Shown here piece by piece: positions 1 to 53,717 of a stretch of 53,717 nucleotides of DNA. The notes below the pieces were generated by a model. It had not been told where the DNA came from. It saw only the letters and a list, made by a program, of their open reading frames with translations, and did no database searches. Position 1 is the stretch's first letter. The number at the start of each line of letters is the position of its first letter. Source of the DNA: Spirochaetaceae bacterium (GTDB lineage Bacteria; Spirochaetota; Spirochaetia; SZUA-6; Bin103); assembly GCA_028821475.1 (NCBI GenBank), contig JAPPGB010000088.1:4075-57791 (forward strand), in the 5' to 3' direction. The position numbers and the translations under genes were made by a program.

Positions 1-2
1 CG

Positions 3-149
3 GCGCCGGCGCGTCCGTGGCATCCGCCAATGAACCAACCGCCAATGAACCAACCGCCAATGAACCAACCGCCAATGAACCAACCACCAATGAACCAACC
101 ACCAATGAATAAGGCCACTGGTCGGAGACAGCCGGCCGGCGGGCGATGA
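3..149 (+). CDS. C-terminal end of a possible repeat-bearing ORF cut by the window edge
   Basis: An open frame enters from the left edge and stops with TGA at 147-149. It reads through a 15-bp tandem repeat that encodes the pentapeptide MNQPP five times and ends in a basic, glycine-rich tail (MNKATGRRQPAGGR). Because the repeat unit is a multiple of three, all copies stay in frame. I do not recognise the protein, and nothing upstream is visible to show that it is translated. It could equally be a non-coding repeat that happens to be open. Confidence 0.25.
   Translation, partial: APARPWHPPMNQPPMNQPPMNQPPMNQPPMNQPPMNKATGRRQPAGGR
24..113. repeat. 15-bp tandem repeat, six units
   Basis: Six head-to-tail 15-bp units read CCGCCAATGAACCAA. 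The first four are identical, the fifth carries CCACC in place of CCGCC, and the sixth is the same but diverges at its end into AATAAG. Each unit contains an ATG. The array lies in otherwise gene-free sequence downstream of the minus-strand ABC permease operon. Confidence 0.95.
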
Positions 150-178
150 CCGTACATCGATGTTCGTCGTGACATTCG

Positions 179-218
179 TCGTCTTCCCTGTTGCGGAGCG
201 ACCGTGCAGACTCATTGG
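179..218. repeat. 40-bp dispersed repeat, copy 1
   Basis: This 40-bp segment matches 12731-12770 at 35 of 40 positions and ends in the shared string CAGACTCATTGG. On the minus strand each copy contains an ATG that opens a short frame beginning MSL-(H/Y)-G. Copy 1 has a good ribosome binding site (AGGAGG) nine bases before that ATG; copy 2 does not. It may be a mobile or duplicated leader sequence, or the start of a decayed small gene. Confidence 0.6.
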
Positions 219-255
219 TGATTCCTCCTGGTGCGAAGCATCGTGCGAAACATGG

Positions 256-1548
256 TCAGGTGGCGCGCAGGGCGGTCACCGGGTGCAGCCTGGCGGCCCG
301 GCGGGTAGGCCAGAACGAGGCTGCTGCGGTCACCGCAATCGAGTAGCACAGCACCAGCACGGTGGAACGCAGATTGAGTTGCGGGTAGATGATATTGGAC
401 ATGTTCAACTCCACGCCCTCCATCGCCTCGGTGTAGTCGATCCCGACCTGCGACAGCGGCACTACCAGCGCTATACCCAGCCCCACTCCTACCAGCGCGG
501 CCGCCACGCCGATGAACAGTGCCTCCAGGAAGAACAGGCGCGTAATCTGCGCACCGGTCATCCCGAGCGCGGCAATGGTGCCGATTTCGCGCATCCGCTC
601 GTACACCACCATCATCGTCGTATTGACGATCACCGTGGTGGCCAGCAGGAAAAACACCAGCGCGATGATGTCGTAGATGCGCGTCGCAAGCTGGAACAAC
701 CGGTACATGGCGTTTTCCTCGGTCCACGACCGCACCTCGAGCCGGTCGCCCACCGCATCCCGCACGGCTTCTGCCAAGGCCGGCACCTGGTCGTCGTGCT
801 CGGTGTACAGCAGCAGGTCGGTGACCGCACCGCTGGCGTCGAGCTGCAGAAAGGTTTGCGCCACGCCGATCGGCAACAGCACCACCCGGCTCAATCCACC
901 GACCGGGAATCCCACCAGTCCGCTGACGCGGAAGGTCCACGCCTGCGTGCTCATAACCGCGGTGCGGGTCAGAATCGTCAGCTTGTCGCCGACTGCAACG
1001 CCCAGTTCGTCGGCGAGGGTCTTCGACATCACCAGTTCGCGCGCCGCCGGGTCGGGCAGCGCACCGCCGAACAGATCCAGCCGCCACACGCGCGCGAAAT
1101 CCTCCAGGCCGGGGGCGGCGGTGCCGGCGGCCGGCGCGAGATGAGGCAGGCGTCGGGCCGCGGTCGCGATCTCCCGGTCGAAGTCGACGCCGATGCCGTA
1201 CACGGCGTGGTTCTGGTCTTCCCGGTAGACGGCCCCGCCGAACCGCACCCGCGGCAGCACGGCGGCCACTGCCGGCAGCTGTTCGAGCCGCGCCTGCACT
1301 TCCGCCGCGTTGGCCACCGCCAGGTGCACGGGGCTGAGATGCTCGTAGCGTCCGAACTCCGGATGGCGTACCTGAACGTGACCGGTGTCATACGTCAACG
1401 CAATCGACACGGTGTCGCCGAGCATGCCGGCGATCATCGAGAACAGCAGCACCACGGCCAGGGTCGCCACCGCGATGGCGGTGCCGGAAAGCAGCGAGCG
1501 GCGCTTGTTGCGCGCGACGTTGCGCAACGCGATTCTCCACAGATTCAT
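256..1548 (-). CDS. ABC transporter permease, FtsX/LolC-E/MacB family
   Basis: This 430-residue inner-membrane protein has the FtsX permease layout. A first membrane helix follows the basic start MNLWRIALRNVARNKRRS. A periplasmic domain covers about residues 45-290. Three clustered helices follow, the first near IYDIIALVFFLLATTVIVN. The motif YERMREIGTIAALGM is the coupling-helix region typical of LolC/LolE and MacB-type permeases. These systems do not move small solutes through a channel; they pull lipoproteins or other substrates from the membrane or drive periplasmic machines. It is the last gene of an ATPase-permease-permease operon, and the two permeases probably form a heterodimer. The start is at the edge of a small repeat ORF and lacks an obvious ribosome binding site, so its translation may be coupled. 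Confidence 0.9.
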   Translation of the reverse strand: MNLWRIALRNVARNKRRSLLSGTAIAVATLAVVLLFSMIAGMLGDTVSIALTYDTGHVQVRHPEFGRYEHLSPVHLAVANAAEVQARLEQLPAVAAVLPRVRFGGAVYREDQNHAVYGIGVDFDREIATAARRLPHLAPAAGTAAPGLEDFARVWRLDLFGGALPDPAARELVMSKTLADELGVAVGDKLTILTRTAVMSTQAWTFRVSGLVGFPVGGLSRVVLLPIGVAQTFLQLDASGAVTDLLLYTEHDDQVPALAEAVRDAVGDRLEVRSWTEENAMYRLFQLATRIYDIIALVFFLLATTVIVNTTMMVVYERMREIGTIAALGMTGAQITRLFFLEALFIGVAAALVGVGLGIALVVPLSQVGIDYTEAMEGVELNMSNIIYPQLNLRSTVLVLCYSIAVTAAASFWPTRRAARLHPVTALRAT

Positions 1549-1670
1549 CGGTCTACCAGCATCAGTGTACCCGCGTCGGCTCGTTCACTCACTCGTAGTG
1601 CGAACGGTCGCTCATGACGCACTCCGTCATTCATGACGCGTTCGTCATTCATGACGCGTTCGTCATTCAT
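1545..1670 (-). CDS. 41-residue ORF made of MNDERV repeats between two permeases
   Basis: A short frame starts at an ATG 8 bp inside the end of the upstream permease gene and stops at TGA overlapping the ATG of the downstream permease by 4 bp. Its first 18 residues are MNDERV-MNDERV-MNDGVR, followed by HERPFALRVSERADAGTLMLVDR. It has no recognisable domain. Its position suggests a role in translational coupling of the two permeases rather than a functional protein. It could also be only a spacer carrying repeats. Confidence 0.35.
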   Translation of the reverse strand: MNDERVMNDERVMNDGVRHERPFALRVSERADAGTLMLVDR

Positions 1671-1673
1671 GAC
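1617..1673. repeat. 18-bp tandem repeat with internal dyads between permease genes
   Basis: Three near-identical 18-bp units (GTCATTCATGACGCGTTC) run across the stop codon of the upstream permease. Each contains the small inverted repeat GTCAT-TC-ATGAC, so the array can form a series of short hairpins on either strand. The unit length keeps one minus-strand frame open through all copies. Confidence 0.9.
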
Positions 1674-3006
1674 GCAGGCTCTGCACCACGTCGAGACGCA
1701 GCGCGCGGCGCGCCGGCACCAGGGCGATGGCCATGCTCGCAAGCACCCCAAACACAACCGCGGTCGCCATGGTGCCGGGATTCCAGGCGCCGCGGAACTC
1801 CCCGGTGACGCGGTAGCCGATACTCACGTCGCCGTATAGTCCGCTCACGTCGATTCCCCAATTGACCAGCCAGAACGTCGCGGCTGCACCGAGGACGAGA
1901 CCCGCCAATGACCCGAGCAGTCCGATAATGCCCGCCTCGAACACCATCGTCGCCCGGACCGCCGCGTCGTCCATGCCAAGGGCGCGCATCATGCCGAACT
2001 CACGGATTCTCTCGTACACCGCGATCAACATGGTGTTTGAAATACCCACGGCGGCGATCAGAAATATGAGAAACAGCAGCATGGCGTTGCTCGAACTCTT
2101 GGACTCCATCAACGCCAGGTAGTCACGCGCGATCTGTGGCCACCCGACCACGGCGACGTCTGCAAACCGTGCTCCAAGCTGCGCATTCAAACGCTCGATC
2201 TCGCGGCTCAGGAAGGCGCCGCCGGGAACGGCTATCGGGCGCCCGAGCACGGAAGGCAACGCGCCGAGCGCAATCTCCGTTACCCCGTCCATCTCGAGGT
2301 CGTATTGGGCGATGTCGAGCGGCAGGTAGCCCACCCCTCGATTGATGGTCGGATTGGCACTGAGCAGGATACCCACCAGCTCCAGCTCCAACACCTGCAT
2401 CGCTCCATGCCGGGTGCGGGTCCGAACCTCGACGAAATCGCCGACCGACAATCCCAGGTCGTCGGTCGTCCAGGAGCCCAGAATGAGCCCCGGCATACCC
2501 GCTTCCACGTATGAGCTGCCCGGCAACAGAGCGTCGCGCAGCCGGAACACCTCCTCGTCCGTATCCGGATCGATGCCGACAAACCGAATCGGCAATGACC
2601 CCTCGCCGAAGAACAACTCGCCGACAAAGCTGATGCGCGGGGTGTTGGCGATGCCGCGCTCGGTCAGTGCGTTCGTGATCGGCACATAGTCGGCCAGCTC
2701 GTGCTTCAGCGCCACCCGGTCCAAGTCCTCCAACTGGGCGCTCGTCACCACCTTGCCGGAGCCGGTCTCATACCAGACAAGATTGCGCTGAGACTCCTGG
2801 TCGATGCCCCCCAACATGGAGTCCATGAAAATCAGCACGGCAACGCTGAACGCCAGGGCTATCGTGGTAATCACGGTGCGGCGCCGGTGCCGGCTCAGAT
2901 TCCGCCACGCCAGCCGGAGCAGGAACTTCGCGTCACCACGCCCCGGCGACGACATCGCCGGGGACGCCGGGGCGGCTGTCACCGCGTTCGACGAAAGGGA
3001 AGCCAT
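1663..3006 (-). CDS. ABC transporter permease, FtsX/LolC-E/MacB family
   Basis: This 447-residue permease is the paralogue of the downstream gene. After a Ser/Ala/Pro-rich start it has the basic segment LLRLAWRNLSRHRRRT and a first helix near IALAFSVAVLIFMDSML. A large periplasmic domain follows, then C-terminal helices around NAMLLFLIFLIAAVGISNTMLIAVYERIREFGMMRALGM, the conserved cytoplasmic loop of the family. I chose ATG at 3006 because it lies 8 bp after the ATPase stop and gives a normal family length; the open frame continues further upstream only by overlapping the ATPase gene. It probably pairs with the second permease and the ATPase in one complex. Confidence 0.9.
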   Translation of the reverse strand: MASLSSNAVTAAPASPAMSSPGRGDAKFLLRLAWRNLSRHRRRTVITTIALAFSVAVLIFMDSMLGGIDQESQRNLVWYETGSGKVVTSAQLEDLDRVALKHELADYVPITNALTERGIANTPRISFVGELFFGEGSLPIRFVGIDPDTDEEVFRLRDALLPGSSYVEAGMPGLILGSWTTDDLGLSVGDFVEVRTRTRHGAMQVLELELVGILLSANPTINRGVGYLPLDIAQYDLEMDGVTEIALGALPSVLGRPIAVPGGAFLSREIERLNAQLGARFADVAVVGWPQIARDYLALMESKSSSNAMLLFLIFLIAAVGISNTMLIAVYERIREFGMMRALGMDDAAVRATMVFEAGIIGLLGSLAGLVLGAAATFWLVNWGIDVSGLYGDVSIGYRVTGEFRGAWNPGTMATAVVFGVLASMAIALVPARRALRLDVVQSLRHE

Positions 3007-3014
3007 CGCCGATC

Positions 3015-3734
3015 CTACCGGGCGGCGTCCGCGGTAGCCGGCGCACGGCCCTCGCCGGTGCGCGTCTCGTCGCGGACAATCCGGCCGTCCTGCAACCGTA
3101 CCAACCGCTGCGCGTAGTCCATGACCATGGCATCGTGGGTGGAGAACAGGAAGGTGGTGGAGCGGCGGCGATTGAGCGTGCGCATCAGGTCCAGCAACCC
3201 CTCGCCGATCTCGGAGTCCACGTTCGCGGTGGGTTCGTCGGCCAGCACGATGTCCGGGTCCTTCACCAGCGCGCGTGCGATCGCCACCCGTTGCTGTTGA
3301 CCGCCCGACAGCTCGCCCGGGCGACGGTCGGCCATGTCGCTCAACCCGACGTCGTCGAGCATCGCCAGGGTGCGGTCGCGCACCTGCTTCGGGTCGCGGG
3401 TGACCAGCGACAACGCAAACGAGACGTTCTCGTAGGCGGTGAGTACCGGGATGAGATTGAACGACTGAAAGATGAAGCCGAGACGATGACGGCGAAACAG
3501 GGCAAGCTGTTTGCGGTTCAGGTCCGATACACGTTCTCCGCCGATCACCACCTCGCCGCTGGTCGCCGTGTCCAGACAGCCAACCAGATTGAGCAGAGTG
3601 GTCTTGCCGGAACCGGAGGGGCCGGCAATCGCCAGAAACGCGCCACCATCCACCCGCAGACTGACACCGCGCAGAGCCGCGACCTCGGTGCTGCCGCTGC
3701 GATACACTTTGGTCACCCTGTCCACTGATATCAC
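3015..3734 (-). CDS. ABC transporter ATPase, LolD/MacB type
   Basis: This 239-residue nucleotide-binding subunit has Walker A GPSGSGKT near residue 40, Q-loop FQSFNLIPVLTAYENV, signature LSGGQQQR, Walker B IVLADEPTANVD and H-loop FSTHD. The sequence GCLDTATSGEVVIGG is typical of LolD and MacB ATPases. I placed the start at GTG 3734 because GGAGG sits five to six bases upstream and the protein then begins directly with the domain (VISVDRVTKVYRSGS). It is the first gene of the three-gene operon and powers the two FtsX-type permeases. The substrate cannot be told from sequence; lipoprotein release or efflux are both possible. Confidence 0.95.
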   Translation of the reverse strand: MISVDRVTKVYRSGSTEVAALRGVSLRVDGGAFLAIAGPSGSGKTTLLNLVGCLDTATSGEVVIGGERVSDLNRKQLALFRRHRLGFIFQSFNLIPVLTAYENVSFALSLVTRDPKQVRDRTLAMLDDVGLSDMADRRPGELSGGQQQRVAIARALVKDPDIVLADEPTANVDSEIGEGLLDLMRTLNRRRSTTFLFSTHDAMVMDYAQRLVRLQDGRIVRDETRTGEGRAPATADAAR

Positions 3735-4038
3735 AAGACACCTCCCGGCGTGTCCGGTGGAGCCGTCATCGTTGTGCACGCACCCCTGACGGCGCTGCAA
3801 CGGTGTATACGCGGGACCAGCTTACGCATCGAGTCGTGACCGCGGCAACCAATCTTCACACAAATGGTGAAATGTGACCGGAGATCGGCGACCGCACCGG
3901 GCTGGCGGCGTGCGGAAGTGGAGCGGATCGGGATGGGAGAACGACCACGGCCGGCGCCCGGCGTGCACCGGGCGCTCGGCACTCTGTCTGGTCGGCCGCC
4001 GCCGCTAGGACCGCCTCAGGGGCGGCCGTAGTGGATAA
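3735..4038. other. Intergenic region upstream of the ABC operon
   Basis: About 300 bp lie between the ATPase start and the end of the upstream small gene. The likely promoter of the ABC operon lies here, but I see no convincing -35/-10 pair. A G+C-rich hairpin near 4010-4027 could end the small gene's transcript, though it has no T-run. An imperfect dyad (TCACA to TGTGA) occurs near 3855-3876, in the orientation opposite to a CRP site. Confidence 0.4.
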
Positions 4039-4296
4039 TCAGCCGTTTCGCAGGCGCAGCACCAGGCGGTCTTTGACGCCGCGCGGACAACGGGCGATCA
4101 GATCTACGCCCAGGTTTTCGGCCGCGGCCTTGAGGGCTTCTCTGGCCTGGGTCATGTCTTCGGACTCGCCGAACGTCAACTGCCCGGGTCCCTCGTTGAC
4201 AACGCGCTGGACATACTTCTCGTACTTTTCGACCAGCTTTTTCGAAACTCCTTTCTCCTTGACTTCCTTCGTCCGAAGAATCGAGAATCTTGGCAT
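4039..4296 (-). CDS. Small hypothetical protein, 85 residues
   Basis: The protein is charged and mainly helical, with a lysine-rich first third (LRTKEVKEKGVSKKLVEKYEKYV) and a basic end (KDRLVLRLRNG). I see no signal peptide, membrane segment or known motif. It is a credible gene: AGGAGGAT lies just before the ATG and a good promoter lies about 75 bp upstream. It stands alone between the ABC operon and the divergent enolase-superfamily gene. The function is unknown; nucleic-acid or protein binding would fit the composition but cannot be shown. Confidence 0.7.
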   Translation of the reverse strand: MPRFSILRTKEVKEKGVSKKLVEKYEKYVQRVVNEGPGQLTFGESEDMTQAREALKAAAENLGVDLIARCPRGVKDRLVLRLRNG

Positions 4297-4370
4297 GACA
4301 TCCTCCTGTCAGGTTCAGGTTGCTTGCGCGCGCGCTCATATTGCACCGCGCAGTAGCCACCGGTAACCAA

Positions 4371-4399
4371 ATAATGTAACACACATTCCCTCGGGTCAA
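4371..4399 (-). promoter_or_regulatory. Sigma-70-type promoter of the 85-residue gene
   Basis: Read on the minus strand, TTGACC (4394-4399) is followed after 17 bp by CATTAT (4371-4376). The -35 box matches consensus at five of six positions and the -10 box at four of six, with ideal spacing. Confidence 0.6.
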
Positions 4400-4542
4400 G
4401 TGCGGCCGCGGCAGACCCCGTCGGCCGACGATGCTGCCGGGAATGCGAGATTTCCGTACCATTATCGTCATCTCACGAGTACGTCAAGACCCCGTTAGCA
4501 CAAAAAACACCAAGGGACATTGCGCCACGAGGCGCGCTCGGA

Positions 4543-4548
4543 TATAAA
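4543..4548 (+). promoter_or_regulatory. -10 box placed for a leaderless transcript
   Basis: TATAAA ends seven bases before the ATG at 4555. A weak -35 (TTGCGC) lies 17 bp upstream. Transcription from this box would start at or next to the start codon. There is no Shine-Dalgarno sequence before this ATG, which fits a leaderless mRNA. Confidence 0.45.
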
Positions 4549-4554
4549 CGATTC

Positions 4555-5694
4555 ATGACCATTACGTCACTGAAGACGGTTTCGGTAGCGGGCACCAAGA
4601 CGTGGAACTACGTGCGGCTGGAGACCGACACCGGCATCACCGGCACCGGAGAAGCGCACCCGGGAGCAGGCATCGGCGACCTGATCGAGCGTCGCCTGGC
4701 GCCAATGTTGATCGGCGCGGATGCGCGCAACGTGGAGCCGCTGCAGCGGCGGATGCTGGCGTCGAGCACCGGAGATTCGGCCGGCGGCATGCTGGTGGGG
4801 GCGATCGGCGGAGTAGAAACCGCGCTCTGGGATGTTGCCGGCAAGGCCCTCGGCGTACCGGCTTACCGGCTGCTCGGCGGTGCCTACCGCGACCGAATTC
4901 GCCTCTACGCGGACGTCGGACGCGGCGTCGCCATGGCGAACACGCCGGCAAGCTGGGCGGCACGCGCGCGCGAGGCCGCCGCCGAAGGATTCGATGCCCT
5001 CAAGTTCGACATCGACCACTCCGCCGATGAATTGAGCCATGACCTGCTGGCGCGCGGACTGAGCCTGGCGGAACTGGAGCGCATGACGGCGCTGGTGGCG
5101 GCGGCACGCGAGGGGGCCGGTGACCGCGTCGATCTGGCGATCGATTGTCACGGCATATACCAGGTGCGCGACGTGCTGCTGCTGGCCGAACGTCTGACCC
5201 CGTTTCGCCTCATGTTTCTCGAAGACCCGGTACCCCCGGAAAACACCGCCGCTCTGGCCAAGGTCACGCGCAGCACGCCGATTCCGATCTGCACCGGCGA
5301 GTGGCGCTACCGGTGCGACGGATTTCGCGACCTGATCGAACAGCAGGCATGCGACCTGCTGCACGTGGATGTCGCCGCCACCGGAGGCATGTCGGAAGCC
5401 AAGAGGATCGCCGATCTCGCCGACCTCTACTACATGCCGTTCGCGGCCCACAACATCACCTCGCCGCTGGGCCTCGTCGCCAGCGCGCACGTGTGTGCGG
5501 CGGTGCGCAACCTGAACAGCATGGAACTGCCGTATCACGGTGACCAGGTCGCGTGGCGCTGGGACCTGGTGCGCAGCCCCGAACCGCTGATCGACCGCGG
5601 GCGGTTCGTCGTGCCGCGTGGACCCGGTCTCGGTGTCGAGCTCGACGAAACCGTGGTCAACGCCCACCTCGCGCCCGGATCCGCGCCGCTGTAG
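4555..5694 (+). CDS. Mandelate racemase/muconate lactonizing enzyme family protein
   Basis: This 379-residue enolase-superfamily enzyme has the usual capping domain (about residues 1-120) and a TIM-barrel domain. Metal-binding acids are visible in DLAIDCHG (Asp), FLEDPVPPEN (Glu) and ICTGEW (Glu). The catalytic strand-2 motif reads ALKFDID, a K-x-D form, and the late histidine is in FAAHNITSPLG. This pattern fits sugar-acid dehydratases such as galactonate- or gluconate-type enzymes rather than racemases with a K-x-K motif; the exact substrate cannot be assigned. It would act in the cytosol, turning an aldonic acid into a 2-keto-3-deoxy acid. A DapA-family aldolase that could use such products lies far away at 46972. 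The gene stands alone and appears to be leaderless. Confidence 0.9.
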   Translation: MTITSLKTVSVAGTKTWNYVRLETDTGITGTGEAHPGAGIGDLIERRLAPMLIGADARNVEPLQRRMLASSTGDSAGGMLVGAIGGVETALWDVAGKALGVPAYRLLGGAYRDRIRLYADVGRGVAMANTPASWAARAREAAAEGFDALKFDIDHSADELSHDLLARGLSLAELERMTALVAAAREGAGDRVDLAIDCHGIYQVRDVLLLAERLTPFRLMFLEDPVPPENTAALAKVTRSTPIPICTGEWRYRCDGFRDLIEQQACDLLHVDVAATGGMSEAKRIADLADLYYMPFAAHNITSPLGLVASAHVCAAVRNLNSMELPYHGDQVAWRWDLVRSPEPLIDRGRFVVPRGPGLGVELDETVVNAHLAPGSAPL

Positions 5695-5722
5695 GTTCGG
5701 GACGCCTCCGAACAGCTCAACG

Positions 5723-5750
5723 CCGCCGCACCGTGCCGGATGCGCGGCGG
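5723..5750 (+). terminator. Possible hairpin after the enolase-superfamily gene
   Basis: CCGCCG can pair with CGGCGG across a loop, followed by TTTCT. The stem is short and the T-run weak, so this is a tentative call. Confidence 0.3.
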
Positions 5751-5782
5751 TTTCTCCGGCGCGGCGCACGGCACGAACGTGG

Positions 5783-5838
5783 CGGATCAGGGGAACTCGG
5801 CCGCCCGCGCGCTGTGGGCACCATGGCGCGCACCACCA
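5783..5838 (-). pseudogene. Relic of the VOC gene 3' end, third copy
   Basis: This stretch aligns over its whole length with the 3' ends of the VOC copies at 7071 and 8543, sharing blocks such as GCGCGCTGTGG and CACCATGGCGCGCA. The gene body is missing. It lies directly before the duplicated lipoprotein leader, exactly as the larger relic does before the second lipoprotein copy. It therefore looks like an older, more decayed repeat unit. Confidence 0.55.
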
Positions 5839-5892
5839 CGACGTCGTGTGGGTCGGGTAGTCGGTCAACATTGCATCACGTCAGAGCACTGA

Positions 5893-5911
5893 TACTACGA
5901 AATACGTAGTA
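5893..5911. promoter_or_regulatory. Inverted repeat in the lipoprotein leader
   Basis: TACTACG and CGTAGTA form a perfect 7-bp inverted repeat with a 5-bp spacer about 40 bp before the start codon. In the second copy (7371-7389) the left arm has decayed to TGCTACA while the right arm is intact. It may be an operator or a small RNA hairpin. A TATAAA box follows at 5936-5941. Confidence 0.45.
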
Positions 5912-5951
5912 TCCTGATGTTGTGCTCCGTGGTGGTATAAACTCCTTCGCC

Positions 5952-7070
5952 ATGAACGTCACACTCATCAGGCAACCTGCCATGGCGCTGACCGTGGCAA
6001 TGGTCCTGTCTCTGTCGCTAGCGGGCTGCAGTGCGGCCACTTCAGGGACGGGAGGGACTACGAGCTCCGCCGCCGAAGCGCCCCTACCGGAGCCAGTTCC
6101 AACGCCGCCTGAGCCCGAGTCGCCGCCCGAGCCCGAGTCGCCGCCTGAGCCCGAGTCGCCGCCCGAGCCCGAGTCGCCGCCCGAGCCCGAGTCGCCGCCA
6201 CCCTCCACCGGCGTGCCTTCCGACACGCCGGGCACGCCGAGGTTCCCGGCACGATACTGCCAGTTTTTGTTCTACGACGATCCGTACAAGCGCCCTCCCG
6301 CCCCGTATTCAGCCTCTACGGCCCCGCCGACGGAATACTCTCCATCTCTGGTGCTTCGGCTGGGGTCGACACCCGACGACGAGCCGCAAAAACGGAGCCA
6401 AATAACCGTGACGTGGCCGACGGCGACCAGCACGCCCTGGCCCGTCGAAACTTACGAACTGGCCTGGACTCGCACAGGCGACCCGTTCCCGGCTCCGACG
6501 ATCATGCAGGTGTACCAGCAGGGGCAGGAGCGGTTCATCGTCACGAACTACACCATGACGGGGCTGAATGCAGGGACGGAGTACAAGGTACGGGTTCGCC
6601 CGAGATATGAAGGCGCCGACTATGAAGCAGGCGAGAGAGTCAGCGGATGGTCGCCTGTCTTCACCGTGCGCACGATGGATCCTCTGCCCCTGCTGGACTG
6701 CACCGAGGGCCAGCACCTGCGCGATCCGCCGTGGGTTACGTTCTACACTGACCGACACGGTATGAGCTATAGGTGCGACCAGACGCATCCTGCCTTCCAG
6801 ACCTACCGGTATCTGGCTCCTTGGAGCGCGCTCAGTTGTGCCGGCGCTGGTGGCCCCCCGTTCGAACCGAGGATCCGGCCCGCTTCGTTGCGGGTACGCA
6901 TCGCCGGGAGGGGCGATGTGCAAGTCGACCCGGATTCCACGCATGGCCAGCGTCGGCTTGCGGTATTGGGCCTGAGTGTGACCGTTGGGGGCCAGCGGTG
7001 CGAACTGACCGATCTGTTGTATCTCACGATCGACGGATTGGCTGCCTTCGACTCGAAGTGCGCCGAGTAG
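5952..7070 (+). CDS. Secreted lipoprotein with fibronectin type III domain, copy A
   Basis: The N-terminus MNVTLIRQPAMALTVAMVLS is a lipoprotein signal peptide ending at lipobox LAGC, so the protein should be lipid-anchored outside the inner membrane. An Ala/Ser/Thr stretch follows, then a proline-glutamate spacer with five PEPESP hexapeptides and a fibronectin-III-like domain. The domain runs from about ITVTWPTATSTPWPVETYELAWTR to SGWSPVFTVRTMD and includes the typical GLNAGTEYKVRVRPRY strand. The C-terminal third has four cysteines and no family I recognise. I chose ATG at 5952 because the second copy has only this start. It is about 75% identical by eye to the next copy. A surface binding or adhesion role is an inference. 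Confidence 0.85.
   Translation: MNVTLIRQPAMALTVAMVLSLSLAGCSAATSGTGGTTSSAAEAPLPEPVPTPPEPESPPEPESPPEPESPPEPESPPEPESPPPSTGVPSDTPGTPRFPARYCQFLFYDDPYKRPPAPYSASTAPPTEYSPSLVLRLGSTPDDEPQKRSQITVTWPTATSTPWPVETYELAWTRTGDPFPAPTIMQVYQQGQERFIVTNYTMTGLNAGTEYKVRVRPRYEGADYEAGERVSGWSPVFTVRTMDPLPLLDCTEGQHLRDPPWVTFYTDRHGMSYRCDQTHPAFQTYRYLAPWSALSCAGAGGPPFEPRIRPASLRVRIAGRGDVQVDPDSTHGQRRLAVLGLSVTVGGQRCELTDLLYLTIDGLAAFDSKCAE
6108..6197 (+). repeat. 18-bp coding repeat for PEPESP
   Basis: Five head-to-tail 18-bp units lie in the lipoprotein's spacer, with only silent C/T variation. The second lipoprotein has a degenerate spacer here without clear repeats (AETPPETETPGPSQ), so the array probably expanded after the gene duplication. 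Confidence 0.9.
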
Positions 7071-7077
7071 CGCGGGA

Positions 7078-7334
7078 TCAGGTCAACTGGACCGTGCCGC
7101 GCGCTGTGGCCACCATGGCGCGCAGCCCGGGCCGATCCGCAGCCCGCACCGCCACCGGTACCCCGAGGGCGCGCAGCGCCGGACCGACGGCTCCCGGTTC
7201 GGGAGACTGCACCTCGAGGTTCAGCAACCGGCAGCCCGCCGGGGCAGATGCCGCGGGCGAGTCCACGGCGTCCCAGTCAATGAGAAAGGAGCACGTTGTG
7301 GCTACCACGCCCTTCATGGCTGTCGCCGGGAGCG
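7078..7334 (-). pseudogene. Internally deleted copy of the VOC gene
   Basis: The minus strand encodes the last 70 or so residues of the VOC protein at 8550 (FLIDWDAVDSPAASAPAGCRLLNLEV onward) almost unchanged. Upstream it jumps at about 7283-7290 to a short piece matching 9111-9162 of the intact gene. The start codon and about 355 bp of the middle are missing. The breakpoint lies at similar GAAAGGA/GAATGGA strings. It cannot encode the full domain. Confidence 0.85.
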
Positions 7335-7338
7335 ATAC

Positions 7339-9162
7339 TCGGTCAACATTGCATCACGTCAGAGCACTGATGCTACAAAACACGTAGTATCCTGATGTTG
7401 TACTCCGTGACGGTATAAACTCCTGCGCCATGAATGTCACACTCATCAGGCAGCCTGCCATGGCGCTGACCGTGGCAATGGTCCTGTCGCTGTCGATCGC
7501 GGGCTGCAGTGCGGCCACTTCCGGGACGGGAGGGGCCCCGTCCTCCGCCGCCGAAGCGCCGCTCCCGGAGCCGGTGCCAGCGCCGCCCCAGGCAGAAACG
7601 CCGCCCGAGACAGAGACGCCGGGCCCGAGCCAGCCGACGGATGGCGACACTCCTCCCGCCGCCGCGCCGCCAACGCCGCCACCCTCCACCGGCGTACCTT
7701 CCGATACGCCGGGCAGGCCGACGGGCCCGAGACGATTCTGCAAGGCCTTGTACTACGACGATCCGCACAAACGCCCACCTACCCCGTATTCAGCCTCTAC
7801 GCCCGCGCCGGCGGAACACTCTCCACCTCTGGTGCTTCGGCTCGGTGAGACAAACGACGGCAAGCCGCAAAAGCGGCACCAAATATGGGTGGCGTGGCCG
7901 GGCGCGACCAGCACGCCCTGGCCCGTCGACACCTACGAACTGGCCTGGACTCGCGCAGACAACCCGTTCCCGGCTCCGACGATCATGCAGGTGTACCAGG
8001 TGGGGCAGTCGCGAATCATCACCACGAACTACGCCATTACGGGGCTGCAAGCAGGTACGGAGTACAAGGTGCGGGTTCGCCCAAGGTATGAAGGCACCGA
8101 CTATGAAGCAGGCGTGAGAGTCAGTGCGTGGTCGCCTGTCTTCACCGTGCGCACGATGGATCCTCTGCCTTTTCTGCGCTGCACCGAGGGCCAGCTTGTG
8201 CTCGATGCGCCGTGGTTCACGCTCTCCACCAGGCCAGACGGCAGCCAGCAAGCGGAGTGCGACGAGAAGCATCCTGCCTTCAAGACCTACCGGGATCTGG
8301 CTCCGTGGAGCGCAAGTAGTTGTGGCGCCGTTGCCTGGCGCGAACCGAGGATCCAGCGCGCTTCGCTGCGGGTGCGCATCGCCGGCAGGGGCGATGTGCG
8401 AGCCTACCCGGATCCCACATCCGGCTCGCTTCGGGTATTGGGCTTGCGTGTCTCCGTTGGGGGCCGGTCGTGCGAACTGACCGATGTGCTGTATCTCACG
8501 ATCGACGGATTGGCTACCTTCGATACGACGTGCGCCGAGTAACGAGGGATCAGGTCAACTGGACCGTGCCGCGCGGTGTGGCCACCGTGGCGCGCAGCCC
8601 GGGCCGATCCGCCGCCTGTACCGCCACGGGTACACCGAGGGCGCGCAGCGCCGGACCGACGGCTTCCGGTTCGGGAGACCGCACCTCGAGGTTCAGCAAC
8701 CGGCAGCCCGCCGGGGCAGATGCCGCGGGCGAGTCCACGGCGTCCCAGTCGATGAGGAATGGAACCGTCCCTCCGAACGGCAATTCCTGGTGTTGGCACA
8801 GGTGCCAACGCAACAGCGAGCCGTCGCTCCGGCGGCGGGTTCCGGGCGCCACCGGTCCCGGGTCGTAGCCGCGTGCCACGGCGTGCGCACGCCAGCGTTC
8901 CAGCCGAACCTCCGCCGCCGGCTGCGCCCCGCCGGCGCGACCCGGTTGTGGTTTCCCGCTGGTGCGGGACGGTGGCGTCTGGCATGCATGCACCGCGAAG
9001 GTGACCAGGCGGGGCCTGGCGAGCGAGTCGAGGCCGAACGGCCGCGGTTGCCGCGGCGGCGGTTGAGCCGGATCGGGGGCAATGATTTCGAGGTACGCGT
9101 CGCCCCCGAGTGAAAGGAGCGCGTTGTGGCTACCACGCCCTTCATGGCTGCCGCCGGGAGCG
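7339..9162. repeat. Tandem duplication unit B, lipoprotein plus intact VOC region
   Basis: This second unit starts with the same 91-bp leader as unit A. It contains the second lipoprotein gene followed by the full-length VOC gene. Homology with unit A is lost inside VOC where unit A is deleted, and ends near GCCGCCGGGAGCG. Confidence 0.85.
7430..8542 (+). CDS. Secreted lipoprotein with fibronectin type III domain, copy B
   Basis: This 370-residue paralogue of the previous lipoprotein has the same signal peptide and lipobox (LSIAGC), the same fibronectin-III-like domain (WPGATSTPWPVDTYELAWTR to SAWSPVFTVRTMD) and a matching cysteine-bearing C-terminal region. The proline-rich spacer differs in length and sequence and lacks the PEPESP array. 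The upstream leader, with TATAAA 10 bp before the ATG, is conserved, and neither copy has a clear ribosome binding site. It converges with the intact VOC gene; the two stop codons are only about 7 bp apart. The function is unknown beyond likely surface exposure. Confidence 0.85.
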   Translation: MNVTLIRQPAMALTVAMVLSLSIAGCSAATSGTGGAPSSAAEAPLPEPVPAPPQAETPPETETPGPSQPTDGDTPPAAAPPTPPPSTGVPSDTPGRPTGPRRFCKALYYDDPHKRPPTPYSASTPAPAEHSPPLVLRLGETNDGKPQKRHQIWVAWPGATSTPWPVDTYELAWTRADNPFPAPTIMQVYQVGQSRIITTNYAITGLQAGTEYKVRVRPRYEGTDYEAGVRVSAWSPVFTVRTMDPLPFLRCTEGQLVLDAPWFTLSTRPDGSQQAECDEKHPAFKTYRDLAPWSASSCGAVAWREPRIQRASLRVRIAGRGDVRAYPDPTSGSLRVLGLRVSVGGRSCELTDVLYLTIDGLATFDTTCAE

Positions 9163-9251
9163 GGGGTAACGCCGAGCAACTCGGCGATCCGTGCAACCCC
9201 CGCCGACAGCTCCGGCACCCCGTATACCAGGTGGTCGACTGCCGCCGTCAT
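8550..9251 (-). CDS. VOC family (glyoxalase-like domain) protein
   Basis: This 233-residue protein begins MTAAVDHLVYGVPELSAGVARIAELLGVTPAPGGSHEGRGSHNALLSLGGDAYLEII, the opening beta-alpha-beta module of glyoxalase-like (PF13468-type) VOC proteins. The histidine in VDHLVY and the glutamate in YLEII are candidate metal ligands. The second half keeps FLIDWDAV and LLNLEVRSPEP, the paired module. The reaction is unknown; family members act on small lactones, aldehydes or aromatic substrates. It is the last gene of the fructosidase operon, 9 bp after the isomerase stop, so a role in handling a sugar-derived intermediate is possible. Confidence 0.8.
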   Translation of the reverse strand: MTAAVDHLVYGVPELSAGVARIAELLGVTPAPGGSHEGRGSHNALLSLGGDAYLEIIAPDPAQPPPRQPRPFGLDSLARPRLVTFAVHACQTPPSRTSGKPQPGRAGGAQPAAEVRLERWRAHAVARGYDPGPVAPGTRRRSDGSLLRWHLCQHQELPFGGTVPFLIDWDAVDSPAASAPAGCRLLNLEVRSPEPEAVGPALRALGVPVAVQAADRPGLRATVATPRGTVQLT

Positions 9252-9260
9252 CTGTCCGGC

Positions 9261-10043
9261 CTAACCGATTCCCATGCCTTGCAGAAAGCGCAGGCTCGCC
9301 GCCAGTTCCGCGAACGGGTCGGCTCCGTAGGTCTGGTCCTGCTCGACCAGCGCCCACTCCACGCCCGCGCCGCGGCACGCCGCCACGATGCGCGGCCAGT
9401 TGAGATTGCCGGCGCCGACCGGTGCGAAGCGCTGGGTACGGTCGGGCAGCACCACCATGTCCTTGAAGTGGATGACCGGCTGCCGCGCACCGAGGTCGCC
9501 GATCCACTGCGCCGGGTCGGCGCCGCCGGCGGCCAGCCAGTATACGTCCAGCTCCGCGCAGAGATGTTCGGGAGGAGCCGTCTCGTACACCTGGTGCAAC
9601 CAGGTGGTGCCGCCGTAGCGGACCAGCTCGTGGCTATGGTTGTGGTAGGAGAAATCGATCCCGGCCGCGGCAAGCCGCTCGGCAACAGGCGCCAGTTCCG
9701 CGGCAAACCGCGCCGCGCCGCCGGCCCGGAAGTACTCCTTGGGCAGACCGCCGATCGCCGCGTGCCGGCAGCCCCACATCTGGTGGACTTCGATGAGGTG
9801 CCCGAGGTCGTTGCGGAACTCATCCCAGCCGAAGTGGGTGGCGACGATCTCCAGGCCGTGGTCGCGCGCCATCCGCGCCACCTCTCGCGGCGCAACCGGA
9901 CCGAAGGCGGATACCTGCACCGCGCGGTAGCCCATCTCGGCTACCTTGCGCAGCGTCTCCGCCACGTCGCTCGCCGTCTGCGTGTAATCGCGCACGGTAT
10001 AGAGCTGCGCTCCGGCCTTCAATTCCTGAACAGCGTCACCCAC
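9261..10043 (-). CDS. Sugar phosphate isomerase/epimerase (xylose isomerase-like TIM barrel)
   Basis: The 260-residue protein starts GDAVQELKAGAQLYTVRDYTQTASDVAETLRKVAEMGYRAVQVS, the standard first strand and helix of AP-endonuclease-2-type sugar isomerases such as IolE/IolI relatives. Metal-site residues are suggested by HFGWDE, EVHQMW, YHNHSHEL, ELDVYW and HFKDM. I chose GTG at 10043 because it is 8 bp after the GH32 stop with GAGGAG upstream; a longer frame would run into the GH32 gene. Family members interconvert keto- and aldo-sugars or dehydrate inosose. Its place between a fructosidase and a VOC protein points to sugar breakdown. Confidence 0.85.
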   Translation of the reverse strand: MGDAVQELKAGAQLYTVRDYTQTASDVAETLRKVAEMGYRAVQVSAFGPVAPREVARMARDHGLEIVATHFGWDEFRNDLGHLIEVHQMWGCRHAAIGGLPKEYFRAGGAARFAAELAPVAERLAAAGIDFSYHNHSHELVRYGGTTWLHQVYETAPPEHLCAELDVYWLAAGGADPAQWIGDLGARQPVIHFKDMVVLPDRTQRFAPVGAGNLNWPRIVAACRGAGVEWALVEQDQTYGADPFAELAASLRFLQGMGIG

Positions 10044-10050
10044 TCTTTCT

Positions 10051-11766
10051 TCACTCCTCGTTCCAGATCGACGCAAGGCGCCACAGGTCCAGGCAACGCA
10101 GCCGCGCGCTCCCGCCGCGCGCCGCCACCGCCAGTTCGTTGGCGTCATCCACCGGAACGACGCCGAGCGGGATCACCACCTCGCCGTCGGCGCCGAAAAC
10201 CTCGATCGATGCGCGGTCCAGCAAGACCTGGAGACGCAGCAGTCCGCGCTGCAACTCGATCGCGGTCCCGGCCGGATTGGCGGAGCGTCGCCGCCCCTGG
10301 GTGCATGACAACTTGCGGGTCCCGGCATCATATACGATCCAGATGCCGCGCAGCATCACCGCAACGCAATCCGCGCCGCCGGGCTCCAGTTCCACCACCA
10401 CTTCAGCGGTGTCCGGCATGCGCGCCAGCGGAACGACTGCCCAACCACCATGCCGCACCGGCACGCCGAGGAAGGGAGCTGCCGGCGGCGGCACGGCGTC
10501 GGGATCCAGCATCAGCCCCCGCCAGCGGCGATGGCCGCGGCGCAACGTCTGCAGTTCGCGTGCCGGCGCCGAGCACAGCCGCACGCCGCGCGCCGTGCGG
10601 CGCAGGGACAACTCGCAGGGGAACGTCATGCAATGGGTAAACGGCATGCCCGGCGGCGTGGTGAGCAGCCAGGCGATCTGCAGTACGCGCCCGTCGTCCG
10701 CCGGAAGGTCGCTCCAGGTCTGGGCGGCGTACGCGGTGCCCAGCGGCTGCTGGCGCAGTTCCCGGTCTCCGTATTCCGCGGCGTCGGGGACGAAGCGTTC
10801 GCCGTCGAAGCTGCCCAGGAGGTAGCGCGTGTCCGCCGCCCACAGTACCCAGCGCAGGTCGTTCGGATCGCCGTCCACCGCAAGCTGAAACAGGTCGGGG
10901 CAACTGTGCGTGGGGAGGCGCACCTCGTGACGCCGGGTCCAGTCGCGCAGGTTGGGGGAGGTGAGCAGGGCGAACCGGTCGCCATCCAGATACAGCACCA
11001 TCACCCAGCAGGATTGCGGACGGTGCCAGAACACGCGCGGGTCGCGGTTGAGGCCGGCAATGTGCGGCAGCACCGGATTGTCGGGGTGCTTGCGCCAGGT
11101 GCGGCCGCGGTCGTTGCTGTACGCCAGGCACTGCGTGAACGGGCGTATCTCGTCGGCGGAGCGGCCGTCGGCGGTGTACAGCGCCACCAGCGGCGGATCG
11201 TCGCCGCTCTGCAAACCGCTGGTGTTGTGCCAGTCCACCACTGCCGACCCGGAGTACATGGCGCCGTGTTCATCGGGCGCCAGGGCCGGCGGAAGCTCCT
11301 CCCAGTGCACCAAGTCGCGGCTCACGGCGTGTCCCCAGAACTTCAGGTAGTGGCCAATGTCGGTGCCGAACGGCTGGTGCTGGTAGAACAGGTGGTATTC
11401 GCCGGCGAAGTACACCAGCCCGTTGGGGTCGTTGATGAAGCCGCGCCGCGACGAGAAGTGGAACTGCGGGCGGTAGCGCTCGCGGTAGATGCCGCCGGCA
11501 TCAGGCAGCGCGTCGGCGAGTGCCAGTCCGTCCAGCGCGACGCCCGGCTCCGGACCGCTGTCGAAGGTGAGTTCCAGGGTCTGGCCTCGGAACGGTTCCA
11601 GGTCGGCGAAGGTCACGTAGTCGGGATGCGCCGCGGTCACCTTGGCGGCGAACTTGAGCACCTGCCTGCCGCCGGCGTGCACGCGCATCAACCCGGCGCG
11701 GGCGTCGTAGCGCACCGGGATGTGCAGGTAGCGGCGGTCGATCGCCAACCGGCGGGAGGTGATCAC
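10051..11766 (-). CDS. Glycoside hydrolase family 32 (beta-fructofuranosidase/fructanase-like)
   Basis: This 571-residue protein has a short N-terminal beta domain (about 1-95) followed by a five-bladed propeller. The nucleophile motif is FINDPNG (usually WxNDPNG). The transition-state stabiliser is in LNRDPRVFWH. The general acid motif, normally ECPDLF, reads SCPDLF, so the usual catalytic glutamate appears to be replaced by serine. It also has MYSGSAV and a C-terminal beta-sandwich with LDRASIEVFGADG. No signal peptide is seen, so it should act in the cytosol on sucrose or imported fructo-oligosaccharides if active. The GTG start directly follows the TGA of the PhyH gene. The missing acid residue should make its activity doubtful until checked. 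Confidence 0.85.
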   Translation of the reverse strand: MITSRRLAIDRRYLHIPVRYDARAGLMRVHAGGRQVLKFAAKVTAAHPDYVTFADLEPFRGQTLELTFDSGPEPGVALDGLALADALPDAGGIYRERYRPQFHFSSRRGFINDPNGLVYFAGEYHLFYQHQPFGTDIGHYLKFWGHAVSRDLVHWEELPPALAPDEHGAMYSGSAVVDWHNTSGLQSGDDPPLVALYTADGRSADEIRPFTQCLAYSNDRGRTWRKHPDNPVLPHIAGLNRDPRVFWHRPQSCWVMVLYLDGDRFALLTSPNLRDWTRRHEVRLPTHSCPDLFQLAVDGDPNDLRWVLWAADTRYLLGSFDGERFVPDAAEYGDRELRQQPLGTAYAAQTWSDLPADDGRVLQIAWLLTTPPGMPFTHCMTFPCELSLRRTARGVRLCSAPARELQTLRRGHRRWRGLMLDPDAVPPPAAPFLGVPVRHGGWAVVPLARMPDTAEVVVELEPGGADCVAVMLRGIWIVYDAGTRKLSCTQGRRRSANPAGTAIELQRGLLRLQVLLDRASIEVFGADGEVVIPLGVVPVDDANELAVAARGGSARLRCLDLWRLASIWNEE

Positions 11767-12588
11767 TCAGTGGCCGATGCGGAAGTCGTTCTTGCCGGTG
11801 CGGTCGGCCCCGCGCACCAGCCAGATCGGACGGCGCGAGAAGTCCACCATGTAGGTGGAGGTGGACTCGCCGGGGCGAAACATGGTGCGGTCGAAGTGCG
11901 AGGTGGCCGGCATGTACCGCAGCGCCAGACCGGCCCGGCGCCGCGGCGAGGTGTTGGCGCGGGACCCGTGCACCAGGTACACGTCGTGCAGCGACATCTC
12001 GCCCGGCAGCAGTTCCACGTCGCGCGCGGTCGATTCGTCGAATTCATCCGCGTCGAGCTCCTGGTCCAGCACCACGTCGGCGCGGTCGCTGCGGTGATGG
12101 CTGCGCAGCTCGTGCCGCCGATGGGAGCCGGGGATCACGCGCAGGCACCCGTTTTCGGTGGTGCTGGCATCGATTGCGATCCACACGGTGCAGGTGGCCA
12201 GCGGCCGAATCGGCCAGTACTGGCCGTCCTGGTGCCACGGCACCTCCATGCCGTCGCCGCCGGGCTTGGCAAACACCTGGCATCCCCACAGGATGATGTC
12301 GGGACCGATAAGTTGTTCCACGGCATCGAGCACCGCATCGTGGTGGGCGATGTCCAGGAACACCCGGTTGCCCCTGACGCCTTCTGCCCCGTGTTCCAAG
12401 TGAGCGCTCACGAGTTTCTCCGGGCGTACTCCGGGGTTGTCCGCGATCAACTGGTCGAGCGCGGTGCGCAGCCGGTCGAGCTCGGTTGCCGGAAGGGCGT
12501 GGCGCGGCACTACGATGCCGTCGCGCCGGAACGCGGCAATCTCACCCGCCGTCAACGGCGCGGACGAGGTCGTGCTGGAATCGGTCAT
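11767..12588 (-). CDS. Phytanoyl-CoA dioxygenase (PhyH) family protein 1
   Basis: This 273-residue Fe(II)/2-oxoglutarate oxygenase has the HxD pair in VPWHQDGQYWPIRP and the distal histidine in SLHDVYLVHGSRANTSP. The arginine that binds 2-oxoglutarate is probably in RRAGLALRYMP. The motif TVWIAIDASTTENGCLRVIPGSHR is typical of bacterial PhyH proteins. I start it at ATG 12588 (MTDSSTTSSAPLTAGEIAAFRRDG), where the family homology begins. It is the first gene of the operon with GH32, isomerase and VOC, and its stop touches the next start codon. The substrate is unknown. Confidence 0.88.
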   Translation of the reverse strand: MTDSSTTSSAPLTAGEIAAFRRDGIVVPRHALPATELDRLRTALDQLIADNPGVRPEKLVSAHLEHGAEGVRGNRVFLDIAHHDAVLDAVEQLIGPDIILWGCQVFAKPGGDGMEVPWHQDGQYWPIRPLATCTVWIAIDASTTENGCLRVIPGSHRRHELRSHHRSDRADVVLDQELDADEFDESTARDVELLPGEMSLHDVYLVHGSRANTSPRRRAGLALRYMPATSHFDRTMFRPGESTSTYMVDFSRRPIWLVRGADRTGKNDFRIGH

Positions 12589-12730
12589 GGCCGCATCATG
12601 GTAGCATGGGGCGGTGTCGGTCGGGCTGCCCCGGCACCTCGCCAATGCGCGGCGACCGGCCGGTGCCGGCATCGGCTCAGTACTCTGGTCCGAAGAGGCC
12701 GGCTGGTGGGCGATGCTCGGGCGGTTTTCA

Positions 12731-12770
12731 TCGTCTTCCATGTCACGGAGTGACCGTACAGACTCATTGG
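12731..12770. repeat. 40-bp dispersed repeat, copy 2
   Basis: This is the second copy of the element at 179-218, with 5 differences in 40. It lies in the 240-bp gap between the PhyH operon promoter region and the end of the CinA-like gene. Flanking bases GCCGGC and GGGCGATG recur about 30 bp before each copy. I see nothing else in this gap. Confidence 0.6.
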
Positions 12771-12828
12771 AAGTCCATAATTGGCCCCGGGCGTCAGGCC
12801 AGGTCCCCGGCTTACCGCCATGAGCGGC

Positions 12829-14127
12829 TCACAGCAGCGAGCGCCGCAGCAGGCTCAACGCTGCGACGGCGGCCCGGCGCCGGTCCACCTGGCCCCGCAC
12901 CCCGATACCCAGGTGGTGGCCACGCTCACCGGCCGCCCCGGCAACAGCCAGCCACGTATTGCCGGGACCGAGGTTCTGCGGCTGGGCGCGACCCGCCATC
13001 GTAGCGGCGCCCGCCATCTGACCGCCGGCACCGGCACCAGGACCGGTCGCGGCGGCGTCGGTGGAGTGCACCGCGACGGCCACGTCAGCACCGCTGAGCC
13101 GGCACGCGGCGCGTGCCAGCGCCGCCGCCAGTGCTTCACCCGACACGTCCGCTTCCTCGCCGGCGGCCTTCGCCAGGCGCGCGCGGGCGGCATCGGCGGT
13201 GACGATGCGGCCTTCCACGAAGCGTTCCCCGGCCGCCTCCCGGAGCGCCGCGGCGACCGTGCCGCCGGTGCGATCCTCGTAGCTGGCCAACCGCCAGCCG
13301 CGCCGCGCGAGCAGGTCCGCTACCACGCTCTCCAGGGTCTCGCCGTCGACGGCGAACACGTGATCGCCCAGAGCGGCACGGATGTCGGCTTCCGTCGGCT
13401 CGATCAGCCTCCGCGCAGCATCCTCCGAATCGGCGCGCGCGCTGATGCGCACGTCGACCTGCCCCGGATGCGCCAGCACCCCCACCTTGGGATTGGTCGA
13501 GGCGGTCATGATGGCGCCGATGCGGTGGTCCACGGCGCTCTCGCCCAGCTCGCCCACCTTGAGCACGCGGTGGTGAATCACCTGCTTGAGCCGCCAACGC
13601 TGGCGGAGGTAAGGCACCACGGCGTGCTCCATCAGCCACTTCATCTCGAACGGTACGCCCGGCAGGCAGATGATGGTGCAGCGGTCGTCCTCGACGACGA
13701 ATGCGGGAGCGGTGCCATTCGGGTTTGGTACCAGAATCGCATCGCGCGGCAGCAGCGCCTGCTTCTCGTTGTTGGGCGTGAGCACGAATCCGCGCGAGCG
13801 GAACCGCTCCTGGAGGTCGTGCAGCGCTTCGGGGTGGGGGTGCAGCGGGCGTCCCGTCACCCTGGCCACCGCCTGCCGGGTCAGGTCATCCTCGGTCGGG
13901 CCCAATCCGCCGCCGGTGATCACGCAGTCGGCCCGCGCCATCGCGCCGCCGAGCACGTCCACCATGCGGTTCAGGTTGTCGCCCACGGTCGTCTTGCGAA
14001 ACAGATCGGCGCCCACCTCGGCCAATCGCTGTGCCATCCACGCCGAGTTGCTGTCCACGATCTGGCCGAGCAGCAACTCGGAGCCGATTGCCACCAGTTC
14101 TACGTTCACGCGCTCATCATCCCGCAT
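12829..14127 (-). CDS. cinA: CinA family protein
   Basis: The N-terminal half is the molybdopterin-binding-like domain of CinA: VELVAIGSELLLGQIVDSNSAWMAQRLAEVGAD, GDN, DCVITGGGLGPTEDDLTR and ICLPGVPFEMKWLMEHAV. The C-terminal half resembles the NMN amidohydrolase domain (LESVVADLLARRGWRLASYEDRTGGTVAAALREAAG), but the usual AESCTGG stretch is altered to SYEDRTGG, so the deamidase activity is uncertain. Known members recycle NMN or hydrolyse ADP-ribose and are linked to competence. The start could be ATG 14127 or GTG 14109; neither has a clear ribosome binding site. It stands alone, divergent from the sugar importer. Confidence 0.85.
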   Translation of the reverse strand: MRDDERVNVELVAIGSELLLGQIVDSNSAWMAQRLAEVGADLFRKTTVGDNLNRMVDVLGGAMARADCVITGGGLGPTEDDLTRQAVARVTGRPLHPHPEALHDLQERFRSRGFVLTPNNEKQALLPRDAILVPNPNGTAPAFVVEDDRCTIICLPGVPFEMKWLMEHAVVPYLRQRWRLKQVIHHRVLKVGELGESAVDHRIGAIMTASTNPKVGVLAHPGQVDVRISARADSEDAARRLIEPTEADIRAALGDHVFAVDGETLESVVADLLARRGWRLASYEDRTGGTVAAALREAAGERFVEGRIVTADAARARLAKAAGEEADVSGEALAAALARAACRLSGADVAVAVHSTDAAATGPGAGAGGQMAGAATMAGRAQPQNLGPGNTWLAVAGAAGERGHHLGIGVRGQVDRRRAAVAALSLLRRSLL

Positions 14128-14282
14128 GCGCCGGCCCGTGTCACCCGGAACCGCCCAAGTCCACCCCAAGTCCATTCGCGGCGGTCGGGACGTGCACTCC
14201 ATGCGCAGCGCGTGCCGTCACGCACGGAAATAGTTGACCGCCATCCGAGCGCGTGCTATCGTCAGCGGCAACACGGAACGCG

Positions 14283-15248
14283 ATGGCAACCGATACCCAG
14301 GAATCGAGCGCCGGCCGGGATCTCCAGGCTACGGCAACGAAGAGCCAGCCGATGGCGCGCTACCTGGCCGAGCACTGGGTGCTGTACCTGTTCGTGCTGC
14401 CGACCGTCCTCTACTTCGTGGTTTTCCACTACTGGCCAATGTACGGCGCGGTGATCGCGTTCAAGAACTTCACGCCGATCAAGGGCATCCTGGGCAGCCC
14501 CTGGGCGGGCTTTGCCCACTTCGAACGGTTCTTCAACTCCTACTTCTTCGAGCTGCTGATTCGCAACACCATCTTGATCAGCGTGTACGTGCTGGTGGCG
14601 GCGTTCCCGGTGCCGATCGCCTTCGCGCTGATGGTCAACCAGGTCGAGTACCCGCTGCTGCGCAAGACCCTGCAAACCGCCTCCTACGTCCCTTACTTCA
14701 TATCGATGGTGGTGTTCATCGGCATGATCTTCCTGTTCCTGTCGCCCACCAACGGCGTGGTCAACCGCCTCATCGTGTTCCTCGGCGGCGGGGCGACCGA
14801 CTTCATGGGCAGCGCCGCCTGGTTCCGGCACGTCTACGTGGGCACCGAGATCTGGAAGGAGACCGGCTTCGCGGCCATCATCTACCTGGCGGTGCTCAGC
14901 ACCATCAACCCGGAGCTGCACGAGGCCGCGATCGTGGACGGCGCCACCAAGCTGCAGCGCATCATCCACATCGACATCCCCGGCATCGTGCCCACCGCCG
15001 TCGTGCTGTTGATCCTGCGCGTCGGGCGGCTGATGGACATCGGCTTCCAGAAGGCGTTCCTGATGCAGACCGAACTCAACATGGACGCCTCGGAGATCAT
15101 CCCCACCTACGTCTACAAGCAGGGGCTGATCGGGGCGCAGTTCAGCTTCTCGGCCGCGGTGGGGCTGTTCAACGCGGTGATCAACCTGGCGCTGATTCTG
15201 CTCGTCAACCAGATTTCCAAGCGGGTCACCGGCAACAGCCTGTGGTAG
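14283..15248 (+). CDS. Sugar ABC transporter permease, LplB/UgpA-like
   Basis: This 321-residue integral membrane protein has six expected helices, the first in HWVLYLFVLPTVLYFVVFHYWPMYGAVIAFKNF. The EAA loop that docks the ATPase reads LHEAAIVDGATKLQRIIHIDIPGI. The closest well-known type is LplB/YteP, which imports complex or pectin-derived oligosaccharides. ATG 14283 (MATDTQESS) is the likely start, though no strong ribosome binding site is present. The second permease and the binding protein follow in order; no ATPase is encoded here, so a shared MsmX-type ATPase elsewhere probably drives the system. Confidence 0.92.
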   Translation: MATDTQESSAGRDLQATATKSQPMARYLAEHWVLYLFVLPTVLYFVVFHYWPMYGAVIAFKNFTPIKGILGSPWAGFAHFERFFNSYFFELLIRNTILISVYVLVAAFPVPIAFALMVNQVEYPLLRKTLQTASYVPYFISMVVFIGMIFLFLSPTNGVVNRLIVFLGGGATDFMGSAAWFRHVYVGTEIWKETGFAAIIYLAVLSTINPELHEAAIVDGATKLQRIIHIDIPGIVPTAVVLLILRVGRLMDIGFQKAFLMQTELNMDASEIIPTYVYKQGLIGAQFSFSAAVGLFNAVINLALILLVNQISKRVTGNSLW

Positions 15249-15267
15249 GCGGAGGGGCAGGGGAGCG

Positions 15268-16236
15268 ATGGCAGACCGCGAGCTGAACGCCGGCGGCGCC
15301 GGGCAGACGCTCGACGGGGTCCTGGAGGCCGCCCCGCGGCGCCGCGTCCGGACGCGGCCGAGCGCCCCCGACCGGGTGTTCGACGCCGTCAACCTGACCA
15401 TCCTGACGCTGGTGCTGGCGGCGCTGGTGTACCCGCTCTACTTCGTGCTGATCTCCTCGATCAGCGAACCGAGCCTGGTGAACACCGGCAAGGTGACCTG
15501 GTACCCGCGCGGGCTCACCCTGCAGGGCTATACGCGGGTGTTTCGCGATCCCAACATCCTCATCGGCTACCGCAACACCTTCCTCTACACCGGGGTCGGC
15601 ACGGCGCTCAATGTCACCCTTACGGTGCTCGCCGGCTACGCCCTGTCGCGGCGCGACTTCAAGGGCCGCAACCTGATCTCCGCGTTCGTCGTGTTCACCA
15701 TGCTGTTCAACGGCGGCCTGATCCCGCTCTACCTGTTGGTGCGCAACCTCGGGCTGCTCAATACGATTGGCGCAATGGTGCTGCCCACCGCCGTCAACGT
15801 GGTCAACCTGATCATCGCGCGCACCTTCTTCGCCACCACCATTCCCGACGAGTTGCTGGAGGCGGCGCGCGTTGACGGCTGCGGCACCGCGCGCTTTTTC
15901 TTTCAGATCGTGCTGCCGATCTCGCCGGCGATCATCGCCGTGGAGGTGCTGTTCTACGGCGTGTTCCACTGGAACGCCTTCTTCGAGGCGCTGATCTTCC
16001 TCAACGATCCCGACAAGTACCCGCTGCAGATGGTGCTGCGCGACATTCTGCTGCGCGCCCGGCTGTCGGAGATGATGTTCACCGGCGACCCGCGCGAGTT
16101 CGCGGAGATCCAGATGCTGGCCGAGCTGATCAAGTTTTCCGCCATCGTGGTGGCCTCGGCGCCGATCCTGCTGCTGTACCCGTTCCTGCAGCGCTACTTC
16201 ATGACCGGGGTGATGATCGGATCTCTGAAGGGATAG
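15268..16236 (+). CDS. Carbohydrate ABC transporter permease, LplC/YtcP-like
   Basis: This 322-residue permease has a first helix in LTILTLVLAALVYPLYFVLISSISEP and the EAA motif in LLEAARVDGCGTARFFFQIVLPISPAI. Further helices lie around AFVVFTMLFNGGLIPLYLLV and the C-terminal FSAIVVASAPILLLYPFLQRYFMTGVMIGSLKG, a classic ending for this family. The ATG is preceded by a purine-rich ribosome binding site (GGGGAG) and lies 19 bp after the first permease. The two permeases form the membrane channel of the importer. Confidence 0.93.
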   Translation: MADRELNAGGAGQTLDGVLEAAPRRRVRTRPSAPDRVFDAVNLTILTLVLAALVYPLYFVLISSISEPSLVNTGKVTWYPRGLTLQGYTRVFRDPNILIGYRNTFLYTGVGTALNVTLTVLAGYALSRRDFKGRNLISAFVVFTMLFNGGLIPLYLLVRNLGLLNTIGAMVLPTAVNVVNLIIARTFFATTIPDELLEAARVDGCGTARFFFQIVLPISPAIIAVEVLFYGVFHWNAFFEALIFLNDPDKYPLQMVLRDILLRARLSEMMFTGDPREFAEIQMLAELIKFSAIVVASAPILLLYPFLQRYFMTGVMIGSLKG

Positions 16237-16404
16237 CGCCCCGAAACCGCCGCCTGCCGGCGTGGCTTTCGGCCCAGCCCCGCCTAACGTACGGAGTCCT
16301 GCCGAATCTGCCGCTGGCGCGCCAATCCGACAGACTCCTTGCGCAGGGGCCGCAGCCGTGTTAGCGTCCAGGGTATCCGAACCGAGAGAGCAGAGGAGGA
16401 ACCA

Positions 16405-18060
16405 ATGCTACGAATGTTCGCCTTGTCCGCCAGCCTGTTGCTGGCGGTGACCGCCGGGGCTTTCGCCTCGGCAACGGAGGAGGCGGCCGCCGAGGCCGCG
16501 GGCTTCAACGCCACCGGCTACCCGATCGTCGACGAGCCGGTGACCATCCGCGTGGTGTGGCAGAAGTGGGCCAGCCACGTCAAGGATCCCTCCGAGATGA
16601 TGGTGCCGGAGCAGGCGCGCGAGATTACCGGGGTCGAGGTCGACTGGATCGCGGTGAACGGCGATGCGTGGCTGGAGCGCACCAACCTGATGCTGGCGTC
16701 GGGCGACCTGCCGGACACGTTCGGGGCGCCGTTGAGCGACTTCAACGTGGTCAGCAACGGCGAGGCGGGCGCGTTCCTGCCGATGAACGACCTGATCGAC
16801 CAGTTCGCTCCCAACGTGACCGCGATTTTCGACAAGAAGCCCACGTTGCGTCCGTTCATTACCGCGTCCGACGGCAACATCTACGCGCTGTTCAAGCTCA
16901 ACGAGGGAAGCTGGACCACCACCTGTCCGCTCACCTACCTGAACAAGCCGTGGCTCGATGAGCTCGGCGCCGAGGTCCCTACCACCACCGAGGAGTACTA
17001 CGAGCTGCTGATGGCGGTAAAGAACGCGGGCGACCTGAACGGCAACGGCGAGGCGGACGAGATCCCGCTGTCGTTCAACTTCGGCGGCTGCGCTCAAGGC
17101 ATGAGCACGTTCTTCTGGGCGCATGGCCTGCCGGTGGAGGAAGGCTTCAGCGACAACCGCGACCTGATGATGGTGCAGGACGGCAAGGTGGTCTACGCTC
17201 CCACGCAGGAGGGCTTCCGGGACACGGCGAAGTACCTGCACCGGCTGTGGGAGGCGGGACTGGTCGATCCGGAGGTGTTTTCCCACGATTGGAGCGGCTA
17301 CGTTGCCAAGTTCAAGCAGGACCAACTGTTCAGCTTCAACGACTGGTGGGCGCAGAACCGCGTGGATACCAGCCGCTGGCTGGACTGGGAGTACCTGCCG
17401 GCGCTGAAGGCTCCCGGCTACGAGCCGAAGGCCAACTACCGCTTCTCCTGGGATCGCGGCATAGCGCCGATCACCGCCGCCGCCGAGCACCCCGAGGTGG
17501 TGATGCGCTGGATCGACTACTGGTACGATCCGCTCAACAGCCTCACCACCATGGAGGGGCCGCTCGGCGTGCGCGTGATCGAGAACGAAGACGGCACCTA
17601 CGGCGTGGCACCCACCCCGGAGGGACTCGGACTGTCGGAGTGGCGCGACCTGGAGACCATCGGACCGGGGTTCATCACCTCCATCGACAACGACATGTAC
17701 CTGAACATGTTCATCTTCGAGGCCGCCGAGATGTGCGGCACGGTGAAGTACGACACCTATGCCGACCAGTGGCCGGAGATGTACTGGCCGCGTCCGATGC
17801 TGTCCTCGGCGCAGATCAACGAAGAACAGACGATGCTGCCTGACATTCAAGCGCTGGTGAAGAAGACCCTCGCCCGGTGGATCACCGAGGGCGGCGCCGA
17901 CGAGGAGTGGGACCAGTTCCAGGAGGACCTGAACTCGATCGGCCTGCCGCGGCTGATGGAGATCTGGCAGGAGAACCTGGACAAGTTCCTGGCCGGCACC
18001 GGCGGCGTCACCCCGCGCCCCCACGACCGCGGCACCGGCCACCCGGTCCGGCCACTCTAA
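16405..18060 (+). CDS. Extracellular sugar-binding protein of the ABC importer, LplA-like
   Basis: The 551-residue precursor has a signal peptide (MLRMFALSASLLLAVTAGAFASA) followed by an Ala/Glu-rich start (TEEAAAEAAG), a style common in spirochaete binding proteins. The mature protein is a family-1 solute-binding fold of the large LplA type, with VTIRVVWQKWASHVKDP, MLASGDLPDTFG, IYALFKLNEGS and GDLNGNGEADEIPL (a Ca-binding-like loop). GAGGAGG before the ATG sets the start. The C-terminal ten residues are unusual and basic. It captures a sugar or oligosaccharide for the two permeases upstream; the substrate is unknown. It is followed by a strong hairpin. Confidence 0.92.
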   Translation: MLRMFALSASLLLAVTAGAFASATEEAAAEAAGFNATGYPIVDEPVTIRVVWQKWASHVKDPSEMMVPEQAREITGVEVDWIAVNGDAWLERTNLMLASGDLPDTFGAPLSDFNVVSNGEAGAFLPMNDLIDQFAPNVTAIFDKKPTLRPFITASDGNIYALFKLNEGSWTTTCPLTYLNKPWLDELGAEVPTTTEEYYELLMAVKNAGDLNGNGEADEIPLSFNFGGCAQGMSTFFWAHGLPVEEGFSDNRDLMMVQDGKVVYAPTQEGFRDTAKYLHRLWEAGLVDPEVFSHDWSGYVAKFKQDQLFSFNDWWAQNRVDTSRWLDWEYLPALKAPGYEPKANYRFSWDRGIAPITAAAEHPEVVMRWIDYWYDPLNSLTTMEGPLGVRVIENEDGTYGVAPTPEGLGLSEWRDLETIGPGFITSIDNDMYLNMFIFEAAEMCGTVKYDTYADQWPEMYWPRPMLSSAQINEEQTMLPDIQALVKKTLARWITEGGADEEWDQFQEDLNSIGLPRLMEIWQENLDKFLAGTGGVTPRPHDRGTGHPVRPL

Positions 18061-18099
18061 CTAGGGGCGCTCCAAGCGAGCGTTCACTTCACTCCAATA

Positions 18100-18130
18100 C
18101 AAGGAGGCGGCGGTTCACGCCGCCTCCTTG
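18100..18130 (+). terminator. Strong hairpin terminator after the sugar importer
   Basis: A perfect 13-bp stem (CAAGGAGGCGGCG with CGCCGCCTCCTTG) closes a 5-base loop about 40 bp after the binding-protein stop. There is no long T-run, so it may act as a transcript-stabilising hairpin as well as a terminator. Confidence 0.7.
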
Positions 18131-18236
18131 CATTACGGCCCCGCGCCCACACGGATGCAGTTGTCAATGTGCTCACCCGTGGAGCCAACAGGTGCCGCGC
18201 AGACCACAATGACCGCGCGGACCGCGCGATTGCGCG

Positions 18237-18830
18237 CTACTCGCGCACTTGCCGGCGCTTCTCGGCGGCCGTCACGGTGCCGGGAGAGTCCTCGACGACC
18301 TGGACGATGCGCTCGACCAACGTTCGCACCGGCGTGGCGATACCGCCGTCGGCCGGCTCTCCCGACAGGATGCGTATCGCTTCATGCGGCAGGCCGTCGG
18401 GTATCTCCGCCGGTGCGTTACCCAGCAGGAATGCCGCGGCCGCGTCGGCGTCGTCCGGCTCCGGCTTGCCGCGCGCCGCCGCCAGGGCGCCGACCGCCAG
18501 GCGCGCACCCTCCAGCGCCGGCGTCTGCGCCTCTTCCGCGAAGCCGCCCCCTTCCAGCAGTGCCGCGGCCTTGAGCTTGTGCACGGCCTGGTCTACCAGG
18601 GCGCGCACCCGAGCCGCCTGCGCCGCGGCGCGCTCCTGTTCGGCCCCAGGAGTCGGGTGGATCTCCCGCATCCGCTCCCCCGGCATGGTGATCAGCCCGT
18701 TCCGGGCAAGCCGCAGCAACGCCTCGTGGCTGGCCGCGTCGATCGCGGTCACGCGCATGCCGGTAGTCTCGGCGAGGCGGCGCTCTTCCTCCGCGGCGCT
18801 TGCCGCGGGCAGGCCCAACACCACCAGCAT
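18237..18830 (-). CDS. Hypothetical protein, possibly the C-terminal remnant of a larger protein
   Basis: The 197-residue frame is Ala/Glu/Arg-rich and helical. Its middle (HKLKAAALLEGGGFAEEAQTPALEGARLAVGALAAARG) resembles the HEPN-like helical tails seen on some large bacterial helicases. The first ATG has no ribosome binding site and the sequence starts abruptly in what looks like domain interior (MLVVLGLPAASAAEEERRLAE). I therefore think it is the tail of a truncated gene whose 5' part has been lost. It lies at the outer edge of the defence region. The helicase link is a weak inference. Confidence 0.4.
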   Translation of the reverse strand: MLVVLGLPAASAAEEERRLAETTGMRVTAIDAASHEALLRLARNGLITMPGERMREIHPTPGAEQERAAAQAARVRALVDQAVHKLKAAALLEGGGFAEEAQTPALEGARLAVGALAAARGKPEPDDADAAAAFLLGNAPAEIPDGLPHEAIRILSGEPADGGIATPVRTLVERIVQVVEDSPGTVTAAEKRRQVRE

Positions 18831-18849
18831 GGTAGAAAGGTGCGGCTCC

Positions 18850-19070
18850 GGTACGCCGAGGTCGGCCTACCCTGGTTGGACTACTACAGCGAGTCGGAAC
18901 CGGTCGCAGCCACCGATAAGCTGCGGGGGGTGTCCGGCATCGCCGCCCTCGGTGCCCAGAAGGGCAAAACGCCGCTCCCGGAGAACGAAACAACGCGTGT
19001 CGGCAACGTCATCCCGCTCGGCTCCACGCGTCGTGCACGCAAGAGCCGCCGGGTGCGGGAGATGCCCTGA
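18850..19070 (+). pseudogene. 5'-truncated gene fragment, unknown family
   Basis: In the plus-strand frame ending TGA at 19068-19070 the sequence turns protein-like: LPWLDYYSESEPVAATDKL, then GVSGIAALGAQKGKTPLPEN and a basic end. Upstream in the same frame the sequence looks like antisense of the neighbouring gene. No start codon or ribosome binding site precedes the protein-like part. I read it as the end of a gene cut by a rearrangement; I cannot name the family. The rest of 18831-19167 shows nothing else I can support. Confidence 0.35.
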
Positions 19071-19167
19071 GTATCTTCCGGGCTGCACGATCGGCTTGTC
19101 GCGCCGCCATACGGTAAGCTACCCTGCCGTATGGTCCGCGCCCGCCGGTCCCCGATGGTAGAATACC

Positions 19168-20175
19168 GTGAATCCTTTTCTTGAGGTTTTCGAAGGCAGC
19201 GCTGCCTTCCGATATCCCGAGGGCTATGATGAAATAGTCGGGGAGTTGGATCATCTGCTCGACTCCCGTGATGGAGGCCGGTTGACGCACAACCAGTACT
19301 TGACCGAGTTGAAGGATCTTGTCGCTCGTCATCCCGGCTTCATCGACGGCCACGCCCATGTCGGCTTCGCCTTGTTGGAACAGGATAGGCCCAAGCTCGC
19401 ACTGAAGGCCAGTTTGCGTGGTTTGGCGCTGGGAGAGGAGGCAATCCCGTCTGGCTTCGAAGGCAGGATCGCGTGGAGTTCTCTTGAGAACCGTCCCTTT
19501 CTCCGCGCGGCACACGGTGTCGTGCTCTGTTACCTGAGGTTGCGCCAACGTCGGAACGCTATTCCACTGATGGAAAAGATGCTGGCGTGGAACCCCAATG
19601 ACAATCAGGGTATCCGCTTTCTCCTTGGTTCCGAGTACCTTCGCGCCGGCATCGAGGACAAGGCCGCTGCGATATTCCACGCCGAAGGGCCGGACTATCC
19701 GCCCTATCGATACGAACTTGGGTTGTTGCTGTTTCGGACCGGCCGGCACCAAGCCGCTGCTACCAGTCTCCGCCATGGCTTCGTCGAGAACGGATACATC
19801 GCCGAGGTCCTCTGCGGCACTCCGGATCCCCTACCACTCCCCATCTGGCACGGCTCCAACTTCGCCGAGGCGGGACTGGCGCAGGATTACGTGTCGCAAT
19901 ACGGGGACCTTTGGTATCGCAGCCCGGCGGCGGTGGCGTTTCTGCGCTGGTTGCATATGCATCCCAAGATCATCGCTGAGCGTAGTGCGATCCTGGAGTG
20001 GAGGGAAGCCCTTCTCTGGGAGCGCGACGTCGAACGGCGGCGGATGCTCATCGATTGCGAGGAGACCTCTCTCAAGCGAATCGATGATCTCCTGTCCAAG
20101 GACATCGTCATCAAGCGCACCGATCGCCACGGACGAAAGGTAGCCCCCTGGCTGCATGCGGGGATGCGCTCATAG
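19168..20175 (+). CDS. Tetratricopeptide-repeat-like protein
   Basis: This 335-residue cytosolic protein has several TPR-like helix pairs between residues 40 and 230: FIDGHAHVGFALLEQDRPKLALKASLRGLALG, HGVVLCYLRLRQRRNAIPLMEKMLAWNPND and RYELGLLLFRTGRHQAAATSLRHGF. The C-terminal 100 residues contain a charged helical segment and end KVAPWLHAGMRS. The GTG start lies in TACCGTGAATCC without a clear ribosome binding site. TPR proteins act as protein-binding scaffolds; no partner is evident. It converges with the defence operon, with about 20 bp between the stops, and may or may not belong to that region. Confidence 0.75.
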   Translation: MNPFLEVFEGSAAFRYPEGYDEIVGELDHLLDSRDGGRLTHNQYLTELKDLVARHPGFIDGHAHVGFALLEQDRPKLALKASLRGLALGEEAIPSGFEGRIAWSSLENRPFLRAAHGVVLCYLRLRQRRNAIPLMEKMLAWNPNDNQGIRFLLGSEYLRAGIEDKAAAIFHAEGPDYPPYRYELGLLLFRTGRHQAAATSLRHGFVENGYIAEVLCGTPDPLPLPIWHGSNFAEAGLAQDYVSQYGDLWYRSPAAVAFLRWLHMHPKIIAERSAILEWREALLWERDVERRRMLIDCEETSLKRIDDLLSKDIVIKRTDRHGRKVAPWLHAGMRS

Positions 20176-20195
20176 CCCCCGTGGGGTACTCAGGT

Positions 20196-20588
20196 CTAAG
20201 TCGTAGCGCTTGCTGACCGTGGACGCATCAGGTGCTGCTGGTGATTGTCCTTCCAGGTCGGGGCATAGAGGATTACCGCACCCCGGTCATCTGCATTCCA
20301 GATCGGATACTCAAGACCCCAGTAAAAGAAGTGGGCCTTGGCGCCGTCCTCCAGGAGTTTCTCCTTCATGACCCCCGGCTTCGTGTAGACGACCACAAGG
20401 TCGTCCTTGTACACGGGTCGGAAGGGAAACCAGAACGCATCACAGTTCCCTGCCAGTACGGTCTCCGCATCATATCTGGTGCGGAGCAACGCGTAGTCAC
20501 CTATGTCAGTCGTTGCGAGTACTCTCAGCACCAGCCGCTCCTGATCGAGAACGCCCGGGTCCCGAATCCTGTCTACCCTGACCTTCAT
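20196..20588 (-). CDS. Hypothetical protein, last gene of the defence operon
   Basis: This 130-residue protein is mixed alpha/beta with aromatic-rich stretches (CDAFWFPFRPVYKDDLVVVYTK; KAHFFYWGLEYPIWNADDRGAVILYAPTWKDN). The layout suggests a small single-domain fold, but I recognise no family and no catalytic motif. The ATG overlaps the stop of the 53-residue membrane ORF as ATGA, so translation is probably coupled. Its position at the end of a long defence operon makes an accessory or effector role possible. Confidence 0.7.
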   Translation of the reverse strand: MKVRVDRIRDPGVLDQERLVLRVLATTDIGDYALLRTRYDAETVLAGNCDAFWFPFRPVYKDDLVVVYTKPGVMKEKLLEDGAKAHFFYWGLEYPIWNADDRGAVILYAPTWKDNHQQHLMRPRSASATT

Positions 20589-20746
20589 CTCCGTTTCACC
20601 ACCTGTGATACGAAACCCACCGCGATCAGCGTTATGCCCAGCCCGGCCGCCACCAAACCATAAGGCGGCACAGGTGACAGCGCTGGAATGGCACCGAGTG
20701 CAACTCCGCGGCTGACCGACCTGCAGCCGCTGGGCAGGAGACTCAC
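20585..20746 (-). CDS. 53-residue single-pass membrane protein in the defence operon
   Basis: This very short gene starts at GTG overlapping the DUF499 stop (GTGA) and stops overlapping the next ATG (ATGA). A short cytosolic or leader part with one cysteine precedes the hydrophobic stretch PPYGLVAAGLGITLIAVGFV and a basic end (SQVVKRR). This is a typical single transmembrane helix. Two exact 4-bp overlaps in succession are strong evidence that it is translated. I do not know a family for it. A membrane peptide in a defence operon could be an effector, an anchor, or a regulator; that is inference. Confidence 0.6.
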   Translation of the reverse strand: MSLLPSGCRSVSRGVALGAIPALSPVPPYGLVAAGLGITLIAVGFVSQVVKRR

Positions 20747-23700
20747 CGGAGTCGCAACGCGTCCGACACGTCGGCCAGTAGTTCGTTGATCTTGTCCACT
20801 GCGTCGGATGGGGGAGTCTCGTCGCCGCCGAACTCGACGCGAACGGTGAACTTCAGGTCGTTGCCTACGGCGGCCTTGGCGATTTCGGGAATCTGGTCTG
20901 ACAGGTCCTGGATGCCGTTGGCTTCGAGGACCGCCTCGGCGGTGAGGACGCCGGGCCGGGTGCCGGCGTATGGCTGTCGGCGCCCGTCGCCCAGCTTGTC
21001 GTCGGATGGCACGACCAGGGTCACGTGCCGGGCGCCGGCAAGGTCGCACGGCCACACGGCGCTGTCGGCGGAGAGCTCGACCCAGTGGGCACGGATCGCG
21101 TCTTCGATCACGGCGCGTACCGTCGCCCACGGAAGAGTCGCGCCGTGTTTCGTCGAAAGGGCGGTGGCGACGGCGAGTGCGTTCGTCGTCCCGTCACGCC
21201 ACGCATCGGGGATCGACTCGGCCATCATTTCGTCTACCGGAAGCCGCGCGGGGGGCGATCGCAGGGTCGCGACAGCGCTGAGCACACCGGCCGGCACCGG
21301 CTCACTCAGGATCGATGCCGGCCCGTTGGTCAGCCACACCAACCCCTGCTCCACCGCCTCCAGCACCGCGGCGTCGACGTGAGCCGGTTCGCATGCCGGG
21401 ACGAGCAGAGTCTCTTCGTAGCCTTCGCGAGGCAGGACAACCTCGCGCCCGCCGGCAAAGTAATCGTACACGTCCTGCACGGTAATGGCGTCCGTCTCCC
21501 AGAGTCCCGGGAGGTTGCCTTGTCGCAGCAACTCGGGTTCCAGGGCGCTCAGCTTCGCCGCTTCGGGGAGCACCAGTTCCAGGCCGGGATCATCGAGCGC
21601 TGGCTCGTCGATGCCCGATCGCCAGAATGTTCTGATCGTCCGATCTGGACGCGCAAGCCGAGCAACCCAGATCCCGTTGCGAACTCCGTCCAGCACGGTA
21701 TCGAGGATTCCCCTTGCGCGCAGCATCTTCGGTAGTTTCGGAAACTGCGCGAAGGCGCCCACCAAGTGCTTGACCCGCCGCGCTTGCTCGTCCTCGCGCC
21801 ACAGGTCATAGGGAGCGCCGGGTAACATCGCCTCCGCACTGATCGCGGTCTCCTGGATGCGTGATCGGCGGTCGGCCTTGATCGTCGTGAACAGCGGCTC
21901 GTCGCCGACCACGACCCGGAAGGCGTGGATGGCATCGCTTTCGCTCACGGTCACCACCATGCAATAGGCTGACCTGACCGCATCCGGCACCCGTATTCTG
22001 GCCGCGGCCGTTTCGGCGGCAAGCATCTGTTCGCGCAACGGGTCGATCGGCTGATCCTGCAACTGCGCGCGAACTTCCTCCCAACCGAGGTAGTCGCGTA
22101 CTCGCGTGCGCGCAGCCTCGAGACCGTCCCGCGACGGTACCGTGAGGACGACGGCGTTGCGGTACACCCTGGGGCGATCCGGGGTCGTCGTCTGTTCGAT
22201 GAACCTGCGCGCCTCCGCGCTCGGCTTGCCCGGGTCCGAGGCGGCCCGTGGGCCGAGCACGGCGTAGTGAAAAGCGCCGTCATCGCCGATGTCGCGCGGG
22301 CCTGCCGGCAGTTTGTGTACTCTCGCGCCGGCGGCGCTGGCCCCGGAGGCGAGGGTGCGCTGGCGCTCGATGGCGTCGATGAGCTGCGACTCGATCAGTG
22401 TCGGAGGCACCCGGTTGCGGCAGGCGTCGTCGTGCATCTGCCGCAGATTGGGACGATTGCCCAGGCGCCACGCCTTGGGCAGTTGCGCGGCCGCTCCAGA
22501 ACCATCCCCCCGCGTCGCGACCTCCGCCTCATCCAGAAACCACGACATCTCGGTCCAGCGCTGCAGCCCGGTTTCAAGCTCAATGCGGTCTGGCCTCGCC
22601 GCCCCGAGCAGTACCATCAGCTCCGGCGTCAACGCCTTCTGCCCGATCGGCTGACAGCTCAGAAAAACGGCCACCACCGCCTGTTCCAACTCCCGGTTGC
22701 GGACGCGGACCGCGTCGGACTGAATCGCACGCGCCTTGGCCAGTTCGCCTTCGAGGATCGGCCGCCACTGTTGGTGCGCACCGCCTTCAGTATCGACGCT
22801 GGCGAACGAGGCCAGCTCCCCTGCCGCTTCGGAAAGGTCGTTCTTGTCCCGCTCGTTCAGAAACACGTTGGGGCCGATCAGAGGGCCGGTGTCCCACCGC
22901 TCCGCGTCGCGCAGCGCGATCGCGAAGGCGCGCAGGATGCCGCGCGTGCGCTGGAAGCCGTCGAGTTGAGTCCACCGGGTGTAGAAGATCTCGGTGAGCT
23001 CCGGGTGAAAGGGGTAGCTGTCGAGATAGCGCTGCTCGGCGGCCGCGCGCCCCTTGGCGGTCTGCTCGTCGAGCGCCGCGATGCTGCCGACCGTCGCCGC
23101 CACGTGTGGACGGAACAGGTCCTGATCGCGTATCGACTCGGGCGTGAAGAACCGGCGCCGCAACACCTGCGCCACGTCCTCCTTGCTCACCGGACTTGCG
23201 TCTTCCTCCATCTGCCTGCCGAACACCTCGGACACGTCGCGCAACAGCTCGTTTCCCAACGCGTCGTGCCTGCGCTGATCGGAGGCCAGCAGCGACGCCA
23301 CCATGGCGCAACGGTCCACCTTGACCACCGCCTGCGTGAGGTACTGGAAGAAGCTGATCAACCTGCCGCGCCAACTCGGATCCATCTCGACCTGGACGCG
23401 GAGGTACATCAACACCTCGTCGAGCAGCACCAGCGTGGCGAGATCGTCGGCTTGCGGCTTGGCCAGCAATTCCACCAGGAGCGGTTCGGCCGGCGGCGTC
23501 TCTCGTTCGGCGTCCTGGCCAGTGGCGTGGATCATCCGCAGTCCATCCGGCCCGGCAAGCTGCCAGGCCAGCACGCTCCAAGGGTTCCTGAGCTTCCGCA
23601 GCTTCCCGTCCGGACCGGGGGTCTCCACACCTGTCTCGATGTCGATCTTGTCGAAGCACAGCGCCGCCACACGCGCCCGCGGCGGATTGAACCCGACGTG

Positions 23701-24066
23701 CGCCTCGAACTCGCGAACCGCGGGCAGGTCGGGCAACTCGCCGGGCTCATGTACCAGGTGCCGGAGCGCGATCAGTGTGTGGGTCTTGCCGCCGCCGTAG
23801 TTGACGGCCAGCTTGCGGTACGCCTTGTCACTCTGCCCGGCCAGCCGAAGGGCCACATCCTTGACCAGCTCGCGCAGATTGAGGGTGGGGTAGGTGAGGG
23901 CAAAGAACTGCCCCGGCTCCTCGTACACCGGCCGGTGCCCTTTCTGCATCACCACGTCGTACAGGTCGGCGGCAAACACCGCCAGTGGCAACTCGCCGCT
24001 CTTCAGATCGTCGCGCAGTTGGACGACCTCGTGCCACGGAGTCAGGGCTCCTCGTGAAGTGCTCAT
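20743..24066 (-). CDS. DUF499-family ATPase, defence-associated
   Basis: This 1107-residue P-loop protein begins WHEVVQLRDDLKSGELPLAVFAADLYDVV, the standard opening of DUF499 proteins. Walker A is NYGGGKTHT near residues 89-97 and Walker B is LVLLDEV near 211-217. The middle contains the long helical FFTPESIRDQDLFRPHV and YPFHPELTEIFYTRW segments of the family. The C-terminal part is alpha/beta. DUF499 proteins occur beside DNA methylases and helicases in defence regions and resemble the large ATPases of BREX/Pgl systems. I set the start at ATG 24066, 16 bp after the DUF4276 stop, with GAGGAG upstream. It probably uses ATP to control the restriction or modification machinery. Confidence 0.88.
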   Translation of the reverse strand: MSTSRGALTPWHEVVQLRDDLKSGELPLAVFAADLYDVVMQKGHRPVYEEPGQFFALTYPTLNLRELVKDVALRLAGQSDKAYRKLAVNYGGGKTHTLIALRHLVHEPGELPDLPAVREFEAHVGFNPPRARVAALCFDKIDIETGVETPGPDGKLRKLRNPWSVLAWQLAGPDGLRMIHATGQDAERETPPAEPLLVELLAKPQADDLATLVLLDEVLMYLRVQVEMDPSWRGRLISFFQYLTQAVVKVDRCAMVASLLASDQRRHDALGNELLRDVSEVFGRQMEEDASPVSKEDVAQVLRRRFFTPESIRDQDLFRPHVAATVGSIAALDEQTAKGRAAAEQRYLDSYPFHPELTEIFYTRWTQLDGFQRTRGILRAFAIALRDAERWDTGPLIGPNVFLNERDKNDLSEAAGELASFASVDTEGGAHQQWRPILEGELAKARAIQSDAVRVRNRELEQAVVAVFLSCQPIGQKALTPELMVLLGAARPDRIELETGLQRWTEMSWFLDEAEVATRGDGSGAAAQLPKAWRLGNRPNLRQMHDDACRNRVPPTLIESQLIDAIERQRTLASGASAAGARVHKLPAGPRDIGDDGAFHYAVLGPRAASDPGKPSAEARRFIEQTTTPDRPRVYRNAVVLTVPSRDGLEAARTRVRDYLGWEEVRAQLQDQPIDPLREQMLAAETAAARIRVPDAVRSAYCMVVTVSESDAIHAFRVVVGDEPLFTTIKADRRSRIQETAISAEAMLPGAPYDLWREDEQARRVKHLVGAFAQFPKLPKMLRARGILDTVLDGVRNGIWVARLARPDRTIRTFWRSGIDEPALDDPGLELVLPEAAKLSALEPELLRQGNLPGLWETDAITVQDVYDYFAGGREVVLPREGYEETLLVPACEPAHVDAAVLEAVEQGLVWLTNGPASILSEPVPAGVLSAVATLRSPPARLPVDEMMAESIPDAWRDGTTNALAVATALSTKHGATLPWATVRAVIEDAIRAHWVELSADSAVWPCDLAGARHVTLVVPSDDKLGDGRRQPYAGTRPGVLTAEAVLEANGIQDLSDQIPEIAKAAVGNDLKFTVRVEFGGDETPPSDAVDKINELLADVSDALRLR

Positions 24067-24082
24067 GATGCCGGTAATCTCC

Positions 24083-24658
24083 TCAAGTGGCGCCGACCGC
24101 CGCTTCAAGCCGCCGTGCAAGAGAATCGAAGTCCTCGGGACACTTCTGCCGGATCGCACCGATTCGCCGCGCCGCCTCCAAACCGAGCAGTTGTCTACCT
24201 TGGCCGGGCGTATCCGACACCCCGCGCAGTCGTACGACCGGATCGAAGTACCGCTCCTTGACCTGCACTTCCGCGCGCACATCAGCCCAACGCCACCCGT
24301 GAGGAAGTGTCAACCCGGCCAGCACCCAGGTTTCCAGTTCCTCCCACGCGTTCTCGGCGAAGAAAGGGAGCCGGCGCGTTCCAAACTGCCGCTCCATCTG
24401 ACGAAGTCTGAGATGCCGACCGAGCTTGCCATCGCGGTCCACGCACAAGACCACGATGTGTGCCATGCCACCGTGACGGCTCATTACCTCCGCTATACGG
24501 TTTGCCTTCAGGGCTTCGTCAACCCCGCCGAGCAGCGGTGCGCGACAGATCTCCACTTGGACGCGCCCCTTGCCGATGGTCTGAAAGAGCCGTGAGAACA
24601 GTGGCTTGAGAAGGTACTGGTCTTTGCGGAAGTCCTCGGGAATGACCAGCACTCTCAC
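24083..24658 (-). CDS. DUF4276/TOPRIM-like protein paired with the AAA ATPase
   Basis: The 191-residue protein reads MRVLVIPED (acidic Glu8 after the first strand), then IVVLCVDRDGK (Asp74-x-Asp76) and FFAENAWEELETWVLAGL. Glu followed by DxD in this order is the metal-binding pattern of TOPRIM nucleases, and the last motif is typical of DUF4276/RloB-type proteins. Its ATG overlaps the ATPase stop as ATGA, so the two are translationally coupled. Known two-gene pairs of this kind (ATPase plus TOPRIM, as in PARIS, AbiL or RloA/RloB) act as abortive-infection effectors. The exact family call is from memory of motifs. Confidence 0.75.
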   Translation of the reverse strand: MRVLVIPEDFRKDQYLLKPLFSRLFQTIGKGRVQVEICRAPLLGGVDEALKANRIAEVMSRHGGMAHIVVLCVDRDGKLGRHLRLRQMERQFGTRRLPFFAENAWEELETWVLAGLTLPHGWRWADVRAEVQVKERYFDPVVRLRGVSDTPGQGRQLLGLEAARRIGAIRQKCPEDFDSLARRLEAAVGAT

Positions 24659-25938
24659 GGGGTCTCCTCATCTTCATCGTCCTCGGTGAAGGCGACCGCG
24701 GACTCCATCCAGCCTTCGGAAAGAAGCGAGCCCAGTCCTCCTCCCGAAACCCGCAGTTCGCGCGCGTTGGGTAACTCGGCGACGGGCCGGATGACGGCGT
24801 CGTGCGCATGTTCCGGCCGGCAGACAACCGAAATGTGTTCAAACGTGCTGTCATTGGCATAGGTCAACAGCTCCGGTGAGTGAGTGGTCGTGACTACCTG
24901 AATGCCACGCTTTGCAGCCTGGGTTTCGATCAGCTCCAGTAACAGTGATTGGCGCGCCGCATGAATGCCGGTGTCCACCTCCTCGAAGAAACACAGGCCG
25001 GGTGGGTTCTTGCCGAGCAACACCGCCAGCATCGCCAGGAAGCGCAGCGAACCGTCCGAGGCGCTGTCCGCAGATACCCTCCGTCCGTTCGACTCGCAGA
25101 GCATCAGGTGTACGAGACCCCGTGGGTCATGTGGGAAGTCGAAACCGGATACGTCCATGGGCGTGAGCTCCTGCAGCCACGATGCCAGCAGCTCCTGGCG
25201 CTCTTCATCGATACAGATACCCTCCAACACGGCTGGAAGGCTGTCGCCCCGATCCCCCAGCGGACTACCGGGAAACGCGCCGTTCCGCATGAGTTCCGGA
25301 GACAGGTCCCAAAATCGCATATCGGCCAGAGCCTCACGCACACGCACCTTCGCAAGTTCCTCTTGGACTCCGGTCGGCCACCCTTCGCGGTGCGAGTCCA
25401 GCTGTGTCAGAACAGCCTTTTGCGGACTGAGCCCTAGCCGTACATTGTCGCCGCAGCGTACCGAGTGTACCCCATCGTCGACAGCTGTCGTTTCGTAGAG
25501 GGTACGCGATTCCACCCGCAACACCTCCTGCTGCACACGAAACTCGAGAGGACGCGGATGAAAGGCGATCTCAATCGCGTACTCGACGCACTTCCCGTCG
25601 ACCCGTAAGCCAACCTCAAACGAGAACACCGAACCCAACCAGCGAGCGTCACGATGCGCGAGGCGGGCAATCTCGTTCGCAGCGCCACGTATCGGTTGCC
25701 ATTCCTGCTGGCCGCCGGTGCCCCACTTCCCGCCGACGACTTCCGTCAGGGTGTAGCCGCGGCCGATCCCGTGCAGAAAGCGAAATGCATCGCGAATGTT
25801 GCTCTTGCCGCTGGCGTTCGTCCCCACGACCACCGTGAAGGGTCCGAGACGCAGCGTCTCGTCGACGAAGTTCTTGAAGTTGACCATCCGAATCGACGTG
25901 ATCGCGGGGCGCTGTTTCGAGTTGTTTTCGTCCATCAT
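24655..25938 (-). CDS. AAA_21/ABC-type ATPase of a two-gene defence module
   Basis: This 427-residue SMC/ABC-like ATPase starts ITSIRMVNFKNFVDETLRLGPFTVVVG and has Walker A GTNASGKS (39-46), an ABC-signature-like SDGSLRF (294-300), Walker B GLCFFEEVD (314-322) and the H-loop TTHSPELL. This is the AAA_21 (RecF/OLD-like) type without a fused TOPRIM domain; the TOPRIM-like protein is encoded separately just downstream with a 4-bp overlap. Its own ATG overlaps the HigA stop as ATGA. Such ATPases commonly sense phage factors and release or activate the nuclease partner. Confidence 0.85.
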   Translation of the reverse strand: MMDENNSKQRPAITSIRMVNFKNFVDETLRLGPFTVVVGTNASGKSNIRDAFRFLHGIGRGYTLTEVVGGKWGTGGQQEWQPIRGAANEIARLAHRDARWLGSVFSFEVGLRVDGKCVEYAIEIAFHPRPLEFRVQQEVLRVESRTLYETTAVDDGVHSVRCGDNVRLGLSPQKAVLTQLDSHREGWPTGVQEELAKVRVREALADMRFWDLSPELMRNGAFPGSPLGDRGDSLPAVLEGICIDEERQELLASWLQELTPMDVSGFDFPHDPRGLVHLMLCESNGRRVSADSASDGSLRFLAMLAVLLGKNPPGLCFFEEVDTGIHAARQSLLLELIETQAAKRGIQVVTTTHSPELLTYANDSTFEHISVVCRPEHAHDAVIRPVAELPNARELRVSGGGLGSLLSEGWMESAVAFTEDDEDEETP

Positions 25939-26234
25939 AGTGTCAGGTCCGTACAACGCCTGTTTCCTGTCGCGGCGGTACACGGGGCAGACGTGTACTC
26001 CGCTATGCTTTGGTCATGGAGTCTCTGCAGGTTCACCCAGAACTTGGCACTGGTGCCGAAGTAGTCTGCCAGCCTCAGCGCCACGTCCGCGGTGACGGCC
26101 TGTCTCCTGTTGAGAATCTCGGTGACCCGCTTCTCGGGCAACTGGAGCTGTCGCGCGAATGCGGCGGCGTCCACGTCCAGCACCTCCAACTCCGCGGCGA
26201 TGTGTTCGCCCGGATGGGTCGCGTCAGCGGCCAT
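25935..26234 (-). CDS. higA: HigA-family antitoxin-like XRE regulator, no HigB partner
   Basis: The 99-residue protein matches HigA closely: HPGEHIAAELEVLDVDAAAFARQLQLPEKRVTEILNRRQAVTADVALRLADYFGTSAKFWVNLQ. The helix-turn-helix is in residues 25-55. AGGGGAATT before the ATG is a good ribosome binding site. HigA normally neutralises and co-represses with a HigB RNase encoded directly upstream. Here the upstream gene is a DNA methylase that stops 33 bp away, and no HigB-sized frame exists on either side. The C-terminal 20 residues are unusual. It is best seen as an orphan DNA-binding regulator or a leftover antitoxin inside the defence operon. Confidence 0.88.
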   Translation of the reverse strand: MAADATHPGEHIAAELEVLDVDAAAFARQLQLPEKRVTEILNRRQAVTADVALRLADYFGTSAKFWVNLQRLHDQSIAEYTSAPCTAATGNRRCTDLTL

Positions 26235-26267
26235 AATTCCCCTCCAGACTCTCGAATCGGCAAGAAT

Positions 26268-29200
26268 TCAACTGGTCAGCAGCTCCTTCTGATGATAGCC
26301 CAGCCCGCCGCGATCAGCCGCGCGGTTGCTCAAGGCTTCCAGCAGAGAGCGCTCCTCGGCGTCACTTTCGGCGAGCTCGATGAGCGCTTGCAGGATACGG
26401 TGGAACAGGGCGTTGCGCGGGAGACCACGGGTGTCCAGGTAGTCGTCGACCTTGACGTGGTCTCCGGCTCGCCACAGGTGCATCAGCCGGTGCACCTGGT
26501 CGATGAGCGGTGGTGGCCGCCCTCCCGGCCCTTCCAGGCCGAGGTTGCGGCCCCGCCTCCGGTCCCACCGCTTGAGCTTGACCTTGGCGCCACCGCCTTC
26601 GGATCGTTCCTCGTCTGCTGCCGGATCGTCGTTTTCGGTCTCCTCCGTGTTCCCGCGCCCCGACTGAGACAGCAGGTCGTGCTGTGTGACCAGCGCAGTG
26701 TCGGACAGGTTGCACGACAACGCATAGAGAATGCAGCCCCCCACGGGCGCCTCACCCATGCCGAAGTCGTTACGATGCAGCAAGTAATAGGTGGTTAAGT
26801 CGTCCAGGCCGGTTGCCGATTCCTTGCCGTCGTCGCGGGTCAGGACGCGTCCGACGACGAAGTCGACCACCATCCGCCGCACCTCGCGCAGGAACTCCGA
26901 AACCGTCATCAGCTCGTTCGGGGCGTTCGCCTTCTTGACCACCGGGTACTTGCTGAACGCCTCCAGCGCTGGCCCAGTCGCCGCCCACACGAAGTCCGGC
27001 CCGCGAATCCCCGCGTCCCAGAAGTCGCGCAGCTTCTCGGTGATGTTCGTACGCATCTCGTCCAGGACGCTGCTGTCCCAGCCATGACGCACGGTGGCGC
27101 GCTTCTTGCAGACGATCCATACCGACGATGACAGCGCCGCAGAGGAAAGCGCTCGGTTGCGGTTCCCTCGTTCCGTCTGAATCGGCCATGAGCCGTCAAC
27201 CACGAACCCGGCCCGGATCAAGGCGCCGACCAATGTCTCCCATGCGTCCGGCTGCTTGTTTGCGAACACGACCACCAGCCGCCCCTCCGGCCGCAACGCC
27301 GCGTGACAGGAGCGGAACGCGCGTGCCATGCCGTCTTCGTAGTTACGCTTGGACCGCTCCTTGTCGCCATCGAACCGGCTCGCGTCGTCGATCAACTCAC
27401 CGTCGTTAGACTCGTGATCCCACTTGGGGCCCAGGTGACCCGAGAACGCCAAGTCGATCTCAGCCGACAGCCCGGACAGCGATCGTCTCAGCCACACGTG
27501 GAAGAAATCCATCAGGTCGGAGTAGGGGATCGCATCGTAGTAGGGAGGGTCGGTAACTACGAGGTCGATGTCGGCAACGTCGCAGGCCGTTGCGGATCCG
27601 AGCACGCTGGTTCCGCTGCTAGGAGCCTGCACGCTGCCCTGGAGATGCTGACACACCTTGAACACCCAGTCGACCGATTGCAGAAAGCCGCCGGTCGTGT
27701 CCGAGAGGGGAGCGTACTCCGAGAAGTCCCACGTCATGGGTAACGCGAACCGCGCGAACGTGCTCCTGATCTTCTCCGGATCGTTGGTCCACGTCGCCAG
27801 CGTGCTGCCTCGGTCCGCCATTCGGCTGATGATCGGTCCGCACATCGCGACGATCGACTCCCGCCACACGGGTGGATAGTCGCTCAGTCGCTGCGGCAAG
27901 GAGCGCAGCGCGCGGATGAACTCGCCAAGCGACAGAAGTTGGCGATTAGTGAATAGTGTTCTCCAGGTGTCAAAGCCATAGCCGTCGACGGAGAATGCGC
28001 GTGACGCTCCGCTTCCTGCCTTGGATGTCGGCTCCTCCGGCAGGCCAAAGGGAATGTCCCCAAAGACGGCTTGCAGCCGCTCTTCGGTCACTTCCGCAGC
28101 CGCACGTTCGTGCTCGGTAGGCAGGCGATACTCCTTGCTCCGCAGTCCGTCGACTACCACCACCGTCATGACCGTACCCAACCTCCCGACGCGTCCTTCC
28201 AGGCGGATATCTTCCATGGTCATGATGGCACGACACCAAGGGCAGGTCGCGCCGGTGCGCGACATCGTGCCGGCGCCGATGCGCTTGTCGTGTTCCCGTT
28301 GCTGTGCAGCATTGCCGCCGCTCCGGGGCACGTCCGTCTGCACGCCAAATGCCACATTGGTCTGTGCGGCGTCGCGCTCCATCGTCAGCAGAACGCGCTT
28401 GCGATCCTTCTTGCACAGCCAGCGCGTCTTGAGCAGCGGCAGCATGGCGCGGCACTGCTTACAGGCAACCGTCCGCGCGTGCAGGTACGCGACCGTAGGC
28501 TTCGCCACCCATCGAGGGTTGCGGGGATCGTTCAGGTAGGCGGTGTCGTACTCTGCATTCAGCGAGTCGATTTCCGGATTCCCGCCCTCATCGACCTCCA
28601 CAAGAGGTCGCGTCGGTCGCGCCTCGTACTCACCGCCTGCAGTCAGAGGTATGAACTCGGCATAGGTGGGGTAGTGAGACGCCAGATCCTTGCGCGCACG
28701 AGCAAGCACCCATCGTCCCCATGCCCGCACGTGCCACGCAAGGTCCGCGTCGAGCAGAGGATCGTCGACGCTGATCAGGTCGAGCTGAACCTCGCTACCG
28801 CCGCCGTGCCCGAGCCGCTGGAGCAACGTGCGCAACGTGGCTCCCTTGAAACCCTGCACCTTGAAGAACGCGGCCATAAACTCCGCGTCACGCAACGCAA
28901 AATCGGGAAGCGGGCGCTTTTTACCGGCAAGTCGCTGCGGATATTCGAGCGTACACTTGAGAATGAACCACGCCACCGGATTAATGTCGATCGCCGTCAC
29001 GTCGCAGCCCAGGCGCAGTGCTTCCAGCGGTACCGCGCCCCCTCCCGCGAACGGATCAAGCACCCTTGGCGTGCGCCCGTCGTAGGACCTGCGAATCTCG
29101 TCCCGAAACCACTGCAGGTCCTCGCCGTTCTCCCGCCCCCAGTGCAGAATACCGCCCGCGGTCCCGTCCCTTACGGTCTCCACCAAGCGCCCGTTCACCC

Positions 29201-29465
29201 GCTTGCGCTCCACGCTCTTGACCACCGAACCGGCCATCCGATCCAAGATCGCCTTCCGCTGCGCCGCACCTCCTGGATCGCCAAGCAGCGTCCCAATCAG
29301 TGCCGCCCGGCAAGCTGCCAACGGCCGCCGCGCCGGCCAGATATGCAGCGTCGAGACGTGCCCATGCCGCACATTCTTCTCATGCACGGAGTCCAGCGAC
29401 ACCTGCTTCACCGGAAACGCTGCTTCGATGAGACGCCTATCGCTACATATTTGTCGTCCTATCAT
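26268..29465 (-). CDS. DUF1156-containing DNA methyltransferase
   Basis: The 1065-residue protein opens with the DUF1156 signature (LIEAAFPVKQVSLDSVHEKNVRHGH followed by STLHIWPARRPLAACRAAL). Methyltransferase motif I is VLDPFAGGGAVPLEALRLG (137-143) and motif IV is VVTDPPYYD near residue 638, an N6-adenine or N4-cytosine type. A cysteine-rich insertion carries CKQCRAMLP, RWLCKKD and TCPWC, likely zinc-binding. These large enzymes occur with DUF499 and helicase genes in defence clusters and presumably mark self DNA. AGGAG lies about five bases before the ATG at 29465. The C-terminal end is rich in charged residues. Recognition sequence unknown. Confidence 0.9.
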   Translation of the reverse strand: MIGRQICSDRRLIEAAFPVKQVSLDSVHEKNVRHGHVSTLHIWPARRPLAACRAALIGTLLGDPGGAAQRKAILDRMAGSVVKSVERKRVNGRLVETVRDGTAGGILHWGRENGEDLQWFRDEIRRSYDGRTPRVLDPFAGGGAVPLEALRLGCDVTAIDINPVAWFILKCTLEYPQRLAGKKRPLPDFALRDAEFMAAFFKVQGFKGATLRTLLQRLGHGGGSEVQLDLISVDDPLLDADLAWHVRAWGRWVLARARKDLASHYPTYAEFIPLTAGGEYEARPTRPLVEVDEGGNPEIDSLNAEYDTAYLNDPRNPRWVAKPTVAYLHARTVACKQCRAMLPLLKTRWLCKKDRKRVLLTMERDAAQTNVAFGVQTDVPRSGGNAAQQREHDKRIGAGTMSRTGATCPWCRAIMTMEDIRLEGRVGRLGTVMTVVVVDGLRSKEYRLPTEHERAAAEVTEERLQAVFGDIPFGLPEEPTSKAGSGASRAFSVDGYGFDTWRTLFTNRQLLSLGEFIRALRSLPQRLSDYPPVWRESIVAMCGPIISRMADRGSTLATWTNDPEKIRSTFARFALPMTWDFSEYAPLSDTTGGFLQSVDWVFKVCQHLQGSVQAPSSGTSVLGSATACDVADIDLVVTDPPYYDAIPYSDLMDFFHVWLRRSLSGLSAEIDLAFSGHLGPKWDHESNDGELIDDASRFDGDKERSKRNYEDGMARAFRSCHAALRPEGRLVVVFANKQPDAWETLVGALIRAGFVVDGSWPIQTERGNRNRALSSAALSSSVWIVCKKRATVRHGWDSSVLDEMRTNITEKLRDFWDAGIRGPDFVWAATGPALEAFSKYPVVKKANAPNELMTVSEFLREVRRMVVDFVVGRVLTRDDGKESATGLDDLTTYYLLHRNDFGMGEAPVGGCILYALSCNLSDTALVTQHDLLSQSGRGNTEETENDDPAADEERSEGGGAKVKLKRWDRRRGRNLGLEGPGGRPPPLIDQVHRLMHLWRAGDHVKVDDYLDTRGLPRNALFHRILQALIELAESDAEERSLLEALSNRAADRGGLGYHQKELLTS

Positions 29466-29495
29466 ACGCTCCTATCGTGAAAGTCCATCTGCTCC

Positions 29496-31394
29496 CTATT
29501 CCGCCACTTCGTTGGCGTCAACGATCAAGAACTCTCCCATACCTGCGTTCGTACTATCGCTCACTTTCGCACACCGGCGTCCATGTCCCATCATCTCGAC
29601 GATATCGACAATTGCCGAAAACTGTCCATCTACCGTTCGTGTGAGATTCCGTACCGAGAATACAAGACTAGCCGAGGGTAACACTGCCCTAAGTCGATGT
29701 TGTATTTCATCCGTCGTCCAACTCGAGTTATTCCTAATTACTTTCTGAAGCTCGTGAATGTAATCGCTCAAGTAGTCTTGAAGAACCGGGACGACGTCAA
29801 CTTCACCCTTACCGGGTAATCTTGAGATCGTGTCGTATAACTCTCCATACCTATCAGGCAACTCACCCTGAATAGTTTTATCTGCAAGAATGCCGATTTC
29901 AGCGACTACAGCACGTCGTTTTCGCTCATCTTTGAGCTCGTAGTAATCTCCACAATAACTTGGCAAATACCTCTCTATTGTACCCCCACTAAGTACATGT
30001 ATATTCTTTTCTTTTAGTGCTGTAAGAATCTGCCGTAGACGGCCCTCAACGTCCTCTATCGTCCTTCTACCTATCAATATCATGTCGGAACGAAACAGGC
30101 TTATTGAAGTCATCACAGCAGTCCTCGCCTTCGCATATTCTCCTTTTGTCCACTGCGTACGAGCACCCAACTTGCACAAATACTCACGCAGCCTTTCAAG
30201 ACTCTTCGGCACGTTGGTCTGGATCACTGTATCTATCAGTTTCGTCAGCTCACGATCCAGAGCACCGCAGTACTTCGCTATGTTGTTACCGAGTCCAGTA
30301 GACAATAAAAAGCTCTGGACTGTCTCGTCCTTTTTGATGCACGAACGGAGATTCCCAGCGAATAAACTATCGAGATCATAGAGAAAATGAGCACGCTTGC
30401 CAAGCGCTCTGCAGAGATTCACGTATTGATTTACTTCCTCTGCCCCACCAGAATCGATTATACAGCTTCCCGCTGCTGAGACTGACTTACCATCTCTTTC
30501 CATAATAGCAGTAACAAGCTGAGCGTCGCTGATACCCTCCACGAAGATCGGATTGTCTGAAAAGAAGAACTGCTTATTGTGTGCATTCAATCGGCTCAGA
30601 AATTGAGGATCCGAGACGTCCTTATGAGTATCTCCGACCATCTGCCTTGGCACGTCATTGCTTGAATCGAACGAAACAATCGACCGTAAATCATCTTCCG
30701 ATCTAATGTCAATAATGTATGGAGAATGTGTGATAAGAAAGATGATCTTCTTTCGACTATCGGTGGAAGGATCACCTGCGACCTTACGTACCTCATTCAT
30801 GTAGAATGCCTGAAATTGAGGATGTAGATTTAGCTCCGGTTCGTCAACGATGAGATACCGATATTCTGGATTATATAGGTGAGTAAGTAGGACCATAAGT
30901 TCCTTTATACCATGACATTCCTCTCTATCCATTCTATATGGACTATTCTCATTGCGACGACGAATTCGAGGCATGAGATATCCGGAATCCCACTCAAGAA
31001 GAATCTCTCGGTTAAAAATCTGATTGAGTGTTGCTTCAACCTGTATTCGGAGGTCCATTCGCTCCTCAAGAAGCAATATCGTATCGATTCCGGCTCCTTC
31101 AGATCCTGCCATCCGGTAGTCCTCGAATTCGCGTTTTAGGTACCCACTACTGAAATGGTCACCGACAAAATTGTCTATGGATCTAGATTGTTCCATACCC
31201 ATTAACCTGTCGGTACTCAATAGACGTGCACTTTGATCGTTGTGTCTCAGTTCTTGTAGAAGGACGTGTGCAAACTGTGACTTTCCGCTACCGTTCGGTC
31301 CAACAAGGAAGTTCACCGCTCCGACTTGCTCAGCCTTGAAGACTTCTCCATTCCAGGGCTTCGGCAAGCTAATCGACAAAGACAAATTGATCAT
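29496..31394 (-). CDS. OLD-family ATPase with TOPRIM nuclease domain
   Basis: The 632-residue protein has an ABC-type ATPase domain with Walker A VGPNGSGKS (31-39), Walker B YLIVDEPELNLHP (180-192) and ITHSPYI. A TOPRIM domain follows with IFVEGISDAQLV (Glu286) and FLYDLDS (Asp340-x-Asp342). This order defines OLD-type overcoming-lysogenization-defect nucleases. A long C-terminal helical region of about 250 residues has no match I know. The gene's base composition is clearly lower in G+C than all its neighbours (sampled lines near 40%), so it was probably acquired separately and inserted in the operon. It likely cleaves DNA when triggered; gap to the methylase is 30 bp. Confidence 0.88.
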   Translation of the reverse strand: MINLSLSISLPKPWNGEVFKAEQVGAVNFLVGPNGSGKSQFAHVLLQELRHNDQSARLLSTDRLMGMEQSRSIDNFVGDHFSSGYLKREFEDYRMAGSEGAGIDTILLLEERMDLRIQVEATLNQIFNREILLEWDSGYLMPRIRRRNENSPYRMDREECHGIKELMVLLTHLYNPEYRYLIVDEPELNLHPQFQAFYMNEVRKVAGDPSTDSRKKIIFLITHSPYIIDIRSEDDLRSIVSFDSSNDVPRQMVGDTHKDVSDPQFLSRLNAHNKQFFFSDNPIFVEGISDAQLVTAIMERDGKSVSAAGSCIIDSGGAEEVNQYVNLCRALGKRAHFLYDLDSLFAGNLRSCIKKDETVQSFLLSTGLGNNIAKYCGALDRELTKLIDTVIQTNVPKSLERLREYLCKLGARTQWTKGEYAKARTAVMTSISLFRSDMILIGRRTIEDVEGRLRQILTALKEKNIHVLSGGTIERYLPSYCGDYYELKDERKRRAVVAEIGILADKTIQGELPDRYGELYDTISRLPGKGEVDVVPVLQDYLSDYIHELQKVIRNNSSWTTDEIQHRLRAVLPSASLVFSVRNLTRTVDGQFSAIVDIVEMMGHGRRCAKVSDSTNAGMGEFLIVDANEVAE

Positions 31395-31461
31395 TTAGAG
31401 AGTGCTTCCTTGTTACGTCTTCAAATAGTGATGATGTCGGTTCGATGCTCAACATACCTGA

Positions 31462-34400
31462 TTACTCGGCTGCCTTCATGACAGCCCCCGGTGTGACCGT
31501 GTACGCAAGCGACTCCCGGCTGCCTGCGAGAAGCTTGGCGAACGGATCGCGTACGCGGTGCAGTCTCGGTCGGGGCGTGGCGCAGTCGTAGACGACGTAG
31601 AGCCAGTACTGATTACGCAGGTTGCACGCCTTCGCCCACTCGTTGTCGCTGACCTCGACGCTGCCGGTGCGGGCGCGCCCCTTTACCTCAATGCAGCGGC
31701 GCTCGCTGGCGGCACGAGTGGAGAGCAGATCGAAGCCGGGGCAGTCTGCAAGCCCTGCCCGTCGAGCCTGAGCTGGTCGCGACACGTCCTTTACTGCGGC
31801 GCCGGAGGCTTCTTCATAAGCGGTCGCGACCCGCACGGCGACGGCTTCCACTTCGGCGTCGTAGCGCTCCAGCTCCGTAGGATCGTCAGCGGGAACGATA
31901 AGGGCGTGGAGCAGGAACTCCACGTCGCCGGCACGGACCGAGTCCGCTTCTTCGTGCAACTCGGCTAGGCGCCGTGCGCGGGTGCTCGCGAGCTTGCGCT
32001 GGCGTTCCTTTACCCGGGTCAGCTCGGATTGTGCATGGCGGACGCCGTCACGAGCCTGCGCGGTGAGCCGGGCGCGCAAGGCGGCCAGTTCAGCGGCCTG
32101 GAAGTCGAAGCCGCGACTGACGAACTCCACGCGAGAGGGTAGCTTCGCCATGACTCGCTGCCGATGGGCGAGTGCGAGCGGCTCCACTACTTCCTCGCCG
32201 GCATGGTCGGCTGCAGCGCGGATCATCTCGCGAGCGCGGCCGGCGAGCGGCACCCGACTCGGCGCGAAGTCTTCAGCACCGCGCAGCAGCAGCAAGCGCT
32301 CGACGGGAGACTCCTCCACGGTGCCGTCGGATGACTGCCGCAGGCCGATGAGACGTGACTCCAGCATTCTGTCCGCCGGCGCGTGCTCGCTGCCGTCGAT
32401 CACCGCTCCTCTTCTTATGACGGTCACCACGGCGAGGTGGAACAGATACGGCTCGGCTGCGTATGGATCGACGAACACGGCGCCGCGCAGGGCGTGATCG
32501 CCGAAACGCCCCAGGATCGATGCCGAAATGCTGTCGAACACCGGCTCGCCGGGGTGCAGCCATGATATCTGCTCCCGATTCTCGGGCTTGTACACCGTGA
32601 GCCGACTCGGCGCCGGTTGCGCGTACGTCTCGAGCGCGGGAAGCAAGGCATCGGCCGCGCCGGGCCCGCACGGTGCAAGCGAGAACGTGTCGTCCAGATC
32701 TCCCTCTATTCTCAAATCCAACAGCGAAGCCGCCTTCTCCAAGAAGCAACGCACGTAGCCAGGCAGCAGCCGGACAAATTGTTCTTGCTCCGCCGCGCCG
32801 GCGAGATCGGAAATTCGTCGCCGCACGTCGCCGCCGTTTCCGTACAGCACCCGCTCCCGCTCCTCCAACGCCAGAACCTGCTCTTCCGTAAGGCGGCCGT
32901 CCAACCGCTCGGCGTCACCGTCCCCGTCTTCCGTGACCGCCTGCTCCAGGTAGTCTCGAACGGACACGCCCTCGAACAGGCGCCCGACCACGTCGAACAC
33001 CTTGTCCGATCGCAGTTGGCGGCGGATCAACTCCAGCTTGTCGAGCAGGGTCTTCATGACGCGTCCCTCACGCGTGCCACCCGCGACCAGATTCACGATG
33101 ATCACCGGATCGTGCTCCTGGCCGTAGCGGTGGATACGGCCCATGCGCTGCTCCAGCCGCGCCGGGTTCCAGGGGATGTCGTAGTTCACCATCAGCCAGC
33201 AGAACTGCAGGTTGATCCCCTCGCCGGCGGCATCGGTGGCCACCAGGTAGCTGGCGCCGCCTTCCGCCACGGAGCGGCGAAAGAACTCCACCTGCCGGTC
33301 TCGCTCCTGATAGGGCAGGCCACCGTGAATCAGGGCCACGCGCCCGGCGAACCCGAGACCCTCCAGCCGCCGCACCAGGAACTCCGCGGTGTCGCGGTGC
33401 TCGGTGAACACGATCAGCTTGTCGTCGCCGAACCGCGCGTCGCGCAGCACCTCCCGAAGCGTTTCGAACTTGGACTCATCCGCTCCGGCGACCCTGGTCC
33501 GCGCCATGGCGAGGAGAGACTCCACCTTCAGAAGTTCCGCCTCCAGCTCCGCGAGGCTGACGGCGACGGAGGCACCCAACACGCGCTCCTCGAACGTCTC
33601 GTGGCGCTCGCCGTCGCCGTCGGGCCTGGAGTCCTCGTCGGCGGTCCGCGTCTCGAACTCGTCGTCGAGATCGTCGAGTCTGCGCTGCGCCCGCAAGAGC
33701 TGGTCTTCGGAGACTCGCCCCTCCCTGATTTCGGTGATCAGAGCCTGGAGCTTTTCCTGGCGCCGTTCGAACGACCGCATCAGCGCATACGTCGAGCTGG
33801 CGAGGCGCCGCTGGAACACGCTCATCGCCAGGCGTGCGGCGGATCGGTTCAGCACCCGCGCCCGGTTGTAGTAGTAGCGGATGTAGTCGGTAGTTGCGTC
33901 GTAGAGCTCCTGCTCGCTTCCCGGACCCTGCGACAGTACGTAGCTCAGGGTGTCGCAGTTCCGCTGGGGGTACAGGGGAGTGGCGTCGAAGCGGACCATC
34001 TCCTCCTTGGTGCGCCGGATGAAGTGGCGGCGCCGCGACTCCTGCGGGAACTGGTCGAACGCATCGCTAGTGGAGAGCGCATCCAGAAGCAGCAGGCGCC
34101 ACAGGAAGTAGTACGGATCGTCCTTGCCCATGTGCGGCGTCGCCGTGAGCAACAAGAGGTGCTGCGCCGACCAATGCAGCGACCAGCGCTCGCTATCCGC
34201 GCCGGCGCCTCCGATGGATTCTGCGAGCCGGTAACGGTCGGTCTTTCGTACCCGGTAGTCGGGCTCGCGATGGGCTGACAGTTTGTGTGCCTCGTCGAAG
34301 ACGACCAGATCGTAGGGTGGAGTAGTGGGGTCCGCGAGACGGCTGAACATGCGGTCGCCAGCCAGCGTGTCGATGCTGGTGATCACCAGGTCGCTGTCAG

Positions 34401-35049
34401 GCCCGACGAAGGGATTGCCGGCTCGGGCGTCGGCGCCTCCGACGATACGGAATGGCAGGCGGAACAGCGAGCGCATCTCCCGCTCCCAGTTGCCGACCAG
34501 CCCCGCGGGCGGCACGATGAGCACGCGGCGGATGAGCCGCCGGGACAGCATCTCGCGTACGTACAGGCCGGTCATGATGGTCTTGCCCGCTCCGGCATCG
34601 TCGGCCAGCAGGAATCGGAGCGGTGCTTGGTGCAGCATGTGTTCGTATACGGCGATGCGCTGATGCGGCAGCGGATCGATCAGCGAGGTTTCGGTAGCGA
34701 ACGCAGGATTGAACAGGTGCCCGTAGGCAAGGCGATGCGCCTCGGCGACCGCCGCAACGGTGGTGGGGTCCGCGGCGAAGTCGATACTCGGCGGGTGTAC
34801 GGACGCGTCGTACACCGCCGGCTGTTCCGCGATTCGATGAGTGGCTTCGCTCTCGAGTTCGATGATCCGCCGCCAAGCCAACTGGTTCGGGCGGGACTGT
34901 TCGTTCTCCCAGCGGTTCACCGTGGCATAGGAAACACCGATCAGGTCGGCCAGTTGCCCCTGAGTGAGCTCCCTGACGCCGCGCAGGCTCTTGATCCTGC
35001 GCGCGTAGTCGTCCGGCACGGTGGCAGATGTAACAGATGCGTAGAGCAT
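31462..35049 (-). CDS. SNF2-family helicase with N-terminal XRE and C-terminal DUF3883-like domain
   Basis: The 1195-residue protein starts with an XRE helix-turn-helix (residues 16-66: LTQGQLADLIGVSYATVNRWENEQSRP). The SNF2 motor follows with Walker A DDAGAGKT (150-157), DEAH-type LVVFDEAHKL, LLLTATPHMGKD, helicase-C FTEHRDTAEFLVRRL, ATDAAGEGINLQFC and RMGRIHRYGQ. The C-terminus (GFDLLSTRAASERRCIEVKGRARTGSVEVSDNEW) is a DUF3883/Mrr-like restriction-fold domain with the E-V-K core. Similar helicases are DrmD of DISARM class 1. It is the first gene of the defence operon. An operator-like palindrome lies over its promoter, so the XRE domain could control its own expression. Confidence 0.88.
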   Translation of the reverse strand: MLYASVTSATVPDDYARRIKSLRGVRELTQGQLADLIGVSYATVNRWENEQSRPNQLAWRRIIELESEATHRIAEQPAVYDASVHPPSIDFAADPTTVAAVAEAHRLAYGHLFNPAFATETSLIDPLPHQRIAVYEHMLHQAPLRFLLADDAGAGKTIMTGLYVREMLSRRLIRRVLIVPPAGLVGNWEREMRSLFRLPFRIVGGADARAGNPFVGPDSDLVITSIDTLAGDRMFSRLADPTTPPYDLVVFDEAHKLSAHREPDYRVRKTDRYRLAESIGGAGADSERWSLHWSAQHLLLLTATPHMGKDDPYYFLWRLLLLDALSTSDAFDQFPQESRRRHFIRRTKEEMVRFDATPLYPQRNCDTLSYVLSQGPGSEQELYDATTDYIRYYYNRARVLNRSAARLAMSVFQRRLASSTYALMRSFERRQEKLQALITEIREGRVSEDQLLRAQRRLDDLDDEFETRTADEDSRPDGDGERHETFEERVLGASVAVSLAELEAELLKVESLLAMARTRVAGADESKFETLREVLRDARFGDDKLIVFTEHRDTAEFLVRRLEGLGFAGRVALIHGGLPYQERDRQVEFFRRSVAEGGASYLVATDAAGEGINLQFCWLMVNYDIPWNPARLEQRMGRIHRYGQEHDPVIIVNLVAGGTREGRVMKTLLDKLELIRRQLRSDKVFDVVGRLFEGVSVRDYLEQAVTEDGDGDAERLDGRLTEEQVLALEERERVLYGNGGDVRRRISDLAGAAEQEQFVRLLPGYVRCFLEKAASLLDLRIEGDLDDTFSLAPCGPGAADALLPALETYAQPAPSRLTVYKPENREQISWLHPGEPVFDSISASILGRFGDHALRGAVFVDPYAAEPYLFHLAVVTVIRRGAVIDGSEHAPADRMLESRLIGLRQSSDGTVEESPVERLLLLRGAEDFAPSRVPLAGRAREMIRAAADHAGEEVVEPLALAHRQRVMAKLPSRVEFVSRGFDFQAAELAALRARLTAQARDGVRHAQSELTRVKERQRKLASTRARRLAELHEEADSVRAGDVEFLLHALIVPADDPTELERYDAEVEAVAVRVATAYEEASGAAVKDVSRPAQARRAGLADCPGFDLLSTRAASERRCIEVKGRARTGSVEVSDNEWAKACNLRNQYWLYVVYDCATPRPRLHRVRDPFAKLLAGSRESLAYTVTPGAVMKAAE

Positions 35050-35079
35050 GCTTGACCCGGTGATCCTCTTACCAGGTCA

Positions 35080-35108
35080 ATTATACTGGATCGTGTGTTC
35101 TGCGACAA
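35080..35108 (-). promoter_or_regulatory. Promoter of the defence operon
   Basis: Read on the minus strand, TTGTCG (35103-35108) and a perfect TATAAT (35080-35085) are separated by 17 bp. The -10 matches consensus fully, the -35 at four of six. The predicted start site leaves a leader of about 25 bases before the SNF2 gene's ATG. Confidence 0.7.
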
Positions 35109-35124
35109 GCGATATATCGTTTGT
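35105..35124. promoter_or_regulatory. 20-bp near-palindromic operator over the -35 box
   Basis: ACAAGCGATATATCGTTTGT is palindromic at 18 of 20 positions and overlaps the -35 box of the defence promoter. Its core CGATATATCG recurs once at 35568-35577, inside the neighbouring gene. The place and symmetry fit binding of a repressor dimer, for example the XRE domain of the SNF2 protein or the orphan HigA. Confidence 0.6.
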
Positions 35125-35151
35125 TATACCAGCCTTCGCGGAGCATCCGGC

Positions 35152-35649
35152 TCAGGCGGCCGTGGCAAGCTCAGGGGCGTCGTCGATCAGGTTGTCGGCT
35201 GGGGTCAATTCCGATTTCAGGGTGACCGCCAACGACGGTGTCATGGCCGCGGGCTTCACGGGCAACTGCTGCATCTGTCGCCATTCAAGCCGGCTCGTGC
35301 GGATGCCCTCCACCGCCGCCGCCCAGTCCTCGAGCGCAACATCATCTCGTTCCGCCAGCAACCGCGCAGCTTCCGATTGGAACGCCCGAAAGTCGCCGAC
35401 TGACGACGCGATGTCCGCCAGGACACCGACGAACGCTCTTCGGTACGCCGCGCACGGTTCCCACACGTCGGCCCCACCCGCGGCGATGCCTCCCGGCTGC
35501 ACTCCGCTCAGCCAGATCCCGTCACCCTCTTGAATGCCGAGAACGCGACTGACCACGGATACGGAAGCGATATATCGGTGGCCGAATACGTTGCCCCGAT
35601 ACGTGAATATCAGTGGCCACGCGTTTGTCAGGCCGGTCTGGACTGCCAC
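35152..35649 (-). CDS. Hypothetical protein upstream of the defence operon
   Basis: This 165-residue protein starts at GTG with a strong ribosome binding site (GAGGAGAGG). The first 60 residues are beta-rich with glycine turns (NAWPLIFTYRGNVFGHRYIASVSVVSRVLGIQEGDGIWLSGVQPGG), the middle is helical (YRRAFVGVLADIASSVGDFRAFQSEAARLLAERDDVALEDWAAAVEG) and the end is low-complexity and acidic. I recognise no family. It is co-directional with the SNF2 gene, 102 bp upstream, and may be the first gene of the wider unit. A second copy of the CGATATATCG core lies near its own 5' end. Confidence 0.7.
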   Translation of the reverse strand: MAVQTGLTNAWPLIFTYRGNVFGHRYIASVSVVSRVLGIQEGDGIWLSGVQPGGIAAGGADVWEPCAAYRRAFVGVLADIASSVGDFRAFQSEAARLLAERDDVALEDWAAAVEGIRTSRLEWRQMQQLPVKPAAMTPSLAVTLKSELTPADNLIDDAPELATAA

Positions 35650-35814
35650 TATCCACCTCTCCTCACGAGATTAGCCGACCACCGTCGCCAGAAACAACCC
35701 TGCACAGAGGAGAGGAGCCAACGCGATTGCTCGGTTCGCTCGGACTGCCGTGTCGCCGCAGGAAATATATGCAACACTTCGAGTCCTGATGATCAGTGGC
35801 ACGAGAGTGGGACC

Positions 35815-36444
35815 GTGACGCCCATGGCGCTCATGTGGTCCGGCGTGGTGGTGTCGATTCAGCCGCGGATCCGGTTGCTGCGGTCGTTCGACCAACGCAG
35901 CCACACCTACTTGGGTTACGTGCTCCGGCTCGCCGGCTCGGTCGACGAGGAGTCGCGCATGTTCGCCATCGCCATTGGTGAGGCGGCGCACGCCAGGCAT
36001 CGCATCGAGGTCGGCAACACGTTGAGCGGGATGGGCGTACCCGTTCCCGATGCGCGCAGGGAGACCGCCGACCTGTACAGAATCTCCAAGCTCAAGGTCT
36101 TGCACCGCGCGGACCGAGGCGGGGCGCCGCCGCCGTGGCATGGAATGCCACCGGACCTTGAGGTGTACCGCGAGCGCGGCTGCCGACGCCTCGCCGCGCG
36201 GACCTACTCCGCGTCGTGCACGAGTTGCATCTGGGGGTGCCGGATGCCGGTGGAAATCATCGTCGACCACTGGAACCCTGCCCGAAAGCGTTATCGTGAG
36301 GAGACTTTCTGCTACGGACCGCTCTCCTGTCGAATACACAAGGCCGGTCCCACCCGCAAAGTCCCGGGCCGCCAAGGAACGACGTGGGAAGAGGCGGACT
36401 GGGTAGACGAGGACTCCGTCTCCCATCGCGACCTGGACGACTGA
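35815..36444 (+). CDS. Cysteine-rich hypothetical protein divergent from the defence region
   Basis: From GTG 35815 (or ATG 35824) the protein is 209 residues long. The N-terminal 100 residues (WSGVVVSIQPRIRLLRSFDQRSHTYLGYVLRLAG) look like a beta-barrel or OB-fold. The C-terminal part carries CTSCIWGCRMPVEIIVDHWNP and TFCYGPLSCRIHKAGPTRKVPGR, five cysteines that may bind zinc or iron-sulfur. Nucleic-acid binding would fit this layout. It runs away from the defence operon with about 165 bp between it and the 165-residue gene. The open frame extends further upstream but that part is not protein-like. The family is unknown to me. Confidence 0.65.
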   Translation: MTPMALMWSGVVVSIQPRIRLLRSFDQRSHTYLGYVLRLAGSVDEESRMFAIAIGEAAHARHRIEVGNTLSGMGVPVPDARRETADLYRISKLKVLHRADRGGAPPPWHGMPPDLEVYRERGCRRLAARTYSASCTSCIWGCRMPVEIIVDHWNPARKRYREETFCYGPLSCRIHKAGPTRKVPGRQGTTWEEADWVDEDSVSHRDLDD

Positions 36445-36530
36445 GTACTGCGGTATCTCAGGCCTGACGCCAATCATGCAATCCGTGGCGGCGAGTTCCG
36501 GTCTGGTCGAGTGGCGTATACTGGGTCGCC

Positions 36531-37208
36531 GTGAGTACAGCAACGCTACCAGGGACGCAAGTCGCGGCGTTTTGGCGGGACGGGTTCGTCGTGGTCCGGG
36601 GACTGATCGAGGAAGAGCGGGTGAGCGAACTGCTGGCCGACTACGACCGGGTGCTGCGCGGTGAGATCGAGGTGCCGGCGTTTGGCGACCGGCGGGTCAA
36701 GGGGGCGATGGTGCAGCTTGCCAACCCGTCGCAGCACATCGCGCACTGGCGCGGGCACGCATACTTCCGGCGCGCGCTGGCGGCGGCCAGGCGGTTGATC
36801 GGGCCGGACGCGGCGTACCAGTACGATCAGCTCATCATGAAGCCGGCGCACTATCCGGCACAGACCGACTGGCACCAGGATGCCGGCTACTGGCAGGACC
36901 GCAACGGATCCGACCGCGCCGTGACCTGCTGGCTGGCGCTGACCCCGGCGTGGAAGGCCAACGGCGGCATGCAGTTCATTCCGGGCAGCCACCGCGGCCC
37001 GATCCGGGAGCATGTCTCGATCGCCGACCGGTCGGAGATCAACGGCGCCCTCGCTACCACTGCCGACGACAGCAAGGCGGTGGCCGTCACCCTGCAGCCG
37101 GGCGACGCCACCTTCCACCACTGCCGCACGCTGCACTACGCCGGCGGCAACGCCACCGACACCGCGCGCTACGCCGTGATCACCCACTTCTGGTCGCCGG
37201 CGCGATAG
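36531..37208 (+). CDS. Phytanoyl-CoA dioxygenase (PhyH) family protein 2
   Basis: This 225-residue 2-oxoglutarate/iron oxygenase has the HxD pair in QTDWHQDAGYWQ and the distal histidine in FHHCRTLHYAGGN. The substrate-side loop reads AVTCWLALTPAWKANGGMQFIPGSHRGP. It is shorter than most paralogues in the window. The GTG start opens MSTATLPGTQVAAFWRDGFVVVRGLI, where family homology begins. It is not in an operon and converges with the DUF1907 gene across a hairpin. Substrate unknown. Confidence 0.85.
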   Translation: MSTATLPGTQVAAFWRDGFVVVRGLIEEERVSELLADYDRVLRGEIEVPAFGDRRVKGAMVQLANPSQHIAHWRGHAYFRRALAAARRLIGPDAAYQYDQLIMKPAHYPAQTDWHQDAGYWQDRNGSDRAVTCWLALTPAWKANGGMQFIPGSHRGPIREHVSIADRSEINGALATTADDSKAVAVTLQPGDATFHHCRTLHYAGGNATDTARYAVITHFWSPAR

Positions 37209-37279
37209 CGGAGCGCGGCCCGCGCCCCGGCGTCCTCCGCGGTCTCGGGCCTTCGGCCCGGACGCGGCGGCGCTATCGC
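37202..37279. terminator. Bidirectional hairpin region between convergent genes
   Basis: GCGATAGCG (37202-37210) and CGCTATCGC (37271-37279) are perfect inverted repeats that enclose an inner hairpin (CGGGCC-TTC-GGCCCG at 37246-37260, with CCGCG/CGCGG outside it). It sits between the PhyH stop and the DUF1907 stop and could end transcription from both sides. Confidence 0.55.
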
Positions 37280-37283
37280 AGCG

Positions 37284-38276
37284 CTATGCCACCTGAGCCT
37301 CGGCGCTGCGCAACCGGGCGTAGATGTTGCCCACCCGGTAGACTGCTTCCGCCGGCGCAAACCAGCCGCGGTAGTGCACGGTGTCCGGCGTCACGTCGTG
37401 GTGGTAGTGGCCGCCGAGGCCGGGATCGCGCGGGTGGTAGAAGTGTGTGTGTTCGCCCGACGGGCGCAGATCCAGCGCCCCTCCCGTCGGGTCGCCGGTC
37501 CACAGCACCGAGAAGCACAGCAGGCCGGGGCCGACCGGTTCGAAGAAGCGCAGGAAGTCCCTGACCACCTCGTCGCGCTCGGAGTCGTAGTAGGATACGT
37601 CGATGCAGTCGTAGTCAGGCATCACGTGACTGCGGATCTGCCCGGCCACAAGCTCGAACACGCCACCGAGGGCGATTGGCCCCAGCCCGGTCGCCGCCAG
37701 CGGAGCGAGGGCCGCCCGCATCGCCTGCGGCAGGGAACCCTCGGCCCCGATGCGGTGGCCGACCTCCACTTCCAGGACCGGCCCCGGTGCGCCGTCGCAC
37801 ACGTACAGGTTGGCGAGCCCGGCAAACACGCCGGCGCCGTACGGTTCCACCACGCAGCGTCCCCGTTCGTCCACCCGCGCCACCCGCGACCGGTCGCGGA
37901 CGCCCACGTCGAGGTTGGCGATCACCTCGCCGCAGTGGCCATCGATGAGGGCCGGGCACGCCATGCCGGCGCCGAGCACCCCGGTGCCGGCGAGGCCGGT
38001 GCAGCGCAGCACGTCCGGCACCGCGAACCGGACGTCGCGGTAACGCGGGTTGTGGGCGTACGGCTCGCCGCCGACGTCGACAATGCCCGGCGAGCCCCCC
38101 AGGCCAGCCCACGAACAGCCGACACGGCGCAGGTCGGGGCAGGGCACCACCCGCACGCGGACGTCGCGGTAGTTGGCCTTCAGACCGCGGGCGAGCGCTT
38201 CACACAACGCTTCCAGGGGCGGAGCACTCAGCCGCGCGCTGCTGGTATCCACGCAGGGTTGAGGGGCAAGCACCAT
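37284..38276 (-). CDS. DUF1907 protein, C11orf54/PTD012-like zinc ester hydrolase
   Basis: This 330-residue protein matches the human C11orf54 (PTD012) family. It has the glycine-rich VPDLRR-like PCPDLRRVGCSWAGLGGSPGIVDVGGEPY start, the central GEVIANLDVGVRD, and the zinc site GEHTHFYHPRDPGLGGHYHHDVTPDTVHYRGWF with the expected H-x-H and later histidines. The vertebrate protein binds Zn and hydrolyses model esters; the natural substrate is unclear. A bacterial copy is uncommon. It starts 20 bp after the ketopantoate-reductase homologue and probably shares its transcript. Confidence 0.85.
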   Translation of the reverse strand: MVLAPQPCVDTSSARLSAPPLEALCEALARGLKANYRDVRVRVVPCPDLRRVGCSWAGLGGSPGIVDVGGEPYAHNPRYRDVRFAVPDVLRCTGLAGTGVLGAGMACPALIDGHCGEVIANLDVGVRDRSRVARVDERGRCVVEPYGAGVFAGLANLYVCDGAPGPVLEVEVGHRIGAEGSLPQAMRAALAPLAATGLGPIALGGVFELVAGQIRSHVMPDYDCIDVSYYDSERDEVVRDFLRFFEPVGPGLLCFSVLWTGDPTGGALDLRPSGEHTHFYHPRDPGLGGHYHHDVTPDTVHYRGWFAPAEAVYRVGNIYARLRSAEAQVA

Positions 38277-38295
38277 GGTTCGGTCTCACTCCGCT

Positions 38296-39237
38296 CTAGC
38301 CGGCGAGGTAACGGGACTCGATGCCCTTGACCAGCGCTACCAGGGTGGCGTTGATCGGCGTCTCGATGCCGTGCCGGACGCCGTGCGACACCACGGCGCC
38401 ATTGATCACGTCGACCTCGGTGGGCCGCCGGTTCAGGATGTCGACGCACAGGCTCGACTTGTTGGCTCCGGTACCGCCCGGACCAACAATCAGGTCGAGC
38501 GTCTTGCGGCTCTCCTCGTGCGTAAGGGCGACGCCGTCGGCACAGGCCACCGGCACCGCCTCCGCTACCGCGCCGTAGCACATCGCCTTCAGTTCGGGAG
38601 TCGCCACCGCCTCGCTGATGGTCAGGTTGGTAATGCCCGACATCGCACTCACGCTGACGTTCACCATCAGCTTCTTCCACATGTCATGGCGGATGTCGGC
38701 GCTCGCTACGGTCTGCAGGCCGTGTTCGCTGAACACGGCCGCGATCGCCGTGGCGCGGTCGCTGACACCGCCGCCCATCTCGCCGATCTGGCTCGGCAGG
38801 TCGGCGTAGCTGCGGATGCAGCCCGGCCCCTCGACGCTCGCTCCCTGCGCGGTCACGCCGCCGAGCACCCGCCGGGAACCGATCACCTCGGCGATCGTCT
38901 CTTCGTTGCCGAGGCCGTTCTGGAAGCTGATGGCGACCGTACCGTTGCGAAACAGTCCGGCGTCGCGCGCGGTGCTCACCGCGGCCACCGTGCACGCCGC
39001 TTTGCAGTGCACCAGCACCACGTCCACCGGTCCGCACGATGCGGGATCGGTGGTCGCCCGCACGCGGACGCGGCGATTGCCGCGATGGCCCACGATGCGC
39101 AACCCGTCGCGGTTGATCGCTTCGACATGCTCGCGCCACACGTCTATCAGCGTGACGTCAAGGCCGTGCTCGGCGAGCTCTCCGCCGAACAGACATCCCA
39201 TGGCTCCGGCGCCAAGGACAGCGACTCTCGGAGTCAT
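38296..39237 (-). CDS. panE: Ketopantoate reductase (PanE/ApbA) family protein
   Basis: This 313-residue NADPH-dependent reductase has the Rossmann start RVAVLGAGAMGCLFGGELAEHGLDVTLID, the Lys in HCKAACT, the motif FQNGLGNEE and the catalytic lysine region DMWKKLMVNVSVSAMSGITNLTISE. The C-terminal end keeps the ELNG-like PTEVDVINGAVV. Canonical PanE makes pantoate for coenzyme A; many paralogues use other keto acids, so the symbol is a family label. AGGGAGGGGG before the ATG is a strong ribosome binding site. Its pairing with a DUF1907 gene is unusual. Confidence 0.88.
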   Translation of the reverse strand: MTPRVAVLGAGAMGCLFGGELAEHGLDVTLIDVWREHVEAINRDGLRIVGHRGNRRVRVRATTDPASCGPVDVVLVHCKAACTVAAVSTARDAGLFRNGTVAISFQNGLGNEETIAEVIGSRRVLGGVTAQGASVEGPGCIRSYADLPSQIGEMGGGVSDRATAIAAVFSEHGLQTVASADIRHDMWKKLMVNVSVSAMSGITNLTISEAVATPELKAMCYGAVAEAVPVACADGVALTHEESRKTLDLIVGPGGTGANKSSLCVDILNRRPTEVDVINGAVVSHGVRHGIETPINATLVALVKGIESRYLAG

Positions 39238-39436
39238 ACCCCCTCCCTTCGGTGCCGATTCCGCCTCGGGAGTGCGAGGTCATGCCAGCCGTAGGCGACC
39301 TCCGCACGATCGGCACCGCCAATCGTAGTAGTGCGGTTGCGCACTCGCGAACCGCCGATCGCCGCGCAACAGCGGCACGAAGGATTGTCCTGCAATACCC
39401 GGATCGACATGGGGTCGAACGAGGCGTGGATCGGGC
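39238..39436. other. Gene-free stretch upstream of panE
   Basis: About 200 bp between the panE start and the GNAT relic. The panE promoter is expected here, but I could not pick a convincing pair of boxes. I see no other feature. Confidence 0.4.
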
Positions 39437-39786
39437 GTTAGACTACGGCCGCGACAAGCCGCCGTCCGACGCCAAGCCGCTAGTGCGGGGCAAGGAAATG
39501 GCTCGCGTGGAACTCGCCGTCGTACTCGAGGTCGCCCCCGAGTTCAAAGGCCGCCACTGGCGAAGCCGACCGCTTCGCCGGCGTTCGTCTCGGCAACGAA
39601 TTGAAGTTCCTCGGAGTGCTATTCGGAAATGATTTGCCGCCACGCGGACTCGCGGTGACGGTAGGAGAGGGTGGCCAGGCGTGCATCCGGTACGATCCCC
39701 CCGTAGGTGGTGCGCCACGTAACCACTTGCACACGCGCGATAACGCTTGCATCGGCGGGCGTGGCTGAGGTGACGCGGAATATCGT
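39437..39786 (-). pseudogene. Degraded GNAT-family N-acetyltransferase
   Basis: Read on the minus strand, the sequence gives ADASVIARVQVVTWRTTYGG, then IVPDARLATLSYRHRESAWR and EELQFVAETNAGEAVGFASGG in one frame with an in-frame stop after IISE. A frame change leads to DLEYDGEFHASHFLAPH, another stop, and then RLGVGRRLVAAVV. This order is the usual N-terminus, beta-strands and acetyl-CoA loop (normally HQRRGIGRRL) of small GNAT enzymes. The start codon appears mutated to ACG. At least one frameshift and two stops mean it is dead. Confidence 0.75.
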
Positions 39787-39829
39787 TACTAGCTAATCGG
39801 ATCGTCAACGAAAAAATATTACGAAAATA

Positions 39830-40726
39830 TCAGCACCCCGAACCGGTGCAAACTGCCGGGCTCGCGGTCCACCGGAGACTACGCTCCCAGAGTTCATGTG
39901 CCAACGCCTTGTCGACAGCTTGCGGCTGCGGGGCCGATTCGCCGGTTACGCGAAAGTAGCGTCCAGTGGCTCCATCCCGCAGCGCACGTTCCAGCGCGCT
40001 AAACACTGCATTGCCGCCGACCCGGGGGCTACGCATGAACAACTTGAAGAAGCGCAGGACGGCCGCAAGTACACCGCTGTTCTGATTCCAGAGGCCGGTC
40101 GCCAGCACGCCGGGATGCACGGCGTTGACGGTTACGCCGTGCTCCCGCCAGCGCCGCGCCGCCTCGACCGTGAACAGCACGTTGGCCAGCTTCGAGTCGG
40201 CATAGGCAGGAAAGGTGCCGCGCCAGGCGCGGCCGCGCGCAATCTCGTCCAGGTCCGTGCGCCGCAGGTCGCCGCTGCGGTGAGCCTCGGAACTGACGTT
40301 GACAATGTGGCCGCCGCCGCTCAGCCGCGGAAGCAACCGGTTGGTCAGCAGGAAGTGGCCCAGGTGATTGGTGGCGAACGTGCGCTCGAACCCCGCGGCC
40401 GTCAACTCCAGCCGGTTGCGCCACACGCCGGCGTTGTTTACCAGGATATCTATGCTATCGTGCCTGCCGGCGAGGCGGGCCGCCAGCGTCCGCACGCTCC
40501 CCATGGCCGCCAGGTCGGCGATCTCGAGCGTAGCTGTTGCGCACGGATGATCGGACTGCAACTCGGCCAGTGCGCGTTCGCCCCGGCCGCGGTCGCGGCA
40601 CACCAGCGTGACACGAGCGCCGGCCGCCAGCAGCAACCCGGTGGCCGAGCGCCCGACGCCGGAATTGGCGCCGGTCACGACCGCGGTGCGGCCGTTCAAG
40701 ACGTGTTCAGCCACCGCCTCGGACAA
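39830..40726 (-). CDS. Short-chain dehydrogenase/reductase, retinol-dehydrogenase-like
   Basis: This 298-residue NAD(P)-dependent oxidoreductase has TGANSGVG (cofactor), NNAGVW, NHLGHFLLT, the catalytic Ser in VNVSSEAH and YADSK (Tyr-x3-Lys). The layout follows the retinol dehydrogenase/WWOX-like SDR branch. The start is uncertain: TTG 40726 gives a full N-terminus but has no clear ribosome binding site; GTG 40714 is an alternative. It follows the sterol-desaturase-like gene by 19 bp, so the two may act on the same lipid or alcohol. Confidence 0.85.
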   Translation of the reverse strand: MSEAVAEHVLNGRTAVVTGANSGVGRSATGLLLAAGARVTLVCRDRGRGERALAELQSDHPCATATLEIADLAAMGSVRTLAARLAGRHDSIDILVNNAGVWRNRLELTAAGFERTFATNHLGHFLLTNRLLPRLSGGGHIVNVSSEAHRSGDLRRTDLDEIARGRAWRGTFPAYADSKLANVLFTVEAARRWREHGVTVNAVHPGVLATGLWNQNSGVLAAVLRFFKLFMRSPRVGGNAVFSALERALRDGATGRYFRVTGESAPQPQAVDKALAHELWERSLRWTASPAVCTGSGC

Positions 40727-40745
40727 GCCGGCCGTCGGCGCGCTG

Positions 40746-41762
40746 TCAGTTTATGGTGACCGGTGCTCCACGGTTGCCGAGCTTGCGCTTGCGCTCGCGC
40801 ATCGCCTTGTGCGCCTCGGGCGAACCGTCGTGAAAGCTGCCGAACCACTTGTCCAGCGGCACCCCTTCGTTGCCGTAGTTGCAATCGAAGTAGCGGTGAT
40901 GCAGGTAGTGGAAGTAGCCGCCGTTGCTCATCGCATGCTTCTCACCGAGCTCGAACTTGTAGAACCCGGCGTGGCCGGCAGCCGGGCTGATGCCGGCGTG
41001 CAGCAGGTGGAAAATGGCGTGCAGCGGATGCGAGGGGATGATCCAGTGGATCACCACGCCGGAAAGGTAGAGCACGTGCTCTATCGGGTGCATCGAAAGC
41101 CCCGACCACGGCCCGATGTTTACGTTCTTGTGATGCAGGTAGTGGGCCCACTTGTACAGCGGCTTCCAATGGGTGAGGCGGTGCGTCCAGTAGAAGTGCG
41201 CCTGCCGGAACAGCAGGATGAACACCATCATCAGCACGCAGTACACCGGGTGCCGCGCCCAACTGACGGAGAAGATGAACTCGTTGGCGTAGAACCACAG
41301 CGTGACCGCCTCGTAGAGCGTCCAGATGGTGCAGCCGCTCGCGAGCGTCCAGAACACGTTGTCGCGGGTCTGGTTGCCGAACATGAACGCGCGGCTGCTG
41401 CCGCCAAGCCAGCGCGGGTTGTACTTGTAGCGCTGCCCCTGGGCGCGCTTCATGTACAGCCGCAGGTGCAGGCCGCCGGCGACCAGGATCAGCAGCGCCG
41501 CGTTGCGCAGATAGAGTTCGGCGATCCAGCCGATCGCGAACGTCTCGGTGCGCGCGAAGCTCGGCGTGAACCACAGCCAGGCGACCACGGCGAGGCCGGC
41601 GTAGATGGCGTTCTTGGGGTACAGCAACCCGTCATGTGCGAAAAAGAAGTTGAAGATCGGACGCAACTTGAGCGGCTTGGTGAACAGCGGTGACGGTTTG
41701 GGCAGCGACTCGGGCTGCCACTCGCCCCGTACTGAGCGCCCCGTCAGATCGGCTTCGGCCAT
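40746..41762 (-). CDS. Sterol desaturase/fatty acid hydroxylase superfamily protein
   Basis: This 338-residue integral membrane di-iron enzyme has about five hydrophobic segments (for example YAGLAVVAWLWF, NAALLILVAGGL, YCVLMMVFILLF). The histidine clusters expected for the family are present: HFYWTHRLTHW, HYLHHKN, HPIEH and YFHYLHHRYFDCNYG. Members hydroxylate or desaturate sterols, fatty acids or carotenoids in the membrane. GGGAGGG precedes the ATG. It is followed by the SDR gene in the same direction. Confidence 0.9.
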   Translation of the reverse strand: MAEADLTGRSVRGEWQPESLPKPSPLFTKPLKLRPIFNFFFAHDGLLYPKNAIYAGLAVVAWLWFTPSFARTETFAIGWIAELYLRNAALLILVAGGLHLRLYMKRAQGQRYKYNPRWLGGSSRAFMFGNQTRDNVFWTLASGCTIWTLYEAVTLWFYANEFIFSVSWARHPVYCVLMMVFILLFRQAHFYWTHRLTHWKPLYKWAHYLHHKNVNIGPWSGLSMHPIEHVLYLSGVVIHWIIPSHPLHAIFHLLHAGISPAAGHAGFYKFELGEKHAMSNGGYFHYLHHRYFDCNYGNEGVPLDKWFGSFHDGSPEAHKAMRERKRKLGNRGAPVTIN

Positions 41763-41956
41763 GGTGATTTACCCTCCCGCGCGGTAGGCAAGGTGTTTTC
41801 GGAACTATAACCCGACGCCAATCGCTGTGGCAACTGGCAAGTCGCAGTGCCGCGAGGCTGGCGGCACGGCGGGCGCTTACGGGCTATAATGCGGATCCGC
41901 AATCGGCATGGCCTTCGGCCGCCGTGTCGCGGATCGAACCGCGGAGGCAGCACGCA

Positions 41957-43003
41957 ATGGCGAACAAGATGAAGTCGGTACGCTGGACGGATGATCTGAA
42001 GCTGGCGATCGGGGAGTCGGAGGTGGCGGACCCGGGGCCGGGCGAGGTGCAGATTGCGGTGGCAAGCGCCGGCATCTGCGGCTCCGACCTGCACTTCTAC
42101 CGCAACGAGTTCACGCCGCGCCCGGGAGTGACGCCCGGCCACGAGGTGGCGGGTACGGTGACCGCGGTCGGCGCCGGCGTCCGCCACGTGCGAGAAGGCG
42201 ACCTCGTGGGTGTCGAACCGTTGCTGAGCTGCGGGTCCTGCTCCTTCTGCCTGACCGGCAACTACCACGTGTGCACCGAACGCGGACTGGTGGGGGAGAC
42301 GGCCGCCGGCGGCATGAGCGAGCTGGCCACGGTCCCGGCGCGCACCGCCTACCGTGCTCCGGATGGTGCCGACGGCGAAGTGATCGCGCTTGCCGAGCCG
42401 CTCGCGTGCTCGGTGCACGGCTACGGCAAGATAGGCCTGCGCGCCCGCGAGACGGTGCTGATCATCGGTGCCGGATCGATCGGCCTGACCGCCCTGATCG
42501 CCGCCAAGGCGAGCGGAACCACGGCTCTGATCACGGCCCGCCACCCGCACCAGCAGGAAGCGGCCCGGCGCCTCGGTGCCGACGAGGTGATTGCCGACGA
42601 CGAGGCCGGGCGCGAGCGCCTGCAGGAGCTCGCCCGGATGCGCGTGGTCGACGTGGCGGTGGAAACGGTCGGCGGGCGCGGGGACACCCTGCTCACCGCC
42701 CAGCTCGCGATACGGCCGAAGGGGCGGCTCCTGCTGCTCGGCGTATTCACCGTGCCCACCGTCGGCATCAATCCGCTGCTGTTGGCCAAGCACGAGGTGG
42801 AGATCGTCGGCGCCATGACCTACTCGGCCACCAACGGCCGTGCCGACTACCAGATCGCAATGGAAATGGTTGCCGACAACGCCGCTGCCGCCCGCTCCCT
42901 GGTAACCCAGCGCTTCCCGCTCGATGCGGTGCACGATGCGTTCGGCGCCGCCCTCGACAAGTCCTCGCGCTCCATCAAGGTGCACATCAATCCCAACGGT
43001 TGA
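41957..43003 (+). CDS. Zinc-binding alcohol dehydrogenase, sorbitol/threonine dehydrogenase-like
   Basis: This 348-residue MDR enzyme has catalytic zinc ligands in GICGSDLHFY (Cys) and TPGHEVAG (His-Glu), the structural zinc site CGSCSFCLTGNYHVC (four Cys) and the Rossmann motif VLIIGAGSIGLTALIAAK. The family oxidises polyols or secondary alcohols with NAD. I chose ATG 41957, nine bases after GGAGG. The stop is followed 8 bp later by the AGE epimerase, so both likely belong to one sugar or polyol pathway. Confidence 0.9.
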   Translation: MANKMKSVRWTDDLKLAIGESEVADPGPGEVQIAVASAGICGSDLHFYRNEFTPRPGVTPGHEVAGTVTAVGAGVRHVREGDLVGVEPLLSCGSCSFCLTGNYHVCTERGLVGETAAGGMSELATVPARTAYRAPDGADGEVIALAEPLACSVHGYGKIGLRARETVLIIGAGSIGLTALIAAKASGTTALITARHPHQQEAARRLGADEVIADDEAGRERLQELARMRVVDVAVETVGGRGDTLLTAQLAIRPKGRLLLLGVFTVPTVGINPLLLAKHEVEIVGAMTYSATNGRADYQIAMEMVADNAAAARSLVTQRFPLDAVHDAFGAALDKSSRSIKVHINPNG

Positions 43004-43011
43004 GCGCGCTC

Positions 43012-44193
43012 ATGGCCCTGAATTACCGTGATCCCGCCGTGCTCCGCGAGCACGTCCGGAGGATCATCGACTTCTACCACCCGGCGTGCATCGACACCGA
43101 GCGCGGCGGCTACATCAACCAGTTCACCGACGACGGCACCATCTACGACCGGGACACCAAGCACCTGGTGGGCACCTCCCGTTTCGTGTTCAACTACGCG
43201 GTCGCCGCCGAACTGTTCGATAACGACGCGTACCGGTCGGCGGCCGCCCACGGAGTTGCGTTCCTGCAGTCGGGACACCGGCAGAGCGACGGCGGCTTCG
43301 CCTGGGTGCTCGGCGCAGCCGGGGTAGAGGATGGCGCCCGCCACGCATACGGCCATGCCTTCGTGCTGCTGGCAGCCGCCATGGCGGCGCGCGTCGGCGT
43401 GGCCGGCGCACAGGCTCTTGCCGGCGAGGTCTACGACCTGCTCGAACAACGGTTCTGGGAACCGGCCGCGCGACTCTACGCGGATGAGATCGCCGCCGGA
43501 GACTGGCGGGCGGTGGACCCCTACCGGGGACAGAACGCCAACATGCACCTGTGCGAGGCGCTGCTCGCGGCCTACGAGACCACCCGCGAAGCGCGCTACC
43601 TTGACCGGGCGCTCACCCTGGCGACCCGAATCTGCGTCGAGCTTGCGGCGCCGGCGCAGGGGCTGATCTGGGAGCACTACACCACCGGCTGGGAACACGA
43701 CTGGCAATACAACCGCGACGATCCCCGCAACCTGTTCCGCCCCTACGGCTACCTGCCCGGACACTTCGTGGAGTGGGCCAAGCTGCTGCTGATTCTGGAG
43801 CGCCACCGGCCCGAGCCGTGGCAGTTGCCGGCCGCCGTGCGGCTGTTCGACACCGCGCTGGCGCGAAGCTGGGACGAGCAGTACGGGGGCATGCACTACA
43901 CGTTCGCGCCGGACGGGACGATTCTCGATACCGACCGCTACTACTGGGTGCTCGCCGAGACGGTCGCCGCCGCGGCGGTGCTGGCCGTGCGCACCGGAGA
44001 AGCGCGTTACTGGGACAGCTACGACCGCGCCTGGCAATATGCCGACCGCCATTTCGTGGACCACGTCCACGGCGCGTGGTACCGGGTGCTGGACAGAGGC
44101 GGGCGCCGCTACGACGACAGGAAGAGCCCGCCGACCAAGACCGACTATCACCCGCTCGGCGCCTGCTACGAGATCCTGCGCGTTCTCCCATAG
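43012..44193 (+). CDS. AGE-family epimerase/isomerase
   Basis: This 393-residue protein is an (alpha/alpha)6-barrel of the N-acylglucosamine 2-epimerase family. Motifs include ERGGYINQFTDDG, LVGTSRFVFNYAVAAELF, ARHAYGHAFVLLAAA, GQNANMHLCEALLAAYE, WEHDWQYN, RPYGYLPGHFVEWAKLLL and YYWVLAETVAAAAVL. Histidines in these segments are the expected catalytic residues. Members interconvert mannose with fructose or glucose, or N-acyl-glucosamine with N-acyl-mannosamine. The reading frame continues upstream through the dehydrogenase gene, but homology starts at MALNYRD. Its close coupling to the dehydrogenase suggests a shared sugar route. Confidence 0.9.
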   Translation: MALNYRDPAVLREHVRRIIDFYHPACIDTERGGYINQFTDDGTIYDRDTKHLVGTSRFVFNYAVAAELFDNDAYRSAAAHGVAFLQSGHRQSDGGFAWVLGAAGVEDGARHAYGHAFVLLAAAMAARVGVAGAQALAGEVYDLLEQRFWEPAARLYADEIAAGDWRAVDPYRGQNANMHLCEALLAAYETTREARYLDRALTLATRICVELAAPAQGLIWEHYTTGWEHDWQYNRDDPRNLFRPYGYLPGHFVEWAKLLLILERHRPEPWQLPAAVRLFDTALARSWDEQYGGMHYTFAPDGTILDTDRYYWVLAETVAAAAVLAVRTGEARYWDSYDRAWQYADRHFVDHVHGAWYRVLDRGGRRYDDRKSPPTKTDYHPLGACYEILRVLP

Positions 44194-44230
44194 GCTTGCA
44201 TCCGGGCGCCCGGTGTGAGCGGTCGGGGCG

Positions 44231-45184
44231 CTACCAGGCGATGCCTTCCATCCCGCGGCTCACCTCCTCCAGGCGGCGCAGGGCGGCGTCGCCGCCGGCC
44301 ATCGCGTTGAGCAACTGCGCGAGGGAGGCGACCTCGACCGCGGTGGCGGCGCCGCGCAGTTCGGCGGCCAGTTCCGGAAGCGCCGCCGCGGCCGGCCCCG
44401 CCTCGCGGGCCTGTGCCAGCACCGTCTCGGCGGTGGCTTCATCGACGCCGCCGACCGCGGCCAGAAAACCTACCAGCTCCGCGTCTTCGCCGTCGGTGCG
44501 GGCGCGGTGAACCGTGACGTGCACTACGGCGGCGCACCACACCGCCAGCCGGCGCGGCACGCGATCGTCCGCCGGGCCGCCCATCCGGGCAGCGGCCGCT
44601 TCCCGCACCCGGTCCACCAGCGGCGGAGGACCATCGCGAACGCCGCCGCGGGCAAGATCGCCCAGGCGTATCCCGCCGTCGTCCTCGCCGGCACCGCAGT
44701 CCGGCGCAGGCGACGCGGCGCCCCCAACGTCCGGTTCGGGGGTATCCGGCTGACTGCCCCGCCAATCGAGCGCCGACCGCGCCTGCGCGAACAGCCTCTT
44801 CTCCACCTCGGTCGGTTCGCCGTCGGACGCCAACAGCGACTGCAACCGCTGCAGTGCGAACTGCCGCCGCGCGCGGCGGCGCGTGAAGCCGCTCAATGCG
44901 AGCAGCAACTCATCCCAATGGTCTCCCGGCACCGGCTCTGCCAGGTAGCGCTGGACCGACTGCAACTCGCGACTGGTGAGACGCGGAGACAGCTCGTTGA
45001 GCAGGCTCTTGATCACGTTCACCTCGGGTTGATTGATCGGCGCGTCGATCCACGCCGCGGCGCCAAGCACCTTGGCAAGGGCCAAGTGGAAGCCCTGCCG
45101 GAAGTCGGGCCGCTCACGCCGCCTGCCGCCGCCTCCGATGAGGTCGGACAGCGCCGAGCCGATATGTGCGGGATTGGGGAGCAC
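44231..45184 (-). CDS. TerB-like domain protein
   Basis: The 317-residue protein begins LPNPAHIGSALSDLIGGGG, followed by a TerB-like helical domain (LALAKVLGAAAWIDAPINQPEVNVIKSLL and so on, about 40-150). A low-complexity, acidic, Gly/Pro-rich linker leads to a second helical segment (VWCAAVVHVTVHRARTDGEDAELVGFLAAVGGVDEATAETVLAQA) that looks like another TerB-type repeat. TerB domains occur in stress and tellurite-resistance proteins and bind metals or act as scaffolds. GTG 45184 is my start; a longer frame would cross the divergent promoter region. Function unknown. Confidence 0.7.
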   Translation of the reverse strand: MLPNPAHIGSALSDLIGGGGRRRERPDFRQGFHLALAKVLGAAAWIDAPINQPEVNVIKSLLNELSPRLTSRELQSVQRYLAEPVPGDHWDELLLALSGFTRRRARRQFALQRLQSLLASDGEPTEVEKRLFAQARSALDWRGSQPDTPEPDVGGAASPAPDCGAGEDDGGIRLGDLARGGVRDGPPPLVDRVREAAAARMGGPADDRVPRRLAVWCAAVVHVTVHRARTDGEDAELVGFLAAVGGVDEATAETVLAQAREAGPAAAALPELAAELRGAATAVEVASLAQLLNAMAGGDAALRRLEEVSRGMEGIAW

Positions 45185-45392
45185 GCAGTGGACAGTGTAC
45201 CGTAGTTGCGCCCGGCGTGAGTCGACATGGTAGGGGCGTAGCTGAACAGGCCCGATATTTCCGCCCGCTGGCCGCCCGAGCGCCCGCAAGAAAATGCGAG
45301 GGGCCAAATGACATGGCGAGCGCACAGCATTCAAGGCGATTGATCGCTCGCATAGGGTGGACGGGGCGTTCGATTTCGAATATCTTCCGACC

Positions 45393-46010
45393 ATGGCTGA
45401 CGGCGACGCCGGGACGGCACGTCGCAAGTACGCGTCCGCTCAACGCGAGCACATCCTCGATTCGGCGGCAACCGTGTTCACCGAGCGCGGCTTCGAACGG
45501 GGCACCACGAAGTTGATTGCCGCGGAGGCGGGCCTCTCCGAGGGTGCTCTGTATCACCACTTCAAGGGCAAGCGCGACCTGCTCGTCGGCGTGTTGCAGC
45601 GGGTGATCGGCGACGCCCAGGTGGAGGGCGGCGGAGGCGGCGCCGCCGACATGCATGAACGCTACCGACGTGCCATCAACAATCGCGTGCGCCACGCCCA
45701 TCCGCAGATGACCACGTTCTTCGCCGTACTGTCGGCCGTGCTTGCCGACGACAAGCTCGCCGAGCAGGTGCGCAGCGACCTCCTGGAACCCGGCATCGAG
45801 CGGGCGGAACGGTCTCTGAACGCATCAATCGCCGGCGGGACCATGCGACCGGTGGACGTGCCCGCCGCGGCGCGGCTCGTGTACGCGATGTTCATGGGCA
45901 TCGAACTGCTTGCCCAGATGGGAGACGGGGAGTCGCGCCGGCTGGTGGAAGAGGGCGACCGCCTCGGCCACACCTTCGCGACCCTGGTGCTCGACGGGCT
46001 CCAGGTGTAG
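45393..46010 (+). CDS. TetR-family transcriptional regulator
   Basis: This 205-residue repressor has the N-terminal helix-turn-helix REHILDSAATVFTERGFERGTTKLIAAEAGLSEGALYHHFKGKRDLLVGVL, a textbook TetR DNA-binding domain. The rest is a helical ligand-binding and dimer domain. ATG 45393 is preferred over an upstream GTG because the family usually has only a short arm before the first helix. It is divergent from the TerB-like gene, which it may control; the ligand is unknown. Confidence 0.92.
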   Translation: MADGDAGTARRKYASAQREHILDSAATVFTERGFERGTTKLIAAEAGLSEGALYHHFKGKRDLLVGVLQRVIGDAQVEGGGGGAADMHERYRRAINNRVRHAHPQMTTFFAVLSAVLADDKLAEQVRSDLLEPGIERAERSLNASIAGGTMRPVDVPAAARLVYAMFMGIELLAQMGDGESRRLVEEGDRLGHTFATLVLDGLQV

Positions 46011-46100
46011 AACGGCTCCGCCCTGCGCGCGCTGCACCCGGCTTTCCTGGACATCGCCCAACCGCCTGCTGAACGCGCGCCTCCATCTCCTGAACGGGCG

Positions 46101-46814
46101 CTACATCTCACCGAGCCGCGCCTGCACAATCGCCATCGCAGCCACGCATGCCGTCTCCACGCGCAGTATCCTCGTTCCAAGCGTGCAGAAGGCAAACCGA
46201 TGCCGCGCCAGCGTCGCGCGGTCCTCGGCACTCCAGCCGCGTTCCGGGCCGACCGCGAGCACCAGCGGCACGCGCACGCAGGCCGCACCGAGGCGCCGCG
46301 CACCGGTCTCCGGGTCGAGCGCCACCGCCGTGCAACCCGGGGCGGCACGCCCCAGCGCAGCGCGTAGCGCCATGCCGCAGGTTACCTCCGGCATGGTGGT
46401 AGCGGCTGACTGCTGTACGCCGTCCAACAGGTGCCGGCGCCACTCGTCGTCGCGCCACAGCTTGCTCCGGGCGTAGTTGGGATCGCTCAGCCGGGTATGC
46501 ACGAAGTGCATGGCCCGGCACCCGAGCGCGGCGCCCTGGTACAGGATTTTCCTGGCACTCGGCGGGCGCGGCAGCCCGACGATAAGCGTGATGTCGGGCG
46601 GGGCGACCGGCTCCGCGTTCCAGCACAACGCGACTCGAATCCGATCGGGCTCGACGGCGACCACGGTACCGAGGCCGGACTCTCCATTCACGACGCCGGC
46701 CCGGAACTGCATGCCGGGCCGGCAGCCGAGCACCTCCAGCAAGTGACGGGCGCGGGGATCGGAAGCCGGCATGCTCTGGGTACGGCGGTCGCTGTCGAAC
46801 AGCACGACGTTCAT
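46101..46814 (-). CDS. rsmE: 16S rRNA (uracil-1498-N3)-methyltransferase RsmE
   Basis: This 237-residue SPOUT-fold enzyme methylates U1498 of 16S rRNA. An N-terminal PUA-like domain contains ARHLLEVLGCRPGMQF. The C-terminal knot contains GLPRPPSARKILYQGAALGCRAMHFVHTRLS, VGPERGWSAED (usually GPEGG) and LGTRILRVETACVAA, the S-adenosylmethionine site. ATG 46814 (MNVVLFD) gives the normal family length. It converges with the TetR gene and is divergent from the DapA-family gene. Confidence 0.92.
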   Translation of the reverse strand: MNVVLFDSDRRTQSMPASDPRARHLLEVLGCRPGMQFRAGVVNGESGLGTVVAVEPDRIRVALCWNAEPVAPPDITLIVGLPRPPSARKILYQGAALGCRAMHFVHTRLSDPNYARSKLWRDDEWRRHLLDGVQQSAATTMPEVTCGMALRAALGRAAPGCTAVALDPETGARRLGAACVRVPLVLAVGPERGWSAEDRATLARHRFAFCTLGTRILRVETACVAAMAIVQARLGEM

Positions 46815-46971
46815 GCCCCGGGCACTCCGCCAGGGCAACCCGGGGCAGCGTGGGACCGGTTGTGATTGTCGGCCATCAACGCGATGATACACCTGCCCGG
46901 TGACCCATGCCTGCCCGGTACGCGCCGACCTGGGCAGCCGCCGGCAATCACTCCCAGGAGCACCTGAATCT

Positions 46972-47931
46972 ATGACCGACACTGCCACGACCGCGACCAG
47001 CGTAGCGACCGGGAACCGAGATCCCATCCGAAGCGACCCGATCCGCGGGGTGATGGTTCCGATCCTGACGCCGCTCACGCCGGCCGGCGAGGTCGACACA
47101 GCATCGTTGCGCCGGCTGGTGAACTACCTGTTGGACAACGGCGTGCACGGCATCTGGGCGGCCGGAACCACCGGCGAATTCGCCGCCCTCCGCGAGCCGG
47201 CACGACGGCTGGTGATCGAAACCGTCGCCGACGAGGTGGCGGGACGGGTGCCGGTAGTCGGCAACATCTCGGCGCCGGCCACCGCGGCGGCGATCGACGC
47301 CGCCCGCGAAGTACGCGGGACGCCGCTGGTCGGGGTCGCTGCGACGCCGCCGTACTATTACACCCACTCCCAGGATGAGCTGCTCGATCATTTCCGCGCC
47401 ATCGCCGAGGCATGTGAACAACCGCTGTGGGTGTACGACATCCCGAGCATGGTCAAGCTCAGCGTGGCGCCCGCGACCTTCGTGCGGCTGGCCGCCGAGG
47501 GTACGGTGGCGGGCGTCAAGGACAGCTCCGGCACCGGTGAGGCGTTCGCCGAGATGGTCATGCGCTGCCGCATGCAGCACATCGATCCGTATCGGTTCCT
47601 CGGCACCACGTGGCGCAGCACCATGACCGGCATCGGCGCGCACGGCGTCGTGCCGAGCCTCGCCAACCTGGCGCCGGCAAGCGTGGCGGGCGAGTGGGAG
47701 GCGGGCGAACGAGGCGACGCGGAGGCGGCACTGCGCCACCACGCACACGCGCTCGCCGCGGCCCGCGTCACCACGCTCGGTGGCGGTCAGTCAGGCAGCT
47801 TCGCAGGTCTCAAGGCGGCGCTCAAGCTGCTCGGCGTGATCGATCATGACACACTGACGGCGCCAATGCGGCCGCTCACCGACGAGCAGAAGGCGTTGAT
47901 CCCGGATCTGCTCAAGACCATCGGACTCTGA
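46972..47931 (+). CDS. Dihydrodipicolinate synthase/N-acetylneuraminate lyase family aldolase
   Basis: This 319-residue class I aldolase has GVMVPILTPLTPAGEVD, AAGTTGEFAALREPARRLVIE, VGVAATPPYYYTHSQDELLDHF, the catalytic tyrosine in WVYDIPSM and the Schiff-base lysine in VAGVKDSSGTG. The TTGE form, rather than TTGEs-type DapA with lysine-pathway neighbours, suggests a sugar-acid aldolase or dehydratase (KDG aldolase-like). AGGAG precedes ATG 46972 at a long spacing. A PhyH gene follows 13 bp later, so they are probably co-transcribed. Confidence 0.9.
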   Translation: MTDTATTATSVATGNRDPIRSDPIRGVMVPILTPLTPAGEVDTASLRRLVNYLLDNGVHGIWAAGTTGEFAALREPARRLVIETVADEVAGRVPVVGNISAPATAAAIDAAREVRGTPLVGVAATPPYYYTHSQDELLDHFRAIAEACEQPLWVYDIPSMVKLSVAPATFVRLAAEGTVAGVKDSSGTGEAFAEMVMRCRMQHIDPYRFLGTTWRSTMTGIGAHGVVPSLANLAPASVAGEWEAGERGDAEAALRHHAHALAAARVTTLGGGQSGSFAGLKAALKLLGVIDHDTLTAPMRPLTDEQKALIPDLLKTIGL

Positions 47932-47944
47932 CCGGCGCTGCACC

Positions 47945-48787
47945 ATGCCGAACGCGCCTGCATACCGCTACCACTTCGAACCAAGCGCGCACTCGGATGC
48001 GATCTCCTGCCTGGAGCGGCACGGATTCTGCGTCATGAGCGGCATGATCGGAGAGCAACTGGTAGACGAACTGAAGGAGTCTATCGACCGGCACCTGGAC
48101 CCCGGCCGCGACCTGCCGCCGGCTTCCAACCGCTACCACATGGCATTCGCGGAGGTGAGCGAACCGGTGTGGAAACTGGTCGATCACGCACCGTACTGGG
48201 AGTTCATCTGTGCGGTTCACGGTACGCGCGACCTGTGCCTGCACCGGTCCGCCGCGATTCTGCGCACACCGGGAGAGGGTATGGGCGCATGGCACGTCGA
48301 CTTCCGCGGCCACCTCGAGACCGCTCCCAAGAACGCCAACGAGATTCTCAATCGGCTTCCGATCCCCAGCGGGCTGTGGTTCTACCTGAACGGCAGCGAT
48401 CCCGCCCGCAGTGGACTGGCCGTGATCGAGCAATCGCACCTGCCGGATTGGCAACCGGCGGGATTCGAGTTCATTGGCGACCGCACCGGAATACGCCGGC
48501 TTGGTGCGGAGGCGGCGTGCGACGACATGGACGTACCGGGGTGCGTCGCCGTCGAAGCGGAGCCGGGCGACCTGGTCTGCTTTGCCGATCGCACGCTGCA
48601 CGCCAACATGGCGACCGGCGAACGCCGCTACTCGTGCGGCATCGGCTTCCGGCCACGGGCGTGGCGCATCAACGCGCCGTGGCCGCTGCCGGAGTCGGCG
48701 CATGCCCTGATTCGGCGCCTGCCGGAGCGGTTGCGGCGCTACACCGACGGCTACACCGGCTACGATGGCACGTGGCGAGCGCAGTGA
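47945..48787 (+). CDS. Phytanoyl-CoA dioxygenase (PhyH) family protein 3
   Basis: This 280-residue oxygenase is more divergent than its paralogues. The HxD pair is in GAWHVDFRGHL and the distal histidine in FADRTLHANMATGERR. The substrate loop reads IPSGLWFYLNGSDPARSGLAVIEQSHLPDWQ. It starts 13 bp after the aldolase stop and presumably works on a related metabolite. Substrate unknown. Confidence 0.75.
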   Translation: MPNAPAYRYHFEPSAHSDAISCLERHGFCVMSGMIGEQLVDELKESIDRHLDPGRDLPPASNRYHMAFAEVSEPVWKLVDHAPYWEFICAVHGTRDLCLHRSAAILRTPGEGMGAWHVDFRGHLETAPKNANEILNRLPIPSGLWFYLNGSDPARSGLAVIEQSHLPDWQPAGFEFIGDRTGIRRLGAEAACDDMDVPGCVAVEAEPGDLVCFADRTLHANMATGERRYSCGIGFRPRAWRINAPWPLPESAHALIRRLPERLRRYTDGYTGYDGTWRAQ

Positions 48788-48814
48788 TCGCGCGGGCTAC
48801 GCCGGAAGCCACTC

Positions 48815-48843
48815 TTTCACCCGCGCCGCGAATGCATTACTTT
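48815..48843 (+). promoter_or_regulatory. Possible promoter of the tRNA gene
   Basis: TTTCAC and TACTTT are spaced by exactly 17 bp and place transcription start just before the mature tRNA 5' end. Each box matches consensus at only about half its positions. Confidence 0.35.
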
Positions 48844-48852
48844 AGGGCCACC

Positions 48853-48925
48853 GCCAGAATAGCTCAGTTGGCAGAGCGGTTCACTCGTAATGAACAGGTC
48901 AGGGGTTCGAATCCCCTTTCTGGCT
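48853..48925 (+). tRNA. tRNA-Thr (anticodon CGU)
   Basis: The 73-base sequence folds as a cloverleaf. The acceptor stem pairs GCCAGAA with TTCTGGC. The D arm is AGCTCAGTTGGCAGAGC. The anticodon stem GTTCA/TGAAC closes the loop CTCGTAA with anticodon CGT. The T arm is AGGGGTTCGAATCCCCT. The 3' CCA is not encoded. It reads ACG codons. No integrase or attachment-site repeat is seen next to it. Confidence 0.95.
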
Positions 48926-49011
48926 CACTGCACTCGCCGGCTCCAATGCCCCGTCGCTGCCCGGCGACGCTCGCGTTTGCATGGCTGGGTGCCGTTCGAT
49001 AGGGTGCGGTC

Positions 49012-49878
49012 ATGGTAGTTGACGGCGTCGACGTCGCTGCGTTGATCGGCGAGGAGGTGCTGGCCGAGTACCGCGAACGCGGTTACTGGCGCAGTCCGCG
49101 GCTGTTCGACCGAGACACCACCGCGCGGCTGCGGCGTGCCCACGAGCGGCTGTGGGCGGGCGATTTCGATCACCAGACCCCCTCCCAGTACGGGCCGCCG
49201 CGCGATGAGCCCGATGCGACCGCGGTGCGCCAGCAGTGCAATGCCTTCTGGCTCAACGACGACATCCGAGCGGTCACCACCAGCGCGCTGCTCGGTGCCA
49301 TCGGCGCGCGGCTGATGGGCGTGGACGAGGTGCGACTGTGGCATGACCAGGCGGTTATCAAGCCCGGCGTGGGCGCCGGCGGGGCCGCGGTCACCGCCGG
49401 CAACATCGGCTGGCACCAGGACTACGGCCACTGGCAGTGCTCCAGCTCCACCAACATGTGCACCGCCTGGATCGCCCTGCAGGACACCGACCTCGGCAAC
49501 GGCGCCATGCGCACCATCGTCGGCTCGCACCGCTGGGGCCTGCTGGAAGACAGCGCCAACTTCGGCAACAAGGACCTGGAAGGGCTCCAGGCCCGGCTGT
49601 CGACGCAGGAGATCAGCGGCGCCTGGATCGACGAGCCGTGCCTGCTGCGCGAGGGCGAGGTGAGCTTCCATCACTGCCTCACGTTGCACGGCTCCGGCCC
49701 CAACCTGAGCGAGCGCGCGCGCCTGTGCCTCATCTCGCACATGATGCCGGGCGACACCGGCTACCGGCTCAGCCGCCAGTACCACCCCAACATGTTGTTC
49801 CTTGGTCCCGACGCCCGTCCCGGCCAGCCGTTCGCCGGCACCTACTGGCCGCTCATGTGGCCCCGCGACCGCGCCTGA
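49012..49878 (+). CDS. Phytanoyl-CoA dioxygenase (PhyH) family protein 4
   Basis: This 288-residue oxygenase has the HxD pair in IGWHQDYGHWQCSSS and the distal histidine in SFHHCLTLHGSGPNLSERARLCLISHMMPGD. The core TAWIALQDTDLGNGAMRTIVGSHRWG is standard. The end (HPNMLFLGPDARPGQPFAGTYWPLMWP) resembles PhyH proteins of natural-product pathways. It is alone downstream of the tRNA, convergent with the fifth PhyH gene. Confidence 0.88.
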   Translation: MVVDGVDVAALIGEEVLAEYRERGYWRSPRLFDRDTTARLRRAHERLWAGDFDHQTPSQYGPPRDEPDATAVRQQCNAFWLNDDIRAVTTSALLGAIGARLMGVDEVRLWHDQAVIKPGVGAGGAAVTAGNIGWHQDYGHWQCSSSTNMCTAWIALQDTDLGNGAMRTIVGSHRWGLLEDSANFGNKDLEGLQARLSTQEISGAWIDEPCLLREGEVSFHHCLTLHGSGPNLSERARLCLISHMMPGDTGYRLSRQYHPNMLFLGPDARPGQPFAGTYWPLMWPRDRA

Positions 49879-49953
49879 TACGAACGCGGGCAGCCCCGCG
49901 CCGCCTGCCACCGCGACCGGCACCTCCGCGCCGTACCGCCGAGGCGCGCCCAG

Positions 49954-50763
49954 CTACTTCACGCAGCCGGGGTAGGTGGCGCCGGCGATCGGGAAGTAGA
50001 CCGGTCCGCCGCCCGGGTCGGTGTGTGTCGAGCGGGCGCTCATGTAGGACAGCGCGATTGCGCGCCGCCACTTGTGGCTGCGGTTGGGCTCGGTGGCGTG
50101 CGGCAGCAGGGAGTGGAAGAACAACCCCGCACCGGCCGGCATCGGCGCCAGCGTCTTGGCTGCTGCAGCGTAATGCTCGGGCGGAATCACGTAGTCGTCG
50201 GTTACGTGCACGTGGGGCAGGGCGCCGTCCCGGTGCGCGCCGGCGATCACTCCCATGCAGCCGTTCTCGACCGTGGCCTCGTCGATGGCAAACCAGCAAC
50301 TGCACAACTCCATGGGCCGGATCGGCCAGTACGGCGAATCCTGGTGCATGCCCTTGGCCGAGCCCACCTCCGGCGGCTTGAGCAGCACCGCGTTGCGGAA
50401 CATCTTGATGTCCGGCCCCAGAATGCCGCTCAGGACGCTGACGATGTTTGGATGGCGGCCGAGCGCCTGGTACAGGTCGTCCGACTCCACCAGCCCGTCG
50501 ATCTTGCGGATACCGTCGCCGGGATGCTCGACGCTCATCTCGCCCCGTCTCACGCGCGGTTCCACCTGCACCTTGATGCGCTCCTGGGAGCGCCCGCCGT
50601 GCGTGTACTCGCGCAGCCGTTCCTGCAGGCGGGCCAGTTCTGCTTCCGACACCAGGTCTTCGACAATCACGAAGCCCTCGGTGCGATAGTGGTCAAGCTG
50701 CTCGTCGGTCAACTCGCCCGCCGCTTCCGCCGCTACGCTACCGGTCTCTTGTGCCGTGCCCAT
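49954..50763 (-). CDS. Phytanoyl-CoA dioxygenase (PhyH) family protein 5
   Basis: This 269-residue oxygenase has the HxD pair in GMHQDSPYWPIRPMELCSCWFAIDEATVENGCMGVIAGAHRDG and the distal histidine in GLFFHSLLPHATEPNRSHKWRRAIALSYMSAR. Its WPIRP and TVENGC motifs are closest to PhyH 1 of this window, so these two are the nearest paralogues. The ATG at 50763 opens MGTAQETGSVAAEAAGELTDEQLDHYRTEGFVIVE. Substrate unknown. Confidence 0.9.
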   Translation of the reverse strand: MGTAQETGSVAAEAAGELTDEQLDHYRTEGFVIVEDLVSEAELARLQERLREYTHGGRSQERIKVQVEPRVRRGEMSVEHPGDGIRKIDGLVESDDLYQALGRHPNIVSVLSGILGPDIKMFRNAVLLKPPEVGSAKGMHQDSPYWPIRPMELCSCWFAIDEATVENGCMGVIAGAHRDGALPHVHVTDDYVIPPEHYAAAAKTLAPMPAGAGLFFHSLLPHATEPNRSHKWRRAIALSYMSARSTHTDPGGGPVYFPIAGATYPGCVK

Positions 50764-50917
50764 GACGGTTGGAGGGTAGGCCGGGAGCGCAACCGTGGCA
50801 AGCCGCCTGGCAACGGTAGGGCGGCAGCCAGAAAGGCAGGGCGGCCGTTACGCGGCCGCCCCGCCCCGGCAATAAGTTGCGAGTGCTGATCTCCCGCTCG
50901 TTATGGTCATCGACCAT
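50738..50917 (-). CDS. Possible small ORF upstream of PhyH 5
   Basis: ATG at 50917 follows AAGGAGG at a normal distance and opens a 59-residue frame beginning MVDDHNEREISTRNLLPGRGG. It overlaps the start of PhyH 5. A 9-bp perfect stem (GGGCGGCCG/CGGCCGCCC, 50839-50861) lies inside it. It may be a leader peptide or an attenuator-like element; it could also be chance. The rest of 50918-51039 shows nothing clear. Confidence 0.3.
   Translation of the reverse strand: MVDDHNEREISTRNLLPGRGGRVTAALPFWLPPYRCQAACHGCAPGLPSNRHGHGTRDR
50839..50861 (-). terminator. Hairpin upstream of PhyH 5
   Basis: Perfect 9-bp GC-rich stem with a 5-base loop, followed on the minus strand by TGCCTTTCT. It could act as an attenuator of the PhyH 5 transcript. 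Confidence 0.4.
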
Positions 50918-51039
50918 CGGCCGCCCCTCCTTGAGGTATATCGGACCAACTGTCCAATATTCGCGCGTGCGACGCCGCTTTGCTCGCTTGTAGCGCCGCT
51001 TGTTCGCCCCCATCACTCTGTGTATAGTCCGGAATCGAC

Positions 51040-51489
51040 ATGAGTACCGCCGCGATGACGTTGTTCGGCGGCGTTGGCTCCGTGGCTGCCATACTAGCCG
51101 TACTGGTGCCGGTGATCCTGGTACAGGATAAGAGCCTCCGCCGCGAGATCGACGCCCAAGGCAGCGCGCTGCGGCGGGAGACCGACACGTTGCGTACGGA
51201 CGTAAGCGACGCACCGGCGGACATGGCAGCCCTGCGTACCGACATGCAGTCGGACGTAGCAGCCCTACGCACAGAGATACGGGCGGACATGGCAGCCCTA
51301 CGTGCCGACGTGCAGTCGGACGTAGCAGCCCTACGTACAGAGATACGGGCGGACATGGCAGCCCTGCGTGCCGACGTGCACGCCGTGAGTGACCGCGTGG
51401 CTCGAATCGAGGGTGCCATGACCGCCGGCGCTTGGCGCCCGAACGGCGCACCGGCGAAGCCTGACAGCACGACAGGACCGGATTCGTAG
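51040..51489 (+). CDS. Membrane-anchored coiled-coil protein with 22-residue repeats
   Basis: This 149-residue protein has an N-terminal membrane helix (FGGVGSVAAILAVLVPVILV) followed by a charged coiled coil. The coil contains repeats of the form DMAALRxDxQSDVAALRTEIRA, 22 residues each, and ends in a Pro/Gly-rich tail. It resembles small bacterial DUF1640-like or LapA-like membrane coiled coils. The repeat unit is exactly 66 bp, so copy number can change without a frameshift. Function unknown; a scaffold at the membrane would fit. Confidence 0.65.
   Translation: MSTAAMTLFGGVGSVAAILAVLVPVILVQDKSLRREIDAQGSALRRETDTLRTDVSDAPADMAALRTDMQSDVAALRTEIRADMAALRADVQSDVAALRTEIRADMAALRADVHAVSDRVARIEGAMTAGAWRPNGAPAKPDSTTGPDS
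51220..51386 (+). repeat. 66-bp coding tandem repeat
   Basis: Two full 66-bp units and part of a third begin with GACATGGCAGCCCT at 51220, 51286 and 51352. They are nearly identical at the DNA level, so expansion is recent. Confidence 0.9.
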
Positions 51490-51643
51490 ACTCCCGCCGC
51501 CGGTAGACGTGCGGTGTACCTACTGCTGCTGGCAGGTCCTGGTCTGCTTCTACTACCTATTGTGCCCGGTGGGCAGCAGGCCGACCCGGGCGCGCGCCGA
51601 CGCTGTCCTGGTCATGAACTCTCCCTTGCTGCCGTCGGTCTCG

Positions 51644-53074
51644 TCAGGCGTAGGTGTCGTTGCGCCACTGCGGGTCGATTTCAGGGCAGGCGTCCAGCCT
51701 GGCGCGGAACAGGGCGCGGATCTCGCGCAGCCGCTGTTCGGTGCGGGCTTCGAAGATGATCACCAGCTCCGGGAGGTTGGACGATGCCCGCACCAGTCCC
51801 CAGCCGTCGCCGAAGTCGACCCGCGCCCCGTTGATGTCGATTACCCGGTCGCCGTAATCGGCCTTGAATTCGGCGACCAGCCGATCCACCACGGCGTACT
51901 TCACGTCGTCGGGGCAGTGTGCGGCGATCTCCGGCGAGGTGAGGTAGGGCGGGGTGGTGGCAACCAGGCCGGACAGGCAGCCGTCGTGGTCCGCCAGCAC
52001 CTCCAGCAGCCGGATGCCGGCGTACAGCGCGTCGTCGAAGCCGTAGAAGCCGGCGCCGTAGAAAATGTGGCCGCTGCGCTCGCCGGCGAGCTCGGCGTTC
52101 AGTTCATGCAGCTTGGCCTTGATGTGCGAGTGGCCGGTCTTCCACATCACCGGGCGCCCGCCGCCGTCGCGCACCGCTTCCTCCAGGCCGCGCGTGCACT
52201 TGACGTCGTACACGACGGTGGCGCCGGGGCGCTCGCGCAGCAGCCTCCTCGCCAGCAGGATCAGCACGCGGTCGCTCCACACGTCCGCGCCGCGCTCGTC
52301 CATCACCCCGATGCGGTCGCCGTCGCCGTCGAACGCCAGGCCGGCGTCGGCGCGGATGTAGGGATGGGTAACGATCTCGCGCAGCCGGCGGCGCGCCTTC
52401 AGGTCGGACGGATTGGGAAAGTAATGCGGGTAGCGGTCGTCGGGGTCGCAGTAGAGCTGAAAGGTGAGGCAGCCGATGCGCTGCAGCGCCTCGTAGGCGA
52501 ACACTCCCGCGGCGCCGTTGCCGCAGTCCACCGCCACCCGCAGCGGGCGCGCGAGGGCGGTGCCCGCGGTCACCCGGTCCAGGTATGCGTCGCGGGTGTC
52601 GGCGGCGGTCCGGGTGCCGGCGCGGCCGCCGCCGCGCTCGCCCTCGGTCACCAGGGCGTACAGCTCGCGCATCTCGGCAGGTCCGAGCGTCCGCGAAAGG
52701 CCGTGCGCCAGCTTCATGCCGCACCACTCGCTCGGGTTGTGGCTGGCCGTGACCATCAGCCCGGCCGGCACGCCGAGGTGGTGCTGGCTGAAGTAGAGCG
52801 CCGGACTGATGGTCAGCCCGATGTCCACAACGTCGATTCCGGCCGCGGTCAGGCCGTCGACGGCCGCCTCCTTGAAGCCGGGCGAGACCGGACGGTTGTC
52901 GTAACCCACCACCGCACGGGACATGCCGCGCGCCGCCAGCAGCCGCCCGAAGGCGTTGGCGATCAGCCGCACCGAGCCATCGCTCAACTCTTCCTCGGCG
53001 ACCCGCCCGCGCAGGTCGTACTCGCGGAACATCGCCCGAAAGGCGGGCGCCCGTACGTCGAACGACGGCTGCAA
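51644..53074 (-). CDS. Phosphomannomutase/phosphoglucomutase
   Basis: This 476-residue alpha-D-phosphohexomutase has the N-terminal MFREYDLRGRV, the phosphoserine loop VTASHNPSEWCGMK, the metal loop FDGDGDRIGV and the sugar-binding region ELAGERSGHIFY, then a C-terminal domain with VRASSNLPELVIIFEA, the phosphate-binding loop. It interconverts hexose 1- and 6-phosphates for cell-wall and polysaccharide precursors. I prefer TTG 53074 with GGAG eight bases upstream; ATG 53032 (MFREYDL) is the alternative. It starts 23 bp after the DinB-family stop. Confidence 0.92.
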   Translation of the reverse strand: MQPSFDVRAPAFRAMFREYDLRGRVAEEELSDGSVRLIANAFGRLLAARGMSRAVVGYDNRPVSPGFKEAAVDGLTAAGIDVVDIGLTISPALYFSQHHLGVPAGLMVTASHNPSEWCGMKLAHGLSRTLGPAEMRELYALVTEGERGGGRAGTRTAADTRDAYLDRVTAGTALARPLRVAVDCGNGAAGVFAYEALQRIGCLTFQLYCDPDDRYPHYFPNPSDLKARRRLREIVTHPYIRADAGLAFDGDGDRIGVMDERGADVWSDRVLILLARRLLRERPGATVVYDVKCTRGLEEAVRDGGGRPVMWKTGHSHIKAKLHELNAELAGERSGHIFYGAGFYGFDDALYAGIRLLEVLADHDGCLSGLVATTPPYLTSPEIAAHCPDDVKYAVVDRLVAEFKADYGDRVIDINGARVDFGDGWGLVRASSNLPELVIIFEARTEQRLREIRALFRARLDACPEIDPQWRNDTYA

Positions 53075-53097
53075 TCGGTACGCTCCGAAGGTGCCGG

Positions 53098-53580
53098 TCA
53101 GGCCGGTGCGAGCCCCATGGCACGCCGCCAGGCGGACAACTGGCCGATGTGGTTGGCTTCGTGATTCGTCATCAGCGCCGCCGTGAAGTCGCCCACCGTG
53201 GGAAAGCGTTCGCGCAGCCGCGGGTTCGGCGTAGGCTGCCCCAACTGCTCCGCGCCGGCTGCCGCCGCCGCCTGCGCGACACGCTCGTGCTGGGCGCGAA
53301 GCTGTGCCACCAGCTCCGCCTTGGCGGGATAGTCGGCGGCGTCCCCGCTCGGGATGCCGCCCATGCGGAACGAGTCCCGCCACGCTTCGGGGAACGTGGA
53401 CGGAAGCCCGAGCATGCCGGCGAGCGAGTTGGAGGTGGCGGCGAGATGGCCGAGGGTCCACGCCGGATGATTGACCACTCCGGACGGCTGCGCGGCCATC
53501 TGCTCATCGGTGAGATCGTCCACGATCTGGACGGCTCGCCGCAAGTTCATCTCGTATGCGAACAACAGGTGCTGAATCAT
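53098..53580 (-). CDS. DinB-family protein
   Basis: This 160-residue four-helix-bundle protein begins MIQHLLFAYEMNLRRAVQIVDDLTDEQMAAQPSGVVNHPAWTLGHLAATSNSLAG, the usual start of DinB/YfiT-like proteins. The later TNHEANHIGQLSAWRRAMGL supplies the second and third metal-binding histidines. Many members are thiol-dependent transferases; others are unknown. GGAAGGGG before ATG 53580 sets the start. It is upstream of the phosphohexomutase in the same direction. Confidence 0.88.
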   Translation of the reverse strand: MIQHLLFAYEMNLRRAVQIVDDLTDEQMAAQPSGVVNHPAWTLGHLAATSNSLAGMLGLPSTFPEAWRDSFRMGGIPSGDAADYPAKAELVAQLRAQHERVAQAAAAAGAEQLGQPTPNPRLRERFPTVGDFTAALMTNHEANHIGQLSAWRRAMGLAPA

Positions 53581-53717
53581 GATCCCCTTCCAGGCGCCGA
53601 ATGTGGAACGAGCCCAGTATAGCGCCGACGCCGGCCCGGGGTAACCCGGCCACCGGAGGCGGCAGGGCCGTCTCACGCTTAACCTTAACGCACTGAGAGC
53701 TACTGGCTATCTCGTGC

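Follow-up and report, generated by a model that had tools for sequence, protein, structure and literature searches.

The DNA analyzed here (hereafter, the window) is a stretch of 53,717 nucleotides in which two similar lipoprotein genes follow one another, raising the question of how such a pair came to stand in a conserved metabolic neighborhood and how the two copies have evolved since. By comparing the window with itself, we found a direct repeat, 5858-7287 versus 7336-8759 (84.5% identity over 1,440 columns, E = 0), and a second repeat segment, 7284-7334 versus 9112-9162 (96% identity). These form two head-to-tail units, unit 1 at 5858-7334 and unit 2 at 7336-9162, in each of which a 94-bp leader and a lipoprotein gene are followed by VOC sequence on the opposite strand. 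The self-comparison thus confirms the unit-size homology behind an earlier interpretation of this DNA (hereafter, the sequence-only reading), which had proposed a tandem duplication of a lipoprotein gene with part of a VOC gene. With mismatches at 205 of the 1,414 sites aligned between them (14.5%), the unit copies cannot be one identical sequence that the assembler wrote twice. The tandem duplication of this orphan lipoprotein gene is real and well bounded, and the type of event is ordinary and known: a gene duplicated in tandem with debris of a neighboring gene. The features of the locus, compared with the corresponding locus (L020) of the sister genome G001, are as follows.

4555..5694, plus strand: enolase-superfamily (MR_MLE) gene, left flank; Pfam MR_MLE_C 7e-58, 88% amino acid identity in L020, syntenic in G001
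5784..5832, minus strand: relic of a VOC 3′ end; 86% to 7075-7124 (E 4e-10), 27/28 identical over 5805-5832, spacing as in G001
5858..5951, plus strand: unit 1 leader; 47% GC, palindrome at 5891-5913, TATAAA near the ATG
5952..7070, plus strand: lipoprotein gene 1 (372 aa); lipobox LAGC, (PEPESP)n spacer, Pfam fn3 1.4e-7, orphan C-terminal region
7078..7287, minus strand: left VOC pseudogene, 3′ part; 11/210 differences from the intact copy
7284..7334, minus strand: left VOC pseudogene, 5′-side part (equivalent to 9112-9162), joined after a 356-bp deletion
7336..7429, plus strand: unit 2 leader; imperfect copy of the palindrome at 7369-7391
7430..8542, plus strand: lipoprotein gene 2 (370 aa); 72% amino acid identity to gene 1
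8550..9251, minus strand: intact VOC/Glyoxalase_3 gene; Pfam Glyoxalase_3 (PF13468), 125 bits, 4e-36
9261..10148, minus strand: AP_endonuc_2 (xylose-isomerase-like TIM barrel) gene, right flank; Pfam 2.6e-14, syntenic in L020

The right VOC copy is intact, as the sequence-only reading had held, with a Glyoxalase_3 match at 4e-36. Relative to it, the left copy, which lies in the middle of the three VOC stretches, has an internal deletion: the repeat offset rises from 1,472 before the gap to 1,828 after it, a loss of 356 bp where about 355 bp had been estimated, and the junction falls within a short GAAA-like match. This middle copy also ends at the equivalent of position 9162, without the gene's first ~89 bp including the start codon, and is a pseudogene. 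A third VOC remnant, absent from the sequence-only reading, holds the gene's last ~49 bp at 5784-5832, immediately left of unit 1. Over 5805-5832 it matches the middle copy at 27 of 28 bases; the best unrelated match in the window reaches 18 of 28, and the same stretch scores 19 of 28 at 9117, inside the VOC gene. The remnant begins ~90 bp past the enolase stop, and because the VOC 3′ end in G001 also lies ~90 bp past the enolase stop, it is probably a leftover VOC 3′ end still in its ancestral position. The lipoprotein units sit between this remnant and the surviving VOC gene.

The sister locus L020 is collinear with the window for the ABC transporter, enolase-family, VOC, AP-endonuclease-like, GH32, PhyH and CinA genes, with 82-88% protein identity for most of them, and has no lipoprotein gene between the enolase-family gene and the VOC gene, supplying the unoccupied state of the locus. 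In G003, from another genus of the same family, only the AP-endonuclease-like gene is kept in the 12 kb read. Searches for relatives of the lipoproteins gave only short, weak FN3 or Pro-rich matches in the genus, the family (4 genomes), the order (26) and a phylum sample (393), and found none in genome contigs, viral contigs, phages or plasmids; as judged by these searches, both lipoproteins are lineage-specific orphans. We favor gain of the lipoprotein in the window's lineage over loss in G001, since the VOC remnant stands on the enolase side. L020 carries two tandem duplications of its own, one of 140 bp in the AP-endonuclease-like gene (8173-8452, 91% identical) and one of 95 bp in the VOC gene (8886-9075, 77% identical), and both genes look frameshifted because neither length is a multiple of three. 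Barring assembly errors, small tandem duplications thus recur in this neighborhood in two species.

We consider it reasonably probable that the locus as a whole reflects the gain of a lipoprotein gene, its tandem duplication, decay of VOC copies and divergence of two kept genes. In this account, a lipoprotein gene particular to the lineage, together with an AT-rich promoter region of its own, would have been placed between the enolase-family gene and the convergent VOC 3′ end, so that VOC sequence flanked it left and right. Tandem duplication of leader, lipoprotein gene and VOC part would have followed, probably via recombination from one VOC copy to another or at short homologies. Of the VOC copies, the middle one would have decayed by the 356-bp deletion and loss of its 5′ end, the leftmost would have shrunk to ~50 bp, and the right-hand copy would have stayed intact; both lipoproteins would have been kept and diverged under little constraint except in the signal peptide and a few blocks. 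We infer the order of these events and the crossover site, as well as the surface display and binding role of the proteins. At the left-hand informative VOC site, the middle copy and the right VOC gene read AACTG, and the remnant and G001 read AACTC; at the two right-hand sites, the middle copy and the remnant have C at 7104 and A at 7115, and the right VOC gene and G001 have G. This pattern, at three sites only, hints that the middle copy is a mosaic of the kind expected from crossover within VOC homology, with a left VOC copy and the right VOC gene as partners. Duplication at short homologies, or gene conversion, is possible instead. The locus offers a well-delimited case, with a species split as the time reference, of a new lipoprotein gene entering a conserved metabolic neighborhood and then being duplicated with debris of its neighbor; as it stands, this is an ordinary tandem duplication of an orphan gene.

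Both predicted proteins carry a lipobox, LSLAGC in copy 1 and LSIAGC in copy 2, with Cys26 in each; these conform to L-(A/S)-(G/A)-C, the I at -3 of copy 2 lying inside the accepted range. The lipobox suggests that both may be exposed at the surface. It is followed in both by a Pro/Glu-rich spacer, encoded in copy 1 by 5.4 copies of an 18-bp unit, and both proteins have an FN3 domain (PF00041; 32.0 and 32.2 bits against the Pfam gathering cut-off of 25) and a C-terminal region of ~130 residues that matches no family and keeps several cysteines in both copies. A structure predicted from the two-sequence alignment had a mean pLDDT of 39.7, too low to rely on; a Foldseek search of the PDB listed FN3 domains among its matches, none at E below 0.001, and the only match in a PDB sequence search was a 25-residue FN3 stretch. 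The proteins are probably membrane-anchored binding proteins that would hold the FN3 and C-terminal region on a Pro-rich stalk. Another lipobox protein of the same genome (L024 796-2364, on contig C2 of G000) has lipobox and FN3 in common with them, but it contains several FN3 domains and shows distant similarity only, matching the lipoproteins over just ~45 residues.

The leaders (5858-5951 and 7336-7429) are shared as the sequence-only reading had stated, although they measure 94 bp rather than 91 bp. They differ at 8 positions, and their GC content is 47% versus 66% for the window. In unit 1 the leader contains a perfect 9-bp palindrome, GATACTACG-N5-CGTAGTATC, at 5891-5913, and the copy at 7369-7391 in unit 2 is imperfect. 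Each unit has TATAAA just 5′ of the ATG; the three bases before this motif are TGG in unit 1 and CGG in unit 2. The leaders may have a promoter or regulatory role; a promoter/terminator consensus scan found no promoter or terminator. A genome-wide operator was rejected as a reading of the palindrome, since a match with no more than 3 mismatches occurs in the two leaders and nowhere else, and an integron attC reading was dropped by eye, the leader preceding the gene and the core-site motifs not fitting.

The duplication seems to postdate the split from G001 without being recent. The copies are separated by a dS of about 0.2-0.25, compared with 0.46-0.60 for neighboring genes against G001 (dN/dS 0.10-0.20), which makes the duplication old, and at this separation the 'ongoing' diversification by unequal crossing-over put forward in the sequence-only reading is not supported. 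Inside the lipoprotein genes, the longest runs of identity are within expectation (p = 0.12), giving no sign of gene conversion there. The two proteins are 72% identical. They had been said to differ mostly in the proline-rich spacer, but 77 of the 101 amino acid differences fall past its end. Differences are densest within the spacer, and those after it are clustered too (p = 0.013).

By the Nei-Gojobori method, the whole-gene comparison of copy 1 with copy 2 gave a dS of 0.25, a dN of 0.185 and a ratio of 0.74, with regional ratios of 0.17 for the first 50 codons (signal peptide and N-terminus), 0.77 for FN3 and 0.93 for the C-terminal region. With transition bias allowed and the spacer left out, the overall ratio was 0.79-0.95. 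For the C-terminal region the ratio ranges over 0.93-1.21, depending on kappa. Both frames are open, with no premature stop, and all indels in the codon alignment are in frame, although by a rough estimate ~7 stops would be expected among 194 random changes (0 are present); the pair has therefore been kept as two genes. Sequence constraint on them is weak beyond the signal peptide and a few blocks, with dN/dS of 0.74-0.95 against 0.10-0.20 for the neighboring genes, and the one pair compared points to relaxed or diversifying selection on them. 'Diversification' in the sequence-only reading was apt insofar as the divergence is real and the ratios are compatible with it, but relaxed constraint fits as well. 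Relaxed constraint alone, with the copies diverging in place and no diversifying selection, concerns selection and implies the same anatomy as our preferred explanation; we give it slightly less than an even chance. The whole-gene dN/dS stays below 1 under all settings (0.74-0.95) and the gene is an orphan with no conserved relatives, both as this alternative would have it, whereas intact frames, in-frame indels, a strongly constrained signal peptide and a C-terminal ratio that exceeds 1 at some values of kappa fit it poorly.

We regard it as unlikely that the copies were different from the start, as divergent alleles of a hypervariable locus that came from different strains and were joined in tandem via flanking VOC homology. 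The lipoproteins (nonsynonymous 15%, synonymous 19%) are more divergent than the linked VOC copies (11/210 sites, 5.2%), with p about 1e-6 to 1e-5 by all-site counts, and a 70-bp identical VOC tract is longer than expected (p = 0.002). However, in the synonymous-only comparison (0.10 for VOC, 0.19-0.21 for the lipoproteins) the difference is not significant (p = 0.13), and the intact VOC gene is constrained, which lowers VOC divergence. The VOC copies look younger than the lipoproteins, hinting at VOC gene conversion or at separate allele origins to the extent that a non-significant synonymous difference allows. More doubtful still is a hypervariable surface-recognition locus, at which lineage-specific FN3 lipoproteins would be exchanged or recombined between strains via the leader and VOC flanks under diversifying selection and leaders with perfect and imperfect palindromes would differ in expression. 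Should strain data show diversifying selection, they would point to a part in surface recognition within a little-studied lineage. The genome assembly has 183 contigs, but an assembly artefact or strain chimera is very improbable given the 14.5% divergence between copies, the private deletion, the third, decayed VOC relic and the collinearity of both flanks with G001.

Tandem lipoprotein genes are known from S. aureus, where csa1/lpl loci have been called 'gene accordions', csa1 copies are 61-80% identical and recombination can change copy number (PMC7360770). The genes described here are likewise tandem paralogs, at 84.5% DNA and 72% protein identity, but there are only two copies, seen in one genome; they encode FN3 and a Pro-rich stalk, and a fragment of a flanking enzyme gene forms part of the unit. 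Among Pfam and NCBIfam matches with E of 1 or less, no tandem-lipoprotein family model was found. The PFam54 tandem array, dbpA/dbpB and ospC of Borrelia are tandem or paired, fast-evolving lipoprotein genes with recombination (PMC11389397); our pair resembles them in pairing and fast evolution but differs in its high-GC, chromosome-like metabolic context, and no sequence relation was found. Bacterial tandem duplications also arise by illegitimate recombination (PMC11111574), and the present unit is similar in having at most short homology at its ends and carrying along part of a neighboring gene. Unlike those cases, it is old and natural, and it may have been duplicated by way of the longer VOC homology.

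Shorter tandem repeats occur elsewhere in the window. A 15-bp unit array lies at 24-109 (CCGCCAATGAACCAA, 5.7 copies, 98% matches), and an 18-bp tandem repeat at 1612-1675 (TCATGACGCGTTCGTCAT, 3.5 copies) lies at the stop of an ABC permease ORF (1663-3741, minus strand). An array of 33/66-bp units at 51216-51380 falls inside a 149-aa ORF (51040-51489, plus strand), in which a repeat of 11 residues (ADMAALRTDMQ / SDVAALRTEIR) follows an N-terminal hydrophobic segment.
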